NCBI GenBank assembly: GCA_937863385.1
Contig: CALMBW010000021.1
Span: forward strand, 1 to 64,000
DNA length: 64,000 nucleotides
Direction of reading: 5' to 3'
Origin: an uncultured Actinomycetes bacterium
Lineage (GTDB): Bacteria > Actinomycetota > CADDZG01 > WHSQ01
Shown here: piece by piece, positions 1 through 64,000 of the stretch
Layout of the letters: each line of letters begins with the position of its first letter
Position numbering within the stretch: the stretch's first letter is position 1
Notes under the pieces: model-generated
Database searches by the model: none
What the model saw: only the letters and a program-made list of their open reading frames with translations
What the model was told of the DNA's origin: nothing
Program-made: the position numbers and the translations under genes

Positions 1-158
1 CACACCCGTCGCTGAGACAGCGCCTGGATGTGGGCCAGACGACGGCGTTCGGCGCTTCCCACCTCGGCCGAGCTGTAGTAAAGCCCCATGATCAATGCCG
101 AGCTGGGCAGCTCTTCGAGCCCGTGGCTGCTTGGTCTTTGCATGGTGGAGGTGTCGCT
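1..158 (-). CDS. N-terminal part of an unknown, probably SOS-regulated gene, cut by the left edge
   Basis: An open frame runs off the left edge on the minus strand, and only about 50 residues are visible. TTG at 158 has GAGG six bases upstream. An in-frame ATG lies at 143 without a Shine-Dalgarno sequence. The visible protein reads through LPSSALIMGLYYSSAEVG and then an Arg-rich helix-like stretch (AERRRLAHIQAL). I recognise no family. A second frame starting at ATG 210 is also open to the edge. That ATG overlaps the -10 hexamer of the promoter described next, so it cannot be the start on a transcript from that promoter. Codon choice (TAC, CTG, GCC, GAG) also favours the frame given here. The LexA-type promoter suggests a DNA-damage role, which is inference. 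Confidence 0.45.
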
Positions 159-205
159 CAATGTCCGCCTCGAAGGATTTCCTGGTGGTCCGGTATGTCT
201 CTCTA

Positions 206-235
206 ACCATACTCGAACAGACGTTCGATAGTCAA
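206..235 (-). promoter_or_regulatory. LexA-type promoter: TTGACT-N18-TATGGT with an SOS box in the spacer
   Basis: On the minus strand TTGACT (230-235) and TATGGT (206-211) are separated by 18 bp. The spacer holds a perfect palindrome at 213-228 (TCGAAC-AGAC-GTTCGA). This matches the actinobacterial and Gram-positive SOS box CGAACRNRYGTTCG at every defined position. LexA bound there would block RNA polymerase, and RecA-stimulated LexA cleavage would open the promoter. It drives the gene that leaves the window on the left. Confidence 0.85.
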
Positions 236-297
236 GCGGAAAGTCCATGTCTGGCGGGGTTTTTTCGGGGGTTCGGGATGTGATGGTTGGTTGGCCC

Positions 298-303
298 TAA
301 GCT
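298..303 (+). promoter_or_regulatory. Candidate -10 hexamer (TAAGCT) for a leaderless transcript
   Basis: TAAGCT fits TANNNT and ends six bases before the ATG at 310, so transcription would start at about the first base of the start codon. No Shine-Dalgarno sequence precedes this ATG. Leaderless mRNAs of this form are common in actinobacteria. No clear -35 is visible. Confidence 0.4.
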
Positions 304-309
304 TCGGAC

Positions 310-759
310 ATGAAGCTTCTGGGCGTCGTGGTGGCGATGGTGTCGCTGACTGCGGCGTGTGGCGGAGGGGCCACAGACGAGCCGTTCCCTGCTGCTTGCA
401 ACCTGCCCTCTCCATCTCCGGGTGCCGGCGAGGCAGAGATCCCCGCAGAGCTCGAACTGATCGAGGGGACGGTGGTGCGTTACGTGACCGAGGAAGGCGG
501 TGTCACCGTCTATGCGGTCAACGTGCCGGCCGGGATAGAAGAGATCTACGACACATATCGCGAACGTTTAGATGGCGATCGGTTCGAGCTGATCGACGCC
601 GAGAACGAAGGCTTCGAAGCCGAGCTGTACTGGCGGGACGCCTCCAGCGGTGGCAACGTCGCTTTCCAGGTGCGCAACCCCGGATGCGAGGAAGCGAGCT
701 CGGGGTTCCTGACGCTGGGCAAGGTGCCGTCTCCGGTAGGGCGAGGCGCTCGGCCGTAG
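310..759 (+). CDS. Small lipoprotein of unknown function
   Basis: This 149-residue protein begins with a lipoprotein signal: a short basic start (MKLL), a hydrophobic stretch and the lipobox LTAAC at residues 13-17, then Gly-rich residues. It should be lipidated on Cys17 and anchored on the outer face of the membrane. The mature part is acidic, about 130 residues, with two further Cys (in PAACNLP and NPGCEE) that could form a disulfide. The middle, with YVTEEGGVTVY and the following alternating pattern, suggests a small alpha/beta fold. I recognise no family. It converges on the zinc-ribbon gene that ends at 767. Confidence 0.75.
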   Translation: MKLLGVVVAMVSLTAACGGGATDEPFPAACNLPSPSPGAGEAEIPAELELIEGTVVRYVTEEGGVTVYAVNVPAGIEEIYDTYRERLDGDRFELIDAENEGFEAELYWRDASSGGNVAFQVRNPGCEEASSGFLTLGKVPSPVGRGARP

Positions 760-766
760 CAGGGCT

Positions 767-1060
767 TCAGCGCCGGGAACGCCTCTGAGGGCGGGGTCTC
801 TTGGGGGCGGGAACCTCGTGCACGGTTGCGAAGGTTCTCAGCAGGCGCTCGGAGACGCAGCGGGTGTGCCAATGCTCGTGATCCCAGGGGGGATCGGCAT
901 CCAGATAGCGCACGAATATGTGATCGGCCCCTATACCTAGGGGCTCCCGGCAACTCGGGCAGCGATAGAGCTTGGTAGCGACCGCTGCCGAGAGCAAGAG
1001 ACGTTCTCCCTCGTAGGTTTGCCCCCTCAGGCTGGTACGGCGGGTCGGCAAGCTGATCAC
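767..1060 (-). CDS. Conserved actinobacterial zinc-ribbon-like protein
   Basis: This is a 97-residue protein. After a variable start come LLLSAAVATKLYRCPSC and, 30-odd residues later, HEHWHTRCV; two Cys plus a His/Cys set (CxxC ... HWHxxC) look like one structural zinc site. The C-terminus is a basic tail (PKRPRPQRRSRR). From memory, a short family with YRCPGC...HWHTxCW exists across actinobacteria, sometimes annotated ATP/GTP-binding protein without evidence; this looks like a member. The zinc site and tail would fit nucleic-acid binding, but that is a guess. The start at 1060 is uncertain because no good Shine-Dalgarno sequence was seen. The gene diverges from the S8 protease gene at 1211. 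Confidence 0.65.
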   Translation of the reverse strand: MISLPTRRTSLRGQTYEGERLLLSAAVATKLYRCPSCREPLGIGADHIFVRYLDADPPWDHEHWHTRCVSERLLRTFATVHEVPAPKRPRPQRRSRR

Positions 1061-1210
1061 CGCCGCATCCTCTCAGACCTTCGACCTACCCGGGCTAGTT
1101 ACCAAATCTACCCAGTTGGGCTATCCAGTAATTGGCACCCGATGGCCGATGGAGACGGAGAAGGACCAGCTATAGGCGGTCGGATCACTCCTAACCACGG
1201 AGGTATACGG

Positions 1211-3301
1211 ATGAGAATTGCCTGGGGAGTCAGTTGGGAAGACTCCAAGAAATCGCGGCTACTGGGGATGATGTTGGCCCCTGTGATGCTGCTGTCGCTG
1301 GCCACGCCGTCACAGAGGGTGGCCATGATGCGCGACCTTTCCGACTCCACGACACGGATGGTTTCCGTGATCGTGCAAGAGGTCGATGGGAACGCGAATG
1401 CCGAGGAACTCGTCGCGAGTCTCGGAGGAGAGGTCGAGCTGCAGCTTGACGTGATCAACGGCTTCTCCGCCGAGATCCCCAAAGCGAACCTGCAGCAGTT
1501 GCGCCAAAGCCCTGAGGTAAGGGCCGTCACGCGCAACTACCCCTTGTACGTCCAGAGCGTGAGCGGCGATCTGATCGGTGACGCGACAGGCACGGCCACC
1601 ACCACGGTCGACACGACTACCGATACGGCCACCACCACGGTCGACACGACTACCGATACGGCCACCACCACGGTCGACACGACTACCGACACGGTTACGG
1701 GCACGGTCGATGCGACCGCCGATTCGAGTGGTCCGACCGTCGCAGTGACGACCGAGCCGAGCCCGACTCCGACGACCGAGCCGAGCCCGACTCCGACGAC
1801 CGAGCCAGCGCCTACGGTTACGGGATCCCTCTACGACCTTGCCAAGACCACCGGTGCACGCGCTCTGTGGCGTGACGGGTACTGCGGGCAGGGTGTTGAC
1901 GTGGCTCTGATAGACACCGGTGTGGTTCCCGTCAATGGGTTGACCTATCCGGGCAAGGTCATCAACGGCCCGGACTTCTCGTTCGAGTCGGGCTTCGAGT
2001 CGGTTCGTTACCTCGACACCAACGGTCATGGCACGCACATGGCCGGGATCATCTCTGGTCGTGACGACGGTGTGACCCGTACTAAGTTGGAGGACCCTGA
2101 GGCGTTCATCGGGATGGCCCCGTGCTCCCGCATAGTGAACATCAAGGTGGCATCCGCCTCGGGCGCAACAGATGTATCCCAGGTCCTGGCGGCGATCGGT
2201 TGGGTCATCCAACACCGCAATGACGCCTCGATGGGCCTCAACATCAAGGTCCTGAACCTGTCGTTCGGTACCGACGGAACGCAGGACTACAAGCTGGACC
2301 CGCTGACCTACGCGGTCGAGCGTGCATGGCAGTCCGGCGTGACGGTGGTTGTCGCGGCTGGTAACCAGCAGTTCGGTAACTCTTCGCTGAACAACCCGGC
2401 CTATGACCCCTACGTGATCGCAGTGGGCGCCAACGACACCAAGGGCACTCACGAGATCGATGACGATGAGATCCCGTCCTGGAGCGCCCGCGGAGACAAC
2501 AAGCGCAACCCGGATCTTGTCGCTCCAGGCAAGTCGGTGATCTCACTGCGCAATCCTGGTTCCTACATCGACGAGAACTATGGCAGCACCGGTCGATTCG
2601 GAGAGCGCTTCTTCAAAGGAAGCGGAACCTCTCAGGCCGCGGCCGCCGTCTCGGGGGCGGCTGCACTGATCTACTCACAGCGTCCGACGATCAAGCCCGA
2701 TGAGGTCAAGGCTCTGTTGATGACAACTGCGAAGCGTCTGAAGAACGCGGACGCTACCGCCCAGGGTTCGGGGATGGTGGATCTGAACAAGGCCGCTAAG
2801 GCCTCTACCCCTCAGTCGGTGCAATCGCACCCGCCTGCAACGGGACTGGGTTCGATCGCCGATTCACGCGGCTCCATGGTTCTCACCCTGCCCGATGGCA
2901 CCGTCCTGAACGGTGAGAGGGATGCCCTCGGTGGCGCCTACGATCCTGCCAGCTACGTCCGGTGGATGGGTGCCGGCTGGAGTGGCGCAGGCTGGTCCGG
3001 TGCCGGTTGGTCCGGACAGTCCTGGTCCGGTGCTGGGTGGTCCGGCGCAGGCTGGTCCGGTGCTGGGTGGTCCGCAGCGGGCTGGTCCGGTGCCGGCTGG
3101 AGTGGCGCAGGCTGGTCCGGCGCCGGTTGGTCCGGTGCAGGCTGGAGTGGCGCAGGCTGGTCCGGTGCCGGCTGGAGTGGCAAGTCCTGGTCCGGCGCCG
3201 GCTGGAGTGGTGCCGGCTGGTCCGGCGCAGGCTGGAGTGGCGCAGGCTGGAGTGGCGCAGGCTGGTCCGGTGCCGGTTGGTCCGGTGCTGGCTGGAGTTG
3301 A
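1211..3301 (+). CDS. Secreted subtilisin-like (S8) protease with AGWSG-repeat tail, copy 1
   Basis: This 696-residue protein starts at ATG 1211, where GGAGGT sits six bases upstream; the frame is open further upstream, but only this start gives an N-terminus matching its neighbour. Order of parts: N-terminal motif (IAWGVSWEDSKKSRLL) leading into a hydrophobic signal segment; an inhibitor-I9-like prodomain (VSVIVQEVDG ... GFSAEIP); a Thr-rich linker of short tandem repeats; the S8 catalytic domain with Asp235 (ALIDTGV), His273 (GHGTHMAGI), Asn in AAGN and Ser474 (GTSQAAA); then about 22 AGWSG-type pentads to the stop. The triad is intact, so an active extracellular protease is expected. The tail probably binds or packs on a surface, which is inference. 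A strong terminator follows. Confidence 0.9.
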   Translation: MRIAWGVSWEDSKKSRLLGMMLAPVMLLSLATPSQRVAMMRDLSDSTTRMVSVIVQEVDGNANAEELVASLGGEVELQLDVINGFSAEIPKANLQQLRQSPEVRAVTRNYPLYVQSVSGDLIGDATGTATTTVDTTTDTATTTVDTTTDTATTTVDTTTDTVTGTVDATADSSGPTVAVTTEPSPTPTTEPSPTPTTEPAPTVTGSLYDLAKTTGARALWRDGYCGQGVDVALIDTGVVPVNGLTYPGKVINGPDFSFESGFESVRYLDTNGHGTHMAGIISGRDDGVTRTKLEDPEAFIGMAPCSRIVNIKVASASGATDVSQVLAAIGWVIQHRNDASMGLNIKVLNLSFGTDGTQDYKLDPLTYAVERAWQSGVTVVVAAGNQQFGNSSLNNPAYDPYVIAVGANDTKGTHEIDDDEIPSWSARGDNKRNPDLVAPGKSVISLRNPGSYIDENYGSTGRFGERFFKGSGTSQAAAAVSGAAALIYSQRPTIKPDEVKALLMTTAKRLKNADATAQGSGMVDLNKAAKASTPQSVQSHPPATGLGSIADSRGSMVLTLPDGTVLNGERDALGGAYDPASYVRWMGAGWSGAGWSGAGWSGQSWSGAGWSGAGWSGAGWSAAGWSGAGWSGAGWSGAGWSGAGWSGAGWSGAGWSGKSWSGAGWSGAGWSGAGWSGAGWSGAGWSGAGWSGAGWS
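1595..1693 (+). repeat. Three in-frame copies of a 33-bp repeat (ATTTVDTTTDT)
   Basis: Three head-to-tail 33-bp units differ by only one base, in the third copy. They encode 11-residue units in the linker between the prodomain and the catalytic domain of S8 protease copy 1. Copy 2 lacks this linker. The near-identity points to recent slippage or recombination. Confidence 0.9.
1751..1798 (+). repeat. Two in-frame copies of a 24-bp repeat (TEPSPTPT)
   Basis: Two identical 24-bp units encode a Pro/Thr/Ser-rich spacer just before the catalytic domain of S8 protease copy 1. Such spacers are usually flexible and may be glycosylated. Confidence 0.85.
2972..3298 (+). repeat. AGWSG pentapeptide array, about 22 units (15-bp period)
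   Basis: The 15-bp units encode AGWSG with rare variants QSWSG, KSWSG and AGWSA. The Ser codon alternates between TCC and AGT, and the Ala and Gly codons vary. The unit is therefore conserved more at protein level than at DNA level, although blocks of near-identical units show local duplication. Confidence 0.95.
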
Positions 3302-3326
3302 TAGAACCGGCAACCACGTGATCCAG

Positions 3327-3354
3327 AACGGGGCCCTGCGGGGCCCCGTTTTTT
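3327..3354 (+). terminator. Intrinsic terminator after S8 protease copy 1
   Basis: A 10-bp perfect stem (AACGGGGCCC / GGGCCCCGTT, loop TGCG at 3337-3340) is followed directly by a T run (TTTTTT including the stem end). It separates the transcripts of the two S8 genes. Confidence 0.95.
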
Positions 3355-3384
3355 CTGCTCAAGTTCACACCCCGAAGTGCCGAA

Positions 3385-3394
3385 CCTACGTAGG
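3385..3394. promoter_or_regulatory. 10-bp perfect palindrome CCTACGTAGG upstream of S8 copy 2
   Basis: The self-complementary decamer sits 38 bp before the start codon, in the only intergenic gap that can hold a promoter for copy 2. It could be an operator for a dimeric regulator. I found no second copy upstream of S8 copy 1. Confidence 0.3.
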
Positions 3395-3432
3395 GGAGCG
3401 TCAACCGTTCGACCGAGGGGAGTAGTTGCAGT

Positions 3433-5355
3433 ATGAGCATCGTGTACGGGGTGACCTGGGACGACCACAAGAAGGGGCGGCTTCTGGCTGGATTCATGTG
3501 CGCCCTCTTGTTATCTACGTTCTTTTCGACCGCAACGCCGCAAGAGATCTCACGCCTGGTTGGAGTCATCGTCCGTGAAGCCCCTGGAGCCGGTGACGCA
3601 CCAGAGCAGGCCGTGCGCGATCTCGGCGGACGTGTGGGCGCGCAGGTCGGCCTGATCCAGGGTTTCACGGCGGAGGTGCCCGCAGACTCGATCGACAACC
3701 TTCGTGCGACGAACGGCGTCATCGACGTCGCTACGAGTCGTCCGATCAAGCTCCTGTCGTCCGAGGATGATTACAGCGAGGCCGACGGGGCGCTGCCCAA
3801 CGTGGCCAAGCAGATCCGGGCCGACAAGATGTGGGAGGACGGCTACACGGGAGCCGGGGTGGACGTCGCACTGATCGACTCCGGACTGGTGCCGGTGGAG
3901 GGACTGCGTACTCCCGGCAAGGTCGTTAACGGACCCGATCTTTCTTTCGAGCAAGGCTCAGACGCGCTGCGTTACATGGACACCTTCGGCCACGGTACGC
4001 ACATCGGCGGGATCATCGCCGGTAAGGACACCGGCGCGGAGGCAGGCGCTGACGGCGATGATGACGGCGATGATGACGGCGACGATAGCGACGAGACCGG
4101 ATTCATGGGGATCGCGCCGGATGCACGCTTGATCAACATCAAGGTTGCCAATGCGATGGGCGCTGCCGACGTGTCGCAAGTCATCGTTGCGCTTGACTGG
4201 ATCGTCGAGCACCGCAACGACAACGGACTGAACATCCGAGTCGTCAATCTTTCCTTCGGCACCGATGGTGTTCAGGACTACCGCGTCGACCCGTTGACCT
4301 ATGCCGTTGAGCAGGCCTGGAAGCACGGGATCGTCGTGGTCGCAGCGGCCGGTAACACCGGCTATGGCACGCAGAAGCTGAACAACCCCGCCTATGACCC
4401 CTACGTGATAGCGGTCGGGGCGACCGACGAGAAGGGAAAGAGCACGCCCGACTGGTCCAGCCGCGGTGACGGGATACGCAACCCCGACATATCGGCCCCC
4501 GGCAAGTCGGTCGTGAGCCTGAGAAGTCCAGGATCACAGATCGATCTCGAACACTCGAGTACCGGCGCCGTCGGCGATCGCTTCTTCAAAGGAAGCGGAA
4601 CGTCTCAGGCTGCCGCGGTGGTGTCGGGTGCAGCCGCGCTGCTACTGTCGCAACGTCCGGAGCTGACCCCGGACCAGGTGAAGGCACTGCTGACTAGTAC
4701 CGCCGACAAGATGAAGAGTGGCGACCCCATAGCGCAAGGCGCAGGTCTGGTTGATCTGAAGGAAGCCTCTCGAGCGCCTACGCCGAACGCCGTGCAAATC
4801 TGGGAGCCCTCAACCGGCCTCGGGTCGCTGGAAGCGGCTCGCGGATCCCTCCACGTGATATCCCCCGAGGGCGTCGTTCTCGAAGGCGAGCAGGACATCT
4901 TCGGTAACCCCTGGGACGGAGCCGGTTGGTCGATCGCCAGCGCTTCCGGAACTGCTTGGTCCGGAGCCGGTTGGTCCGGCGCAGGCTGGAGCGGCGCCGG
5001 TTGGTCCGGCGCAGGCTGGAGCGGCGCCGGTTGGTCCGGCGCAGGCTGGTCGGGCGCAGGCTGGAGTGAATCCGGCTGGGACGCTGCCGGATGGTCGGGT
5101 GTTCCCTGGAACGGCGCCGGTTGGTCCGGAGCCGGTTGGTCGGGCGCCGGATGGAGCGGCGCAGGTTGGAGCGGCGCTGGTTGGTCCGGCGCAGGCTGGT
5201 CCGGCGCAGGCTGGTCGGGCGCGGGCTGGTCGGGCGCGGGCTGGTCGGGCGCAGGCTGGTCGGGCGCGGGCTGGTCGGGAGCCGGTTGGTCCGGAGCCGG
5301 TTGGTCCGGAGCCGGTTGGTCCGGAGCCGGCTGGTCCGGAGCAGGATGGTCGTGA
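3433..5355 (+). CDS. Secreted subtilisin-like (S8) protease with AGWSG-repeat tail, copy 2
   Basis: This 640-residue paralogue of the preceding gene starts at ATG 3433 with GAGGGGAG about ten bases upstream. The N-terminal motif (IVYGVTWDDHKKGRLL) matches copy 1 and leads into a hydrophobic signal segment. An I9-like prodomain (VGVIVREAPG ... GFTAEVP) follows without the Thr-rich linker. The catalytic domain has Asp149 (ALIDSGL), His187 (GHGTHIGGI), AAGN and Ser391 (GTSQAAA). It carries an acidic Asp/Gly insertion (DGDDDGDDDGDD) between the His and the FMGIAPDA segment, at the position where copy 1 has a short Lys/Glu stretch. The acidic loop could bind calcium, which S8 enzymes commonly need. 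The tail has about 26 AGWSG-type pentads with some irregular ones. Confidence 0.9.
   Translation: MSIVYGVTWDDHKKGRLLAGFMCALLLSTFFSTATPQEISRLVGVIVREAPGAGDAPEQAVRDLGGRVGAQVGLIQGFTAEVPADSIDNLRATNGVIDVATSRPIKLLSSEDDYSEADGALPNVAKQIRADKMWEDGYTGAGVDVALIDSGLVPVEGLRTPGKVVNGPDLSFEQGSDALRYMDTFGHGTHIGGIIAGKDTGAEAGADGDDDGDDDGDDSDETGFMGIAPDARLINIKVANAMGAADVSQVIVALDWIVEHRNDNGLNIRVVNLSFGTDGVQDYRVDPLTYAVEQAWKHGIVVVAAAGNTGYGTQKLNNPAYDPYVIAVGATDEKGKSTPDWSSRGDGIRNPDISAPGKSVVSLRSPGSQIDLEHSSTGAVGDRFFKGSGTSQAAAVVSGAAALLLSQRPELTPDQVKALLTSTADKMKSGDPIAQGAGLVDLKEASRAPTPNAVQIWEPSTGLGSLEAARGSLHVISPEGVVLEGEQDIFGNPWDGAGWSIASASGTAWSGAGWSGAGWSGAGWSGAGWSGAGWSGAGWSGAGWSESGWDAAGWSGVPWNGAGWSGAGWSGAGWSGAGWSGAGWSGAGWSGAGWSGAGWSGAGWSGAGWSGAGWSGAGWSGAGWSGAGWSGAGWSGAGWS
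4921..5352 (+). repeat. AGWSG pentapeptide array of S8 copy 2 (regular from 4966)
   Basis: The 15-bp period runs from 4966 to the stop, about 26 units, after a degenerate lead-in from 4921. Irregular units occur near 5065-5115 (ESGWD, VPWNG). The last units are nearly identical at DNA level, which shows recent unit duplication at the 3' end. Copy 2 uses TCC and TCG for Ser where copy 1 often uses AGT, so the two arrays have expanded independently. Confidence 0.95.
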
Positions 5356-5363
5356 AGTGCAGG

Positions 5364-5427
5364 GGTCAGAGCTAGGCGTCTGACCTAAACCGAGGGCCCT
5401 GAAAGGCCGATGGGATAGAGACATCGG
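5364..5427 (+). other. Structured leader with three hairpins before the histidine kinase
   Basis: Three stems lie between the S8 stop and the kinase start: GGTCAG/CTGACC (5364-5369 with 5380-5385), GGCC/GGCC (5395-5398 with 5405-5408) and CCGATG/CATCGG (5407-5412 with 5422-5427). The second and third overlap by two bases, so they are mutually exclusive at the edge. A Shine-Dalgarno AAAGGA (5429-5434) follows directly. No T run is present. It matches no riboswitch class I recognise. It could be a regulated leader, or simply the end structure of the S8 transcript. Confidence 0.4.
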
Positions 5428-5440
5428 CAAAGGACCGCAG

Positions 5441-7441
5441 ATGACCCAGAAGGAAAGCTCCGGGGCGAGAAAGAGCTTCCAGTGGCTCCGGAACAATGGC
5501 ACCGCACGGGTGTGGGGCTTGAACGCCCTTATCGTCGCGTGCGCGGCTCTCGTCGTCGTGGTGCTCGTACCGAGTCGGTCCTCACTCGTCCCGCCCTTCA
5601 CCATCCCGCTTCCCCTGATGGTCGCGGTGGCGTTCCTGGGCGAGAGTTTGGTGGTCCATCTCCAGTTCAAGCGGGACGCCTACTCGTTCTCGCTTTCGGA
5701 GATGACCGTGATCTTCGGGCTCTTCTTCGCCACTCCGGAAACGTTGATCGTCGGCCAGCTGGTGGGATCGGGACTGGCCCTGGTGGTACGCCGGCAGTCG
5801 CTCTTGAAGGTCGTCTTCAACGTTTCCCACTACGTGCTCGAGGCGGCCCTTGCAACGGTGATTTTCAACGCTATCGCGGACAGTGGAACGGGGATCGGGG
5901 CACGGTCCTGGCTCGGCGCATTCCTCGCCGCGTTCAGCGCGATGTTCGTCAGCATCTGGATGGTCGCCTTCGCCATCTCTTTGTCCGAAGGACGCCTGCG
6001 CCTCGACACGGTGCCGACAAGTTTCATGTACGGCGGTGCCGTGATGGCAACGAACATCAGTCTTGCCCTGATCGGGGTGGAGACCTTGTGGTTGAAGCCG
6101 GAGGCGGCCTGGCTCCTCGTCGTTCCGGTACTGCTGCTGTTCATGTCCTACCGCGCCTACCTGAGTCAGCGTGAGAAGAGGGAAACCGTCGAGCTCCTGT
6201 ACGAGTCCTCCCGATCTGTGCAGCACTCCCGGTCGGGAGAGCAAGCGATCATCACTCTGTTGACGCAGGCACGCGAGATGTTCCGGGCCGAGACGGCTCA
6301 ACTGACGATCTTTTCCGAGGACGAAGAATGCATCGCGTACCGGACGACTCTAGGACCGGGGGAGATCGCAGATGTGATGCAGCGGGTGGAGCTCAATCCC
6401 CGTGAGGGTGTGTGGGCGCGCGTTGCGTCCGAAGATAAAGCCATCTTGATCCCGCGACCGATCGAGAACGAGCGTTTGCGTCTGCATTTCGCAGCCCGCC
6501 ACATCTTCAAGGACGCCATGGTGGCTCCCCTCTCCGGCGGAGACGGAGTTATAGGGACGCTGTTGGTGGGAGATCGTCTCGGCGAGGTCAGCACGTTCGA
6601 CCAAGAGGACCTCAAGATGTTCGAAACCCTCGCTAACCATGCATCGGTTTCACTGGAGAACGCTCGCCTGGTTGACCGGTTGAAGGAGTCTCTTGCTCAC
6701 CTAACCGAGATGAACCGATTGAAGGACGATTTCGTCGCTGCCGTTTCGCACGAGCTGCGGACACCATTGACGTCGATCCAGGGCTACGTGAAAACCTTGT
6801 TGCGGCCCGAGATGCGCGACTATGACCCCGACGCTCAGGTGTCATTCCTTGAGGCGGTCGATCGTCAGAGTGAACGGTTGCGCAGCCTGATCGAGGATCT
6901 TCTGGTCGTGGCCCGGCTCGACGCTCATGAAGTAAGTCCTACCTGGATGCCTGTGAACGTCGAACGCGTAGCAGATCGTGTGCTCGTCGAGTTGCGAGAC
7001 CGCGCATCCGAACACGAGCTATCGATGGAGGTTCCTGCAGATATCCCGACCGTTGAGAGTGACGAGGGCAAGATCCAGCAGATCGTCACCAACCTCGTGG
7101 ACAACGCCTGCAAGTACTCCCCGAGCGGCACCAAGGTCCGGATCACGGGTCAGGTCGAAGGTGATGGCGTCACCATCTCGGTAGTGGACCAGGGAAACGG
7201 CATCCCGTTGGACCAACACGAGCGGATCTTCGATCGCTTCTATCAGGTGGATCAATCCTCGACCCGCAAGGTCGGTGGGACCGGGTTGGGTCTCTACCTG
7301 TGCCGTCGCTTGGCCGAGGCTCTGGGGGGCCGGGTCTGGCTCGAACGCTCGGATGAGAGCGGGTCGACGTTCAGTCTGTGGGTTCCCAGCCAGCCTCCGG
7401 TGGCACCACCGATACGTACCAGTCACTCGGCTCCCGCCTGA
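5441..7441 (+). CDS. Membrane-bound GAF-domain sensor histidine kinase (orphan)
   Basis: In this 666-residue protein, residues 25-240 hold about seven to eight hydrophobic segments that form a membrane sensor domain. A GAF-like domain follows (about 260-410, ending ETLANHASVSLENARLVDRL), with a short coiled-coil linker. The HisKA domain has phospho-acceptor His437 in AVSHELRTPL. The ATPase domain shows the N box (NLVDNACKYSP, Asn555), G1 (DQGNGIP), F box (FDRFYQVD) and G2 (GGTGLGLYLC). All catalytic motifs are present. No response regulator lies next to it, so its partner is elsewhere. It is read in the same direction as the S8 proteases and may sense the cell surface, but only position suggests that. 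Confidence 0.9.
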   Translation: MTQKESSGARKSFQWLRNNGTARVWGLNALIVACAALVVVVLVPSRSSLVPPFTIPLPLMVAVAFLGESLVVHLQFKRDAYSFSLSEMTVIFGLFFATPETLIVGQLVGSGLALVVRRQSLLKVVFNVSHYVLEAALATVIFNAIADSGTGIGARSWLGAFLAAFSAMFVSIWMVAFAISLSEGRLRLDTVPTSFMYGGAVMATNISLALIGVETLWLKPEAAWLLVVPVLLLFMSYRAYLSQREKRETVELLYESSRSVQHSRSGEQAIITLLTQAREMFRAETAQLTIFSEDEECIAYRTTLGPGEIADVMQRVELNPREGVWARVASEDKAILIPRPIENERLRLHFAARHIFKDAMVAPLSGGDGVIGTLLVGDRLGEVSTFDQEDLKMFETLANHASVSLENARLVDRLKESLAHLTEMNRLKDDFVAAVSHELRTPLTSIQGYVKTLLRPEMRDYDPDAQVSFLEAVDRQSERLRSLIEDLLVVARLDAHEVSPTWMPVNVERVADRVLVELRDRASEHELSMEVPADIPTVESDEGKIQQIVTNLVDNACKYSPSGTKVRITGQVEGDGVTISVVDQGNGIPLDQHERIFDRFYQVDQSSTRKVGGTGLGLYLCRRLAEALGGRVWLERSDESGSTFSLWVPSQPPVAPPIRTSHSAPA

Positions 7442-7514
7442 TACCTCGCCGCTCTCTGTAAGCACGGTTCTTTTTCGTCGCGCCCCTTGCGGGAATAGCC
7501 GGGTCCTGGGCAAA

Positions 7515-7544
7515 GTTGATACAGACGTACTCAAGTTGCATAAT
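7515..7544 (+). promoter_or_regulatory. dnaK promoter (TTGATA-N17-CATAAT) overlapping a HAIR-like HspR operator
   Basis: TTGATA (7516-7521) and CATAAT (7539-7544) have the ideal 17-bp spacing. Overlapping them is a HAIR-like inverted repeat at 7515-7535. The right half ACTCAAG is perfect, seven bases intervene, and the left half GTTGATA keeps the TTGA core of CTTGAGT. HspR bound here would cover the -35 and the spacer. The hspR gene four positions downstream would make this an autoregulatory loop, as in Streptomyces and mycobacteria. The leader also holds a CCGGCC/GGCCGG stem (7588-7593 with 7606-7611) near the dnaK ribosome-binding site. Confidence 0.75.
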
Positions 7545-7632
7545 GGTTATGCACTAAATCGTCTGCAGTATCGGAAAGCATAGGGTCCCGGCCCCGCATG
7601 GGGACGGCCGGCTAGTCAAGGAGAGCGCTTCG

Positions 7633-9461
<1,829 letters not shown>

Positions 9462-9462
<1 letters not shown>

Positions 9463-10028
9463 TGGCCGAGCGAGAACCGGGCCGGGTAGCGCAAGAGGTT
9501 GCCGGGTCCACTCCCGGCGTCGAGGCGCGGGGGGGCGACGGACAAGACCTGCTCGAGGAAACGTCGGAGGTCGAACAGACCCCAGCAGGCGAAGCCGTCG
9601 CCGAGCCGGACTACCGCGATCTCTACCTTCGTGAACGAGCAGAGGGAGAGAACCTCCGGAAGAGGATGTTCAAGCAGCAACAGGAGTCGGTTGCCTACGC
9701 CACCAAAGATCTCGCCAAGCGACTCGTGCCGGTGATCGACCACTTCAATCTGGCCATCGAGCACGGTGAGGGTGGTAGCGGCATAGAACTAGCCCTCAAG
9801 GAGCTCCTGACGGCGCTTGGACACGAGGGTCTCGAAGAGATCGCGGTGGAGAAAGGGGAACCGTTCGACCCCAACGTCCACCATGCCTTGACGACCGTGA
9901 CCGATGCCTCGGTTTCCACCGATGTGGTTGCCGAGGTTCATCGGAAGGGTTATCGATTCAAGGACCACGTACTGCGTGCTCCTGAGGTGGTTGTCGCTCA
10001 ACCCGTGCAAGACGTAGACAGAGACTGA
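9462..10028 (+). CDS. grpE: Nucleotide exchange factor GrpE
   Basis: GrpE releases ADP from DnaK and may act as a thermosensor. The 188-residue protein has an acidic, poorly ordered N-terminus (1-50), a long helix (DLYLRERAEGENLRKRMFKQ) and the C-terminal beta domain with PFDPNVHHALTTV and GYRFKDHVLRAPEVVVAQ, both hallmarks of the family. ATG 9462 overlaps the dnaK stop (TGATG), so the two are translationally coupled. The J-protein gene starts ten bases after its stop. Confidence 0.95.
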
Positions 10029-10038
10029 GGACGGACCG

Positions 10039-10971
10039 ATGGCACAGCGCGATTGGATGGACAAGGACTACTACAAGGTGCTGGGCCTGAGCCAAGACGC
10101 GACCAAGGAGGAAGTCAAGAAGGCGTACCGGAAACTCGCGCAGAAGTATCACCCGGACGCGAACACCGGTGATGCCGGGGCCGAGGCTCGCTTCAAGGAG
10201 GTGTCGGAGGCACACGCGGTTCTCAGCAACGACAAGAAGCGTGCCGAGTACGACGAGATGCGCCGTTTCGTACAGGCCGGGGGCGAGCGCGTGTATGGCT
10301 TCGGCTCGGGTCGTGGCGGTGGCGTACGGGTCGACATCGGTGACCTGTTCGGCGCGGGGCGCGGTGGCCAGGAGGTAGATATCGGTGACCTGCTGGGAGG
10401 CTTCGGTTTCGGCGGTCCCCGCCGGGGCCAAGATGTTGAGACCGAGACGCACCTGAGTTTCGAGGATGCCGTAAACGGCACTACCGTTGTCTTGCGCGAC
10501 GGTACCAAGGTCCGTATCCCACCAGGCGTCGGTAGCGGCTCGCGCATCAAGGTTCCGGGTAAGGGCAACCCGGGCGGCTCCGGCGGGCCCAATGGCGACC
10601 TTTACGTGCGGGTCTCGGTCGGCGAACACCCGGTGTTCAAGCTCGGTCGCGATGGCGAGCTTTCCCTTGATCTACCCGTGACGTATCCCGAGGCGGTTCT
10701 CGGCGCCAAGGTCGATGTCCCGACCCTCGATGGTCCCGTCACGGTGAAGGTGCCGGCGGGCACGCCCAATGGCAAACGTCTACGAGTCAAGGGCAAGGGG
10801 GCTCCCAAGCGAGGCGGTGGACGGGGAGACTTGTTGGTCCGCATCGAGATCGCCGTGCCTCAGAAGGTGTCGCGCAAGAGCAAGCAGCTGCTCGAGGAGC
10901 TGGCCGACGAGCAAGACGAGTCGCCTCGCTCGCATCTCGAGAGCTACATGGATCGTCCGAAAGCGTCCTAG
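10039..10971 (+). CDS. J-domain co-chaperone without zinc finger (CbpA-like, type II)
   Basis: The 310-residue protein delivers substrates to DnaK and stimulates its ATPase. The J domain (about 10-75) carries HPD at 38-40. A Gly-rich segment follows (YGFGSGRGGG, DIGDLFGAG, LLGGFGFGG), then two beta-sandwich client-binding domains starting at about residue 130 (DVETETHLSFEDAVNGT). The CxxCxGxG zinc-finger region of classical DnaJ is absent, and the protein is 60-90 residues shorter than classical DnaJ. By domain order it is a CbpA/DnaJB-type protein. In mycobacteria the J-protein of the dnaK operon has the zinc finger, so this operon differs. Another, full-length DnaJ is probably encoded elsewhere. 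Confidence 0.93.
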   Translation: MAQRDWMDKDYYKVLGLSQDATKEEVKKAYRKLAQKYHPDANTGDAGAEARFKEVSEAHAVLSNDKKRAEYDEMRRFVQAGGERVYGFGSGRGGGVRVDIGDLFGAGRGGQEVDIGDLLGGFGFGGPRRGQDVETETHLSFEDAVNGTTVVLRDGTKVRIPPGVGSGSRIKVPGKGNPGGSGGPNGDLYVRVSVGEHPVFKLGRDGELSLDLPVTYPEAVLGAKVDVPTLDGPVTVKVPAGTPNGKRLRVKGKGAPKRGGGRGDLLVRIEIAVPQKVSRKSKQLLEELADEQDESPRSHLESYMDRPKAS

Positions 10972-10990
10972 TGCTGTAAGGGGGCAACGA

Positions 10991-11455
10991 GTGAGCGAAG
11001 CGTTTGATCCAGAGAGACCGATCTATGTGATCTCGATCGCTGCCGAGCTGGCGGGGGTGCACCCGCAAACGTTGCGCGTGTACGAGCGCAAGGGATTGGT
11101 GGCGCCGAAGAGAACGTCCGGCAATAGCAGGCGCTACTCGGAACGCGACATCCAGTTGTTGCGCCGCATCCAGGAACTGACGAATGAGGGGATCAACCTT
11201 GCAGGCGTGATGAGGATCCTCGAGCTCGAGCAGCGACTGGGCCGGTTGCGGTCACGTTTCGATCGCGCGGCAGATCAGATCGGGATCCTAGAGGACCAGA
11301 TGCAGCAACTCCTTCAGGCGCGCAGCTCTGCATCCTTGGTTCCACTGCGGGATGTCAAGCGTGTGCGAAGGGCTATGAAAACAGACGCGATCGAAGAGAT
11401 GTCTCGCCGCCGGACGTTCACCATGCCGGGCGCAGGGAACGACGGGCAGCAGTAA
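10991..11455 (+). CDS. hspR: Heat-shock repressor HspR (MerR family)
   Basis: HspR represses dnaK operons by binding HAIR inverted repeats, using DnaK as co-repressor in Streptomyces. The 154-residue protein starts at GTG 10991 with GGGG upstream; the longer open frame reaches into dnaJ and is not used. The MerR-type helix-turn-helix is clear ([20 protein letters not shown], then [17 protein letters not shown] and [13 protein letters not shown]). A coiled coil follows ([20 protein letters not shown]). There is no N-terminal metal-binding Cys set. Its position between dnaJ and clpB, with the HAIR-like site before dnaK, supports the assignment. Confidence 0.95.
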
Positions 11456-11481
11456 GGAACGAAAGAGACAGAGGTAACGCG

Positions 11482-14058
11482 ATGGACATGAACAAACTGA
11501 CGGTGAGGTCGCAAGAGGCCTTGATGGCAGCCCAACGGATCGCTGCCGACCATAACCAACAGCAGATCGAGAACGTGCACCTATTGCGGGCTCTTGTCGG
11601 ACAGCCTGAGGGCATCGTCCTGCCTTTGCTTCAAAGGATGGGGGTCACCCCAGCGAGCCTGCGTCCGTCATTGGACTCGGCCATCGAGCGCTTGCCAAAG
11701 GTCTATTCGGGTTCAGACGTTTACCTGTCGGCGTCGATGCGCGATGTCCTCGACCTAGCCGCAGCGCGCGCCGCATCCATGGGGGACGCTTACGTGTCCA
11801 CCGAGCATCTGTTGCTGGCCCTGATCGAGACCGACTCGCCGGCCGCGAGTCTTCTAGCCGAAGCGGGTGTCACGTCCGAGGGTGTCGCCGCAGCCTTGAA
11901 AGAGATCAGGGGTGACCGCAAGGTCACCGATCAGAACCCTGAGGATAAGTACCAGGCGCTCGAACGCTTCGGCCGGGACCTCACTACCGCAGCCCGGGCC
12001 GGAAAGCTCGATCCCGTGATCGGCCGAGATGAAGAGATCCGAAGAGTGATCCAGGTGCTTTCGCGGCGCACGAAGAACAACCCCGTGCTGATAGGGGAGC
12101 CGGGCGTCGGCAAGACTGCGATCGTCGAGGGGCTCGCCAATCGGATCGTTGCAGGTGACGTTCCCGAGTCGCTTCAAGGTAAGCGGCTGGTCGCTTTGGA
12201 CCTCGGGTCCATGATCGCCGGCAGCAAGTATCGAGGCGAGTTCGAGGAGCGACTGAAAGCCGTCCTTGACGAGATCGTGGCTTCGGATGGCCAGGTGATC
12301 ACCTTCATCGACGAGATGCACACGATCGTGGGGGCCGGCGCCGCCGAAGGATCGATGGATGCCGGGAACATGATCAAGCCGATGCTCGCCCGAGGCGAGT
12401 TGCGGATGGTCGGTGCCACGACTCTTGACGAGTACCGCAAACACATCGAGAAGGATGCCGCGCTGGAACGGCGGTTCCAGCCGGTCCTGGTGGGCGAACC
12501 ATCGGTTGTCGACGCGATAGCGATCCTGCGCGGGCTCAAGGAACGTTACGAGGTTCACCACGGTGTGCGTATCCAGGACGCCGCGCTTGTCGCCGCGGCC
12601 GTTCTCTCCGACCGGTACGTCACCTCACGGTTCTTGCCGGATAAGGCGATCGATCTCGTCGACGAAGCTGCATCCCGTCTCCGGATCGAGATCGATTCGA
12701 TGCCGACCGAGATAGATGTCCTTGACAGGCGTGCGAAGCAGCTCGAGATCGAGAAAGCGGCTCTCTCCAAGGAGACCGACGAAGCCTCTAAGCAGCGACT
12801 CGAGAAGATCGAGGAGGAGCTGGCCGGACTTCACGAAGACATGGATTCGATGAAGGCTCATTGGGGCAAGGAGAAGGAGATCATCGATCGCATCCGCACT
12901 CTGAAAGCAGAGATGGAGATCGCCAAGGGAGAAGCGGAGCGTGCGGAGAGAGACGGGGACCTCGCGCGAGCGGCCGAACTCCGATACGGGCGCTTGATCG
13001 AGCTCGACAAGGAGATAGACGAAGCCAACTCTCGATTGACCGAGCTGCAGGCCGACCGGCGCTTCCTCAAAGAAGAGGTCGATGAAGAAGACATCGCTAG
13101 GGTCGTGGCGCGGTGGACGAATATCCCTGTGACTAGGTTGCTCGAAGGCGAGGTCGCCAAGCTCGTCAAGATGGAAGACGGTCTCCACGAACGGGTCATC
13201 GGTCAGGACGAAGCGGTATCCGCGGTGTCCAATGCGATCCGCAGGTCGCGCTCGGGGTTGTCCGATCCAAATCGACCGATCGGTTCATTCATATTCCTCG
13301 GTCCGACCGGTGTCGGAAAGACCGAACTCGCCCGAGCCCTCGCTGGGTTCCTCTTTGACGACGAACGGGCCATGGTGCGCATAGACATGAGCGAGTACAT
13401 GGAGAAACATGCGGTGTCGCGCCTGATCGGTGCCCCGCCCGGCTACGTGGGTTATGACGAGGGCGGCCAGTTGACCGAGGCCGTGCGCCGGCGCCCGTAC
13501 TCGGTGCTGTTGTTGGACGAGATCGAGAAGGCGCATCCAGACGTGTTCAACGTGCTGCTCCAACTATTGGATGACGGCAGGCTCACCGACGGACAAGGTC
13601 GCACCGTGGACTTCCGCAACACCGTCGTGATCATGACCTCTAACCTCGGCAGCCAGTGGTTGCTATCGGCAGGGGAGTCCGACAGTGCCGAGGCCAAAGT
13701 GCTCGAGGTGGTCCGGGAGCATTTCAAACCGGAATTCCTCAATCGAGTCGATGAGATCCTCGTCTTCCATCGACTCGGCAGCGAGCACCTGAACCGGATC
13801 GTCGACATACAGCTCGGCCACCTGCGAGAGAGACTCCGGCAGAGAGGCATCGAGATCGAGGTCGATGAACTCGCCAAGGACTATCTGGTTCGGGAAGGCT
13901 ATGAGCCCGCCTACGGAGCCCGGCCGCTGAAGCGCTTGATACAGCGAGAGCTCGAAAACCCGCTAGCCCTGCGTCTGCTCGACGGCACCTTTGCCGAAGG
14001 CTCGAAGATCGTGGTGTCTGCTGGGTCAGAAGGCCTCACTTTCGAAGACAAGGCATAG
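11482..14058 (+). CDS. clpB: Disaggregase ClpB
   Basis: ClpB is a hexameric AAA+ machine that pulls proteins out of aggregates together with DnaK. The 858-residue protein has an N domain with two Clp-N repeats (1-145), AAA-1 with Walker [10 protein letters not shown] and Walker B TFIDEMH, a long coiled-coil middle domain (about 400-530, Glu/Lys/Arg-rich), AAA-2 with Walker [10 protein letters not shown] and Walker [14 protein letters not shown], and the C-terminal D2-small domain. Pore loop 1 is [10 protein letters not shown]. Length and order are those of full-length ClpB. It starts 26 bases after hspR, so it is most likely co-transcribed with and repressed by HspR. Confidence 0.98.
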
Positions 14059-14062
14059 AGCG

Positions 14063-14200
14063 GTGAACCGCGGCCCCGAGTTGGTCGTCTTACGTTGCAG
14101 TGACTGTGGGGATACGTTTCCTATCTCTGTCGACCAGGAGGCGCGGTGTCCAAGCTGTGGGAGCGAGCGGACAGAAGTGGCGACCGAGCCACTTCTGTGA
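14063..14200 (+). CDS. 45-residue zinc-ribbon protein
   Basis: A short protein starting at GTG 14063, four bases after the clpB stop. It is essentially one zinc ribbon: RCSDCGDTFPISVDQEARCPSCGSE, two CxxC pairs separated by about 17 residues. Zinc binding and a structural or nucleic-acid contact role are likely, but no family name can be given. Its stop overlaps the next start by four bases (GTGA), so it may be co-translated with the dehydrogenase. A longer upstream extension of the frame overlaps clpB and looks non-coding. Confidence 0.7.
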   Translation: MNRGPELVVLRCSDCGDTFPISVDQEARCPSCGSERTEVATEPLL

Positions 14201-15129
14201 ACGGGCAGGGACCGGCTGTGATGGTGGCCCCGCGTTCCGATGCGCCCTTCCGTGAGGCGATCGAAGAGGGAGGCGGCCGCTACACGAAGGGCAAAGACGC
14301 CGAGGCCATCATCTGGACCGATCCACACGATTTCAAGGCGCTGGCCAAGCTGGTGCGGAAGGTGAACCCGCGATGGGTGCAGCTACCGTTCGCCGGGATC
14401 GAGCTTTTCATCCGCGAGAAGGTGGTTGACAAGGACCGCGTGTGGACCTGTGCGAAGGGGGTCTATGGACCTGCAACCGCCGAACACGCACTTGCGTTGG
14501 TCCTCGCAGCCGCGCGCAGATTGAACGATCACATCGGGGCGATGGGGTGGCGGTACGGCGGCTTCGGGACGCCGGAACGGAGATTGAAAGACTCGACGGT
14601 GCTGGTCATCGGGACGGGCGGGATCGGCAAGGCTCTCGTTCCGATGCTGCGTCCTTTGGGTGTCCGGGTGCTGGCGGCGAACCGAACAGGTCAGGCTCTT
14701 GAGGGGGCCGAGGTGACCGAACCGGTCGAGAATCTCGTTCATCTTCTTACCGAAGCCGACTACGTGGTGCTCGCCTGCGCCTTGACCCCCGAGACGACGG
14801 GGATGTTCGATCGGTCGATGCTCGACTACATGAAGGAAGACGCCTGGCTGGTCAATGTTGCTCGAGGCAAGTTGGTGGTTACCGACCATCTCGTCAAAGC
14901 CCTGAAGCAGGGGACCATCGGTGGTGCCGCGCTAGATGTCACGGATCCAGAGCCTCTTCCGATCGGCCATCCCTTGTGGTCGTTCGAGAACGTCATCATC
15001 ACTCCGCACGTCGCTAACACTTGGGACATGGCATTGCCCGAGTTGCGCGAGCTGGTGCGACGCAACGTGGAGCACTTCGCCGGCGGCGAAGAACTCGAGG
15101 GCATCGTCGATCCCGATCTTGGGTATTGA
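14197..15129 (+). CDS. D-isomer-specific 2-hydroxyacid dehydrogenase family protein
   Basis: A 310-residue NAD(P)-dependent oxidoreductase of the D-2-hydroxyacid family. GTG 14197 is chosen because it overlaps the preceding stop (GTGA) and removes a non-homologous N-terminus; ATG 14221 is an alternative. The nucleotide-binding motif is VLVIGTGGIGKALVP (GxGxxG). The catalytic residues are present: Arg in NVARGKLV, Glu in VTDPEPLP and His in ITPHVANT. The N-terminal substrate domain is short, with PRWVQLPFAGIELF in the usual place. The substrate (hydroxypyruvate, phosphoglycerate or other) cannot be read from sequence. No serine or sugar-acid pathway genes lie next to it. Confidence 0.88.
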   Translation: MNGQGPAVMVAPRSDAPFREAIEEGGGRYTKGKDAEAIIWTDPHDFKALAKLVRKVNPRWVQLPFAGIELFIREKVVDKDRVWTCAKGVYGPATAEHALALVLAAARRLNDHIGAMGWRYGGFGTPERRLKDSTVLVIGTGGIGKALVPMLRPLGVRVLAANRTGQALEGAEVTEPVENLVHLLTEADYVVLACALTPETTGMFDRSMLDYMKEDAWLVNVARGKLVVTDHLVKALKQGTIGGAALDVTDPEPLPIGHPLWSFENVIITPHVANTWDMALPELRELVRRNVEHFAGGEELEGIVDPDLGY

Positions 15130-15134
15130 TATCG

Positions 15135-15752
15135 ATGATGAAGCAGGATCCCGGCCGGATGTCGTACCGGTGGTTGGCAACGCTGCTCGTTCTGAGCCTT
15201 CTTGCAGCAGCGTGCTCAGGTTCCGAGAGGCAACCCGATGCCGGTGGCGGATCGGCTACCCCCCGGCCCACGGCAAGTGCAAAGCGGGGGATCACCACGC
15301 CCCAGCGGCTGATCTTGACCAACTCTGCGTTCGGACGCAGCCGCGTCCGAGTCGCCTCGGCGATCGACGATCTGAGAGACATCGGCTATTGGAAGGATCT
15401 AACCGGCCACCTCTACGAACTCAAGGTCGGTTCCCGCCTAGGGCTCGAGAACATTCCGGAGGACGGCCACCTTGCCGATGCGTACTTGACCGCCAAGATC
15501 GACGGGAACGAAGGCGGGTCTTACTGCGACATCATGTTCTTTCCCGCCGCCATGTCGGCCGACCTTGAACGCTGGCGCAACTACTACGCGTCGGGATTGC
15601 TGGACGACCCTGCGCCGACCTTTCGCCAGTTCTGGGCCGCTATCTTGGGTCACGAACTGGCTCATTGCCAGAGGAACCGCAACGGTGAACCTGCTGCGTT
15701 GAAGTGGGAGGAGAAGGTTCTGGCAGCGGTGAGAGAAGCGGGTTTGGAGTAG
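15135..15752 (+). CDS. Lipoprotein with HExxH motif, putative metalloprotease
   Basis: About 205 residues. A start at ATG 15135 (or 15138) gives a lipoprotein signal with a long n-region, a hydrophobic core and lipobox LLAAACSG. The low-complexity segment after the Cys is a typical linker. At the C-terminus GHELAHCQRNR carries HExxH (His173-Glu174-Xaa2-His177), the zinc and catalytic motif of gluzincin or metzincin-like peptidases. A third ligand is not obvious; the run LKWEEKVL about 20 residues later offers Glu. One Cys lies in the HELAHC stretch and another in GSYCDIMF. It should sit on the outer face of the membrane. Function unknown; peptidase activity is inferred from one motif. Confidence 0.65.
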   Translation: MMKQDPGRMSYRWLATLLVLSLLAAACSGSERQPDAGGGSATPRPTASAKRGITTPQRLILTNSAFGRSRVRVASAIDDLRDIGYWKDLTGHLYELKVGSRLGLENIPEDGHLADAYLTAKIDGNEGGSYCDIMFFPAAMSADLERWRNYYASGLLDDPAPTFRQFWAAILGHELAHCQRNRNGEPAALKWEEKVLAAVREAGLE

Positions 15753-15759
15753 AGATCTG

Positions 15760-16881
15760 CTAAAGCCGCATGAAGCGCGGAGCCACGACCTCTTTCAATC
15801 CGAAGATCGTCTGCAGACCGCCCAGACCCCCGGGGTCCGCTAGAGCTCCGAGAGCCTGACGGCGCGACAGTATGCGCACGGCTTCGGCCCCTTTACCCTT
15901 GAGCATCGCCTTGTTGTGCTCTTCTCGTAGCACTAGATCCATCTCGGCAAGCCCCAGTTTCACCAGGATGTCGCGCTGGCCCAAGGGTCCGATGACCTCC
16001 GCGCCCGCCGCGTCGAGAGCAGACGCGACGGCGGTCCAGTTGGCGTGCGAGGTGATGTCCTTCTCTCCGGGTTGCTCCAACGGGGATGCATCGGGACCGG
16101 CCGAGGAGTAACACACGAGGGTTCCTTCGGGCCTGGCCATGAGTTCGGCCGAGGTTGCGCCGTAGTCGATCAAGATCACTGCTCCCCAGTTCAGTAAACC
16201 CACCAACTGGCGTACGAACGTCTCGGCTGCAAGACCCACTTCGAACCTGGAGCCGTTGCGCAAGGAGACGTTGTGCCGGGTCAGGAAACCGAGGATGTCC
16301 GGGTTGGAAGGAACGTTGAGTAGCGGAACCAGGCGCCCATCTTTCTCTCCGACCCAGATCTCTTGGATATGGCCGGCGTGCTGCTCGACGATGTGCACCG
16401 GCAGATTGTCCAGAACCTCGTTGGCGATGATGATCCCTTGGTCGATGCGCCCGATCTCGTTCAACGACGTGACCCACGTGACTTCCGGGTGGTCCTTCAA
16501 GGTCTCGCGTTGGCGCTGTGTGGCCACCGGAGACCGCTCGACGAGCCGGTATCTCAGGGCCCGGGCGAACGGTCCCGTGACCGAGGAGAGAACGGCGGCG
16601 GCGAACCCCCCTTCGCCCGGACCGATCTCGACCACCTCGAACACGTCCGGCGTGCCCGTCGCTTCCCATATCTCTGAGAAACCGCGTGCCCACAATGCTC
16701 CGAAGGCGGGGTCGAGTTCCGGCGAAGTGACGAAGTGACCGGCCCAACCCGTGCGTGCCTTGCCGGTGCTGTAGTACCCGTGGTCGGGGCTGTAGAGGGC
16801 CTGCGCCATGTAGGCCGCGAAAGGCATGGGGCCGTCTCGACGGATCCTCTCAACGAGCTGAGTGGATAGGGCGTTGCTCAA
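15760..16881 (-). CDS. MidA-like SAM-dependent methyltransferase (COG1565, NDUFAF7 family)
   Basis: This 373-residue protein has the family start MPFAAYMAQALYSPDHGYY followed by GHFVTSPELDPAFG. The SAM-binding loop is VFEVVEIGPGEGGFAA, with IIIANEVLDNLPV downstream; both are hallmarks of the COG1565 family. The eukaryotic homologue methylates an arginine of a complex I subunit; the bacterial substrate is not settled. It overlaps the upstream TPR gene by four bases (ATGA), so the pair is a small leftward operon. It converges with the HExxH lipoprotein gene, only seven bases apart. The family is sure and the substrate unknown. Confidence 0.88.
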   Translation of the reverse strand: MSNALSTQLVERIRRDGPMPFAAYMAQALYSPDHGYYSTGKARTGWAGHFVTSPELDPAFGALWARGFSEIWEATGTPDVFEVVEIGPGEGGFAAAVLSSVTGPFARALRYRLVERSPVATQRQRETLKDHPEVTWVTSLNEIGRIDQGIIIANEVLDNLPVHIVEQHAGHIQEIWVGEKDGRLVPLLNVPSNPDILGFLTRHNVSLRNGSRFEVGLAAETFVRQLVGLLNWGAVILIDYGATSAELMARPEGTLVCYSSAGPDASPLEQPGEKDITSHANWTAVASALDAAGAEVIGPLGQRDILVKLGLAEMDLVLREEHNKAMLKGKGAEAVRILSRRQALGALADPGGLGGLQTIFGLKEVVAPRFMRL

Positions 16882-17207
16882 CTCTGCTCCGTAGCTGGCC
16901 GGGGAAGCGGTCGCGGCGACGCGCCCAGCCTTTTCTCAGCTTCCTTGTGCATCGTGGCATACCAATGCTTCTTCTCGCTGTAGGTCCGGACGTTGTTCAG
17001 AGCGGCATCCGCGATGCGCATCACGTCTTTGTGCCGGGCGAGGCCGGCGTACAGGGATATCAGGCGCTCGTAAGGGCCGGTCGAGTCGAAACGGCCCGCT
17101 ACCGCCATCTCGTACTGGGAGATGGCGTCGTCTATGCGGCCCAGCTGCTCGAGGTTCTGCCCCTTGAGGTAATGCTTGACCATCCCGACCTCATCTGTTG
17201 ACGACAT
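16878..17207 (-). CDS. Small TPR-like protein
   Basis: A 109-residue, mostly helical protein with a tetratricopeptide pattern: a first helix pair at YLKGQNLEQLGRIDDAISQY, a second at GPYERLISLYAGLARHKDVM and part of a third at KHWYATMHKEAEKRL. It ends in a Pro/Arg-rich tail. There is no signal peptide, so it is probably a cytosolic protein-binding adaptor. Translational coupling to the MidA-like methyltransferase suggests that it serves or presents that enzyme's substrate, which is inference. Confidence 0.7.
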   Translation of the reverse strand: MSSTDEVGMVKHYLKGQNLEQLGRIDDAISQYEMAVAGRFDSTGPYERLISLYAGLARHKDVMRIADAALNNVRTYSEKKHWYATMHKEAEKRLGASPRPLPRPATEQS

Positions 17208-17317
17208 GGACCAATCGAACCACAGCGGCCCGGTTGCGGGGCGCCGTTTAGGATGTGTGGGCCCCAGAGGGGCTAACGGGACAGATCACAGGACTCAACG
17301 AGGAGGACCCCAGCCCA

Positions 17318-18223
17318 ATGGCACTCGGATACGACTCAAGCTTGTTCATCCTTGCCTTCGATCACCGAGGCTCGTTCCAGAAGAAGATGTTCGGCATCGC
17401 CGGCGAGCCCAACGCCGAGGAGACGGCCGTCATCTCGGACGCCAAGAAAGTCATCTTCGAAGGCTTCAAGCGGGCGGTGAACGAACTCGGTGTGGATCGC
17501 ACCACTGCCGGGATCTTGGTGGACGAGCAGTTCGGTGCCGACATCGTGCGCGAAGCCGAGAAGGAAGGGTTCGTTTTCGCCATGCCGGTCGAGAAGTCGG
17601 GGCAAGACGAATTCGACTTCCAGTACGGCACCGAGTTCGGCAAGCACATCGAGGATTTCAACCCCAGCTTCAGCAAGGTGCTCGTCCGATACAACCCGGA
17701 CGGGGAGGCCGAGATGAACGCACGGCAGTCTGCGCGCTTGAAGGAACTGAGCGACTGGCTGCACGCTAACGATCGCAAGTTCTTGTTCGAACTACTCGTT
17801 CCGGCGACCGACGAACAGCTCGCTTCGGTGGACGGGGACGCCGACCGCTACGACAAGGAGTTGCGCCCCGACCTGATGATCACGGCTATCAAGGAGCTCC
17901 AGGAGGCCGGGATCGAGGCCGATATCTGGAAGATCGAGGGTATCGACACCGCAGAGGACTGCGCCCGGATCGCGGACCAGGTCCGTTCCGGTGGGCGCGA
18001 CGGAGTCGTGTGCGTCGTTCTCGGCCGAGGCGCCAACGATGCGGCCGTGGATCACTGGTTGAAGCAGGGGGCGGGCGTCGACGGATACGTCGGGTTCGCT
18101 ATCGGCCGCACGATCTGGTGGGATGCCTTGAAGGGTTACCTCGACAAGACCCTGGATCGCGAAGCTGCAGCCGAGAAGATCGCAGCCAACTACAAGCGCT
18201 TCATCGACGTTTACAAGGGTTGA
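17318..18223 (+). CDS. DUF2090 aldolase-like protein
   Basis: A 301-residue protein; ATG 17318 has AGGAGG about ten bases upstream and gives the expected start MALGYDSSLFILAFDHRGSF. The family (DUF2090) has a class I aldolase-like TIM barrel and occurs alone or fused to the C-terminus of the inositol-pathway kinase IolC, where it is linked to 2-deoxy-5-keto-gluconate-6-phosphate cleavage. Lys-containing strands (DIWKIEGIDTAEDC) and Asp/Arg-rich loops (AFDHRGS, CVVLGRGAND) would form the active site. No other inositol genes are nearby, so its substrate here is open. Its stop overlaps the next ATG (TGATG). Confidence 0.75.
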   Translation: MALGYDSSLFILAFDHRGSFQKKMFGIAGEPNAEETAVISDAKKVIFEGFKRAVNELGVDRTTAGILVDEQFGADIVREAEKEGFVFAMPVEKSGQDEFDFQYGTEFGKHIEDFNPSFSKVLVRYNPDGEAEMNARQSARLKELSDWLHANDRKFLFELLVPATDEQLASVDGDADRYDKELRPDLMITAIKELQEAGIEADIWKIEGIDTAEDCARIADQVRSGGRDGVVCVVLGRGANDAAVDHWLKQGAGVDGYVGFAIGRTIWWDALKGYLDKTLDREAAAEKIAANYKRFIDVYKG

Positions 18224-19485
18224 TGCCGAGCAACGTTCCCGGGCCATACCCGGTAGCACGCGAGAGATCTATCAGGGCCCTCCTTGTGGGGGCCCTGATG
18301 ATTTCACTGCTCGTTACCGGTGCTCCAAGCAGCGATGCACAAGCCAGCCGTGACGATGCGATCCAGTCGTTGCTCGATCGCAGAGCGAAAGCCGTGCGCG
18401 ATCGTGACCGGACGGCATTCATGGCTACTGTCGGACCGAAAGGGTCCGATTTCTATGCTGCTCAGAGCCGCTGGTTCGACAACATCGGCGACGTCCCTCT
18501 GGCGTCCTACGAACTGATCGCCGACTGGGATGCGTATGGCGACCTTGCGCGTAGATCCGACCGCGGTCGCTACGGGTCGGATGTTGCGATCCCGCGGACC
18601 ATCGAGCGTTACCGCATCGAGGGCATCGACGAGAAGCCTGTGAACCAAGACCTGTACCTGACCTTCGTCGAAGGGTCAGAAGGGTGGACGATCAGAAGCG
18701 ATACCGACCTGGACCGTTCTGGGTTCATGACCGCGCGCAGCCCGTGGGACTTCTCTCCGGTGAGCATCACCCGCAAGGCCGGTCTGATGGCGATCGCGGG
18801 GCGGTGTCCCGGCTGCCCTCAGGCTGGTGGAGTGCTCGATGTTGCTCATCAGGCGCTGCGCGCAGTGGACCGGTACTGGCTTGAGCCGTGGAGCAGATCG
18901 GTTCCGATCTACATCCCGCAAGGTAGCGAGCAGCTCTCTCGGATGATCCAGGCCACCTATCCCGTCGACAACTATGTGGCCTTCGCCTTCTGGACCGGGG
19001 AAGAGGGCCAAGATCCGGGGTCGCGCATCATCGTGAATCCGAGTGGTTTCGATCCCTCAGACGGGGGCCGGGCGCTGTCGATCCTCACCCACGAGATGTT
19101 CCACGTCGCATCGTTGCCCAGCTCAGGGCCCTTCGTCCCGAACTTCTTGGAAGAGGGATACGCACAGCTCGTGCAGTACGACTCTGACGACTCCGTTATC
19201 GCCGGCGCCGACGCGCTTGCCGGCGACCGGATCCCCGACAACTACGAGTTCTTCCTTGGGGATGGTGATGATGTCCTGCGCGTCTACCGATCCGCGCTGT
19301 CACTTGCCGGTTTCATAGAGGAGAGGTGGGGGGCTGCGTCGCTCAGAGAGCTCTACGTGCGGCTCGGCAAGAGAGGCGTGCAGCCAGGCACCGCGAGATT
19401 CCACCTCGATGACGTTCTCGAACGTGTTCTAGACGTTGATGCGACGCGCCTGGAGAGCTTGTGGAGGGATAGCATCGGCCGATGA
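18223..19485 (+). CDS. Secreted HExxH protein with NTF2-like N-terminal region
   Basis: This is a 420-residue protein. ATG 18223 overlaps the preceding stop and gives a signal peptide with a basic n-region (ARERSIRALLVGALMISLL) and a cleavage-like SSDAQA. A shorter start at 18298 would lack the basic region. Residues 40-150 (QSLLDRRAKAVRDRDRTAFM...) look NTF2-like. The C-terminal half holds ILTHEMFHVAS (His290, Glu291, His294), with Glu310/311 in FLEEGYAQ about 20 residues on, the gluzincin arrangement HExxH...E of peptidase-MA-like proteins. Peptidase activity is likely but untested, and the substrate is unknown. The gene ends overlapping thrS. Confidence 0.75.
   Translation: MPSNVPGPYPVARERSIRALLVGALMISLLVTGAPSSDAQASRDDAIQSLLDRRAKAVRDRDRTAFMATVGPKGSDFYAAQSRWFDNIGDVPLASYELIADWDAYGDLARRSDRGRYGSDVAIPRTIERYRIEGIDEKPVNQDLYLTFVEGSEGWTIRSDTDLDRSGFMTARSPWDFSPVSITRKAGLMAIAGRCPGCPQAGGVLDVAHQALRAVDRYWLEPWSRSVPIYIPQGSEQLSRMIQATYPVDNYVAFAFWTGEEGQDPGSRIIVNPSGFDPSDGGRALSILTHEMFHVASLPSSGPFVPNFLEEGYAQLVQYDSDDSVIAGADALAGDRIPDNYEFFLGDGDDVLRVYRSALSLAGFIEERWGAASLRELYVRLGKRGVQPGTARFHLDDVLERVLDVDATRLESLWRDSIGR
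18271..18299 (+). other. 10-bp perfect hairpin inside the start of the secreted HExxH gene
   Basis: ATCAGGGCCC (18271-18280) and GGGCCCTGAT (18290-18299) pair perfectly around a nine-base loop. No T run follows. The hairpin lies 48 bases into the reading frame and covers the alternative ATG at 18298. It may end or attenuate the DUF2090 transcript, or control start choice. Confidence 0.45.
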
Positions 19486-21422
19486 GTGTTAGCAGCGTTG
19501 CAGATGGCGTGTCGGATGGATTCGCCCTGGCCAAAGCGGCTTCGGCGAGTGCTCCGGTCGCCCTGGTTGTCGATGGACGTCAGAAGGACCTGGCTTTCGT
19601 TGCCCCGCAAGGCTCCGATGTAAGCATCGTTGTGAGCACGGACGACCTTGGTCGCGAGGTCATACGACATTCAACCGCACACGTTCTGGCGCAGGCAGTG
19701 CTGAGGCTTTACCCGGGTGCCAAGTATTCGATCGGCCCCCCTATCCAGGACGGCTTCTATTACGACTTCGACGTTGAAACCCCCTTCACGCCGGACGATC
19801 TCGAAGCGATCGAGAAGGAGATGCGTGCGATCGTTAAGGAGAACCAACGTTTCGAGCGCGCGGAGGTCAGCCGAGAAGAGGCCCTCGAACTCTTCGCCGA
19901 CCAGCCCTACAAGGTCGAGATCATCGAAGGCGTGGCAGGTGACGCTGAGGGGGCCGAGCGAGAGGGCGGCACCGGTGAGGTGTTGACCGTCTACCGCAAC
20001 AGCGTCGGTGACGACGTTCGTTACGTCGACCTGTGTCGCGGCCCCCACATCCCCGGGACGGGTCGCATAAAGGCATTCAAACTGCTGCGAAGTTCGGGGG
20101 CGTATTGGCGCGGTGACGAGAAGCGCCCGATGCTCCAGCGGATCTACGGAACCGCATGGGAGTCCAAGGACGCGATGCAGGAGTATCTCGACCGTCTCGA
20201 AGAGGCCGAGAAAAGGGACCATCGCAAGCTGGGCCGGGAACTCGACCTGTACTCGTGGCCGTCGGAAGTGGGTGCCGGGATCGCGGTGTGGCATCCCAAG
20301 GGTGGGATCCTTCGCAAAGAGGTCGAAGACCTCTCACGACAGATGCACATCGAACGGGGATACGACCCAGTCTTCACACCCCACCTCGGGAAATCGGACC
20401 TGTGGGAGATCTCGGGCCATCTCGATTTCTATAGCGAGAACATGTTCCCTCCCATGAGCATGGAGGGCGCGGACTACATCGCCAAGCCGATGAACTGCCC
20501 CTTCCACGTTCTGATCTACCGCAGCAAGACCCGCTCTTATCGCGATCTGCCGCTGAGGTTGTCGGAGCTGGGCACGGTCTATCGCTTCGAACGCTCCGGC
20601 GCCCTTCACGGGCTCCTTCGGGCGCGGGGCCTCACCCAAGACGACGCTCACCTGTTCTGCAGACAGGACCAGATCGTCGAAGAGATGGTCGGCGTCATCG
20701 ACTTCTTGCGAGACCTGTATGCGGTTTTCGGGTTGTCACCTGACGCAGTGCGATTCTCGACGCGCCCGGCGAAATCGGTCGGCTCCGATGAGTTGTGGGA
20801 GCTTGCCGAAGCCGCGATCCCGCAAGCCTTGTCAAAGGCGGGGCTCGAGTTCGAAGTCGATGAGGGGGACGGCGCCTTCTATGGTCCCAAGATCGACATC
20901 GATGTCCGGGATGCCATCGGGCGCTACTGGCAGCTATGCACCGTCCAGGTTGACTTCAACCTCCCGGAACGTTTCGGTCTGGAGTACATCGACGCGGACG
21001 GCTCTCGCAAGCAGCCCGTGATGCTTCATCGGGCGCTTTATGGCTCGATCGAACGCTTCATCGGTGTGCTCGTCGAGCACTTCGCCGGAGCGTTTCCGAC
21101 CTGGTGTGCTCCCCAGCAGGTGGCGATCATCCCCATCGCAGATCGTCACGTGGCCTACGCAGGCAGTGTGCTCGAACGCGTGGAGGCCGCCGGGTTACGT
21201 GGAGATGTGGACACCAGCGACAACACCATGGGGGCAAAGGTCCGAAATCACCAGCTTCAGAAGGTTCCGTACATGCTCATCGTCGGAGACGACGAGGCCG
21301 GGAGCGAAACGGTGTCCGTAAGGTCGAGGTCCGGCAAGGAAAGCAGGGGAGTGGCGGTCGGCGAATTCGTCTCCCGGGTGACCGCCGAGATCCAAGCTCG
21401 GGACACTGAGCTCTCCTTCTAG
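19482..21422 (+). CDS. thrS: Threonyl-tRNA synthetase
   Basis: ThrRS charges tRNA-Thr and edits mischarged serine. In this 646-residue protein the N-terminal TGS domain is shortened: only its second half is recognisable, and the IRHSTAHVLAQAV editing motif comes at about residue 62. The editing domain also has DLCRGPHIPGTGRIKAFKL. The catalytic core shows motif 1 region (TPHLGKSDLWEISGHLDFY), the zinc and Thr site MNCPFHVLIY and motif 2 LSELGTVYRFERSG, and then the anticodon domain. ATG 19482 overlaps the preceding stop. In mycobacteria thrS is followed by HIT, pgsA, patA and pimA; here HIT follows directly. Confidence 0.97.
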   Translation: MSVSSVADGVSDGFALAKAASASAPVALVVDGRQKDLAFVAPQGSDVSIVVSTDDLGREVIRHSTAHVLAQAVLRLYPGAKYSIGPPIQDGFYYDFDVETPFTPDDLEAIEKEMRAIVKENQRFERAEVSREEALELFADQPYKVEIIEGVAGDAEGAEREGGTGEVLTVYRNSVGDDVRYVDLCRGPHIPGTGRIKAFKLLRSSGAYWRGDEKRPMLQRIYGTAWESKDAMQEYLDRLEEAEKRDHRKLGRELDLYSWPSEVGAGIAVWHPKGGILRKEVEDLSRQMHIERGYDPVFTPHLGKSDLWEISGHLDFYSENMFPPMSMEGADYIAKPMNCPFHVLIYRSKTRSYRDLPLRLSELGTVYRFERSGALHGLLRARGLTQDDAHLFCRQDQIVEEMVGVIDFLRDLYAVFGLSPDAVRFSTRPAKSVGSDELWELAEAAIPQALSKAGLEFEVDEGDGAFYGPKIDIDVRDAIGRYWQLCTVQVDFNLPERFGLEYIDADGSRKQPVMLHRALYGSIERFIGVLVEHFAGAFPTWCAPQQVAIIPIADRHVAYAGSVLERVEAAGLRGDVDTSDNTMGAKVRNHQLQKVPYMLIVGDDEAGSETVSVRSRSGKESRGVAVGEFVSRVTAEIQARDTELSF

Positions 21423-21911
21423 GTGGAGAGGCTCTGGAGTCCATGGAGGATGACCTACGTGGTTTCCGCTGACAAGACCAATGCCGGTGGGTGCATCTTC
21501 TGTGACCACCTGGAGGCTGCAGACGATACCGAGGCACACGTTCTCTACCGGGCTCGATCGATGTTCGTCCTACTGAACGCATTTCCGTACAACACCGGCC
21601 ACCTCATGGTTGCGCCGATCCGTCACGTTGCCGACACGCGCGACCTAGACGATGATGAGCGGGCCGAGTTGATGGAGGTGACTCACGTCGCGACCGAGGT
21701 TGTTCGCACGGCTATGGCACCCGATGGCTTCAACATCGGGATGAACCTCGGTAGCGCTGGGGGGGCCGGCATCCCCGGCCACCTCCACATGCACGTCGTG
21801 CCGCGGTGGACGGGTGACACGAACTTCATGACGACCATCGGTGAGTCCAAGGTGCTCCCGGAGATGCTGGCCGAGACCGATGCCAAGCTGCGGGGGCTCT
21901 TTCCCAAGTAG
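21423..21911 (+). CDS. HIT-family hydrolase or Ap4A phosphorylase-like protein
   Basis: A 162-residue protein starting with GTG directly after the thrS stop. It begins MERLWSPWRMTYV and has CIFCDHLE, a zinc-site pair, and the catalytic HIT motif GHLHMHVVPRW (HxHxH). The orthologue at the same place in mycobacteria (Rv2613c) is an Ap4A phosphorylase, so degradation of diadenosine polyphosphates, by-products of aminoacyl-tRNA synthetases, is likely. Its fusion-like closeness to thrS fits that. The next gene in the usual order, pgsA, is displaced by a 3.6-kb leftward pair. Confidence 0.92.
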   Translation: MERLWSPWRMTYVVSADKTNAGGCIFCDHLEAADDTEAHVLYRARSMFVLLNAFPYNTGHLMVAPIRHVADTRDLDDDERAELMEVTHVATEVVRTAMAPDGFNIGMNLGSAGGAGIPGHLHMHVVPRWTGDTNFMTTIGESKVLPEMLAETDAKLRGLFPK

Positions 21912-21917
21912 GCGGTG

Positions 21918-23240
21918 CTACCGCATCTTCGAATCCATCAGGCGCGCGGCCCGCAAGATGGCTGCGGGCCCGTTGGAGGTCTTTTCGACGAGGACCAACC
22001 AGACGGCGAACTCGTCTCTCTGCATGACCACGTGATCGACGACCCCCTGCGTTCCCATCCAACGCATACCGAGCGCACCCGGCACGCCCGTCACCTCGAA
22101 GGCCTCGTTAGCCTGAGAACAGATCTCGCTCAACATGCCACTGAAAAGGTCGTTAGCGTCGTCGGCCGAGCCCGATTGAAGCAGATAGACATAGACGTCT
22201 TGCTCCGGTGATGCGTATCGAGCGAAGAAGGCTCGATCGGGTTCGGAGTCGGCGATCACGCGCTCAACGCCTTCGGCTTCCAGGTCATCTTCTTCGAAGG
22301 TGCTTCCCTGTAGGAAGAAGAAGCCCTCGTCCGCCAGTTCGCTGGGTAGGTAGGACTCGAGTATCGCCGGAGGATCCAGAGAGATGTCCGGGGTTGGATC
22401 GTCGGCGAAATCCTTGCCTGTTTGCGCGCAGATGCCCGTGCCGGGGCTGAGCAGCATGCCCGGCCTCTCGTCGTCTATGAAGAATGGCAACGCGCTAACC
22501 GTGGCCAAGATCCCGACGATCATCACTCCGTCGAAGATGTAGAGGCGTCTGGCCTTGCGGATCTCGGCTGCCGATGGGGCTAGGGCCTCGATGTCCGCCA
22601 TGTTCAGCGGGCGGACGTCGGTCCAACCCTCCAATGCCTCACGGGCGCGCCGGGCGTCCTTGAAGCGGATCAGCAATCCTCTCGAGCGGTGACGATGAAG
22701 TGGAGGGTGGTGAGAGACCCGGGCAGGGAACGGCTTCTGCCATCGCCTGGCCGGATGCAACAGCAGCGGCTTCCTGAAACACAGGACGGCGTTGGGAACG
22801 TCGCCCACCTGGCTGAGTGAAACGAACGGCGATCCCGCAACCTTCGAATAAAGCCACTCGGGCCTCTGAGGTTCGTCGTCGGTGAGAGGGATCTGGAACC
22901 TCTTGTGATCCCTGAAGCGGCGAAGCCGCGCCGGGCGGATGTCGAAGTCGGCCGCGGCGATGTCCGAGCGGTCGATAGATACGGGCTTGCGGAACAGCGC
23001 TCGATGGTGGATCACGAGGCGGTCGGACCACACCTCGATCCGCGCTCTGCGCACGAACGTTGCCGCCAGGGAGGAGATGGCAACCCAGAATGCTAGGGGC
23101 GTCGCTATCGCCCCAAGCACGGCTTTCAGGATGGATCCGATCGTGTCTTGGCGAGCGAGCTCCTCGCTGCCTTGTGCGACGGCCCCCAAAGCGATGCTAG
23201 TCGCGAAGAATGCGAGACCGGTTTTCACCGCGCTCAGCAA
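21918..23240 (-). CDS. Unknown membrane protein
   Basis: About 440 residues. Two hydrophobic segments lie near the N-terminus (LAFFATSIALGAVA; AVLGAIATPLAFWVAISSLAA). They are followed by a domain that starts RIEVWSDRLVIHHRALFRKPV, a strand pattern like bacterial PH domains. A third membrane segment lies near residue 235 (LYIFDGVMIVGILATVSALPFF), and an acidic C-terminal domain rich in Glu/Asp follows it. I recognise no family for the C-terminal half. The first canonical start is TTG 23240 without a good Shine-Dalgarno sequence; coding-like sequence continues about 20 codons upstream to a stop at about 23300, so the true start is uncertain. It converges with HIT. Confidence 0.65.
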   Translation of the reverse strand: MLSAVKTGLAFFATSIALGAVAQGSEELARQDTIGSILKAVLGAIATPLAFWVAISSLAATFVRRARIEVWSDRLVIHHRALFRKPVSIDRSDIAAADFDIRPARLRRFRDHKRFQIPLTDDEPQRPEWLYSKVAGSPFVSLSQVGDVPNAVLCFRKPLLLHPARRWQKPFPARVSHHPPLHRHRSRGLLIRFKDARRAREALEGWTDVRPLNMADIEALAPSAAEIRKARRLYIFDGVMIVGILATVSALPFFIDDERPGMLLSPGTGICAQTGKDFADDPTPDISLDPPAILESYLPSELADEGFFFLQGSTFEEDDLEAEGVERVIADSEPDRAFFARYASPEQDVYVYLLQSGSADDANDLFSGMLSEICSQANEAFEVTGVPGALGMRWMGTQGVVDHVVMQRDEFAVWLVLVEKTSNGPAAILRAARLMDSKMR

Positions 23241-23332
23241 CCGCGCCCACAGACGTACGACGATGCGTAGTTCGGTGGCCTGCTCGGAGATCTGCGCCTG
23301 CCTCGAGAACTAGTGCCCTGCGGGGGAGCGCA

Positions 23333-25399
23333 CTAGTGTTCCCGCTCCGCTCTTGCGGCCTCGATGACTCTCTGCGCGAGATCGTGCGGAACCTCTTGGT
23401 AGTGGCTGAAACTCCAGGAGAAGGTCCCTTGTCCGCCGGTCAGCGATCTCAGATCGGTTGCGTAGTGGGTCACCTCAGCGAACGGAACCTTTGCCTTGAC
23501 GATCTGACGACCGACGCCGACCGTGTCGATGCCTTCAGGGATACCGCGGCGCTTCTGCAGATCGCCCATGATCTCGCCCGTGTATTGCTCGGGAACCAAG
23601 ACCTCGAGTCCCCATACGGGTTCGAGAAGGGTCAACCCGGCCTTGTCTGCTGCCTCCTTCATGGCGTCCTTGCCCGCCAGTTGGAAGGCCATGTCCGAAG
23701 AGTCGACGGAGTGGTACTTGCCCTCATACAGTTCGACCTTCACGTCGATCATCGGGAATCCGGTGCCGACGCCGTCCTCCATCGCTTGCCGGACACCCTT
23801 TTCGACCGAGGGGATCCATTGGTTCGGGATCGACCCTCCGAAGATGGAATCGACGAACTGGAACCCTTCACCCCGGGGCAGCGGCTCGACTTTGATGTTA
23901 CAGATCCCGTATTGACCGTGTCCGCCCGACTGCTTGACGTGACGGCCCTGCGCGTCCGCAGAACCTTTGAACGTGGATCGGTAAGGCACCTTGAACGGGA
24001 CCTCTTCGACCTCGACCGAGAACTTGCGCTTGAGGCGCTCGAGAGTGACATCGAGATGAGCGTCGCCCATGCCCCACAGGATCATCTGGTGGGTCTCGTC
24101 GTTACGCTCAAGCTGCAAGGCCGGGTCTTCTTCGATCAGTTTGTGCAGCCCGATCATCAGCTTGTCCTCGTCCCCTTTGGTCTTGGGGGCGATCGCTTTG
24201 GGGAGCAGGGCTTCGGGAGGCTCGATCCCGGAGTAGACGATCTCGTTGTTCTTGTCCGAGATGGTGTCGCCGGTGACCGTGTGGGTCAACTTCGCAAGGG
24301 CGGCGATGTCTCCCGCGACGACCTCGGTCATCGGTTCCTGGGTCTTGCCGCGCATCGTGAACACATGCCCGGCCCGTTCGTCGGTTCCCTTGGTTGAGTT
24401 GTGGAGCGTCGTATCGCCTTTCAAGGTTCCGGAGTAGACGCGGAAGAAGTTGACGCGCCCGACGTAGGGGTCTGTCATCGTCTTGAAGACGAGAGCCGAC
24501 AAAGGAGCGTCGGGCTTGGATTCCCGCACGGAGCCATCGACACCCTCGGCGGCGGGCCGGTCGAGAGGAGAAGGACCGGCGTTGACGATCACGTCTGCCA
24601 GCCGATCTATGCCGATCATGTGGGTAGCGCTGGCGCAGATCACGGGGAACATCGTCGCGTCGTCGATACCTTCGTGCAGTTGCTTGATCACCTCATCGCG
24701 GGTGATCTCACCGCCTTCCAGGTAACGCTCCAGAAGCTCGTCGTTGCTCTCGGCGATCGAATCGAGGAGGTCACTGTGCACCTCCTTGAGCCGAGCCATC
24801 CTTTCTTCGGGGACGTCGGCAGGGCTGGGCTTGCCGTCTTGGTCGTACGAGAAGGCCTCTTCGTCGATGACCGAGATGATGCCCTTGAAGTCATGCTCCC
24901 TGCCAAGCGGGAGGTTGATCGGAGCGACCGCTTTCCCCCACATCTCTCGCATCTGGTCCAGGGTCCTGCGGAACGAGGAGTTCTCGCGATCGAGCTTGTT
25001 GACGACCACCATCCGAGGAAGCTCGAGTTCTTCAGCGTAGAGCCATGCTTGCGTGGTCTGGACCTCGACCCCCTCTACCCCCGAAACGACGAACACGGCA
25101 AGATCGGCGACGCGCATGGCAGCGCGCATCTCTCCGACGAAGTCTGCATACCCGGGGGCATCCAGCACGTTGATCTTGCAACCGCCCCACTCGACCGGAG
25201 CCAGGGCGGTCTGGATAGAGATGCCTTTTCGGATCTCCTCGTCGTCGAAGTCGGTGACGGTGTTGCCGTCGGTCGTCTTCCCTAGCCGGTTGATGGCGCC
25301 GGACGCAAAGAGCAGGGCCTCCGCGATCGAGGTCTTACCCGACCCTCCATGACCTACGAGGACGATGTTGCGGATGTTCTCGGTCGGATAGCTCTTCAC
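23333..25399 (-). CDS. fusA2: Elongation factor G-like GTPase (EF-G2 / FusA2 type)
   Basis: A 688-residue translational GTPase. GTG 25399 is chosen because AAGGGGGG lies five bases upstream and the frame before it lacks homology. All five EF-G domains are present. The G1 loop is VGHGGSGKTS instead of the canonical AHIDAGKTT; G3 is DAPGYADF instead of DTPGHVDF; G4 is NKLDRE. These differences mark the second EF-G branch common in actinobacteria (as Rv0120c), not the housekeeping FusA of the str operon. The His in the catalytic G3 of EF-G is Tyr here. Its role, possibly ribosome rescue or recycling rather than bulk elongation, is not established. Its position between HIT and pgsA is unusual. 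Confidence 0.92.
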   Translation of the reverse strand: MKSYPTENIRNIVLVGHGGSGKTSIAEALLFASGAINRLGKTTDGNTVTDFDDEEIRKGISIQTALAPVEWGGCKINVLDAPGYADFVGEMRAAMRVADLAVFVVSGVEGVEVQTTQAWLYAEELELPRMVVVNKLDRENSSFRRTLDQMREMWGKAVAPINLPLGREHDFKGIISVIDEEAFSYDQDGKPSPADVPEERMARLKEVHSDLLDSIAESNDELLERYLEGGEITRDEVIKQLHEGIDDATMFPVICASATHMIGIDRLADVIVNAGPSPLDRPAAEGVDGSVRESKPDAPLSALVFKTMTDPYVGRVNFFRVYSGTLKGDTTLHNSTKGTDERAGHVFTMRGKTQEPMTEVVAGDIAALAKLTHTVTGDTISDKNNEIVYSGIEPPEALLPKAIAPKTKGDEDKLMIGLHKLIEEDPALQLERNDETHQMILWGMGDAHLDVTLERLKRKFSVEVEEVPFKVPYRSTFKGSADAQGRHVKQSGGHGQYGICNIKVEPLPRGEGFQFVDSIFGGSIPNQWIPSVEKGVRQAMEDGVGTGFPMIDVKVELYEGKYHSVDSSDMAFQLAGKDAMKEAADKAGLTLLEPVWGLEVLVPEQYTGEIMGDLQKRRGIPEGIDTVGVGRQIVKAKVPFAEVTHYATDLRSLTGGQGTFSWSFSHYQEVPHDLAQRVIEAARAEREH

Positions 25400-25508
25400 G
25401 AACCCCCCTTTGGCCCGAAACCAGCTCAGGGATGAATCGTAGCGGCTCGCTCGGCGCACTTTTCACCGGGCACGGGCACCGTTGATCTCTGGGCATGTGT
25501 TGACGGCT

Positions 25509-25536
25509 ACGAGCCGCATCCTAGGATGCGGCTCGT
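25509..25536. promoter_or_regulatory. 28-bp perfect palindrome over the pgsA start codon
   Basis: ACGAGCCGCATCCT followed with no gap by its exact reverse complement AGGATGCGGCTCGT. The ATG of pgsA (25526-25528) lies in the right arm and an alternative GTG start (25535) overlaps its end. As DNA it could be an operator for a dimeric regulator of the lipid operon. As RNA it could form a 12-bp stem that hides the start codon. Confidence 0.8.
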
Positions 25537-26134
25537 GATCAATGCCAAGTTGAGACGCGGGTGGGACAAGTTCATGCGTCCGGTGGGACGCTTCTTGGCC
25601 CGAACTCCGCTGAGCCCAGACGCAGTCACCTACTTCGGCGTGCTGCTCCAGGCTGGGTGTGCCTGGCTCATCGTGGACGGACGCCTGCTGCTCGCCGGTC
25701 TGGTTTCGATCCTTGCCGCATTCGCCGACGCCTTCGATGGAGCTCTAGCCAGGGCGAGGGGGGTGGCCAGCAAGTGGGGGGCGTTCCTCGACTCCACGAC
25801 CGACAGGCTTTCCGACGCCCTCTATCTGTTGCCGATCGCATGGCTGTACGGAGTGCAGCCGGACACCCCAACTCGCTACGACCCATGGGTCGCAGGGCTT
25901 GCTCTCGTCGCTTGTACGTTCTCGTTCTTGGTCTCCTACAGCAAGGCCCGAGCCGAATCGCTCGGTTACGACTGCAACGTTGGGATAGCAGAGCGCGCCG
26001 AGAGGCTGATCGTCATCATCGCTGCGCTCATCCTGGATCAGGTGTTGATCGGGGTTGCCTTACTTGCTGCAGCATCGTTCGTGACGCTGATCCAAAGGAT
26101 GGTGCATGTGGCTCGCCAGGCTCGTGCCGCCTAG
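25526..26134 (+). CDS. pgsA: CDP-alcohol phosphatidyltransferase, probable phosphatidylinositol-phosphate synthase
   Basis: A 202-residue integral membrane enzyme that joins a CDP-diacylglycerol phosphatidyl group to an alcohol. The signature DGxxARx8GxxxDxxxD is complete (DGALARARG...GAFLDSTTD). Hydrophobic segments follow at AGLVSILAAFADAF, VAGLALVACTFSFLVSY and LIVIIAALILDQVLIGVALL. Its place before an acyltransferase and a PimA-like mannosyltransferase matches mycobacterial pgsA1, which makes phosphatidylinositol phosphate from CDP-DAG and inositol phosphate; that substrate is inferred from context. The start is ATG 25526 or GTG 25535; both lie in a perfect palindrome, so the true start may be the GTG. 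Confidence 0.9.
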   Translation: MRLVINAKLRRGWDKFMRPVGRFLARTPLSPDAVTYFGVLLQAGCAWLIVDGRLLLAGLVSILAAFADAFDGALARARGVASKWGAFLDSTTDRLSDALYLLPIAWLYGVQPDTPTRYDPWVAGLALVACTFSFLVSYSKARAESLGYDCNVGIAERAERLIVIIAALILDQVLIGVALLAAASFVTLIQRMVHVARQARAA

Positions 26135-27053
26135 ACGGCCCCCCGGCGAGGGCCGGCTGATACAACTGGTGTACTACGGCTATGTCGTTGCTTCGGCATT
26201 GCTGCGGCTGTTGCCCGAGAAGGCTGCCTATCGGTGTGCCCAAGGACTCGGCAGCCTAGCTGCGCGCCGCAGCAAGAAGCGCGCTCAGGTGGCCAGGAAT
26301 CTCGCTCGGATCACCGGAAAGCCAGCCGACTCGGCGGAGGTTCAGGCTCTGGTGGTCGAGGCTTACCGGAGCTATGCGAGGTATTGGTTCGAGACCTTCG
26401 CGCTGGTTCGGGAGGATCGCGAGTTCTTTCTCGATCGCTTCCGATCGGAGGACATGGCCAAGATCGAGGCCGTGCTTGCCAGAGGCAGGGGAGCGATCGT
26501 TGCGGTGGGGCACCTGGGCAACTGGGATGCTGCGGGGGCCTGGGTTGGCGCACATGGTCATCTACTGGTCACAGTCGCCGAAGTGCTCAAACCCAAGCGG
26601 ATGTATGACTTCTTCGTCGATCACCGAGCAGCCCTGGGGATGAAGATCCACCCCGCGGTTAAAGGCATCTCGGCCGAGCTGATCGAGGACCTCGAGGCCG
26701 GCGCAGTGCTCGCGATCTTGGCCGATCGAGATCTCAAAGGAACCGGTCCCGAGGTGATGTTCTTTGGTGAGAAGGCGACCTTTCCAGGCGGAGCGGCGTC
26801 CATAGCGATAGAGACGGGTATCCCTATCCTCGTTGCGGGCGTCTACTCGGTTACCCACGAGGACGGCAAGAGGGGATGGACCACCGAGATATGCGACCCC
26901 ATCGAAGTTCCACCAGGCACCGGTAAGGAAGCCGTGGGGGAGTTGACTCAACGGATCGCCGATGAACTTGCCAGGTGTATCGCCGAGCACCCCGAGGAAT
27001 GGCACGTCTTCCAACCCTTCTGGATCGCCGACCGCAAAGAGGTCCCTCGTTGA
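26106..27053 (+). CDS. Lysophospholipid/HtrB-type acyltransferase, PatA-like
   Basis: A 315-residue membrane-associated acyltransferase of the LpxL/HtrB group. The catalytic motif HxxxxD is VGHLGNWDAAGA, and a second conserved block LADRDLKGTG follows, with FFGEKATFPGGAA typical of the family. An N-terminal hydrophobic stretch (YYGYVVASALLRLL) would tether it to the membrane. In the mycobacterial cluster the gene at this position, PatA, acylates the mannose of PIM; the same step is likely here. Its start overlaps the pgsA end by 29 bases, and AAAGGA lies inside pgsA, so the cluster is translationally linked. Confidence 0.88.
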   Translation: MWLARLVPPRRPPGEGRLIQLVYYGYVVASALLRLLPEKAAYRCAQGLGSLAARRSKKRAQVARNLARITGKPADSAEVQALVVEAYRSYARYWFETFALVREDREFFLDRFRSEDMAKIEAVLARGRGAIVAVGHLGNWDAAGAWVGAHGHLLVTVAEVLKPKRMYDFFVDHRAALGMKIHPAVKGISAELIEDLEAGAVLAILADRDLKGTGPEVMFFGEKATFPGGAASIAIETGIPILVAGVYSVTHEDGKRGWTTEICDPIEVPPGTGKEAVGELTQRIADELARCIAEHPEEWHVFQPFWIADRKEVPR

Positions 27054-28147
27054 GGGTGGCGATCGTTTGTCCCTACGCATGGGACCGCTTCGGGGGAGTT
27101 CAATCGCACATCGCTGCGCTGGCTCACACTTTGTCGGAACGTGGTCACGAAGCTCACATCTTCGCTCCGGTCTCGATGTCGCGGTCGCTGAAGCCGGCAG
27201 AAGAGCCCAACGTCCACCTGGTCGGCCGTGCCGTCGGCATCCCGGCCAACGGCAGCATCGCCCCGCTGGCATTCGGCCCTCTTGCCGCTACCGGCATCAG
27301 AACGGCGCTGCGCGAACTGTCTCCAGATGTTCTGCACCTACACGAACCTCTGATCCCGAGCCTGTCGCTCCTCGCCGCGCTCAACAGTGATGTTCCGGCC
27401 GTCGGGACCTTCCACGCGTCTGCGGAGGGGAGCTTCGGGTATCGAGCAGCGAAGCTGCCGCTCGAACGCGCCATGCGCAAGATCAAGGTGCGCACCGTCG
27501 TCTCAGACGCGGCTCGTGAGCTGATCTCGCGTTACTTCCCCGGTGACTACGTGCTGACGCCGAACGGAGTCGAGGTAGAACGCTTCGCCGACGCAGAACC
27601 GATCGTCGCGTGCGAAGGTCCCTCGGTGCTCTTCTTCGGTCGTATCGAGAGAAGGAAAGGTCTCGAGGTCCTGATCCAGGCGATGGCGCGTCTAAGAGAG
27701 ATAGATGCCACCCTCGTTGTGGCCGGCGGAGGGCCTGAAGACAAACATTGTCGTGCGCTCGCGTCGAATCTCGAGGTGAAGGCAGAGTTCTTGGGGCGGG
27801 TCCCCGAGGAGGACAAGCCGGGGATCTACCGAGGAGCGAGTGTTTACTGCGCTCCCGGACTTGGTGGGGAGTCTTTCGGGATCGTTCTGGTCGAAGCGCT
27901 GTCTGCCGGCGTCCCCGTCGTCTGCAGCGATCTCGACGGTTATCGAGCTGTCGCAGGGGAGGTAGCGAGGCTGGTTCCAGCAGGTGACGCAGGGGCACTA
28001 GCCGACGCGATCCGCGAGGTGCTGACCGATCCGGTCAAGGCTGGACAGATGCGGGACATGAGCCGCAAGATGGCTCGCCTGTACGACTGGAAGCGCCTGG
28101 CCGCGGGGGTCGAGAACAACTACCTCGAGGCGATCGAGCAAGGCTGA
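27050..28147 (+). CDS. pimA: GT4 glycosyltransferase, PimA-like phosphatidylinositol mannosyltransferase
   Basis: A 365-residue GT-B fold enzyme. TTG 27050 overlaps the preceding stop (TTGA) and gives the family start LRVAIVCPYAWDRFGGVQSH; GTG 27056 is an alternative. The N-terminal Rossmann half has the Gly-Gly-Val acceptor loop and DVLHLHEPLIPSLSLLAA. The C-terminal half has VLFFGRIERRKGLEVLIQAM and the donor-binding GGESFGIVLVEALSAGVPVV (ExxxxxxxE). PimA adds the first mannose to phosphatidylinositol at the cytosolic face. The order pgsA-acyltransferase-GT4 is the mycobacterial PIM cluster. The donor GDP-mannose and the acceptor are inferred from context. Confidence 0.88.
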   Translation: MRVAIVCPYAWDRFGGVQSHIAALAHTLSERGHEAHIFAPVSMSRSLKPAEEPNVHLVGRAVGIPANGSIAPLAFGPLAATGIRTALRELSPDVLHLHEPLIPSLSLLAALNSDVPAVGTFHASAEGSFGYRAAKLPLERAMRKIKVRTVVSDAARELISRYFPGDYVLTPNGVEVERFADAEPIVACEGPSVLFFGRIERRKGLEVLIQAMARLREIDATLVVAGGGPEDKHCRALASNLEVKAEFLGRVPEEDKPGIYRGASVYCAPGLGGESFGIVLVEALSAGVPVVCSDLDGYRAVAGEVARLVPAGDAGALADAIREVLTDPVKAGQMRDMSRKMARLYDWKRLAAGVENNYLEAIEQG

Positions 28148-28160
28148 AACTCGTTCGGAT

Positions 28161-29405
28161 CTATTCAGCGTCGCGGAAGAAGCCCTCGCCGCGCGGCCTC
28201 TTGAACCCATCGGCTGCCTTCTTGCGGCGGATCAAAGCGGAACCTTTCTCGCCCGAAGCAACCAGTGCGGCGAGGGCCGAAGTGATGGGCACCGAAGCCA
28301 CCAGGCCGATGCTGCCGACGAGCGTTCGCACGATCTCCTCTGCAACTACTTCGCTCGTCACCACCGCCGTGAAGGATCCGTCGGACAACGAGAACAGGAT
28401 CAGGAGCGGAAGCGATGCCCCGGCATAGGCGAGCACCAGTGTGTTCACGGTCGACGCTATGTGGTCACGGCCGATGCGGATCGCGGCTCGGTACAGCCCG
28501 GATGCGCCCAAGGTTGGATCGGCACGGTGCAGCTCCCACACCGCCGATGCTTGGGTCACCGTGACATCGTCGAGTACGCCCAACGTTCCGATGACGATGC
28601 CCCCGAGCAACAGACCTTGCAGGTTCACCTGCTGGGCTGCGAACTGCAGGAAGGTGGCTTCCTCGGAACCGAAGCCGGTGAAACGCGCTGCCTCGACGAA
28701 GACGACCGCAAGGATCCCGGTGATGGCGAGGCTTCCAAGTGTGCCGAGTAATGCGGTTGTGGTCATCGCGTTGAAGCCGTGCGCCAGGTACAGGGTCACG
28801 AACATGATCGCGGCCCCACCGACGAGAGCAACGAGCACGGGGGAGGAACCATCGAGGATCGCCGGCAGAACGAACGAGAGCAGGATCACTAGAGAAGCAG
28901 CGAGCCCGATGAGTGACGTAACGCCACGCCACCGGCTCAAGGCGATGACGACGGCAGCGAACAACGCAACCAGCACGACTAAGGATCCGCTTCGCTCGAA
29001 ATCTTGGAAGTAGTACTGCTGCCCCGGCACTCCCTCTTCGGCATGCCCCAGCAAGATGTTGTCTCCGACCTGGATGCGCCTGCCGCTGGGGCTTTCGGCG
29101 ACGTTGAGGAACACCTCTTCCCCCTCGTCGGGACCTTCGGCAAGCCGAGCGGTTACGACGGCGCAGTCGAAACCTTCCTGACCGGCCTGATCGCAAGGCG
29201 CACGGTCCACCGCAGTCACGCCGGCGCTGTATCGGGTGGTGGCGAGTGAGGATCCCGCCGGTGGTTCGATAGTGGTACCAGATGGCCACATCAGGATCAT
29301 CCCGACCAGCGTTGCTGCGACGAAGGGGGCGATCGCGAAGGTCAGCTTGCGAGCCGTCGCAGGGTCCACGGGCGCGGGCTCGTGATGATGGTGATGATGT
29401 CCCAT
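28161..29405 (-). CDS. YibE/F family membrane protein with natural poly-His N-terminus
   Basis: A 414-residue multi-pass membrane protein. The start MGHHHHHHEPAP uses both CAT and CAC codons and lies behind AAAGGA. A first membrane segment (KLTFAIAPFVAATLVGMILM) leads to an extracytoplasmic domain of about 100 residues (with ESPSGRRIQVGDNILL). At least six membrane segments follow, including LVGGAAIMFVTLYLAHGFNA and GLLLGGIVIGTLGVLDDVTVTQA, the YibE/F signature. The family's function is not established; it has been proposed to be a transporter. The His cluster could bind a metal such as zinc, copper or nickel, which is inference. It diverges from the M48-like gene. Confidence 0.85.
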   Translation of the reverse strand: MGHHHHHHEPAPVDPATARKLTFAIAPFVAATLVGMILMWPSGTTIEPPAGSSLATTRYSAGVTAVDRAPCDQAGQEGFDCAVVTARLAEGPDEGEEVFLNVAESPSGRRIQVGDNILLGHAEEGVPGQQYYFQDFERSGSLVVLVALFAAVVIALSRWRGVTSLIGLAASLVILLSFVLPAILDGSSPVLVALVGGAAIMFVTLYLAHGFNAMTTTALLGTLGSLAITGILAVVFVEAARFTGFGSEEATFLQFAAQQVNLQGLLLGGIVIGTLGVLDDVTVTQASAVWELHRADPTLGASGLYRAAIRIGRDHIASTVNTLVLAYAGASLPLLILFSLSDGSFTAVVTSEVVAEEIVRTLVGSIGLVASVPITSALAALVASGEKGSALIRRKKAADGFKRPRGEGFFRDAE

Positions 29406-29454
29406 GTGTCCTTTCTATAGCTGCGTGCCGCGAGGCTCAACGACCTGCGCGACC

Positions 29455-30174
29455 ATGAGCGGGATGAAACAGCGAGATCTGCAGCTGAAGGATTGGGGCG
29501 TAGCGCCTCCGAAGAACTCGATGTGGCCGGTCTGGGCCGGCATGGTGGGGGCGGCCGCGATCGGAGGGGTCTCTTTCTTGGTCGCGTTCCGTCTCCTGAA
29601 CGGACAGTGGTCTCTTGTCTCACCGGTCGCTTTCATCTTGGGCTGGCTGATCGTCTCGGCGGTTCGTTTCCGAGACCCCGGCAAGCGGTGGCTGAAGGTG
29701 CATTCGGCGCGGCCCCCCGCCTCCGGCGAGGCGGCCCGCTTGATGAACGTGGTTCGAGGCTTGTCCGACGACCTGGGGATACCCGCCCCTCGTGTGCTGA
29801 TCATCGACGGTGGTCCCCCCAACCTGATGGTGACGGGCGGGCGTCGTGCTGCGGTTGCCGTGCGGAAGTCGTTCGCCGAAGAGGCGTCGCGCACCGAGAC
29901 CGAAGCTGCAGTGGCGTTCTGTTTGGGGCGGATCGCCTCGGGTGAGGCTCGGAGAACCACCGCGCTCCTTACCGGATCACCCATGCGCCCGCAGCGTGTC
30001 GGTCTCAGCCTGGATGTCGTGGCCGTGTCGATCACCCGTTACCCACCGGGCCTGATCAAGGCTCTGGAACGCTGCGAACCTGCCACGGGGCGTGACGCGG
30101 CGCTCTGGTTCTGCGGAGCCCCCCCCACGCATGACGAAGCAAGCGAGCGGATCGAGGCTCTGGCGGACCTGTAG
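29455..30174 (+). CDS. Degenerate M48-like peptidase homologue, active site lost
   Basis: About 240 residues. Two membrane segments (MWPVWAGMVGAAAIGGVSFL; WSLVSPVAFILGWLIVSAV) precede a domain resembling HtpX/M48: GLSDDLGIPAPRVLIIDGG, PNLMVTGGRRAAVAVRKSF, then TETEAAVAFCLGRIASGE at the position where active enzymes have the HExxH helix. Phe-Cys replaces His-Glu and no zinc ligands remain. A C-terminal THDEASERIEAL matches the family's THPPLxERI. It therefore appears to be a pseudoprotease rather than a broken gene, because the frame is intact. Start ATG 29455 or 29464. A terminator follows at 30217. Confidence 0.7.
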   Translation: MSGMKQRDLQLKDWGVAPPKNSMWPVWAGMVGAAAIGGVSFLVAFRLLNGQWSLVSPVAFILGWLIVSAVRFRDPGKRWLKVHSARPPASGEAARLMNVVRGLSDDLGIPAPRVLIIDGGPPNLMVTGGRRAAVAVRKSFAEEASRTETEAAVAFCLGRIASGEARRTTALLTGSPMRPQRVGLSLDVVAVSITRYPPGLIKALERCEPATGRDAALWFCGAPPTHDEASERIEALADL

Positions 30175-30216
30175 GGAAAGCCCCGGTCGGCACCCCGCTG
30201 CGTGATAACTTCTGCT

Positions 30217-30237
30217 CGCCCCTAGATGGGGCGTTTT
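30217..30237 (+). terminator. Intrinsic terminator
   Basis: CGCCCC (30217-30222) and GGGGCG (30228-30233) pair around the loop TAGAT and are followed by TTTT. It ends the M48-like transcript. The remaining 124 bases before the DUF3048 gene contain GGTGG/CCACC inverted repeats but nothing I can name. Confidence 0.9.
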
Positions 30238-30361
30238 CGCGACATACAGCGGAAACAGTGGAGCGGAGGTGGCGCCGATATACCGGTGCCCCAGCCACCA
30301 GTGAGATGCACTCCGGTGGCCCCCGCCACAGATGCCGAACGTCTGAAGGAGAAACGCGCGC

Positions 30362-31405
30362 ATGACCAACAAGCAGAAAGCCTTAGGCGCCGTCGGTGGC
30401 GTCCTCGTACTGGCGGTCGGAGCCTTCTTTCTGATCCGTAACAAAGACGACATCCCTATCGTCAAGGATCTGGTTGGAGACCCGGTGACCTGCCCGCTCT
30501 CGGGAGTCGAACCACGTAACGAAGCCTTGGTGGAGCGGCCTGCCGTCGCCATCAAGATCGAGAATGCCGCGATCGCCTATCCGCTGTCGGGACTCGAAGA
30601 CGCCGAGATCGTTTTCGAGGAGGTCGTTGAGGGTGGCATCACGAGATTCATGGCCATCTACCACTGCACCGATTCCACCAAAGCTGGCCCGGTGCGAAGC
30701 GCCAGGGCCGTTGACCCCGCGATCATGTCACCTATCACAAAGATCCTCGCGTTCTCGGGGGCGAACGGTCCGGTTCTGGAGCAGCTGCAAGAAGCCGGTG
30801 TGGTGATCATCGAGGAGTCGGATGCCGGTACCGGTATGCAGCGGATCCCCCGCGAGGGTCTGGCATCCGAGCACACCCTCTATGGGAACTCCAAGTTGCT
30901 GCGAAAGACCGGCCGGGACGACTTCTCGGATCCTCCACCCGATGACCTTTTCGAGTTCTCGGACGACGTCGCCGACAATGGGAAGACCCGCAAGGCGTCA
31001 GACATCACGATCGGGTTCTCGGGGTCCACTTCGGTCGGCTACACGTGGGACGGCGATTCGTACCTACGGACGCAGAATGGGGCTCCCTTCATGGCCGAGT
31101 CGGGCGAGCAGATCTCGGTCTCCAACGTCCTCATCGAACAGCATCAGGTCGATTACTCGGGGATCAGCGATGTGGCGGGGAATCCCTCGGTCGAGATCAC
31201 GGATGAGACGGGCACCGGGAAAGCCGTGCTGTTCCGCGACGGCCGTGCTGTGGTTGGGACCTGGTCCCGGGACAGCCTCGAATCTCCGGTAGTTTTCGAG
31301 ACCAAGTCAGGTGACAGGATGGTGTTCGCTCCGGGAGCGATCTGGATCCATCTGGTACCGAGCGATGCCGGCGAAGTGAAAGGTTCTTTCTCCTTTGTTA
31401 AATAA
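30362..31405 (+). CDS. DUF3048 (YerB-like) membrane-anchored protein, copy 1
   Basis: A 347-residue protein with an N-terminal anchor (KALGAVGGVLVLAVGAFFLI) and no lipobox Cys, so probably a single membrane segment with the body outside. The DUF3048 signature runs from AVAIKIENAAIAYPLSGLED, through [20 protein letters not shown] and GPVRSARAVD, to LAFSGANGPVL. YerB of Bacillus, the named member, is a lipoprotein of unknown function. ATG 30362 lies behind AAGGAGAA. It is followed by a lipoprotein paralogue overlapping by 11 bases. Confidence 0.88.
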   Translation: MTNKQKALGAVGGVLVLAVGAFFLIRNKDDIPIVKDLVGDPVTCPLSGVEPRNEALVERPAVAIKIENAAIAYPLSGLEDAEIVFEEVVEGGITRFMAIYHCTDSTKAGPVRSARAVDPAIMSPITKILAFSGANGPVLEQLQEAGVVIIEESDAGTGMQRIPREGLASEHTLYGNSKLLRKTGRDDFSDPPPDDLFEFSDDVADNGKTRKASDITIGFSGSTSVGYTWDGDSYLRTQNGAPFMAESGEQISVSNVLIEQHQVDYSGISDVAGNPSVEITDETGTGKAVLFRDGRAVVGTWSRDSLESPVVFETKSGDRMVFAPGAIWIHLVPSDAGEVKGSFSFVK

Positions 31406-32438
31406 GAAACGACGGTCCATGGCCGCACTTGCGGCACTAACGGTGCTGGCGGTTGCATGTGGCGGCGACGACCCGGCGGAACCCGAAGCCGAGGAGCCGG
31501 TTGCATCTCAGTCGCCCACACCCGATCCGACCTGTCCACTAACCGGACAAGTACCCGAGCACCCCAGTGATCTGACCAAGCCGGCGGTTGCCGTCAAGAT
31601 CGAGAACTCGCCCCAGGCGCGTCCGCAGAGCGGGCTTGAAGAAGCAGACATCGTGTTCGAAGAGATCGTCGAAGGTGGCATCACGCGGTTCATGGCGATC
31701 TACCATTGTGGCGTCACCGACCAGGCGGGGCCGGTGCGCTCGGCCCGTTTCGATGATCCCAAGCTGGCCCTTCCATTCACACAAGTGCTGGCGTTCTCGG
31801 GAGCCAATGCGATCGTTGAGCGTGAGCTCAGCGACCAGGGCATCATCTCGTTGGACGAGGATTCCGCAGCCGGAGCGTTGTTCCGAGACCCTCCCGGTAG
31901 CCTTGAAGTGCACAGCCTCTACGCGGACGTTGCTGCCCTGAAGAAGACGGCCCGTCGAGAGAAGGTGGAAGCTCCGGCGACGGATCTGTTCACCTTCGGC
32001 GAATTGCAGGACGGAGCCAAGAAGGCTCGTACGGTGACCCTTCACTTCAGGGCGACGAACACGATCGAGTACAAGTGGGAAGGCGGCTCGTGGAAACGTT
32101 ACGAGGCGGGTGTGCCCTTCATGAGTGCGTCGGGTTCACAGATCTCCACCCCGAACCTGGTGGTGATGCAGGTCGACGTGAACAACTCACAGACGATCGT
32201 GGATGTCGCCGGGAACCCCAGCCCCGATATCGACCTGATCAACAAGGGCAAGGCGTTGCTCTTCCGTGACGGTCAGGTCGTCAAAGGGGTCTGGTCGATG
32301 GCGGATGCCGGTGAGCCCCCCGTTTTCGAAACCAAGGATGGAACACCCTTCGTCTTCGGTGAAGGTCCGATCTGGATCGAGCTCGTGCCATCCAAGAAGG
32401 GCAGTGTGAAAGGCGCCTTCGCCTTCTCGAAGAAGTAG
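31395..32438 (+). CDS. DUF3048 (YerB-like) lipoprotein, copy 2
   Basis: A 347-residue paralogue of the preceding gene. TTG 31395 gives a basic n-region ([20 protein letters not shown]) before the lipobox LAVACGG; ATG 31419 would lack the positive charges, so TTG is preferred. The low-complexity acidic linker ([17 protein letters not shown]) is typical behind a lipid anchor. The DUF3048 blocks [41 protein letters not shown] and [11 protein letters not shown] follow. The two copies keep the domain but have different anchors, one transmembrane and one lipid. They may form a heteromer on the outer face of the membrane, which is inference. Confidence 0.88.
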
Positions 32439-32459
32439 AGCGCGGGCCCGACCCCAGGC

Positions 32460-32490
32460 GGAACAAGGGCCACTGATACCATGTTGTTCC
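32460..32490. promoter_or_regulatory. Inverted repeat GGAACAA-N17-TTGTTCC upstream of pdxS
   Basis: A perfect 7-bp inverted repeat (32460-32466 with 32484-32490) lies about 75 bases before the pdxS start, in the gap after DUF3048 copy 2. It may be an operator or a weak stem. No MocR-type PdxR gene is nearby, and no standard promoter spacing is visible. Confidence 0.3.
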
Positions 32491-32565
32491 AAGAGCAGAG
32501 GGGCGCGTTCGGATATTTCGCCCGGCAAACGACACGCTCTCGATCAGCAAGCAAGGAGCGACGGC

Positions 32566-33462
32566 ATGGCCGAGATCGATAGAGAAACCGGTGGTACTCG
32601 CGTGAAGCGAGGGCTCGCAGAGATGCTCAAGGGTGGCGTGATCATGGACGTCACCAACGCCGAGCAAGCGAAGATCTCGGAAGCGGCTGGTGCCGTGGCG
32701 GTCATGGCCTTGGAGCGCGTACCGGCGGATATCCGCGCCGAGGGGGGAGTCGTTCGTATGGCTGACCCCGAGAAGGTGGCCGAGATCGTCGACGCTGTGT
32801 CGATCCCTGTGATGGCCAAGTGCCGCATCGGGCACTTCGTTGAGGCGCAGGTCCTGCAGGAGCTAGGTGTTGACTACATCGACGAGTCCGAGGTTCTTAC
32901 GCCCGCCGATGAGGCCAACCACGTCAACAAGTGGGACTTCACCGTCCCCTTCGTGTGTGGAGCGACCAACCTCGGTGAGACGCTTAGACGCATCGGTGAA
33001 GGTGCGGCGATGATCCGCAGCAAAGGCGAGGCCGGGACCGGCAACGTCGTCGAAGCGGTCAGGCACATGCGCTCCATAGTGTCTGAGATCAAACGCTTAA
33101 GCGTGATGGGGACCGAAGAGTTGATGTCGGCTGCCAAAGAACACCGCGCTCCCTATGAACTGATCCGCGAGATCTCCCAGACGGGGAAACTTCCAGTCGT
33201 TCTGTTCACCGCAGGTGGCATCGCAACACCTGCCGATGCTGCCTTGATGATGCAGCTAGGTGCCGATGGTGTGTTCGTCGGCTCCGGCATCTTCAAGTCA
33301 GGTGATCCGGAAACAAGGGCACGAGCGATCGTGGAAGCGACGACATACTTCAATGAACCGGAGATGATCGCGAAGGTTTCCCGGGGACTCGGAGAAGCCA
33401 TGGTCGGGATCAACATCTCGGACATCCCCGAAGAGCAGCGGCTGGCCAAGCGCGGCTGGTAA
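32566..33462 (+). CDS. pdxS: Pyridoxal 5'-phosphate synthase subunit PdxS
   Basis: PdxS makes PLP from ribose 5-phosphate, glyceraldehyde 3-phosphate and ammonia supplied by PdxT. The 298-residue TIM barrel has [52 protein letters not shown] and the second active-site block [18 protein letters not shown]. The catalytic lysines of the family (in [10 protein letters not shown] and the start of the barrel) are present. ATG 32566 has AAGGAG upstream. PdxT follows 13 bases after the stop, as usual. Confidence 0.98.
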
Positions 33463-33475
33463 CGGTGGGCGTCGG

Positions 33476-34045
33476 GTGTTGAAGGTCGGGGTCCTCGCTC
33501 TGCAAGGGGACGTTCGCGAACATCTCAGCGCTCTCGATGCGGCGGGCGTCAGCCCCCGCCCGGTGAAGCGTGCCGACGAGCTGGCCGGCGTGGACGCGAT
33601 GGTGCTGCCTGGAGGTGAATCGACAACGATCGGCAAGCTCCTCGACCGTTTCGGCTTGCTCGAACCTCTGAGAGACCGTGCTGCAGACGGGATGCCGCTA
33701 TACGGGACCTGCGCTGGGCTGATCCTCATGGCGCGGGACATCGTCGGTGCTCACGTCTCGCCGCGCCGGCTTGGTGTGTTGGATGTGGTCGTTCGGCGCA
33801 ACGCCTACGGCCGTCAGGTGGACTCGTTCGAAGCCGATCTCGAAGTGACGGGTTTCGACGAGCCGTTCCGAGCCGTATTCATCAGGGCACCTTCGATCGA
33901 AGAAGTCGGGCAAGATGTAGAGGTGCTGGCGACGGTCGAGGGCACTGCGGTGCTGGTCCGGCAAGGGTCCTTGCTGGCCTCGAGTTTCCATCCAGAGATG
34001 ACATCGGATGCACGCATCCACGAGCTGTTCGTTAACACGATCTGA
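33476..34045 (+). CDS. pdxT: Pyridoxal 5'-phosphate synthase glutaminase subunit PdxT
   Basis: PdxT hydrolyses glutamine and channels ammonia to PdxS. The 189-residue protein starts at GTG 33476. The triad is visible: Cys in YGTCAGLILMA, and His and Glu in SSFHPEMTSD. The start VGVLALQGDVREHLSAL and the block LPGGESTTIGKLL are family hallmarks. YebC follows 13 bases later. Confidence 0.97.
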   Translation: MLKVGVLALQGDVREHLSALDAAGVSPRPVKRADELAGVDAMVLPGGESTTIGKLLDRFGLLEPLRDRAADGMPLYGTCAGLILMARDIVGAHVSPRRLGVLDVVVRRNAYGRQVDSFEADLEVTGFDEPFRAVFIRAPSIEEVGQDVEVLATVEGTAVLVRQGSLLASSFHPEMTSDARIHELFVNTI

Positions 34046-34058
34046 AAGAGGTAGTCAG

Positions 34059-34808
34059 GTGTCGGGTCACTCCAAATGGGCAACGATCAAGCGAAAGAAG
34101 GGCGCGAACGACGCGGCGCGTGCGAAGGCCTGGAGCAAGCTGCTTCGTTTCGTCGAGGTAGCGGCGCGCGAGGGCGGGGGAGACCCCGAAGGCAATCCAA
34201 CCCTGGCCACTGCGATCGCCAAAGCGAAAGGCGCTTCGGTTCCCAAGGACAACATCGACCGTGCCATCAAGCGTGGGACCGGGGAGCTCCAGGGTGAATC
34301 CGTAGAAGAGACCTCCTACGAGGGCTATGGACCCGGTGGGGTAGCCGTTCTCGTGCAGTGCCTCACCACCAACCGCAACCGCGCCGCTCAGGACGTGCGC
34401 AGTGCCTTCAACGGTAGCGGCGGCAAGCTCGCCGAGCCCGGTGCCGTCGCTTGGATGTTCGAGCCCAAGGGCGTGCTCGTCGTAGCGGCCGGCAGTGCGG
34501 GCGAAGACGACATCTTTCTGATCGCGGCCGACGCGGGGGCCGAAGACCTGCGCTCGGGTGAGGACTCGTTCGAGATCGTCACGCCTCCGGATGCTCTAAC
34601 CCCCGTTCGACAGGCGTTGGAAGCCGAAGGCATCGCGATCGAGAGCTACGAGCTCACGCAGGTTCCGAAGACCACCATCGAGATCGATGGATCTGAAGCG
34701 AAGAAGGTGCTGAATCTGATCGATGCCCTAGAGGAGTTGGATGATGTGGCAGAGGTATACGCGAACTTCGATATCTCTGACGAGGTGATGGCATCACTGG
34801 TGAGCTAG
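34059..34808 (+). CDS. yebC: YebC/PmpR family protein
   Basis: A 249-residue protein; GTG 34059 gives the canonical start SGHSKWATIKRKKGANDAAR, and the frame before it is not conserved. Further hallmarks are IAKAKGASVPKDNIDRAIKR, YEGYGPGGVAVLVQCLTTNRNR and the C-terminal DDVAEVYANFDI. YebC proteins have been described as DNA-binding regulators near ruvC in many bacteria. More recent work links members to ribosome function at proline stretches. The order pdxT-yebC-(...)-ruvCAB is the usual actinobacterial one, here with two inserted genes. Confidence 0.97.
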   Translation: MSGHSKWATIKRKKGANDAARAKAWSKLLRFVEVAAREGGGDPEGNPTLATAIAKAKGASVPKDNIDRAIKRGTGELQGESVEETSYEGYGPGGVAVLVQCLTTNRNRAAQDVRSAFNGSGGKLAEPGAVAWMFEPKGVLVVAAGSAGEDDIFLIAADAGAEDLRSGEDSFEIVTPPDALTPVRQALEAEGIAIESYELTQVPKTTIEIDGSEAKKVLNLIDALEELDDVAEVYANFDISDEVMASLVS

Positions 34809-34876
34809 GTCCATCGCACCTCAGTGCTCAACTGCGATCCGTCGTAGACGAGCTCGAGAAGACTCGTTGGGCGGCC

Positions 34877-36022
34877 ATGCTCCTCGACCCGAACCACAAG
34901 TTGGTGTGGGTTTCCGAAGAGATGAAGGTGCTGGTCGGCGAGGATGACGAAGAGAGGCTGGGCTACGGCCGCCACATCGTCGAGGCCTGGCTGAACGAGA
35001 CGTGGCTTCCGGTCATCACGCCCGAGAGCCAGTACTCCACTTTCGTCGAGAACCTGCCTTACCTGATGTACGAGACCCCCAAGGAAGATCTCAAGCGGAT
35101 GCTGGGGGGCCTGGGCGACATGATCGATTCGATGGAGCCGGTCGAGCCCCCGCCGATCAACGTCAGCATCTTCGAGTACGTCTCGGAAGGCTTCCAGCCC
35201 ACCCAGGTCCGTTCGATGACCATGAGGATCCATGATGCCGATGGATGCTCGCTCGGGATCCTCATGATCTACGGGTCGGCGCTGCCTGCGCGCATCCTGG
35301 CTCTGGTTGCCCGTGGTGACGAGCATATGTTTGCTCGTATGGCCGATCTCGTGCGCCCGGGCCGCAGGCAAGCGGCGGTCCTGTTCGCCGACCTTCAGGA
35401 ATCGGGCCTGCTGTCCAAGCGCCTCCCTAGTGCTGCGTACTTCAGTTTGATAGCGCGCCTGACGGACGCGATCGATCGCGTCGTCATCGACCATGTGGGG
35501 ATCGTCGGTAAGCACGCCGGCGACGGCGTGACGGCGTACTTCCTTGCCGACCAGATCGGCTCATCTTCGGCTGCAGCGAAAGCGGCGATCAACGCGGCGC
35601 GGTCGATAGAAGCCGTTGCTGGTGCGGTAGTCAAAGAGGTGATCGAGGAGACGGGAGTGACCGAGATCTCCTCGTTGTGCGTGAACGTCGGCGTCCACTG
35701 GGGTGGCACCTTATACATGGGCCAACTCGTGACGGGTGGACGCCTCGAGATCACGGCCTTAGGTGACGCGGTCAACGAATGCGCTCGCATCCAGGAAACG
35801 GCTAGAGATGGTGAAGCCCTCGTAAGCAAGAACCTCATCGAGCATCTCAGCGACCGAGACGCAGCGGACCTGCATCTAGACCCCGACACTCTCGTCTATC
35901 GAACGATAGGAGAGCTCGCCAACGCGCCCGACAAGGCCAAGCGCGACGCCGGGACGATCCCCGTGACCCCACTGCCCCCCGCCGACCACGACAACACCCT
36001 AGAAACCACCTCCCACCACTAG
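34877..36022 (+). CDS. Class III adenylate/guanylate cyclase with PAS-like N-terminus
   Basis: At least 381 residues from ATG 34877. The N-terminal half (LLDPNHKLVWVSEEMKVLVG) looks like a PAS-type sensor. The cyclase domain has both metal aspartates (Asp172 in LFADLQESG, Asp216 in KHAGDGVTAYF), the substrate Lys just before the second, and the Asn and Arg of the transition-state motif (GDAVNECARIQ), so it could be active. There is no membrane segment. Coding-like sequence (SVVDELEKTRWAA) continues upstream of the ATG in frame, back into yebC, without any ATG, GTG or TTG. The real start may be a rare codon, such as CTG 34832. Product cAMP or cGMP cannot be decided. Confidence 0.8.
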   Translation: MLLDPNHKLVWVSEEMKVLVGEDDEERLGYGRHIVEAWLNETWLPVITPESQYSTFVENLPYLMYETPKEDLKRMLGGLGDMIDSMEPVEPPPINVSIFEYVSEGFQPTQVRSMTMRIHDADGCSLGILMIYGSALPARILALVARGDEHMFARMADLVRPGRRQAAVLFADLQESGLLSKRLPSAAYFSLIARLTDAIDRVVIDHVGIVGKHAGDGVTAYFLADQIGSSSAAAKAAINAARSIEAVAGAVVKEVIEETGVTEISSLCVNVGVHWGGTLYMGQLVTGGRLEITALGDAVNECARIQETARDGEALVSKNLIEHLSDRDAADLHLDPDTLVYRTIGELANAPDKAKRDAGTIPVTPLPPADHDNTLETTSHH

Positions 36023-36089
36023 AGTCAGGGCCTCTCGATAGCGGCGTGTGGAAGCGAGTGGCAACCAAGAGAACCCTTTCATCGTCTAC

Positions 36090-37322
36090 ATGGTCATGAA
36101 GGTGGCCATCAGGACTAGGTCTGGCAGAAGGATCCTGCTACTCGCTCTCGCGGGTCTTGCCTCGTCCTGCATCGGGGGTGCAGATGGACCGGCGGCGGGC
36201 GATCCGAGAACAAGTGCGTCGGTGGCAGACGGGACACAGGAGAGCCCGAAGGCGGCGGCTTCTCCTGAGATGGCCGCTGAAAGTGGTTGCTCGGACCTTC
36301 CCTTCGCGCCGGCTCACCTGCCGGCAGGCTGGGGATACGAGCTGCAGCCGGGTTCGGGAGGTCTGGTCGGCGTGCCGCTGGACGAGCAGAGTCCCAAAGC
36401 GATCGGGCATTGGTCGAAGGGCCAGGGCCGGTACATCGATGTCCTCGAAAAGGGTGAGTACTACGTGCTCACCGATGACGCCTCGCGCGTCAAGCTCTTC
36501 GGCGGCGTAGTGAGGGCGCGGATCGGCGCGGTTCATGAGGGATTCGCGGCCGAGTTCAAGGTGAGGAGATGCCAGTACTCGATCGTCGCCTTCGGGCTGG
36601 CATGGGGGCCGTTCCGAGACGTACTCGAGGGCCTGATGCTCATCGATGCCAGAGTGGGGTCCGAAGACGGATATGCAGTGTGGCCGCGCCTCACTCCGCG
36701 CTCCGACCTGCCCGCATGTCGGAAGTTTCCCTCCTGGCGTAGCGAGCCTCTCCAAGTGGCCAAGCGATTCGTCCATCTCGGCCTTGGGATCTTTGGAAGC
36801 CTCGATGTGCTGACCGCACGGAGGGCCGAGATGTCGATGAGGGTGATTTCTTCAACTGGACGTGAGGTAGCGACCTTGGTCTTGGAGGACAAGGCGTTCG
36901 ATTGTTGGGCGGTAACGCACGTTTCGGGACCACAAGCTGCCTCCGGTGTTCATAGCGTCAGCTTCCAAGCGGATCGGGTGACGCTTGTTTTCGATACTGA
37001 TTCTGAAGTGCCGACAGTCCAGGTGAAATGGGTGTTCGAAGGGCTCGACGAAGAGGGGAAGATCTTGACCGGAGTCGTCGGCTCCAAGGTTTACAAGATG
37101 CGCATGAGTTACGACCCAGATACCCCAGGACGCGTACTGCTGCTCTTCCTCGACGAAGATCGCGCATTGCTACGAGCCTTTGGGATGCCTCTTCCCGCCC
37201 GAGACTTCCAGCCGGCTGACGAAGTTGAAAATCGTCGCGGGCAAGCACCTGCTGACGCAGCCACTTGGGCACCAGCCGTGATGCGCGTCCGACACCTAGG
37301 GCATAGCCGTTGTCATCTGTGA
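36090..37322 (+). CDS. Large lipoprotein of unknown function
   Basis: About 410 residues. ATG 36090 or 36096 gives a basic n-region (KVAIRTRSGRRILLLALAG) and the lipobox LASSC, followed by a low-complexity linker. The body has four more Cys in pairs of blocks (ESGCSDLPF, RRCQYSIVAFG, PACRKFPSW, FDCWAVTHVSG), which suggests disulfides outside the cell. I recognise no domain. The last 30 residues (after NRRGQAPADAA) are Arg/His-rich and unlike the rest, so the true 3' end may have been changed. The gene sits between yebC and ruvC, where mycobacteria have other genes. The SOS box for ruvC begins 54 bases after its stop. Confidence 0.65.
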   Translation: MVMKVAIRTRSGRRILLLALAGLASSCIGGADGPAAGDPRTSASVADGTQESPKAAASPEMAAESGCSDLPFAPAHLPAGWGYELQPGSGGLVGVPLDEQSPKAIGHWSKGQGRYIDVLEKGEYYVLTDDASRVKLFGGVVRARIGAVHEGFAAEFKVRRCQYSIVAFGLAWGPFRDVLEGLMLIDARVGSEDGYAVWPRLTPRSDLPACRKFPSWRSEPLQVAKRFVHLGLGIFGSLDVLTARRAEMSMRVISSTGREVATLVLEDKAFDCWAVTHVSGPQAASGVHSVSFQADRVTLVFDTDSEVPTVQVKWVFEGLDEEGKILTGVVGSKVYKMRMSYDPDTPGRVLLLFLDEDRALLRAFGMPLPARDFQPADEVENRRGQAPADAATWAPAVMRVRHLGHSRCHL

Positions 37323-37364
37323 GCCTTTCGGGTGGAAAACCGGGGAAGCGGCGCACCCTTCCAC

Positions 37365-37389
37365 TAGACTTCAGTCGAACAGGCGTTCG
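37365..37389 (+). promoter_or_regulatory. SOS box (37376-37389) and -10 (TAGACT) for ruvCAB
   Basis: CGAACAGGCGTTCG fits the actinobacterial SOS consensus CGAACRNRYGTTCG at all positions. A -10 hexamer TAGACT (37365-37370) ends five bases upstream, so the operator covers the transcription start. LexA repression of ruvCAB is known in other actinobacteria. The -35 is not clear. Confidence 0.85.
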
Positions 37390-37390
37390 C

Positions 37391-37423
37391 ATGCGGGCCC
37401 AGCTCCCCGGCCGGGGCCCGCAT
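37391..37423 (+). other. 10-bp perfect hairpin in the ruvC leader
   Basis: ATGCGGGCCC (37391-37400) and GGGCCCGCAT (37414-37423) pair perfectly. The 13-base loop contains CCGG twice. It begins one base after the SOS box and lies in the transcribed leader, 63 bases before the ruvC start. No T run follows, so attenuation or mRNA stability is more likely than simple termination. Confidence 0.5.
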
Positions 37424-37486
37424 GGCGACGCACCCTGCAACTTGCGGAGCCCTGCGATCTGGGGAACCCTGCGACCGAGGAGAAGG

Positions 37487-37987
37487 ATGCGCGTACTGGG
37501 GATCGATCCGGGACTATCGACGATGGGTTACGGCGTCGTCGGGCGCGACACGGGGAGGTTGCGTCCTTTGGCCCTGGGGGTCATCAGGACACCGTCGAAC
37601 CTCCCGGCGGCTCAGCGGTTGGCGCTGATCCGCACGGATCTGATCGAGATCCTGGAGACCTTCGGGCCCGACGTGGTGGCGCTAGAGCGGCTGTTCTTCA
37701 ACGCCAACGTCCGTACCGCGATGTCGGTGGCGCAAGCTGCAGGAGTCGTCCTTGCTACCGCTGCCGAACGCGGTCTCGAGGTCTTCGAGTACACCCCGCC
37801 CGAGGTCAAGGCGTCGGTAGTGGGGGTGGGTGATGCAGACAAGCGCCAGGTCCAGATCATGGTCACGTCGTTGCTGGGTCTCGTTGAGGCGCCCAAGTTC
37901 CCGGATGCAGCCGACGCGTGCGCGCTGGCGATCTGTCATCTGAACCGCAGTGGGCTGCGCCAGGCGATCGGATCGGTGTACCGATGA
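37487..37987 (+). CDS. ruvC: Holliday junction resolvase RuvC
   Basis: RuvC cuts Holliday junctions during recombinational repair, with RuvAB. The 166-residue protein starts at ATG 37487 behind AGGAGAAGG; the frame upstream is leader sequence. Acidic catalytic residues are visible: Asp in VLGIDPGLS, Glu in VVALERLFFNAN and the Asp pair in DAADACALAICH. The stop overlaps the ruvA start (ATGA), and an SOS box lies upstream. Confidence 0.97.
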   Translation: MRVLGIDPGLSTMGYGVVGRDTGRLRPLALGVIRTPSNLPAAQRLALIRTDLIEILETFGPDVVALERLFFNANVRTAMSVAQAAGVVLATAAERGLEVFEYTPPEVKASVVGVGDADKRQVQIMVTSLLGLVEAPKFPDAADACALAICHLNRSGLRQAIGSVYR

Positions 37988-38559
37988 TCGGCTATCTCCG
38001 AGGCGACGTGGCAGGACGCGGTGCGGACCACTGCTTCATCGACGTAGGCGGTATCGGCTATCGGCTTACGTGCTCGGCCACGACCCTGCGTTCTCTTCCC
38101 GCAGACGACAAGCCTGCCAAGCTGTGGACGTATACGCACGTGCGGGAGGACGCGCTGGCACTGTTCGGGTTCGCGACCGAAGCCGAACAGCGAACGTTCG
38201 AGGCGTTGTTGACGGTCTCCGGCGTGGGACCGAAGGTTGCCTTGCAGGTGTGTTCGGCATTCACCCCCGAACAGTTCCGCAGAGCACTCGTGACCGGGGA
38301 CGCTGCCGGGATAGCGTCGGTGCCGGGGATCGGCCGCAAGACCGCGCAGCGGATCCTCATCGACCTCAAAGAGAAACTGGATCTCCCAGACCTAGAGATC
38401 GCGGGCAGCTCCCCAGACGCGCTGCACAAGGCACGTTCCGCCCTAGAGAACCTGGGCTATTCCAGCAGCGAGATACGCGAGGCGCTTTCGGACCTCGAAG
38501 CTGCCGATGACTCGACGGTCGAGGACGTCGTGCGAGGGGCCTTGAAGGTTCTCGCGTGA
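37984..38559 (+). CDS. ruvA: Holliday junction DNA helicase subunit RuvA
   Basis: RuvA binds the four-way junction and loads RuvB. The 191-residue protein starts at ATG 37984, overlapping the ruvC stop by four bases. The OB-fold start [20 protein letters not shown], the helix-hairpin-helix blocks ([18 protein letters not shown] and [19 protein letters not shown]) and a C-terminal three-helix domain ([13 protein letters not shown]) that contacts RuvB are all present. Confidence 0.97.
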
Positions 38560-38569
38560 GGGTCCATCG

Positions 38570-39592
38570 GTGAGAGAAGAGATGCTCGCGGCCGCCGTCG
38601 ACCCGGTCGAGGTCGAGGCAGAAACGTCGCTCAGGCCCCGATCGCTGGACGAATTCGTCGGTCAGGCCGAGCTCAAAGAGCACCTCGGCATCGTCCTGCA
38701 AGCCGCCAAGGACCGTGCCGAGCCGGTTGGGCATCTGTTGCTGTCCGGCCCCCCCGGGCTTGGAAAGACGTCGTTGTCGTACGTGGTGGCACGCGAGATG
38801 GATGCGCAGATCCGCCCCACCTCGGGCCCCGCACTGGAGCGGGCCGGGGACCTGGCAGCCATCCTCACCAATCTGGACGACGGGGATGTCTTGTTCGTCG
38901 ACGAGATCCACCGGTTGCCACGCCAGGTAGAGGAGGTTCTGTATCCCGCGATGGAGGACTTCCAGCTGGACCTGGTGATCGGCAAGGGCCCTAGCGCTCA
39001 GACGATCAGGCTCGACGTCCCGCGATTCACGCTGGTGGGGGCAACGACCCGCGCTGGGTTGATCACCGGACCTTTGCGCAGCCGGTTCGAGCTGGCCGAG
39101 AAGCTCGATCTGTACCCCGCCGAGGATCTTCAGCGGATCGTCGAACGTTCCGCGCGCATCTTGGGGGTAAAGATCGACGCCGATGGCGCCCATGAGATCG
39201 CTCGGAGGTCACGAGGGACCCCACGCATAGCTAACCGCCTGTTGCGCAGGGTCCGAGATTTCGCACAGGTGCGAGCCGACGGGGTCATCGACGGGCCGGT
39301 CGCTCGCGATGCACTGGCGGTCTTCAAGGTGGACGAGAAGGGATTGGACAAGGCCGACATCGCGGTGCTGGACGCATTGGTCAATCGGTTCGGGGGCGGC
39401 CCGGTCGGGCTTTCCACCCTTGCCATAGCGGTGGGGGAAGAGCCGGACACCATCGAGGACGTGTACGAGCCGTTCCTGATGCAGCTGGGCTTCATCCGCA
39501 GGACCCCCCGTGGCAGGGTGGCCACCAAGCCTGCCTTCGAGCACCTGGGCTCACCGGTTCCCGCGTCGGCCAGGAGTCTGTTCGACCGGTAG
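38570..39592 (+). CDS. ruvB: Holliday junction DNA helicase subunit RuvB
   Basis: RuvB is the AAA+ motor for branch migration. The 340-residue protein starts at GTG 38570. It has the start block [20 protein letters not shown], Walker [10 protein letters not shown], Walker [12 protein letters not shown], sensor 1 GATTRAGL, the Arg finger block GPLRSRFE and the winged-helix end [11 protein letters not shown]. It completes the SOS-controlled ruvCAB operon. Confidence 0.98.
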
Positions 39593-39661
39593 GCCGATCG
39601 ACTCTTGGACAACCTGACCCCGGGGAAGTTCGGGCGCTCCGACAGGGCTTAGACTGGCCCG

Positions 39662-39720
39662 GAGCCGCCTTCGCGGCTCGGTTCGCGTCGCAGGCCGGTG
39701 TGTTCCGGAGGCCGCGAACC
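39662..39720 (+). other. Two-hairpin leader before yajC
   Basis: GAGCCGC/GCGGCTC with loop CTTC (39662-39679) is followed directly by GGTTCGCG/CGCGAACC (39680-39687 with 39713-39720), which encloses a weaker inner CCGG stem. The ruvB-yajC gap holds both. There is no T run, so they look like a structured 5' leader of the yajC-secDF transcript or a weak end for ruvB. I know no named RNA family that fits. Confidence 0.45.
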
Positions 39721-39749
39721 CGGGTTCCGAACTAAGGATGTGTACGAGA

Positions 39750-40064
39750 ATGGAGCAGGGCCTTTCGAGCCTGATCTTCCTAGCACTGCTGATCTTCATC
39801 TTCTATTTCATGCTGATCCGTCCCCAGAAGAGGCGTGTGGAAGAGCACCGGAGGTTGGTGGAGAGCATCGGTGAAGGCGATCAGGTCGTCACCATAGGAG
39901 GGATGTTCGGCACCGTCGTTTCGCAAACCGACGAAGAGATCGAGCTCGAGGTCGCTGCGGGGACGCGGGTCCGTTTCGTACGTTCTGCCATCGCTCGCCG
40001 GATCGATGACGTCGATGAAGCCGAAGAGAACGACGAGAGTCCCGAGATCGAAGTCCCGCAGTAG
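39750..40064 (+). CDS. yajC: Preprotein translocase auxiliary subunit YajC
   Basis: A 104-residue protein with one membrane segment (LSSLIFLALLIFIFYFMLI) followed at once by the family signature RPQKRRVEEHRRLVESIGEG, then a small beta domain (DQVVTIGGMFGTVVSQTDEE) and an acidic tail. It associates with SecDF in the Sec translocon. ATG 39750 is chosen; ATG 39738 in frame is possible but too close to the AAGGA. Confidence 0.93.
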   Translation: MEQGLSSLIFLALLIFIFYFMLIRPQKRRVEEHRRLVESIGEGDQVVTIGGMFGTVVSQTDEEIELEVAAGTRVRFVRSAIARRIDDVDEAEENDESPEIEVPQ

Positions 40065-40072
40065 TCAGCACG

Positions 40073-40843
40073 ATGTCGTTGCCCGAAGATGGAGCCGAAC
40101 GGATCAAGACCGGCGCCACGGACCCCAAACGTTTCTCTCCCATAGAACCTGCCGAGGGCAGCGAGCCGGTCGACGCGTCGTCGAACGTCACTCTCGAGAT
40201 GGTCAAGGAGCACGAAGGCGTTAAGACCTTCATCTCGCTGGCGGATCGGTATCTCGGCGAGATCGGTTACACAGAGCACGGATTCCGCCACGCCGGTCTC
40301 GTTTCGAGCATTGCCTACAACGTCTTGCATCGTCTGGGGTTCGACGATCGCACGGCAGAGTTAGCCGCCATCTCGGGATATCTGCATGACCTTGGCAACT
40401 TCGTCTCACGCACGATGCACAGCCAGACCGGGGCGGCGATCACCTATGACCTCCTGAAGGAACTCGGCATGAGCTATGGCGAGATCGGGATCGTTATGGC
40501 GGCGATCGGGAACCACGAGGAAGAGTTCGGCCATCCAGTGAACCCTGCCGGGGCGGCCCTTATCGTTGCCGACAAGTCCGATGTGCACCGGAGCAGGGTG
40601 AGGGAGACCGACCCTGCTATCTTCGACATCCACGACCGTGTTAATCACGCTGTGGATCACTCGTTCCTGAGGGTCGATGCCGAGGCCAGAACGCTGACGC
40701 TCGAGCTGACGATCGATACGGAACAAGCAGGGGTGATGGAGTACTTCGAGATCTTCCTGTCGCGCATGGTGATGTGCAGGCGCGCGGCGGAGTTCCTGGA
40801 GTGCAGGTTCAAGATCGACATCAATGGGGCTCAGCTTCTTTAG
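40073..40843 (+). CDS. HD-domain phosphohydrolase
   Basis: A 256-residue soluble protein. The HD metal site is clear: His in EHGFRHAGLVSSIAYNVLHR, the HD pair in ISGYLHDLGNF, then MHSQTGAAITYDLL and a later Asp in IVADKSDVHR. It is not a full HD-GYP domain, as the GYP block is missing. The first 40 residues are likely disordered. A nucleotide or cyclic-nucleotide substrate is possible for this superfamily but cannot be read here. Its place between yajC and secD, genes that normally adjoin, is unusual. The class III cyclase at 34877 is a tempting but unproven partner. Confidence 0.82.
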   Translation: MSLPEDGAERIKTGATDPKRFSPIEPAEGSEPVDASSNVTLEMVKEHEGVKTFISLADRYLGEIGYTEHGFRHAGLVSSIAYNVLHRLGFDDRTAELAAISGYLHDLGNFVSRTMHSQTGAAITYDLLKELGMSYGEIGIVMAAIGNHEEEFGHPVNPAGAALIVADKSDVHRSRVRETDPAIFDIHDRVNHAVDHSFLRVDAEARTLTLELTIDTEQAGVMEYFEIFLSRMVMCRRAAEFLECRFKIDINGAQLL

Positions 40844-40876
40844 AGCTCGGGAAGCTCGGGGAAAGGCTAGGGATCG

Positions 40877-42307
40877 ATGAGCAAGCGGCGACATAAGGTG
40901 CATCTGTTCCTGATGCTCCTGCTCGCTTTCGGCGGGTTGGGCGGGGTTATCGCAACCGATACCTCTCCTCGTTTGGGGTTGGACCTCGAAGGAGGCACCA
41001 GCGTCATCCTGACGGCGACCTCGAATGAGGAGATCACCGAAGAGGTGCTCAACCGAACGGTGTCGATAATCAGGCAACGGATCGATGCGCTTGGCGTGGC
41101 GGAACCCGAGGTATCGCGTTCGGGTGACAACATCCTGGTCCAGCTGCCCGGTGTGGACGATGAGCAAGCTGCCCTGGACGTGATCGGCACGACGGCCCAA
41201 CTCACCTTCCGCCAGGTCAAGCGTGTAGTGCCGCCGGAGGCCAAGAAAGTTCCCCAAGTTACCGAGTTGAAGGATTCCTCGGTCAATCAAGAAGAGGTCG
41301 TGTACCCCTCGATCCAGACAGGGGAGGAGGGCGTCCTGTACGTGCTCGAACCCGCTCGCCTTACCGGCGAGGCGATCCGCCGAGCCGAAGCGATACCTCC
41401 ATCGGCGACCACGGGACAGACCGGTTGGAGCGTTTCACTGGAATTCACGGGTGACGCCGAAGACGAATGGCAGGACTTCACCAGCGAGTTGGCGTGTCTT
41501 CGCGATGAAGGTGAGCAGATCAAGTCACAGGTAGCGATCGTCCTCGACGGAGAGGTCCAAAGCGCGGCGGGCATGTCCGATCCGAGCGGGGGAACGAGCG
41601 GCGTCCTCTGTGGCGAAGGGATCGACGGGGGTACTTCCATCACCGTGTCGGGCGAGAAGGAGGCGCGCTCGCTGGCTCTCGTGCTGAAAACCGGTGCGCT
41701 TCCGATCACACTCGAGCAGTCCGAAGTGCGAAAGATATCGCCGACTCTAGGGAGTGACTCCCTGCAGGCGGGCTTAACTGCGGGTTCCATCGGGTTGGCT
41801 CTGGTCTTTCTCTACATGATCCTCTACTACCGAGGCCTGGGTTTGGTGGCATGGGCGGGCCTCGCGGTTTTCTCGGCCATCAACTACACGGTGCTGAGCC
41901 TGCTCGGTGAATCGGCAGGTCTCTCACTCAGCCTGGCCGGGGTGGCCGGTGTGATCGTGTCGATCGGGGTCACGGCAGACAGCTACATCGTTGCGTTCGA
42001 ACGGCTGAAAGACGAGATCCGAGAAGGCAAGTCGCTGCGGACCGCGGTCGATCGCGGGATGGTGCGTTCGTTCAAGACGATCCTGGTGGCCGACTTCGTC
42101 ACCGGTTCGGCCGCCGTGATCCTGTTCTTCCTCGCCGTTGGCCCTGTTCGAGGTTTCGCCCTCACACTTGGTTTGGCGACCTTCATCGATGTGATCATCG
42201 CCTACTACTTCACACGGCCTCTCGTGACGGTGATGGCACGAAGCCGGTTCTTCGCAGACACGCGATTCATCGGGATCCGAGATGCCCTGGGGGTGAAAGC
42301 GTCATGA
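40877..42307 (+). CDS. secD: Protein translocase subunit SecD
   Basis: SecD uses the proton gradient with SecF to pull exported proteins across the membrane. The 476-residue protein has a first membrane helix (VHLFLMLLLAFGGLGGVIA), the signature LGLDLEGGTSVILTA, a long extracytoplasmic P1 domain with IIRQRIDALGVAEPEV and IVLDGEVQSAA, and five C-terminal helices from GLTAGSIGLALVFLYMILYY to VDVIIAYYFTRPLV. It overlaps secF by four bases (ATGA). Confidence 0.97.
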   Translation: MSKRRHKVHLFLMLLLAFGGLGGVIATDTSPRLGLDLEGGTSVILTATSNEEITEEVLNRTVSIIRQRIDALGVAEPEVSRSGDNILVQLPGVDDEQAALDVIGTTAQLTFRQVKRVVPPEAKKVPQVTELKDSSVNQEEVVYPSIQTGEEGVLYVLEPARLTGEAIRRAEAIPPSATTGQTGWSVSLEFTGDAEDEWQDFTSELACLRDEGEQIKSQVAIVLDGEVQSAAGMSDPSGGTSGVLCGEGIDGGTSITVSGEKEARSLALVLKTGALPITLEQSEVRKISPTLGSDSLQAGLTAGSIGLALVFLYMILYYRGLGLVAWAGLAVFSAINYTVLSLLGESAGLSLSLAGVAGVIVSIGVTADSYIVAFERLKDEIREGKSLRTAVDRGMVRSFKTILVADFVTGSAAVILFFLAVGPVRGFALTLGLATFIDVIIAYYFTRPLVTVMARSRFFADTRFIGIRDALGVKAS

Positions 42308-43524
42308 GCGGGCTGATCGGTCGCTTGTACCGCAACGAAACCAATGTCGATTTCATCGGGAAACGGCGGATCTGGTTCGCCGTCTCCCTGCTGATCCTGC
42401 TGATCTCTTTCGGTGCTTTGGCTCGTGACCACGGCGAAGCAACGCGATGCGGTTCGTTCTTCCCCTTGCGCGGCCTTTCTTGCGGTATCGAGTTCAAGGG
42501 TGGGGTGCAGGTGCTGGCACCGATCGGCGCGGATAGTCCTCTGGCCGATCAAGACGACATCGAGGCGATCTCCACGATGCGTGACGCGCTGGCGGAGTTC
42601 GAAGGTGGCGAGGCTCAGATCCAGGTAGCGGGGGAGGGTGACGATCGCTCGATCGTCGTTCAAACGAAGGTCATCGCCGATCCGGCCGAACAACAGGCTT
42701 TCTCGCAAGCGGTGGCCGACGCGGCGGGCGCGGATGTGACCGAAACGGATGTGCAGCGGATCGGAAGCAAGTGGGGATCGGAGATCACCGATAAGGCTCT
42801 GCGCGCGCTGATCATCTTCCTATTCGTGATCCTTGCGTTCATCTCTTGGCGATTCGAACCCAAGATGGGGGTAGCAAGCATCATTGCCTTGCTACACGAC
42901 TTGATAATCACGGCCGGCATCTATTCGATCGTGAACTTCGACGTGACGCCCTCGACGGTCATCGCGATCCTTACGATCCTGGGTTACTCGCTCTACGACA
43001 CCGTCGTGGTGTTCGACAAGGTGGAGGAGAAGGTCGCCCTGATGGCCACCACCGGAAGATCGACCTACAACCAGGCTGCGAATGCTGCCTTGAACGAGGT
43101 GTTCATGCGTTCGTTGAACACCTCTCTGTCAACGCTTCTGCCGATCGGGGCGTTGTTGTTCGTCGGAGCAGGACTACTCGGCGCAACTACCCTTGAAGAC
43201 CTTGCCCTTGCTCTCTTCGTGGGCATCTTGCTCGGCACCTACTCATCGGTTTTCGTGGCCACCCCGGTCCTGTCGGTCATGAAGGAGCGCGAGACGAGAT
43301 ATAGGCAGATCGCCGAGAAGATAGAACGCGTGGACAAGCGCACTCAAGAGCGGAGGGCGGCGTCATCGGCACGGTCCACCGCGGCACCGGTGCCCGTCGA
43401 CGAGGAAACGGTTTCCGACTCGTCAAGGGCTTCCAGCAGCAGCGCTGCAACGGCCGTGACGCAAGCGCCCGTAAAGCGACCGACCGCAGGCAGCAAGAAG
43501 GCCAAGCGCAGGAGGAAGCGTTAG
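42304..43524 (+). CDS. secF: Protein translocase subunit SecF
   Basis: The partner of SecD. The 406-residue protein begins with the cytosolic lead and helix RRIWFAVSLLILLISFGALA, followed by the signature CGIEFKGGVQVLAP. The P4 domain, then helices with WRFEPKMGVASIIALLHDL, VIAILTILGYSLYDTVVVFD and FVGILLGTYSSVFVATPVL follow. A long Ser/Ala/Arg-rich C-terminal tail (about 60 residues) is longer than in E. coli but is common in actinobacteria. apt starts on the base after its stop. Confidence 0.97.
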   Translation: MSGLIGRLYRNETNVDFIGKRRIWFAVSLLILLISFGALARDHGEATRCGSFFPLRGLSCGIEFKGGVQVLAPIGADSPLADQDDIEAISTMRDALAEFEGGEAQIQVAGEGDDRSIVVQTKVIADPAEQQAFSQAVADAAGADVTETDVQRIGSKWGSEITDKALRALIIFLFVILAFISWRFEPKMGVASIIALLHDLIITAGIYSIVNFDVTPSTVIAILTILGYSLYDTVVVFDKVEEKVALMATTGRSTYNQAANAALNEVFMRSLNTSLSTLLPIGALLFVGAGLLGATTLEDLALALFVGILLGTYSSVFVATPVLSVMKERETRYRQIAEKIERVDKRTQERRAASSARSTAAPVPVDEETVSDSSRASSSSAATAVTQAPVKRPTAGSKKAKRRRKR

Positions 43525-44058
43525 ATGCCACACCGACCCGATCACGAGTGGCTGAAAGAACACATCCGCGATATCCCCGACTTCCCGAAGGAAGGGATCG
43601 TGTTCAAAGACATCACGCCCCTGCTCGCCGACAAGAAGGCGTTCAGCTACACGATCGATGCGATCGCACACCACTTCGACCGCGACGAGATCGACAAGGT
43701 GCTCGGCATCGAAGCGCGCGGCTTCATGGTGGCAGCTCCTCTCGCTTACAGATTCCAAGCAGGGCTCATCCCCGTGCGCAAGAAGGGGAAGCTTCCCTGG
43801 GCGGTCGAAGCACAGGAGTACGACCTGGAATACGGGACCGACCTTCTCGAGATCCACAACGACGCTATCCAGCCCGGAGAGCGCATCTTGGTCGTAGATG
43901 ATGTGCTGGCGACCGGCGGGACCGCCGAAGCGACCGCTCACCTCACCGAGCGGTGCGGGGGCAAGGTGGCCGGCATCGCCATGATCATGGAACTGAGCTT
44001 CCTGCAAGGACGCAAGAAGCTGGATGGCTACGACGTCCTCTCGCTCGTCACCTACTAG
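43525..44058 (+). CDS. apt: Adenine phosphoribosyltransferase
   Basis: Apt salvages adenine with PRPP to AMP. The 177-residue protein has the family start [20 protein letters not shown], the dimer and substrate loop [19 protein letters not shown] and the PRPP motif [17 protein letters not shown]. It lies directly behind secF, and in mycobacteria apt stands just before rel as here. Purine salvage next to alarmone synthesis is a conserved neighbourhood. Confidence 0.97.
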
Positions 44059-44071
44059 GGCAAAACCCCCT

Positions 44072-44115
44072 GAGAGCCCCGATATGACCTGCTGGAGTGC
44101 GCAAATATGGCTCTC
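44072..44115. other. Inverted repeat GAGAGCC...GGCTCTC after apt
   Basis: Seven-base perfect arms (44072-44078 with 44109-44115) enclose 30 bases. The right arm is followed by AACCCCCTTAC and preceded by AAATAT. It may form the end structure of the secDF-apt transcript. No T run is present. Confidence 0.35.
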
Positions 44116-44157
44116 AACCCCCTTACGCATGGGAGACCGGATTCCTAGGGTTTACCT

Positions 44158-44454
44158 GTGACATCACCGCGAGCGCGTCAGAGAAGATCCTTGAGGTACA
44201 TCCGGCTGGCTGCGTTCTTTGCCGGTCAGCCTCCCGGTGTGGACCGTTTGTCCCTGACTCTGTCCGAGATCGAAGGGCTTGTCGGCCAGCCGTTACCCGG
44301 AAACGCGCGCTTTCCATCTTGGTGGCGTAACGATTCCCACAAGATGCACTCCCGAGCGTGGCTCACCGCCGGCTGGGAGGTCGAAGGGATGGACCAAGAG
44401 GGAGCAAGCATCATCTTCGTACGTAGCGAGTCGCCGGAGATCATCCTCGACTGA
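44158..44454 (+). CDS. Small DUF7662-like protein
   Basis: A 98-residue protein from GTG 44158; TTG 44191, with AGAAG before it, is a plausible later start. The core pattern is LSEIEGLVGQPLPGNARF, WWRN, then HSRAWLTAGWEVEGM and IIFVR. From memory this matches a family of short proteins (DUF7662) found alone or at the end of restriction and other defence-associated proteins. The function is unknown. Here it stands alone between apt and rel, with no nuclease nearby. Confidence 0.65.
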   Translation: MTSPRARQRRSLRYIRLAAFFAGQPPGVDRLSLTLSEIEGLVGQPLPGNARFPSWWRNDSHKMHSRAWLTAGWEVEGMDQEGASIIFVRSESPEIILD

Positions 44455-44500
44455 TCGCCCCGGCGGGCCGTAGCGCGGCGAAGACATATCGAGTGCGTCG

Positions 44501-44506
44501 TACCAT
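44501..44506 (+). promoter_or_regulatory. Candidate -10 (TACCAT) for a leaderless rel transcript
   Basis: TACCAT fits TANNNT and ends five bases before the rel ATG at 44512. There is no Shine-Dalgarno sequence, so transcription and translation would begin together. No convincing -35 is seen. Confidence 0.45.
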
Positions 44507-44511
44507 GAATC

Positions 44512-46797
44512 ATGGGCTCTACCGATAACGAACACGCGATCCAGAGCACGCAAGAGCTCGGACCGGCACAGCCGCGTGGCGTAAAAGCAGTTCTCAAGAA
44601 GGTTCGAGCCTCTAGGGGGCCGTCTGATCCTGCTCTCGAGAAGCTGATCAAAGAGGTTCGCAATCGTCGACCGAAGGCCGATCTACGGTTGATCGATCAC
44701 GCGTACGCCATCGCAGTCGCTGCACACGAAGGCCAGGTTCGTAAGTCGGGCGACGCATTCGTGTCGCACCCTATCGCCGTTGCCGGGATCCTTGCCGAGC
44801 TCGGCCTGGATGAAACCACCGTATCGGCCGCGTTGCTACACGACGCGGTTGAGGACACCTCATTGACCCTTGCCGAGGTCGAGTCCGAGATGGGCTTCGA
44901 CGTTGCGATGCTCATCGATGGAGTCACCAAACTAGACAAGATCAGGTTTCGCTCCGCCGAGCAGAGCAGAGCAGAGAATCTACGCAAGATGATCGTGGCG
45001 ACGGCGAAAGACGTGCGGGTCTTGCTGATCAAGATCGCCGACCGGCTTCACAACATGCGAACCCTTGCACCTTTGGCGGCCGACAAGAGGGAATTGATCG
45101 CTCGCGAGACGCTCGAGATCTACGCGCCGCTCTCTCACCGCTTGGGTATGTACGCGATCAAATGGGAGATGGAAGACCTTAGTTTCGCCACTCTGCATCC
45201 CAAGCGGTATCACGAGATCGAGACGCTCGTTTCCCAGCGCCAACCCGAGAGGGAGCGTCTGCTCGAGGAAGTCAGCGACGAGATCGGCGCCAAGTTGCAC
45301 GAAGTAAAGATCAAGGCTGAGGTCACCGGCCGCCCGAAGAATCTCTATTCCATCTACGAGAAGATCGTGCTACGGGGAAAAGAGTTCGATCAGATCTTCG
45401 ACCTGATGGGCGTTCGTGTAGTCGTTGAGTCCGTGCGGGACTGTTACGGCGCTCTTGGTGCCCTTCACACCGTGTACACACCCGTGCCGGGACGCTTCAA
45501 GGACTACATCGCGATGCCCAAGTTCAACATGTACCAGTCTTTGCACACCACGGTCATCGGTCCGTCGGGAAGACCGATGGAGATCCAGATCCGCACCAAG
45601 GAGATGCACGAGGCAGCGGAGTTCGGTATCGCCGCACACTGGCTCTACAAGGAGCAGCAACGCCGGAAGCTTCCCGAGGAAGAGCTTGCATGGCTGCAGC
45701 GGATGATGGATTGGCAGCGAGAGTCGGCCGACCCCAAGGAATTCATGGAGTCGTTGAAGATCGATCTCTACTCCGACGAGGTGTTCGTTTTCACGCCCAA
45801 AGGCGACGTGATCGAGCTTCCGCGTGCGGCCACACCTCTGGACTTCGCGTACTCGGTGCACACCGAGGTTGGACATGCCACGGTGGGAGCCCGGGTCAAC
45901 GGTCGTTTGGTGCCCCTGAGCCACCGGTTGTCGTCGGGGGACACCATCGAGATCATCACGTCCAAAGGCACAGGTGCTCCCTCTCGGGATTGGATCAATC
46001 TCGTCCAGACGCCGCGTGCGAGGAACAAGATCAGACAATGGTTCGCGCGAGAGCGCCGCGAGGATGCGCTCGCCCAAGGGCGAGACGCACTGCTTTCTGC
46101 TATGCGCAAACAAGGGCTGCCCGTCGACAAGATCCATAAGTCGGGTGTACTGACCACCATCTCTGAAGAGTTGCGATTCCCCGAGCTGGATGCGATGTAC
46201 GTGGCGATGGGAGAGGGCCACACCTCCCCCCACACGGTGGTGACCCGAGTGATCCGGCTCTTCCAGCCCGAGCCCGCGGAGGATGCAGAGCCAGAACCCG
46301 TCACCCCCCGCCGGCGCTCAACCAAACCGAGGGGCAAGGGGGTCGTGGTTCAGGGGATGGACGATCTGCTCGTTCGATTGGCCCGTTGCTGTACACCGGT
46401 CCCGGGTGACCCGATCGTTGGCTTTCTAACCAGAGGCCGCGGCGTGTCGGTTCACCGGGCCGACTGCCCGAACTCGAAAGCTCTTGCTGCGGTCGATGAG
46501 GGACGTATGGCCGAGGTGTGGTGGGATCAACGCCAGGAGGGCACCTTCGTGGTTGCGATCCAGGTCGAGGCTCTGGACCGAACGAAATTGCTCCGAGATG
46601 TCACGGACGCCATCTCGGAGCAAGGCATCCAGATCGTTTCATCCGCCACCCGAACGGGCAAAGATGGGATCGCAACGCTGACCTATAGCTTCGAGCTGGC
46701 GGACCCGAATCACCTAGAGCACGTTCTGAAGAACGTGCGGCGGGTCGACTCGGTCTTCGACGCTTACAGGGTGGTCCCGCCATCGGCGAGGACCTGA
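44512..46797 (+). CDS. rel: Bifunctional (p)ppGpp synthetase/hydrolase Rel
   Basis: A 761-residue stringent-response enzyme. The hydrolase HD domain is intact (VAGILAELGLDETTVSAALL then HDAVEDT). The synthetase domain has GRPKNLYSIYEKIV, FDLMGVRVVVESV and PGRFKDYIAMPKFNMYQSLH; RFKD is the signature of bifunctional Rel, where RelA has an acidic version. The C-terminal half has TGS (VFVFTPKGDVIELP), a helical region, the Cys pair RLARCCTPVPGD and an ACT domain. Length and order are those of mycobacterial Rel. The start is ATG 44512, probably leaderless. Confidence 0.97.
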   Translation: MGSTDNEHAIQSTQELGPAQPRGVKAVLKKVRASRGPSDPALEKLIKEVRNRRPKADLRLIDHAYAIAVAAHEGQVRKSGDAFVSHPIAVAGILAELGLDETTVSAALLHDAVEDTSLTLAEVESEMGFDVAMLIDGVTKLDKIRFRSAEQSRAENLRKMIVATAKDVRVLLIKIADRLHNMRTLAPLAADKRELIARETLEIYAPLSHRLGMYAIKWEMEDLSFATLHPKRYHEIETLVSQRQPERERLLEEVSDEIGAKLHEVKIKAEVTGRPKNLYSIYEKIVLRGKEFDQIFDLMGVRVVVESVRDCYGALGALHTVYTPVPGRFKDYIAMPKFNMYQSLHTTVIGPSGRPMEIQIRTKEMHEAAEFGIAAHWLYKEQQRRKLPEEELAWLQRMMDWQRESADPKEFMESLKIDLYSDEVFVFTPKGDVIELPRAATPLDFAYSVHTEVGHATVGARVNGRLVPLSHRLSSGDTIEIITSKGTGAPSRDWINLVQTPRARNKIRQWFARERREDALAQGRDALLSAMRKQGLPVDKIHKSGVLTTISEELRFPELDAMYVAMGEGHTSPHTVVTRVIRLFQPEPAEDAEPEPVTPRRRSTKPRGKGVVVQGMDDLLVRLARCCTPVPGDPIVGFLTRGRGVSVHRADCPNSKALAAVDEGRMAEVWWDQRQEGTFVVAIQVEALDRTKLLRDVTDAISEQGIQIVSSATRTGKDGIATLTYSFELADPNHLEHVLKNVRRVDSVFDAYRVVPPSART

Positions 46798-46818
46798 CGG
46801 TTCATCGAAGGGAGTTAC

Positions 46819-48561
46819 TTGTTCAAGCGTTATCTCATCGCGGCCACTCTCGTCGTCTCGGCAGTGTCTTGTGATACCGCCGAGGACAGACTTGCCGAGG
46901 TGCAGGAGCGGGCGCGCTCCCAGGCCCCAGAGATAGCCCAGGAGACCTTGGATGCGTGGGCCACCGAAGATCGAGAGGCTTTGGCCCGTGTCCTTGGAGA
47001 CAGCAGCAGGGCCACGCGATTCCTAAAGGTCTTCGCGCGCGCCAAACGTCAAGGAGAGATATCCACTGCGTCGGTACGAAGCGACGGCCAGCCACAGTTC
47101 ATCGAGATCGAACCGGTGAACGAGGACATCTCGGTGGCCTTCGATGTCCCTTACGAGATCGAGTGGTCCTCTGAGGCCGCGGCGGAGATCGTGTCCCTAG
47201 CCGGCGAACTCCGTATCGAGTACCGCGATCTCGCTGATGAGTGGGAGGTCTCTCTGACGCCAGAGGCCATCTGGCCGGGCATCGAGGGCGCAGCAGGCTT
47301 CGCCACTGAATACGAGTGGTTCAGGCGCGGGACATTGAAAGACCGTCATGGAAACGTGATCGCCAAGGGTCCTGTAGCGTCCCGCCGGTATCCATATGGG
47401 CCGGTAGGAGGCACGACGGTGGGGCACATCGGTTCTCTCACCAAGGCAGATCTTCGCGAGGGAGCGGACGGAGATGCCGGCGATCTGGTTGGCGCCTCTG
47501 GTCTTGAAGCAGCGTTCCAAGAGCGCCTTGCTGGGCTCCCATCCTCACGTCTGATCGTGGTGGACTCTCAAGGTAGCCAGATCGAAACATTGGGAGGGAT
47601 CGAAGGTTATCCGGGAGAGACGGTCAAGGTCACGCTCGATATGGAGTTGCAACGAGCTGTCGAGAATGCCTTCGGCTCGACCATCGGTGGTTCGGTACTG
47701 ATCCAACCAAGCACGGGGGACCTGCTAGCCGTGGTTGATTCCTCTAGCTTCGATCCCAACAACTACGTGGGAGCACAGGATGTCGAGCCCTTCAACCGAG
47801 CGCTGTTCGGCGGTTACCCCCCAGGCTCCACGATGAAAGTAGTGACCGCCGCGGCCGCACTCGAGACCAGAACGGTGAGGCCCGACACGACCTTGACCGG
47901 TCCCAAGGAATACAAAGGGGTGCGCAACTTCGAGTCCGGAGAGTTCGGGTCGATCCCGTTCGCGACGGCTGTGAAGTTCAGCGTGAATACCGCCTTCGCA
48001 CAAGTAGCAGAAGACCTGGGTGGATCGAAGCTGACACACTTCGCAGAAGCTTTCGGGTTCAACAGGTCTCCCAAGATGGCGCTCGCAGCGCGTGAGTCCT
48101 CCTTCCCCGAGCCGGTGGGGCTTGGTGATGTGATGTGGGCATCGGTGGGCCAAGCTCAGGTTCTCGCAACGCCACTGCAGATGGCATCGGTGGTAGCCAC
48201 TGTGGGGAACGATGGAAAGCGGATGGAGCCTCGGATCGATATGGATGAGCCGCTGGAAGGGGAGCGTGTCATGTCGAAGCGGCACGCCAAGCAGCTTGCA
48301 GCCATGATGCAGGCTGCCGTCGAGGGAGGAACCGGCGTCAACGCCCGTATCTCCGGAGTTTCGATCGCCGGTAAGACCGGCACCGCGGAGGTCGACGTTT
48401 CCGGTGAACGGCGCAACCACGCCTGGTTCGTTTGCTTCACCCCCGTCGATGGACCCCGAGTGGCGCTGTCGGTGGTCTCCGAGTATGGAGGGGTTGGGGG
48501 ACAGGTAGCCGCGCCGATAGCGCGCCGGATCTTGCTGGCGACCTTGAACGTGGTGCGGTGA
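46819..48561 (+). CDS. Penicillin-binding lipoprotein (MecA-N-like plus transpeptidase)
   Basis: A 580-residue cell-wall transpeptidase. TTG 46819 follows AAGGGAG and gives a lipoprotein signal ending VVSAVSCDTA, so Cys18 is the likely lipid anchor. Residues 25-150 resemble the NTF2-like MecA-N domain (AQETLDAWATEDREALARVL). The transpeptidase domain has SxxK in YPPGSTMKVVTAA, SxN in KFSVNTAFAQ and KTG in IAGKTGTAEVD, so it should acylate beta-lactams. Mycobacteria have a similar penicillin-binding lipoprotein (Rv2864c). The position between rel and dtd is not one I know. Confidence 0.92.
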   Translation: MFKRYLIAATLVVSAVSCDTAEDRLAEVQERARSQAPEIAQETLDAWATEDREALARVLGDSSRATRFLKVFARAKRQGEISTASVRSDGQPQFIEIEPVNEDISVAFDVPYEIEWSSEAAAEIVSLAGELRIEYRDLADEWEVSLTPEAIWPGIEGAAGFATEYEWFRRGTLKDRHGNVIAKGPVASRRYPYGPVGGTTVGHIGSLTKADLREGADGDAGDLVGASGLEAAFQERLAGLPSSRLIVVDSQGSQIETLGGIEGYPGETVKVTLDMELQRAVENAFGSTIGGSVLIQPSTGDLLAVVDSSSFDPNNYVGAQDVEPFNRALFGGYPPGSTMKVVTAAAALETRTVRPDTTLTGPKEYKGVRNFESGEFGSIPFATAVKFSVNTAFAQVAEDLGGSKLTHFAEAFGFNRSPKMALAARESSFPEPVGLGDVMWASVGQAQVLATPLQMASVVATVGNDGKRMEPRIDMDEPLEGERVMSKRHAKQLAAMMQAAVEGGTGVNARISGVSIAGKTGTAEVDVSGERRNHAWFVCFTPVDGPRVALSVVSEYGGVGGQVAAPIARRILLATLNVVR

Positions 48562-48568
48562 CGGCGCG

Positions 48569-49018
48569 ATGAGAGTGGTGGTTCAGCGGGCGCTCAGCGG
48601 CAGCGTGGAGGTTGCCGGCGAGATCGTTGGCGCGATCGGGCCGGGGCTCGTCGTCCTGTTGGGGATATCACCTTCGGATAGCCCTGCAGAGGCTGCCTGG
48701 GCTGTGGACAAGATCTGCAATCTGAGGATCTTTCCCGACGCGAGCGAAAAGATGGAGCGTTCTCTCCTAGACATCGGTGGTGAGGTGCTACTTGTTTCCC
48801 AGTTCACCCTCTATGGCGATGCCCGGAAAGGACGACGGCCTTCCTTCATCAAAGCCGCAAGTGGTCCCGAGGCCGAAGCTCTCTACGATGAGGTGGCGGC
48901 CGGTTTGCGACGCATGGGTGTCACCTGCGCCACCGGAAGGTTCGGAGCGATGATGGATGTCACCCTCGTCAATAACGGGCCCGTGACCATCTTGCTGGAC
49001 TCTGAGAAGACGTTCTAG
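48569..49018 (+). CDS. dtd: D-aminoacyl-tRNA deacylase
   Basis: Dtd removes D-amino acids (and glycine) from mischarged tRNA. The 149-residue protein starts MRVVVQRALSGSVEV and has the active-site blocks LLVSQFTLYGD and the C-terminal VNNGPVTILLDS (the Gly-Pro motif). Length is that of the family. It starts seven bases after the PBP stop and converges with the transketolase genes. Confidence 0.96.
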   Translation: MRVVVQRALSGSVEVAGEIVGAIGPGLVVLLGISPSDSPAEAAWAVDKICNLRIFPDASEKMERSLLDIGGEVLLVSQFTLYGDARKGRRPSFIKAASGPEAEALYDEVAAGLRRMGVTCATGRFGAMMDVTLVNNGPVTILLDSEKTF

Positions 49019-49032
49019 CCCTAGGACTCTGA

Positions 49033-49995
49033 TCAGTCTTTCAGAACGCGCGTTGCGGCATCGACGATAGCGTCGGGTGTCAGCCCGTATTGGCGAAGCA
49101 GGTCATCGGGCGGGCCCGACGTTGCATAGGTGTCACCGACATCCACGAAAGCCATGCGCGTTGGGCGCCTCTCGGAAACGACCATCGACACGATCGATCC
49201 AAGACCACCGAACGCAAGATGTTCTTCCGCGACGACGATCCCGCGGGTTTCGTTGGCCGCACGTTCGATGGCGCCGACATCTACCGGCTTGACCGTGTGC
49301 ATGTCGATCACCCGTGCTTCTATGCCCGCGGCCGCCAGGCCTTCCGCTGCGTCCAGGGCCATGGCGACCATGATTCCGTTGGCGATCAAGGTCACATCAT
49401 CGCCCTCTCGCAGGGTGTTCGCCTTGCCGATATGGAACTGGTCCTCACTGCTGTAGATCTGAGGGACCTTGGGGCGGCCGCAACGAAGGAAGGTGGGGCC
49501 CTCCCTGGCGATCATGGCTCGGGTGGCGGCGGCTGCCGAGATCCCGTCGGCGGGAACGATGACCGTGAATCCCGGAAGTGCGCACGCAAGGGCGACGTCT
49601 TCGATAGCCATCTGTGATGGGCCGTCTTCCCCGATGGAGATCCCTGCGTGGGTTCCAACGAGCTTCACGTTCTGGTTCGGGAAGGCGACCGACATGCGGA
49701 TCTGGTCGTAGGCATTGCTCATGAGGAAAGTCGAGAAGGAGGCTGCGACCGGAATCTTTCCGCAGGCGGCCAGGCCGGATGCGATCCCGACCATGTTGCT
49801 CTCGGCGATGCCGGCATTGAAGAAGCGTTCGGGGAAACGCTCCCCGAACTTCCCGGTGAACGTTGAGTTGTGAACGTCTCCATCAACGACCACCACGCGC
49901 TCGTCGTTGGCGCCGACCTCGGCGAGCGCGTCGCCGAAGGCCTCTCGTGTTGCGTCACCTTCGGGCAGATCTACCCGGGTAAGCCCGAAACTCAT
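49033..49995 (-). CDS. Transketolase, C-terminal subunit (split enzyme)
   Basis: A 320-residue protein holding the Pyr and C-terminal domains: VVVVDGDVHNSTFTGKFGER, FFNAGIAESNMVGIASGLAA (with the conserved Glu of TPP activation), GISIGEDGPSQMAIEDVALA and the C domain (VIDMHTVKPVD). It pairs with the TPP-binding subunit encoded just upstream, with a four-base overlap. Split transketolases occur in many bacteria and archaea and act in the pentose phosphate pathway. Whether this is the only transketolase of the organism cannot be seen here. Confidence 0.93.
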   Translation of the reverse strand: MSFGLTRVDLPEGDATREAFGDALAEVGANDERVVVVDGDVHNSTFTGKFGERFPERFFNAGIAESNMVGIASGLAACGKIPVAASFSTFLMSNAYDQIRMSVAFPNQNVKLVGTHAGISIGEDGPSQMAIEDVALACALPGFTVIVPADGISAAAATRAMIAREGPTFLRCGRPKVPQIYSSEDQFHIGKANTLREGDDVTLIANGIMVAMALDAAEGLAAAGIEARVIDMHTVKPVDVGAIERAANETRGIVVAEEHLAFGGLGSIVSMVVSERRPTRMAFVDVGDTYATSGPPDDLLRQYGLTPDAIVDAATRVLKD

Positions 49996-50834
49996 ACGCT
50001 GGCTCCGATCTCCTCTAGCGCGATGGCCGCTTGGTCCTCGTTCAGAGGCTTGCCGTGATAGCTCGACTGCCGCTCCTCGAGGAAGCTGACCCCCTTACCT
50101 TTGATGGTGTTGGCGATGACCACCTGGGGCCGGTCACCCACAGACCTCGCCCACTCGAACGCTTCCTGTACCTCGTTCAGGGAATGTCCATCGATCGTGC
50201 GCACTGCCCAATGGAAGGCCTCGAACTTGTCTTCTAGTGGCGACAGTGGCTGGATCTCGTCGACAGGGCCGGTTTGCTGATTGCCGTTGCGGTCAACGAT
50301 GAGGGTGAGGTTCGAAAGCGAGTGGTTGCCGGCAAACATCGCCGCTTCCCAGACCTGACCTTGCTCGGATTCTCCGTCTCCCACCATGACGTACACGCGA
50401 GCATCCGACCCGTCCAAACGAAGGCCTAGGGCATGCCCGACGCCGATCGACAACCCTTGTCCGAGTGAGCCCGTTGAAGCTTCCACACCGGGGACCCGGC
50501 ACATGTTGGGGTGACCCTCGAGCCGTGAGCCCATCTTACGGAGTTCGGTCAATTCCGATGCGTCCAAGTAGCCCGCCTCTGCTAGAACCGCGTAGAGGGC
50601 CGGTGCACCGTGGCCCTTGGAGAGGATGAAACGGTCGCGGTTGGGGTTCACCGGGTCGCTGGGGTCGTAGCGGAGCACCCCGCCGCGGTACAGAACCGCG
50701 ATGATCTCGACCATCGACAGCGAGGTCGAGGGGTGACCCGAGCCTGCGGCGGTAGTGGACGTGACGATGTGGTGGCGCAGTCTTGCTGCTACGGCATCGA
50801 GGTCATCTGATCTGGGGCGCTGCAGGTCTGGCAT
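49992..50834 (-). CDS. Transketolase, N-terminal TPP-binding subunit (split enzyme)
   Basis: A 280-residue protein with the TPP domain: TTAAGSGHPSTSLSMVEIIA, FILSKGHGAPALYAVLAEAG, TGSLGQGLSIGVGHALG, and the metal and diphosphate motif VMVGDGESEQGQVWEAAMFA (GDG...N-like block). It starts at 50834 and overlaps the C-terminal subunit gene. The pair forms a leftward operon that interrupts the otherwise rightward rel-hisS-aspS order. Confidence 0.93.
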   Translation of the reverse strand: MPDLQRPRSDDLDAVAARLRHHIVTSTTAAGSGHPSTSLSMVEIIAVLYRGGVLRYDPSDPVNPNRDRFILSKGHGAPALYAVLAEAGYLDASELTELRKMGSRLEGHPNMCRVPGVEASTGSLGQGLSIGVGHALGLRLDGSDARVYVMVGDGESEQGQVWEAAMFAGNHSLSNLTLIVDRNGNQQTGPVDEIQPLSPLEDKFEAFHWAVRTIDGHSLNEVQEAFEWARSVGDRPQVVIANTIKGKGVSFLEERQSSYHGKPLNEDQAAIALEEIGASV

Positions 50835-50915
50835 CGGTCCTCCCGCGTCGGCATCGAACGCCTCAAACCTACCCGCCCCACCGTGACCACAGAACTTGGA
50901 CGTTCATGCAAGCCC

Positions 50916-50921
50916 TACACT
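50916..50921 (+). promoter_or_regulatory. Candidate -10 (TACACT) for a leaderless hisS transcript
   Basis: TACACT ends six bases before ATG 50928, placing the transcription start on the start codon. There is no Shine-Dalgarno sequence. TTGGAC at 50896-50901 is only 14 bases away, too close for a normal -35. Confidence 0.5.
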
Positions 50922-50927
50922 GAGCCG

Positions 50928-52187
50928 ATGGCCCCAGAAGAAACCGGATTCAGCGCGCCCCGCGGCACCCGGGATCTATTGCCGCCGGCTTCGTCCGCGT
51001 GGCAGAAGGTGATCCGCTACGCGCAGGACTCGTTCTCGAAGGCCGGGTATCAGCCGGTCGAGACCCCGGCTTTCGAACAGACCGAGGTATTCGCGCGGGG
51101 CGTCGGCGCGACGAGCGAGGTCGTGACCAAACAGATGTACACATTCACCGATCAGGGCGGACGGTCTCTGACCTTGCGACCCGAGGCTACGGCTTCGGTG
51201 GTGCGGGCCGTTCTAGAGAACAACCTCCACCGAGGGGCCCTTCCGGTGAAGCTTGCCTACTTCGGCTGGATGTACCGGCAGGAGCGTCCGCAGAAGGGCA
51301 GGTACCGGCAGTTCTTCCAGCTCGGTATCGAGGCCTTAGGGGCAAGTGCCGCAACCGTCGATGCAGAGGTGATCGAGGTTGCCGACCGCTTCTACAAGGG
51401 TCTGGGACTGAAGACGATCCTGAAGCTCAACTCCATCGGTCACCCGGGCGAAAGCTGCCGTGGCAGCTACAACGACGCCCTAGTGGCCTACCTGAGAGAG
51501 CACGAAGCATCGCTGGCCGAAGAAGACCGTGCCCGGATCGCTACCAATCCTTTGAGGACGTTCGACAGCAAGGAGAGCTCCACGATCGCAGTGATGAGCG
51601 AAGCGCCGGTCATCACCGATCACCTGTGTAGCGACTGCGCCGAACACTTCGTGACGATCCGTTCTGCTCTGGACGCCGTTGGGATCGAGTACGAGCTCGA
51701 TCCTCGCCTCGTTCGAGGCCTCGATTACTACACGCGCACCGCGTTCGAGTTCGTCGCCGGCGATCTTGGCGCCCAGAACGCGGTCGGCGGCGGCGGCCGC
51801 TACGACGGTCTAGCCGAGGTCCTGGGAGGCCCGCCCGTTCCGGGCATCGGTTTCGCCCTGGGACTCGACCGGATAATGCTGGCTCTCGGCGACATCGCCC
51901 TGGAGCCGGCGGTGACGGCCTATGTTGTTGCTCTCGGCGATGAAGCGATACGAGAGGCGTTCCCACTGGCGACCCGGCTTCGCCGGGCTGGGATCGGATG
52001 CGAATTCGACCTGATGGGCCGCCAGATGAAGGGGCAGATGAAAGATGCAGTCCGTTCGGGCGCGCGCTTCGCCGTGATCATCGGTGAGGCCGAGCTCGAA
52101 GCCGGGGAAGCTACCGTCAAGGATCTCGCCACTGGCGAGCAGGAGCGCGTGGCGCTCGATCGACTAGAGGAGTGGCTGGGAGCATGA
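50928..52187 (+). CDS. hisS: Histidyl-tRNA synthetase
   Basis: A class II synthetase of 419 residues from ATG 50928; GTG 50883 in frame lacks support. Motifs: SAPRGTRDLLPP at the start, motif 2 PVKLAYFGWMYRQERPQKGRYRQF written in part as FGWMYRQERPQKGR, His-A loop RGLDYYTRTAFEF, motif 3 GIGFALGLDRIMLAL and an anticodon-binding C-domain. It overlaps aspS by four bases, the usual hisS-aspS pair. Confidence 0.97.
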   Translation: MAPEETGFSAPRGTRDLLPPASSAWQKVIRYAQDSFSKAGYQPVETPAFEQTEVFARGVGATSEVVTKQMYTFTDQGGRSLTLRPEATASVVRAVLENNLHRGALPVKLAYFGWMYRQERPQKGRYRQFFQLGIEALGASAATVDAEVIEVADRFYKGLGLKTILKLNSIGHPGESCRGSYNDALVAYLREHEASLAEEDRARIATNPLRTFDSKESSTIAVMSEAPVITDHLCSDCAEHFVTIRSALDAVGIEYELDPRLVRGLDYYTRTAFEFVAGDLGAQNAVGGGGRYDGLAEVLGGPPVPGIGFALGLDRIMLALGDIALEPAVTAYVVALGDEAIREAFPLATRLRRAGIGCEFDLMGRQMKGQMKDAVRSGARFAVIIGEAELEAGEATVKDLATGEQERVALDRLEEWLGA

Positions 52188-53974
52188 TGCGATCGCATCG
52201 TTGCGGTGAATTGGGCCGCGACCATGAAGGCACCGATGTCGAACTGTGTGGGTGGGTCCACTCGCGCCGGGATCATGGTGGGGTCATCTTCATCGATCTG
52301 AGGGATGCGTACGGGATCGTCCAGTGCGTGTTCTCGCCGGGGGAAGCGGAAACCTTCGCCATCGCCGAACAGCTGCGCAACGAGTTCTGCGTGAAGGTCT
52401 CCGGCACGGTGCGTTCGAGGCCGGAGGGCACTACCAACCCCAACCTGCCCACCGGCGAGATCGAGGTGACGGCATCCGCCTTGGAGATCCTCGCGCGATC
52501 GGAAACTCCGCCGTTCCAGGTCGACGCACATGCCGAGGTCGACGAGACGCTGCGCCTCAAACACCGCTACCTCGATCTGAGGCGTCCGGAGATGCAGGAG
52601 AAGCTTCGGCTCCGCCACGCGATCATCTCGGCGATCAGACGCTTCTTCGACGACGAGGGTTTCGTCGAGGTCGAGACGCCCATGCTTACCCGAGCGACCC
52701 CTGAGGGAGCGCGCGACTACCTCGTGCCGTCGCGCGTTCACCCGGGCAAGTTCTACGCGCTCCCACAGAGCCCTCAGCTCTTCAAGCAGCTCCTGATGGT
52801 GTCGGGGCTCGACCGCTATTACCAGATCGCCCGATGTTTCCGCGATGAGGATCTGCGGGCGGACCGCCAGCCCGACTTCACGCAGTTGGATCTCGAGATG
52901 TCCTTCGTTGACGTCGAGGACGTTCTAGATGTGACCGAGCGCATGTTCAAGCAGGTCTGGCGCACGGTGATGGGGGTCGAACTCGAGGACTTCGCACGGA
53001 TCGGTTACCGCGAAGCGATGGATCGTTTCGGCTCAGACAAGCCCGATCTTCGCTTCGGACTGGAACTAGTAGACCTCGCCGGGGTGTTTGCCGATACCGA
53101 GATAAAGGTGTTCCGAAGCGTTCTGGACGGGGGCGGGGCGGTGAAGGCCATCACCATCCCCGGGAAGGGCGATGCCGGACGCAAGGAACTTGACGGCTTG
53201 GTCGAGGAAGCGAAGTCCCTCGGGGCGGGTGGACTGGTATGGGTCGCCGTGACGTCCGAGGGCCTGCGTTCTCCCATGGACAAGTTCTTCACCGATTTGG
53301 AGCGAACCGCTCTGCGTGAAACGGCCCGTGCTGCGGATAACGATCTCGTCCTGATCGTGGCCGACGTGCGGACCAGTGTGGTTCACAAGGTTCTCGGTGG
53401 TCTAAGAACGCGGCTGGCGCAGAGGTACGACCTGATCCCCGACTACCCGCTAGAGGATCCGAGGCGTTGGCGGTTCGCTTGGATAGTCGACTTTCCATGG
53501 TTCGAACACAACGAGGAAGAGGATCGGTGGGATCCGATCCATCACCCATTCACCGGGATCGTGCAAGAGACACTGCAGTATCTCGATAGCGAACCCGAAA
53601 AGGTGATCAGCAAGAGCTACGACATCACCTTGAATGGATGGGAATTGGCGTCGGGCTCGATCCGGATCCACGATCCCGAGATGCAAGCACGGGTGTTCAG
53701 GGCGCTGGGGATCTCAGATGAAGAAGCCGAGGAGAAGTTTGGGTTCCTGCTGAATGCGTTCCGCTTCGGTCCACCTCCGCATGGTGGGATCGCCCCAGGG
53801 ATCGATCGGATCGTCGCGCTCGCCGCCGGAGAGACCAACATCCGTGAGGTGATCGCCTTCCCCAAGACACAGACCGCCTTTGACCCATTGACGTCGGCCC
53901 CTAGTGCCGTTGACGCGCAGCAATTGAAGGTGCTGCACCTGAAGAGCACGGCACCGGAGCCTGAGCCCAGCTAG
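52184..53974 (+). CDS. aspS: Aspartyl-tRNA synthetase
   Basis: A bacterial-type class II synthetase of 596 residues. ATG 52184 overlaps the hisS stop. The OB-fold anticodon domain (VELCGWVHSRRDHGGVIFID), motif 1, the flipping loop YALPQSPQLFKQLLM, motif 2 YYQIARCFRDEDLRADRQP, the bacteria-specific GAD insertion (about 280-410) and motif 3 GGIAPGIDRIVALAAG are all present. Whether it is discriminating or also charges tRNA-Asn cannot be told without gatCAB context. Confidence 0.97.
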   Translation: MMRSHRCGELGRDHEGTDVELCGWVHSRRDHGGVIFIDLRDAYGIVQCVFSPGEAETFAIAEQLRNEFCVKVSGTVRSRPEGTTNPNLPTGEIEVTASALEILARSETPPFQVDAHAEVDETLRLKHRYLDLRRPEMQEKLRLRHAIISAIRRFFDDEGFVEVETPMLTRATPEGARDYLVPSRVHPGKFYALPQSPQLFKQLLMVSGLDRYYQIARCFRDEDLRADRQPDFTQLDLEMSFVDVEDVLDVTERMFKQVWRTVMGVELEDFARIGYREAMDRFGSDKPDLRFGLELVDLAGVFADTEIKVFRSVLDGGGAVKAITIPGKGDAGRKELDGLVEEAKSLGAGGLVWVAVTSEGLRSPMDKFFTDLERTALRETARAADNDLVLIVADVRTSVVHKVLGGLRTRLAQRYDLIPDYPLEDPRRWRFAWIVDFPWFEHNEEEDRWDPIHHPFTGIVQETLQYLDSEPEKVISKSYDITLNGWELASGSIRIHDPEMQARVFRALGISDEEAEEKFGFLLNAFRFGPPPHGGIAPGIDRIVALAAGETNIREVIAFPKTQTAFDPLTSAPSAVDAQQLKVLHLKSTAPEPEPS

Positions 53975-53985
53975 TTGCTGGGCTC
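53963..53985. terminator. Hairpin over the aspS stop, possibly a bidirectional terminator
   Basis: GAGCCCAG (53963-53970) pairs with CTGGGCTC (53978-53985); the loop CTAGTTG contains the stop codon. It lies between convergent genes. There is no T run on either side, so efficiency is uncertain. Confidence 0.55.
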
Positions 53986-54005
53986 CGGCTCGATACATCA
54001 AGACA

Positions 54006-54605
54006 TCAGCGGGTGAACAACCAAGGTTCGGTGAGGTCCAGGAAAGAGATCTCTCCGTCGACCAAACCCATCCACTCCTGCATGATCTCCGCACTGCGCC
54101 CTTCGGGCTGCTTCTTTTCGTTCTCGCGCGCTTCGGCTTCCGAGCTGAAGTAGATGACATCGGTCGCCTGATCGTTGTCCCCGATGATCGAGAGCGCGCC
54201 CAAGACGTCCGGGCGGTCATCCGGTAGCGAAGTCATCTCGTCCCACAACTCCTGGGCTTTGGCACGATCTTTGATCTTGTAGCTCATCACCTGCACGAAC
54301 CCCGCGTCATCGGAACCCCCGTCCTTCCAGGTGTCGACATGTTCGGAGTTCTCGAAGCTGACATCGGTCAGATAGGACTGGGTTTCGGACCACCACGCGT
54401 CTTGTTCCGGACGGGAACCGTTGCGCTCGGCGACCTCGGCCGATTCGAACCGGACGGCGGTGAAGAACTCGTTGTCGGCGGTCACTCCGCCCGTGCTGCC
54501 AAGCATCCCCTCGGCCCCGGGTGCCAGCTCCTCTTGCCAACGATCGAGCTGCTTTCGCAGTCCCGCAGCATCGGTTGCCTTGCCGCGGATCACTTGTACG
54601 AACAT
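54006..54605 (-). CDS. Tandem ABM/dimeric alpha-beta-barrel protein
   Basis: A 199-residue protein; ATG 54605 follows GAGGGAGAGGG, and the longer frame upstream is not coding-like. It holds two copies of one ferredoxin-like domain. The first runs from FVQVIRGKATDAAGLRKQLD to about residue 80, the second from GFVQVMSYKIKDRAKAQELW to about 170. Both share FVQV, a helix and a Tyr/Phe-X-Ser/Glu strand (FFTAVRFES; VIYFSSEAEA). Monooxygenase-like ABM domains usually dimerise; the fusion makes an internal dimer. Catalytic residues cannot be assigned and no heme or quinone genes are near. TTGACC at about 54659-54664 on the minus strand may be part of its promoter. Confidence 0.75.
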   Translation of the reverse strand: MFVQVIRGKATDAAGLRKQLDRWQEELAPGAEGMLGSTGGVTADNEFFTAVRFESAEVAERNGSRPEQDAWWSETQSYLTDVSFENSEHVDTWKDGGSDDAGFVQVMSYKIKDRAKAQELWDEMTSLPDDRPDVLGALSIIGDNDQATDVIYFSSEAEARENEKKQPEGRSAEIMQEWMGLVDGEISFLDLTEPWLFTR

Positions 54606-54871
54606 GCCCTCTCCCTCTACTCGACGTCCTAGGACCGGCCTACTCCTATAGAGGCGATAGGTCAAGCGAAACCGGTGCGAACGCAAGGTGTCCCGAGGGT
54701 TAGTTCGCCTGCACCGAGAGCGATACTGCGCTCCGAGGGCAAGGCGCGAGGAGCGGTGCGTACCGGGGAGTACGGAGCCGACGAGCAACGTAGCCATCGG
54801 AGATGCAGGATCGCTCGAATGCGACGGTGTTGATGGCTCGGGGCACTAGGTGAAGGTGGGACGATGGCGAA

Positions 54872-56176
54872 GTGAGCCTGTTCGAGAACGCCCTCGAGGA
54901 TCGATTCGACGAATATGCGCCACTAGCTGCCCGGATGCGACCGCGGTCGATCGATGAGGTAGTGGGGCAGCGACACCTGCTTGGCGAAGGAAAGGCACTT
55001 CGCGCTCTCATCTCTTCAGGTGACGTGTCGTCTGTTGTGCTGTGGGGGCCTGCCGGGACGGGAAAGACAACCTTGGCGAATGTGATCGCTCGGGCAACCG
55101 AAGCCCATTTCGAGCCGATGAGCGCAGTTACATCGGGGGTGGCGGATGTCCGCAAGGCCATCGAGGCAGCTAAGGATCGCCTTGCCCAACAGGGACGTCG
55201 CACGGTTCTGTTCCTGGACGAGATCCACCGCTTCAACAAGTCGCAACAGGATGCACTTCTGCCTGCGGTCGAGAATGGATGGATCGCATTGGTCGGAGCC
55301 ACCACCGAGAACCCCAGTTTCGAAGTCAACACCCCACTGATGTCTCGCTCGTTGCTGTTCCGTCTCGAAGCCCTCGATGAGGAGGATGTAGCGACGTTGC
55401 TGCAGCGGGCACTAGGGATCGCGTCCCGAGGGCTGGGTCACCTCGATCTCGAAGTAGAAGATTCCGCGCTGGCGCACATCGCAAAGATGACGGGTGGTGA
55501 CGCCCGCGCTGCTCTGAACGCTCTCGAAGCGGCAGCCATGATCGTGGGCGAGGGAGGAAAGATAGGCCTGGACGTGGCTGAGGAGGCCTTGCAGCGGCGT
55601 TCGATCCCTTACGACAAAGGAGGCGACTGGCACTACGACGTGATCTCGGCCTTCATAAAGTCGATGCGGGGTTCGGACCCAGATGCCGCGATCTACTGGA
55701 TGGCGCGCATGCTCGACTCCGGTGAAGATCCTCGTTTCATCTCTAGGCGGATGGTGATCTTCGCAAGCGAGGATGTCGGTAACGCCGACCCGACGGCGCT
55801 TCAAGTGGCGGTTGCCGCTCATCAGGCGCTGGAGTTCGTTGGCTTCCCCGAGGCGAAGCTCAACCTCGCCCAGTCGGCCACGTATCTTGCGCTTGCCCCA
55901 AAGAGCAACGCCTCGGCACTTGCGATCTGGAGAGCCGAGGATGATGTGGTGCAGGACGGGCCCCAGATGGTGCCGGCTCATCTCCGTGACTCCCACTCCG
56001 GTGCCGCTCGATCTACCGGCGCCGGGAAGGGTTACAGCTACCCACACGATCACGGTGGGTACGTGGCCCAGCAGTACCTGCCCGACGTTGCCGCAGGGCG
56101 GTCCTACTACACCCCTATCCGCGGCAGGGAAGCGGAGCTGTACGCCCAGATCAAGCGGGAACTTGAACACGGGTAG
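54872..56176 (+). CDS. rarA: Replication-associated recombination ATPase RarA
   Basis: RarA (MgsA, WRNIP1 family) acts at stalled replication forks. The 434-residue protein starts at GTG 54872. It has PLAARMRPRSIDEVVGQRHL, Walker A GPAGTGKTT, Walker B LFLDEIHRFNKSQQDALLP, sensor 1 GATTENPSF, and the RarA-specific C-terminal tetramer domain (SAFIKSMRGSDPDAAIYWMA and RRMVIFASEDVGNADP). The 266 bases before it, shared with the divergent ABM gene, contain no further gene. It precedes a small TM gene and alaS as in other actinobacteria. Confidence 0.96.
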   Translation: MSLFENALEDRFDEYAPLAARMRPRSIDEVVGQRHLLGEGKALRALISSGDVSSVVLWGPAGTGKTTLANVIARATEAHFEPMSAVTSGVADVRKAIEAAKDRLAQQGRRTVLFLDEIHRFNKSQQDALLPAVENGWIALVGATTENPSFEVNTPLMSRSLLFRLEALDEEDVATLLQRALGIASRGLGHLDLEVEDSALAHIAKMTGGDARAALNALEAAAMIVGEGGKIGLDVAEEALQRRSIPYDKGGDWHYDVISAFIKSMRGSDPDAAIYWMARMLDSGEDPRFISRRMVIFASEDVGNADPTALQVAVAAHQALEFVGFPEAKLNLAQSATYLALAPKSNASALAIWRAEDDVVQDGPQMVPAHLRDSHSGAARSTGAGKGYSYPHDHGGYVAQQYLPDVAAGRSYYTPIRGREAELYAQIKRELEHG

Positions 56177-56185
56177 GCTGGCAAC

Positions 56186-56344
56186 ATGATCAAAAGCGCA
56201 CTTCTAGTGGTCGCCGGGGCGGTGGCAGCACTCGAGCTCGACAAGCGCATGGACAAGGTCCGAGCAAGGATCAGCCCCCGTGCTGTGACGGACTCGATGC
56301 TGGACAGGCTGAACAACCAGCTCGAGAAGAGCCGGACGAAGTAA
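56186..56344 (+). CDS. 52-residue membrane protein between rarA and alaS
   Basis: A short frame from ATG 56186 to TAA 56344 encodes a start MIKSALLVVAGAVAALELDK, one probable membrane helix, then a charged helix (RMDKVRARISPRA) and an amphipathic C-terminus (MLDRLNNQLEKS). It has no clear Shine-Dalgarno sequence. Actinobacteria commonly have one or two tiny membrane genes (DUF948, DUF6167 types) exactly here; this is a positional counterpart with a similar layout, though I cannot prove homology. Confidence 0.65.
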   Translation: MIKSALLVVAGAVAALELDKRMDKVRARISPRAVTDSMLDRLNNQLEKSRTK

Positions 56345-56359
56345 GGCCACCGCCGGTAG

Positions 56360-58984
56360 ATGAGAACCGATGAGATTCGCCGTCAGTTCACCGCGTTCTT
56401 CGTAGAACGCGGGCACGAACGCGTCCCATCGGCTTCGCTCGTCCCGAACGATCCAACCCTGCTGTTCACGAATGCCGGGATGAACCAGTTCAAGCCCTAC
56501 TTCCAGGGCGACCAGACGCCGCCTTACGACCGGGCAGTGACGGTTCAGAAGTGCTTGCGCGCGGGAGGCAAACACAACGACCTCGAAGAGGTCGGACGGA
56601 CCACCCGGCACCTCACCTTCTTCGAGATGATGGGTAACTTCTCGTTCGGGGACTACTTCAAGGAAGCCATCTGCGCCTGGTCGTGGGAACTTGCCACCGA
56701 AGGTTGGGGGATGGACCCAGAACGACTTTGGGCCAGCGTGTACGAGACCGACGATGAGGCTTACGACATCTGGCGCGATCTCGTGGGGGTTCCCCCGGAG
56801 CGCATCCTTCGCCTGGGAAAGAAGGACAACTATTGGTCGATGGGTGTGGCCGGTCCTTGTGGACCCTGTTCGGAGCTTCACTACGACCGAGGGCCCGAGT
56901 GGGGGGAGGCCTCGCCACGGGGCCCTCTCGACAACGACGAGCGTTACCTCGAGTTCTGGAACCTCGTTTTCATGCAGAACCTTTGTGATGGCGAGTTGAA
57001 AGAGATCGGAGAGTTACCGAAGAAGAACATCGACACGGGAGCCGGACTCGAGCGCATCGCCATGCTCCTACAGGGAAAGCCGACCGTATTCGAGTCCGAT
57101 GTCTTGATGGGCATGATCGAACGAGCCTCGGAGATCACCGGTGAGCTCTACGGTCGCGAGGAGCGGATCGACTTCGGACTTCGGGTGCTGGCCGACCACG
57201 GACGCTCGCTGACCTTCGCGATAGCAGACGGGGTTCTGCCGAGTAACGAGGACCGCGGCTACGTGCTCCGACGGATCATGCGACGCGCTATCAGGCACTC
57301 GAGGTTGATCGGTTTCGAAGGAGACGTGCTCGCGCCGCTAGCAGGACGATGCATCGAGCTGATGGGTGACGCTTACCCCGAGATCGTAGCTCGGCGTGCC
57401 TTGATCGAAGAGATCGCGGCCCGTGAAGAGGAGCGTTTCGGGGCAACGTTGAAGGCCGGTACGGCCCTGCTCGAAGGAGCCTTGGAGTCGAGCAAGGGCA
57501 GCTCGAAGATGCTTGCCGGAGATGTGGCCTTCAAGCTTCACGACACCTTCGGATTCCCGATCGATCTCACGACGGAGATAGCGGGTGAAGCGGGGGTGGA
57601 GGTAGACGTCGAGGGTTTCAACCACCTCATGCAGCAGCAACGAGAGCGGGCCCGAGAGGCACGTGGCGCAGGGGCGCCTGGAGAGGCTCCTGCCGGCATC
57701 GAAGGTCTGACCGGAACCGATTTCCTCGGTTACGAGGACCTAACGTGCGAAGCCACGGTCGTAGCCATCCTCAAGGACGGTGAGGGCGTCCCGGCGGTTT
57801 CAGAAGGGGATGAAGCCGAGCTGGTCCTGGATCGAACCGTTTTCTATGCAGAGGGCGGAGGCCAGGTAGGGGATAGAGGGCAGATCGTCACAGGCTCGGG
57901 CCGTGCATCGGTGTTGGACACGCATCGACTCGCTCCCGGGTTGACGGGCCACAAGGTGAGGATCGCTTCGGGTGAGGTGGCGGTCAACGATCACGTGCAG
58001 TGTGAGGTCGATGCCGAACGCAGGAGGGGGGCAGAACGCGCGCATACCGCTACCCACATCTTGCACTGGATCCTTCGCGACAGATTGGGCGAGCATGCAA
58101 CCCAGGCGGGTTCCTTGGTCGAGCCCGGACGTTTGCGTTTCGACTTCAATCACTTCGACAGTGTTCATGCCGATCAGCTAGATGAGATGTCCGAGCTGCT
58201 GACGCAGCTAATACTTGCCGATGACTCGACCCGCTTCTTCGAGACGAGCTTCGACCACGCGAAGTCGCTGGGGGCGATGGCTATGTTCGGAGAGAAGTAT
58301 GGGGATGTCGTCAGGGTCGTTGAAGTGGGGGACTACTCGAAAGAACTCTGCGGCGGTACACACGTTGATCACACTGCGAATATCGGAGTCGTCGTTATCA
58401 CGGGGGAAGGGTCGGTGGGCTCGAACCTTCGACGTATCGAAGCTCTCGTCGGTAAGGAAGGTATCGAGCACCTCGAACGGCGATCCGAACAGCTAGAGCG
58501 GGCCGCAGGGCTCCTCAAGAGCAACCCAGAAGAGGTCGCCAGCCGGATCGAGCGGCTCCTTGCCGCTCAGAAAGAGATGGAGCGACGTATCGCCGAGATC
58601 GAACGCAGCTCGGCCGAGTCGGATGCGGAAACGCTCGTTGCGGAGGCTGCCGACCACCATGGGACTCGCGTGGTGATCGCACGCCGCGATGTCGGGGTAG
58701 ACGCAGCGCGGCAACTCGTGCAGAGCTTGAAGGGCAAGCTTGGATCGTCGATCGTCCTGATCGGAACGTCGGTCGATGGGAAAGCCAATCTAGTCGCCGG
58801 CGTGACCAAGGATCTCGTAGAGAAGGGCGTTACCGCCCGCTCCTTGCTCGAACCGGGAGCCGCTCTCTTAGGTGGCGGCGCCGGCGGCAAACCCGATCTG
58901 GCGATCTCGGGTGGGCCCAATGCCGATCGTTTGGATAGCGCCCTGGAGGCGGTGCGGGCCGCTGCGCTCGAAAAATTGTCGTGA
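56360..58984 (+). CDS. alaS: Alanyl-tRNA synthetase
   Basis: An 874-residue class II synthetase. The catalytic start is MRTDEIRRQFTAFFVERGHE, with FTNAGMNQFKPYF, the motif-2 region VQKCLRAGGKHNDLEEVG and FFEMMGNFSFGDYFKE. The editing domain carries the zinc ligands HTATH and CGGTH (in RAHTATHILHWIL and ELCGGTHVDHT). The C-Ala domain ends GGGAGGKPDLAISGG, conserved in the family. ruvX overlaps its stop by four bases, and the whole alaS-ruvX-mltG-aroE block looks like one transcript. Confidence 0.98.
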   Translation: MRTDEIRRQFTAFFVERGHERVPSASLVPNDPTLLFTNAGMNQFKPYFQGDQTPPYDRAVTVQKCLRAGGKHNDLEEVGRTTRHLTFFEMMGNFSFGDYFKEAICAWSWELATEGWGMDPERLWASVYETDDEAYDIWRDLVGVPPERILRLGKKDNYWSMGVAGPCGPCSELHYDRGPEWGEASPRGPLDNDERYLEFWNLVFMQNLCDGELKEIGELPKKNIDTGAGLERIAMLLQGKPTVFESDVLMGMIERASEITGELYGREERIDFGLRVLADHGRSLTFAIADGVLPSNEDRGYVLRRIMRRAIRHSRLIGFEGDVLAPLAGRCIELMGDAYPEIVARRALIEEIAAREEERFGATLKAGTALLEGALESSKGSSKMLAGDVAFKLHDTFGFPIDLTTEIAGEAGVEVDVEGFNHLMQQQRERAREARGAGAPGEAPAGIEGLTGTDFLGYEDLTCEATVVAILKDGEGVPAVSEGDEAELVLDRTVFYAEGGGQVGDRGQIVTGSGRASVLDTHRLAPGLTGHKVRIASGEVAVNDHVQCEVDAERRRGAERAHTATHILHWILRDRLGEHATQAGSLVEPGRLRFDFNHFDSVHADQLDEMSELLTQLILADDSTRFFETSFDHAKSLGAMAMFGEKYGDVVRVVEVGDYSKELCGGTHVDHTANIGVVVITGEGSVGSNLRRIEALVGKEGIEHLERRSEQLERAAGLLKSNPEEVASRIERLLAAQKEMERRIAEIERSSAESDAETLVAEAADHHGTRVVIARRDVGVDAARQLVQSLKGKLGSSIVLIGTSVDGKANLVAGVTKDLVEKGVTARSLLEPGAALLGGGAGGKPDLAISGGPNADRLDSALEAVRAAALEKLS

Positions 58985-59391
58985 TCCTCGGAGTGGACCC
59001 CGGGGAAAGGCGGATCGGTTTGGCCGTGGCCGATCTCGAGACCCGTTTCGCCCGCCCACTGGAAGTGATCGATAGGACCGTCACGGATCCGATAGCCCGG
59101 ATAGTCGAAGTGATCGCCGAGAATGGTGTCACGAAGGTGGTCGTGGGCCGGCCCGTTGGGCTATCGGGGTACGAGGGCCCGGCTATGGAAGCCCAGAAGA
59201 CCTTCCTCGTTAGTCTTCGGAGTTCGATCGAGGTCGAAGTCGACGTGTACGACGAGCGCCTCACTACCGTGATCGCCGAACGTGGGATGAAGATGGCAGG
59301 GACATCGAGCAAGAAGCGCAAGGAGTTGCGTGACGCGGTAGCAGCGCAGGTCATGCTGCAGGGCTATATGGACTCGAAGCTATGGCATTGA
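58981..59391 (+). CDS. ruvX: RNase H-fold nuclease RuvX/YqgF
   Basis: A 136-residue protein starting at GTG 58981 inside the alaS stop. The family blocks are GVDPGERRIGLAVAD (first catalytic Asp), KVVVGRPVGLSGYEG, YDERLTTVIAE (Glu) and RDAVAAQVMLQGYM (Asp). E. coli YqgF processes the 16S rRNA 5' end, and the mycobacterial homologue RuvX resolves Holliday junctions in vitro. mltG overlaps it by ten bases. Confidence 0.95.
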   Translation: MILGVDPGERRIGLAVADLETRFARPLEVIDRTVTDPIARIVEVIAENGVTKVVVGRPVGLSGYEGPAMEAQKTFLVSLRSSIEVEVDVYDERLTTVIAERGMKMAGTSSKKRKELRDAVAAQVMLQGYMDSKLWH

Positions 59392-60419
59392 CGCGCCGGG
59401 GCAAGGTCGTGACCGTGGGTGTGGTCCTGGCCCTCTTGGGTCTGGCCCCGTTGGCGGTCGCCAACGTCTATCTGCGCTCGGTCGGAGTCTGGGGGTCAAG
59501 CGACCCTGGCAAGAAGGTTGCCATCGAGATCCCCGAGGGGGCGTCGACCTCCGCTATCGGAAAACTGTTGGCCGATGCGGGTGTGATCAAGAGCACAACC
59601 GGATGGCGCATCGCGTTGTTCTTCGAAGACGGGGCGGAAGACATCAAGGCAGGCCGCTACGAGATCGCAACGGGTCTGACCGCCGGCGATGCCTTGGCGG
59701 CATTGCTTGACTCTGGCCCTACCGGCCCGAAGTTCGTCAACGTTACTTTCAGGGAAGGACTCTGGCTCGAAGATTTCGCCAGAGCACTGGGAGACAACAC
59801 TCACATCTCGGCCCAGGCATTCATGAAGGTGTTGGATCAGCGCAAGGTTTCTTCGGAGTTGGTTCCCGAGGATGCGCCATCTCTCGAAGGTGCTCTGTTT
59901 CCCTCTACCTATCAGATCGTGGAGGACGATACCGCTCGCAGTGTTGCCCAACGACTGATCGACGAGATGGAGAGCAAGGTTGCCTCCATCGACATGTCGG
60001 CGGCCGAAGAGTTGAACCTGACCCCCTACGACATCCTGATCGTGGCATCGATGATCGAAGCCGAAACACGAGTAGACGAGGAACGACCGATGGTCGCCCG
60101 TGTGATCTACAACCGACTACGCGAGGGGATGACCCTTGGTATCGACGCGACGGTGCTCTATGCGCTGGGGGAGCGCAAGGACACCCTTACCGAATCGGAG
60201 CTTGCCATCGACTCGCCCTACAACACTCGATTGGTCGCTGGACTTCCGCCGACCCCCATCGGTGCACCAGGGGCTGCATCGCTCCAAGCTGCAGCGCAAC
60301 CCGCGCAAGGACCGTGGCTCTACTACGTCCTGGCTGACTGTGAGGGCAATCACGCCTTCAGCGAAAGCTACGACGAGTTTCTGAACAACAAGGCCGCCTA
60401 CCAGCAACTTTCTTGCTAG
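59382..60419 (+). CDS. mltG: Endolytic murein transglycosylase MltG
   Basis: MltG cuts nascent peptidoglycan strands and limits glycan length. The 345-residue protein has one N-terminal membrane helix (VVTVGVVLALLGLAPLAVAN), a LysM-like part (VAIEIPEGASTSAIGKLLAD) and the YceG core with the catalytic Glu in VASMIEAETRV, then RVIYNRLREGMTLGIDATVL, SPYNTRLVAGLPPTPIGAPG and YYVLADCEGNHAFSESYDE. It lies between ruvX and aroE as in other actinobacteria. Confidence 0.96.
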   Translation: MALTRRGKVVTVGVVLALLGLAPLAVANVYLRSVGVWGSSDPGKKVAIEIPEGASTSAIGKLLADAGVIKSTTGWRIALFFEDGAEDIKAGRYEIATGLTAGDALAALLDSGPTGPKFVNVTFREGLWLEDFARALGDNTHISAQAFMKVLDQRKVSSELVPEDAPSLEGALFPSTYQIVEDDTARSVAQRLIDEMESKVASIDMSAAEELNLTPYDILIVASMIEAETRVDEERPMVARVIYNRLREGMTLGIDATVLYALGERKDTLTESELAIDSPYNTRLVAGLPPTPIGAPGAASLQAAAQPAQGPWLYYVLADCEGNHAFSESYDEFLNNKAAYQQLSC

Positions 60420-60432
60420 GGGGCATGGGAGC

Positions 60433-61281
60433 TTGAAGAAGCATTCCAATTTCGTTGGCATCCTTGGTTGGCCCTTGCATCACACCCTGTCCCCGGTCAT
60501 CCACAATGCAGCCTTCCGCCGGCTCGACCTAGACTGGACCTATCTGAGCTTTCCGGTTGAGCCCGGATCCTTGGGTGACGCCGTCGCCGGACTGCGCGCC
60601 TTGTCGGCCCGAGGGGCGAACGTGACCATGCCGCACAAGGAAGCCGTAGTGCAGCTGCTCGACGAGATCGGTGGAGACGCAGCTATGACCGGAGCAGTCA
60701 ACACCATCGAGAACGTCGGCGGCAGGTTGATCGGACACAACACCGACGTCGACGGTTTCAGACAGTTCCTCGACGGAGACGCAGGCGTCCAGGTCGGCGA
60801 GCGGCCTGTTTGTGTCCTCGGGTCGGGGGGCGCCGCCCGTGCCGTAGTAGCAGCACTGGAGTCTCTGGGGGCCTCTGTGACCGTGGTGGCTCGCGATCTT
60901 GATCGCGCCGAGTCGGTGGCAGCACTCGCCAAAGGTGCGTCGATCGCCTCCTGGGAAGAGCGCGAGAAGGTGGTCGCTGCATCAAGCGTGGTGGTGAACA
61001 GCACGCCACTAGGGATGAACGGTGAGGAAGTGGTTCCTGCCGATTCGCTGCACGATCGCCAAGTGGTGGTGGATCTCATCTACCAACCGGCCCGAACCCC
61101 ACTCCTGGAGGCAGCTCGCGACGCGGGGGCGGACGCCTGGGGCGGTCTCGGCATGTTGGTTCATCAGGCTGCCGCCAGCTTCAGGATCTGGACGGGCCAG
61201 GAGCCGCCGCTGGAGGTCATGTCTGCTGCTGCCCTTCACGCGATCGGCAGTGGCGTTTCGCGTGGCTCGCACCTAAGCTAG
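60433..61281 (+). CDS. aroE: Shikimate dehydrogenase
   Basis: AroE reduces 3-dehydroshikimate with NADPH. The 282-residue protein starts at TTG 60433 behind GGGAG. It has the start GILGWPLHHTLSPVIHNAAF (substrate Ser), the catalytic Lys and Asp in NVTMPHKEAVVQLLDEIGGD and GHNTDVDGF, the nucleotide loop VLGSGGAARAVVAAL, and the end block GLGMLVHQAAASF. It is the last gene of the alaS-ruvX-mltG-aroE run. A large inverted repeat follows. Confidence 0.96.
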   Translation: MKKHSNFVGILGWPLHHTLSPVIHNAAFRRLDLDWTYLSFPVEPGSLGDAVAGLRALSARGANVTMPHKEAVVQLLDEIGGDAAMTGAVNTIENVGGRLIGHNTDVDGFRQFLDGDAGVQVGERPVCVLGSGGAARAVVAALESLGASVTVVARDLDRAESVAALAKGASIASWEEREKVVAASSVVVNSTPLGMNGEEVVPADSLHDRQVVVDLIYQPARTPLLEAARDAGADAWGGLGMLVHQAAASFRIWTGQEPPLEVMSAAALHAIGSGVSRGSHLS

Positions 61282-61310
61282 AACGCGAAAGATGTGGCTC
61301 GAACCGCCGA

Positions 61311-61381
61311 GGGGGGGTTGAATCGGGCATATCGGTCGTGAGCATCAACAAGAAACACCGATATCTCTCTCAACCACCCCC
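61311..61381. other. Nested inverted repeat between aroE and the Roadblock gene
   Basis: Outer arms GGGGGTTGA-type (61311-61321) and TCAACCACCCCC (61370-61381) pair with one bulged A. Inner arms ATATCGGT (61329-61336) and ACCGATAT (61357-61364) are perfect. The 20-base loop and the inner spacers make a 71-base two-helix structure. There is no T run. It may terminate the aroE transcript or act as a leader for the Roadblock-DUF4388-GTPase genes. It may also be protein-binding DNA. Confidence 0.6.
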
Positions 61382-61448
61382 TAACCGTTGCCGAATACCA
61401 CTGTGGGCGATAGTTCCCAACAGCAGGCTGGAGAGGTAGGAGGACCCG

Positions 61449-61958
61449 ATGACCAAGGCAGAACGACTGGCGCAGGCGCTGGACCGCTTCCTCGATGTCT
61501 CCCCGGAGGTCGAGGCGGCCGCGGTCGTCAGCGGCGATGGCCTTCCTATGGCATCAGCACTACCGCCACAGGTCCAGGAAGACAGGCTTGCGGCCATGAG
61601 CGCAGCCTTGCTCACCCTTGGCGACAGGGCTGCCGACGGCTTGGGCAAAGGGGAGCTCTCTCAGGTATTCGTCGAAGGAGCGACCGGCTACGTCATCTTG
61701 ATGGCTGCCGGATCGGACGCAGTCCTGGTTTCGGTGACTTCCAAAGAAGCGAAGGTGGGCCTCATCTTGTTCGAGATGCGCAAGGCGGCCTCGGAGGTAC
61801 GCTCGGTGATGGAGGGTGCGCCAGAGATGCCGCCGCAGATGACCGAGATGCCACCTGCGCCCGATAACGCTACAGACCTTCAGCAGCACAACGTGCGTCC
61901 GCCCGAGCCGACTCCGGCTGCCGAGGTGGTTCATCCCACGGTCTCGGCCTGGGAATAG
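61449..61958 (+). CDS. Roadblock/LC7-domain protein
   Basis: A 169-residue protein with ATG 61449 behind GGAGG. Residues 1-125 form one Roadblock/LC7 domain (AQALDRFLDVSPEVEAAAVV, SGDGLPMASALP, then the central sheet and the helix VGLILFEMRKAASEVRSVME). The C-terminus is a Pro/Met-rich tail (about 45 residues). Prokaryotic Roadblock proteins such as MglB and the conservon CvnB bind and regulate small GTPases. The gene stands two genes before a Ras-like GTPase, so a GAP or scaffold role is likely. Confidence 0.85.
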   Translation: MTKAERLAQALDRFLDVSPEVEAAAVVSGDGLPMASALPPQVQEDRLAAMSAALLTLGDRAADGLGKGELSQVFVEGATGYVILMAAGSDAVLVSVTSKEAKVGLILFEMRKAASEVRSVMEGAPEMPPQMTEMPPAPDNATDLQQHNVRPPEPTPAAEVVHPTVSAWE

Positions 61959-61990
61959 TCGATGTCCAGGGGCGATCAAGGAGCTAAGTC

Positions 61991-63622
61991 ATGCTGAAGG
62001 GCACCCTCGAACATTTCGCGCTGGCGGATGTTTTCAGGCTCATGTCTTGGGCCAAGAAGACCGGCAAGCTAGAAGTCGCTCGGAGCGCTGGTCGCGGAAA
62101 GATCTTCTTTCGGGACGGTGAGGTCTACTACGCCGAATCGAGTCTGTCGCGCGAGCCTTTAGGTCAGAAGCTGATCCGCTCTGGATCACTGACCGACGGT
62201 CAATTGATGAAGGCGCTCGATCAGAACGCACAGAGCGGCGAGCGCGTGGGCCAGATCCTCGTTGCTAGTGGATGGGTCACCGCCGAACAGCTCCAAGGGG
62301 CCCTGCGACAGCAGATCGAGGATGCGGTTTTCGACCTGCTTCGTTGGGAGATCGGCGAGTTCGATTTCCAACCTCAGGTCGAGGCGGATATCGAGGTCCA
62401 GATCTCGGTCAGTGTCGAGAACCTGATCATCGAAGCCTCTCGCCGGCTAGACGAGCTTGAGGTCATCCAGCGCAAGATCCCGAATGAAGATGCCCGCCTC
62501 AAGATGGCCAACAAACCACCCGAGGGGGCCGCGGAGATCAACATCACACCGGAGGAGTGGCGGATGCTGGTTCTCGTTGACGGGAACCGTACGATCCATG
62601 AGATCGCGCTGCTTGTGGGTATGGACGATTTCGGGGCGCTGCGTGGCCTTTACGGTCTCGTGTCGGCGGGCCTCGTCGAGGTCGTCTCCGATCACGAACC
62701 CCAGCCGTCTTCCGGGGGAGAAGCGGTCGGAGCTTTCATCCCCGACGGTGCTCTGCAGCCTATGGACCAGGAAACGGTCGAGGCCCCGGAGCCGCCCCAG
62801 GGTATCTCCCACCCGATCGAGCAGGCCCAGGCCCAACCTGCCGCCGAGCCGGCAACGACCGAGCCCGTTCTCACCGAGCCTGCCGTCACTGCTGCCGGAG
62901 GCGAGGCTCCTGCGACAGACCCGGTTGCCGAATCCGAGATGCAGGCACCGGCCGTTACCGAACCGGTTGTACCCGCCCAAGAGGTCACCCGCGAGCCCGT
63001 GTACGAGGATCCGGTGATGACGCCCGAGCCCCACGCGGCTCAGGGGGACACTTCATCGGTCTTCGAGCCTGCAACCGGATCCACTTGGGATGCAGAAACC
63101 CTGTCCAGCGTGTTCAAGGTCGAGGAGCCGCAAGCGCCGGGTACTCAGGGTGAGTTCGGAGCTGAGGTTGCCCACGAGGCGCCTTCGCCCGATCCGGCGA
63201 GCTACGAACCTGTGATCTCCGAAGGCTTCTCCGACCAGACCCTGGGGGCACCACAAGCCGAGACCACGCGGCCTGTGGATGAGGCTCCGGCGGCCGCTAC
63301 GTTCGAAGCTTCACCGGCTCCCGAGAGCTTCGACGCTCCGGCTCCCGGCGAGCTCGATACCCACAAGCCCGATCCTTTCTTGAACGACCTGCTCGAGCAA
63401 CCTCCTGCAGCCAGCCCTGCCCCCCCGGCGCCCTCACCGGCCGCCCCCCAGGTGGATAGGAGCACCGTCGTGCGAGAGCTTGCCGGGCTGTTCAGTGACG
63501 ACGAGCGTCAGCCTCGGGCCGAAGGTGCTCCCGACGGCGATCAACGCAAGCGGGTCGAAGATGATGATGCGCTCAGCCGGGGGCTCATCTCGCGGTTGAT
63601 CGACGGTGTCAAAGGTCTCTAG
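61991..63622 (+). CDS. DUF4388-domain protein with long acidic Pro-rich tail
   Basis: A 543-residue protein. Residues 1-130 hold the DUF4388 (PATAN-type) domain: MLKGTLEHFALADVFRLMSW, KKTGKLEVAR, GKIFFRDGEVYYAESSLS, followed by GQILVASGWVTAEQLQGALR and a winged-helix-like part (INITPEEWRMLVLVDGNRTI). From about residue 230 the chain is low in complexity, rich in Pro, Glu and Ala (with PAAEPATTEPVLTEPAV), then a short basic end (LISRLIDGVKGL) that may be a membrane-binding or docking helix. DUF4388 proteins occur with MglA-like GTPases and chemosensory systems. It lies between Roadblock and the GTPase. Confidence 0.85.
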   Translation: MLKGTLEHFALADVFRLMSWAKKTGKLEVARSAGRGKIFFRDGEVYYAESSLSREPLGQKLIRSGSLTDGQLMKALDQNAQSGERVGQILVASGWVTAEQLQGALRQQIEDAVFDLLRWEIGEFDFQPQVEADIEVQISVSVENLIIEASRRLDELEVIQRKIPNEDARLKMANKPPEGAAEINITPEEWRMLVLVDGNRTIHEIALLVGMDDFGALRGLYGLVSAGLVEVVSDHEPQPSSGGEAVGAFIPDGALQPMDQETVEAPEPPQGISHPIEQAQAQPAAEPATTEPVLTEPAVTAAGGEAPATDPVAESEMQAPAVTEPVVPAQEVTREPVYEDPVMTPEPHAAQGDTSSVFEPATGSTWDAETLSSVFKVEEPQAPGTQGEFGAEVAHEAPSPDPASYEPVISEGFSDQTLGAPQAETTRPVDEAPAAATFEASPAPESFDAPAPGELDTHKPDPFLNDLLEQPPAASPAPPAPSPAAPQVDRSTVVRELAGLFSDDERQPRAEGAPDGDQRKRVEDDDALSRGLISRLIDGVKGL

Positions 63623-63632
63623 GGGCGCCGGG

Positions 63633-64000
63633 TGAGCGCAAGAGCCGGGATGGTTCGTCGCCAGAGAGCGACCCCAACCACGACCAGCAAGCCGGTCAAG
63701 ATCGTAGTGACGGGGCCTTTCTCGGCCGGAAAGACCACCTTGATCCGCACGGTGAGTGAGGTCGCCATCGTCGGGACCGAACGCGACGTCACCGACGACA
63801 CACGAAGTGTCAAGGACCGGACCACCGTCGCTATGGACTTCGGGCGGATCAGCTTCGAGAGCGCGTCTCTGTTCCTGTTCGGGACTCCTGGGCAGCGGCG
63901 TTTCGAAGTCATGTGGGAGATCTTGTCGGACGGGATGGTCGGCTTCATCTTGCTGGTCCACGCCGCCGACGAACGCTCCTTGATGGAGTCGTGGCACATC
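63633..64000 (+). CDS. Ras-like small GTPase (COG2229/CvnD/MglA-like), cut by the right edge
   Basis: At least 122 residues are visible from GTG 63633 (ATG 63651 is an alternative). The P-loop is VVTGPFSAGKTTLIRTV, the switch region includes TDDTRSVKDRTTVAMDFGRI, and G3 is LFGTPGQRRFEVMWEILSDG, the FGTPGQ form of COG2229 GTPases such as conservon CvnD. A Thr in the switch 1 region and GQ of switch 2 are present. The NKxD part lies beyond the window. With Roadblock and DUF4388 it forms a G-protein module, and no histidine kinase or DUF742 gene, as in Streptomyces conservons, is seen upstream. Confidence 0.88.

Follow-up and report, generated by a model that had tools for sequence, protein, structure and literature searches.

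Trp-tailed subtilases and an adjacent S-component-like membrane sensor form a candidate two-part signalling cassette

Subtilases that end in a long tail with a Trp at every fifth residue raise the question of what such a tail does and whether its carriers act as stand-alone enzymes. The window analyzed here, a stretch of 64,000 nucleotides from an uncultured Actinomycetes bacterium (GCA_937863385.1, contig CALMBW010000021.1, positions 1 to 64,000), encodes two such enzymes in tandem, S8-1 and S8-2, with the following features.

1211..3301, plus strand: S8-1, Trp-tailed subtilase of 696 aa, with signal segment, I9-type propeptide, Thr/Pro linker, catalytic domain and 22-pentad tail
1217..1264, plus strand: N-terminal motif IAWGVSWEDSKKSRLL of S8-1, ahead of the hydrophobic segment
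1592..1806, plus strand: low-complexity linker of S8-1 from propeptide to catalytic domain, Thr/Asp then Pro/Glu, with 33-bp and 24-bp tandem repeats; absent from S8-2
1886..2773, plus strand: catalytic domain of S8-1 (Peptidase_S8, residues 226-521; Pfam)
2969..3298, plus strand: Trp-pentad tail of S8-1, 22 uninterrupted pentads, ending ...AGWS-COOH
3327..3350, plus strand: hairpin followed by a T run, a likely intrinsic terminator at the S8-1/S8-2 boundary (z -4.28; not in the consensus scan)
3433..5355, plus strand: S8-2, Trp-tailed subtilase of 640 aa
3439..3486, plus strand: N-terminal motif IVYGVTWDDHKKGRLL of S8-2
3556..3735, plus strand: propeptide-like domain of S8-2 (residues 42-101), confident in the AlphaFold2 model
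3853..4746, plus strand: catalytic domain of S8-2 (residues 141-438; D149, H187, N308, S391; Pfam, family alignments, AlphaFold2)
4816..4950, plus strand: conserved linker of S8-2, TGLGSLEAARGS... (residues 462-506; confidently modelled, family alignments)
4957..5352, plus strand: Trp-pentad tail of S8-2, 26 uninterrupted pentads (AlphaFold2 pLDDT ~30)

Both reading frames are open and uninterrupted, and both products match Peptidase_S8 (PF00082; gathering score 21.8) strongly (S8-1, E 2.5e-42, 145.6 bits; S8-2, E 1.7e-42, 146.1 bits). The catalytic Asp, His and Ser and the oxyanion Asn are invariant in family alignments. By score and catalytic residues, the sequences confirm both proteins as S8 subtilases, in agreement with the initial annotation, which had described two intact enzymes. 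The I9 propeptide is matched in S8-1 by Pfam, and the AlphaFold2 model of S8-2 is that of a propeptide-subtilisin, confident through the linker up to about residue 510, with Thermococcus Tk-SP (3AFG and 9UES) and subtilisins as the nearest solved structures. Catalytic domain, triad and propeptide-like domain are thus those of other subtilases (MEROPS S8/PF00082, I9 propeptide), from which the present proteins differ in the C-terminal Trp-periodic tail and in a fixed pairing with a membrane sensor (see below). The two catalytic domains differ from each other by 42%. That of S8-2 contains an Asp-rich insertion encoded by a 12-bp tandem repeat (DGDDDGDDDGDD; positions 4050-4086), perhaps a metal-binding loop.

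The best NCBIfam match of the catalytic domains is the type VII secretion (T7SS) mycosin (TIGR03921; 152.8 and 166.9 bits). Identity with it was rejected because the scores are far under the cut-off of 278.75 and no ESX/T7SS locus accompanies the genes, the sensor being the only conserved neighbour. T7SS mycosins carry a C-terminal anchor, which is replaced here by the Trp tail. The genome holds a third relative (locus L008, 4771-6747, minus strand), which has another type of Trp tail (ASTWK), lacks the N-terminal motif and is directly followed by a membrane histidine kinase gene. S8 genes without the tail also exist in this genome, and the one inspected (L007) has no adjacent sensor.

The N-terminal motif had been noted as shared by the two proteins, and IAWGVSWEDSKKSRLL and IVYGVTWDDHKKGRLL indeed fit its stated form letter for letter. 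A degenerate pattern of it has two matches in the genome, the starts of S8-1 and S8-2, and reversed-pattern controls have none there; across the 16 genomes of the family tested, the motif is confined to these S8 proteins. Of 107 pentad-tailed S8 proteins, 16, spread over several lineages, have a G-[VI]-[ST]-W-type motif ahead of the hydrophobic segment; of 27 hexad-tailed ones, none does. Constant co-occurrence of motif and tail was therefore not found, and the tail does not require the motif. A dedicated export or anchoring route through the motif, as had been suggested, thus cannot apply to tailed S8 proteins in general. Judged from its sequence, the motif resembles a specialized n-region within the signal segment. 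Its closest analogue is presumably the YSIRK-type signal peptide.

The tails themselves were described accurately: the uninterrupted W-x4 runs comprise 22 and 26 pentads, among which 18 and 22 are exact AGWSG units. Among the pentads within an array, pN/pS is 0.29 for S8-1 and 0.22 for S8-2 (pS ~0.58), and a set of 83 arrays has a median of 0.58, four of them exceeding 1. Within-array differences are thus mostly synonymous, indicating that the tails are kept by protein-level selection and not by mere slippage. In pentad tails generally, the Trp-Trp spacing is 5 in 1628 of 1820 cases and a multiple of 5 in 1719, 80% of W+2 positions hold Gly or Ala, the remaining positions drift, and length varies from 8 to 40 Trp with the register kept. 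The chain ends exactly one residue past the last Trp in 67 of 105 complete proteins (zero to two residues past it in 77), which makes the last tail unit equal to the inner ones.

No match to the tail was found in Pfam or NCBIfam, and a profile of diverse tails found no PDB chain; its proposed status as a distinct repeat module, without a solved relative, stands. Fold prediction for the S8-2 tail (residues 511-640) gave no confident strands or fold (AlphaFold2 pLDDT ~30). A match of this tail to DotG/IcmE was set aside as a compositional likeness of AG[FW]S, given that the diverse-tail profile matches no PDB chain. Pentapeptide-repeat proteins likewise repeat every five residues and place a large hydrophobic side chain at one of them, but they have Leu or Phe where the tail has Trp, which is followed at W+2 by a small residue. 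The tail has no Pfam match to these families, and the model shows no confident quadrilateral beta-solenoid, so that a pentapeptide-repeat solenoid was judged unlikely.

To avoid circularity, the distribution of the tail was surveyed with a tail-only profile holding no S8 information, which replaced a noisy DNA pattern (Trp every 15 bases, with many other-frame matches). Run on 397 genomes of the phylum, this profile detected the tail in 30, with 48 separate tails counted: S8 ORFs carry 46, a contig end truncates another, and the last is a short ORF standing by itself. In a protein search, 21 of 101 related genomes had relatives, and all those whose C-terminus is complete and whose frame was called cleanly are Trp-tailed, with a sensor ORF nearly always next. 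A named-genome search placed relatives in Geodermatophilus, Blastococcus, Virgisporangium, Dactylosporangium, Actinoplanes, Frankiaceae, Acidimicrobiia, Thermoleophilia, Chloroflexota and Acidobacteriota; Trp tails on S8 enzymes of environmental actinobacteria, mentioned in the initial annotation, are thereby supported. In Acidobacteria (L227-L257, e.g., L242, 5815-8372), the S8 relatives have a Trp at every sixth residue (SVVWGT, SNALWG).

A membrane sensor gene, unremarked in the initial annotation, is the conserved neighbour of the tailed S8 genes. The interval first delimited, 1211-5355, correctly takes in both proteases but leaves out a histidine kinase gene of the same unit, whose features are as follows.

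5441..7441, plus strand: membrane sensor histidine kinase of 666 aa, starting 86 bp after S8-2
5441..6205, plus strand: sensor membrane domain (residues 1-255), S-component-like predicted fold, MASE9-related
6257..6658, plus strand: GAF domain
6722..7393, plus strand: HisKA and HATPase_c domains, with H-box SHELRT, N-box and G-box intact

The HisKA and HATPase_c domains and the H-box identify the product, by sequence, as a sensor histidine kinase. Because the hairpin at 3327..3350 parts S8-1 from S8-2, the kinase gene may be co-transcribed with S8-2; a scan for sigma-70 promoters and terminators gave chance-level counts only. Directly after the sensor, genes in the order dnaK-grpE-dnaJ-hspR(MerR)-clpB occupy 7633-14058 of the window; a link to this operon was rejected, since the arrangement is not conserved in relatives. 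The dnaK-hspR-clpB order and the named relatives suggest that the host is probably an actinobacterium. Upstream of S8-1, a small predicted lipoprotein with an LTAAC lipobox is encoded at 310-759 and was not found near relatives.

Pairing was defined as a membrane-domain gene adjacent to the tailed S8 gene (<700 bp) or one S8 gene away. Among 107 pentad-tailed S8 genes, 82 are adjacent to a membrane-domain gene, five lie in tandem S8 arrays, eight are at contig edges and 12 have no such neighbour; the first two groups make up 87 paired genes among the 99 evaluable ones, and in 75 the sensor gene is downstream on the same strand. As a rough estimate based on a few sensors per ~3000-gene genome, chance adjacency would be below 1 percent. 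No other conserved neighbour was found, the next cluster occurring in five of 102 loci. At several loci (L211, L213, L212, L216), the sensor gene is upstream or divergent, and divergent orientation is also seen at some Acidobacteria loci. At L141 (220-4427), where the tailed S8 gene abuts a contig end, a membrane-domain histidine kinase gene lies beyond the start of the S8 gene and on the other strand.

The part common to the partners is their first 240-255 residues, in which a Glu and an Asn are nearly invariant. The model of the window's membrane domain is confident (pLDDT 91.5), and its top meaningful PDB matches by Foldseek are the ECF-transporter S-components RibU, ThiT, FolT and BioY. 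The match probability reaches 1.00 and the target TM score is 0.63-0.71 for RibU, with weak E-values (0.05-0.8) and a predicted model as the query. The partner membrane domain is accordingly predicted, from this model, to have the ECF S-component fold. That fold serves sensor kinases (5TMR) as well as ECF S-components (Partipilo and Slotboom, 2024; PMC11109136); that paper makes no mention of protease, peptidase or MASE. The present partners share with such receptors the predicted fold and the fusion to a kinase or c-di-GMP enzymes, but belong to a different sequence family, which is MASE9-related, and are paired with a protease gene.

Relationship to MASE9 (PF20972; gathering score 24.3) is weakly indicated by sequence. 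The window's own membrane domain has no Pfam match, MASE9 included, whereas a MASE9 match at E<0.1 was obtained for six of 36 relatives. Among the partner domains scanned, those of L060, L235 and L243 are above the cut-off and most relatives are below it. Literature searches on the tail, the pair and MASE9 found neither a paper describing the tailed protease-sensor pair nor a description of a ligand for MASE9-like S-component-fold receptors.

The cytoplasmic outputs vary. Among the 82 partners adjacent to a pentad-tailed S8 gene, 49 are GGDEF-EAL proteins and 26 are histidine kinases; HD-GYP, hybrid kinase and GGDEF outputs occur elsewhere. Output motifs are intact in nearly all proteins (GGDEF in 47 of 55, EAL in 46 of 49, SHELRT in 25 of 27), which argues for signalling from outside to inside. 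Acidobacterial partners can consist of just the membrane domain (226-245 aa, no output), and several hexad-tailed S8 genes there are followed by such a stand-alone MASE9-like protein of ~240 aa. As the membrane domain is all that the partner comprises in these relatives, it is the element of the pair that stays constant.

Protease and membrane domain are co-inherited: catalytic-domain and membrane-domain distances correlate with a rho of 0.57, which none of 499 permutations reached. Tail composition also follows the membrane domain beyond what the catalytic domain accounts for (partial 0.20; 0 of 499 permutations reached); this co-variation of tail and receptor may reflect shared ancestry. Similar sensor domains occur without a protease as well (e.g., in G000:C18 and G002), suggesting that the receptor does not need the protease. 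One of these, an orphan GGDEF-EAL protein (L166, 4826-7423; G000:C18), has a membrane domain close to that of the window's sensor and no S8 neighbour.

As tailed S8 genes adjoin one type of membrane sensor, S8-1 and S8-2 look like the outer half of a signalling pair rather than stand-alone enzymes, and the conserved MASE9-like partner is the strongest clue to their function. The locus is, on balance and at slightly better than even confidence, read as an instance of a widespread cassette for membrane signalling with two parts, an exported tailed subtilase and an S-component-like receptor. The first part would be an exported subtilase with a low-complexity tail bearing Trp at a fixed period, 5 here and 6 in Acidobacteria. 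The second would be a polytopic membrane protein with a constant S-component-like (MASE9-related) domain and an interchangeable cytoplasmic output (histidine kinase, GGDEF-EAL, GGDEF, HD-GYP or none). The protease would be exported, mature by folding with its propeptide, and most likely remain at the outer membrane face or the wall. The receptor would then contact and read the aromatic tail, or something released from it, with the tail as the receptor-facing part, and pass the signal from the outside to the cytoplasmic enzyme. Several observations count against such a cassette: a sensor is absent nearby in 12 of the 99 evaluable cases, the membrane-only partner of Acidobacteria would transmit nothing by itself, and free-standing Trp-pentad ORFs have no signal peptide.

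These short ORFs (an MTTTT start followed by WAGIN or WAGVN repeats) occur in two genomes of one genus, at L140 (6002-6235, minus strand) and at L261 (from ~6430, plus strand), where the array runs into the contig end. Both are divergent from an S-component-type GGDEF-EAL receptor gene, with no protease. If they are real genes, the tail and not the protease would be the minimal partner of the receptor.

Tails might instead anchor the protease to wall, membrane or matrix, or mediate self-assembly, with the adjacent sensor only regulating protease expression or activity. The regular aromatics, small polar (Gly/Ser) spacers and lack of a predicted fold would fit a sticker-and-spacer segment; free length with a kept register would suit such a role, and regulator-target gene pairs are common. 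However, anchoring leaves unexplained why one constant membrane domain carries kinase, cyclase or no output, and such an anchor would be expected on other secreted enzymes too, yet nearly all detected tails are on one protease family. This explanation is therefore considered unlikely.

About as unlikely is a reading of the tail as a series of tandem peptide signals, a new type of system in which a protease carries 8-40 Trp pentapeptides of its own as its tail, the protease itself or another one cuts them off, and the pentapeptides bind the adjacent receptor in an autocrine manner and so control its kinase or c-di-GMP output. Tail and receptor would then form the constant pair, as in the two genomes with a free-standing Trp-pentad ORF. 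Tandem units near-identical within one protein and different between loci would fit, as would chain ends close to the last Trp and the binding of small ligands by S-component folds in ECF transporters. The window's tandem proteases also share one sensor and one pentad type in spite of their divergent catalytic domains (JS 0.06 between their tails vs. a median of 0.49 at the same catalytic-domain distance). Against this, the units vary within many tails, which conserve Trp and register only (L008, L041), the first pentads show a position-specific consensus (WxGGxWNG), another tandem pair (L132) has tails unlike each other, and the free-standing ORFs have no signal peptide.

Inside-out control, with the membrane protein responding to a second messenger in the cytoplasm by sequestering the protease or letting it go, is very improbable: a membrane GGDEF-EAL gene beside one for an extracytoplasmic protease does resemble LapD-LapG, but LapD has degenerate GGDEF and EAL domains whereas those of nearly all partners are intact, so that identity as LapD-type receptors was rejected; the protease here is a serine subtilase, and about one-third of the pentad-tail partners are active-looking histidine kinases.

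The preferred reading, a cassette of tailed subtilase and S-component-like receptor, would extend to at least three phyla (Actinomycetota, Chloroflexota and Acidobacteriota). It points to an unstudied link from extracellular proteolysis, or from a tail of repeated aromatics, into kinase and c-di-GMP signalling, and offers a candidate partner for MASE9-like S-component-fold receptors.
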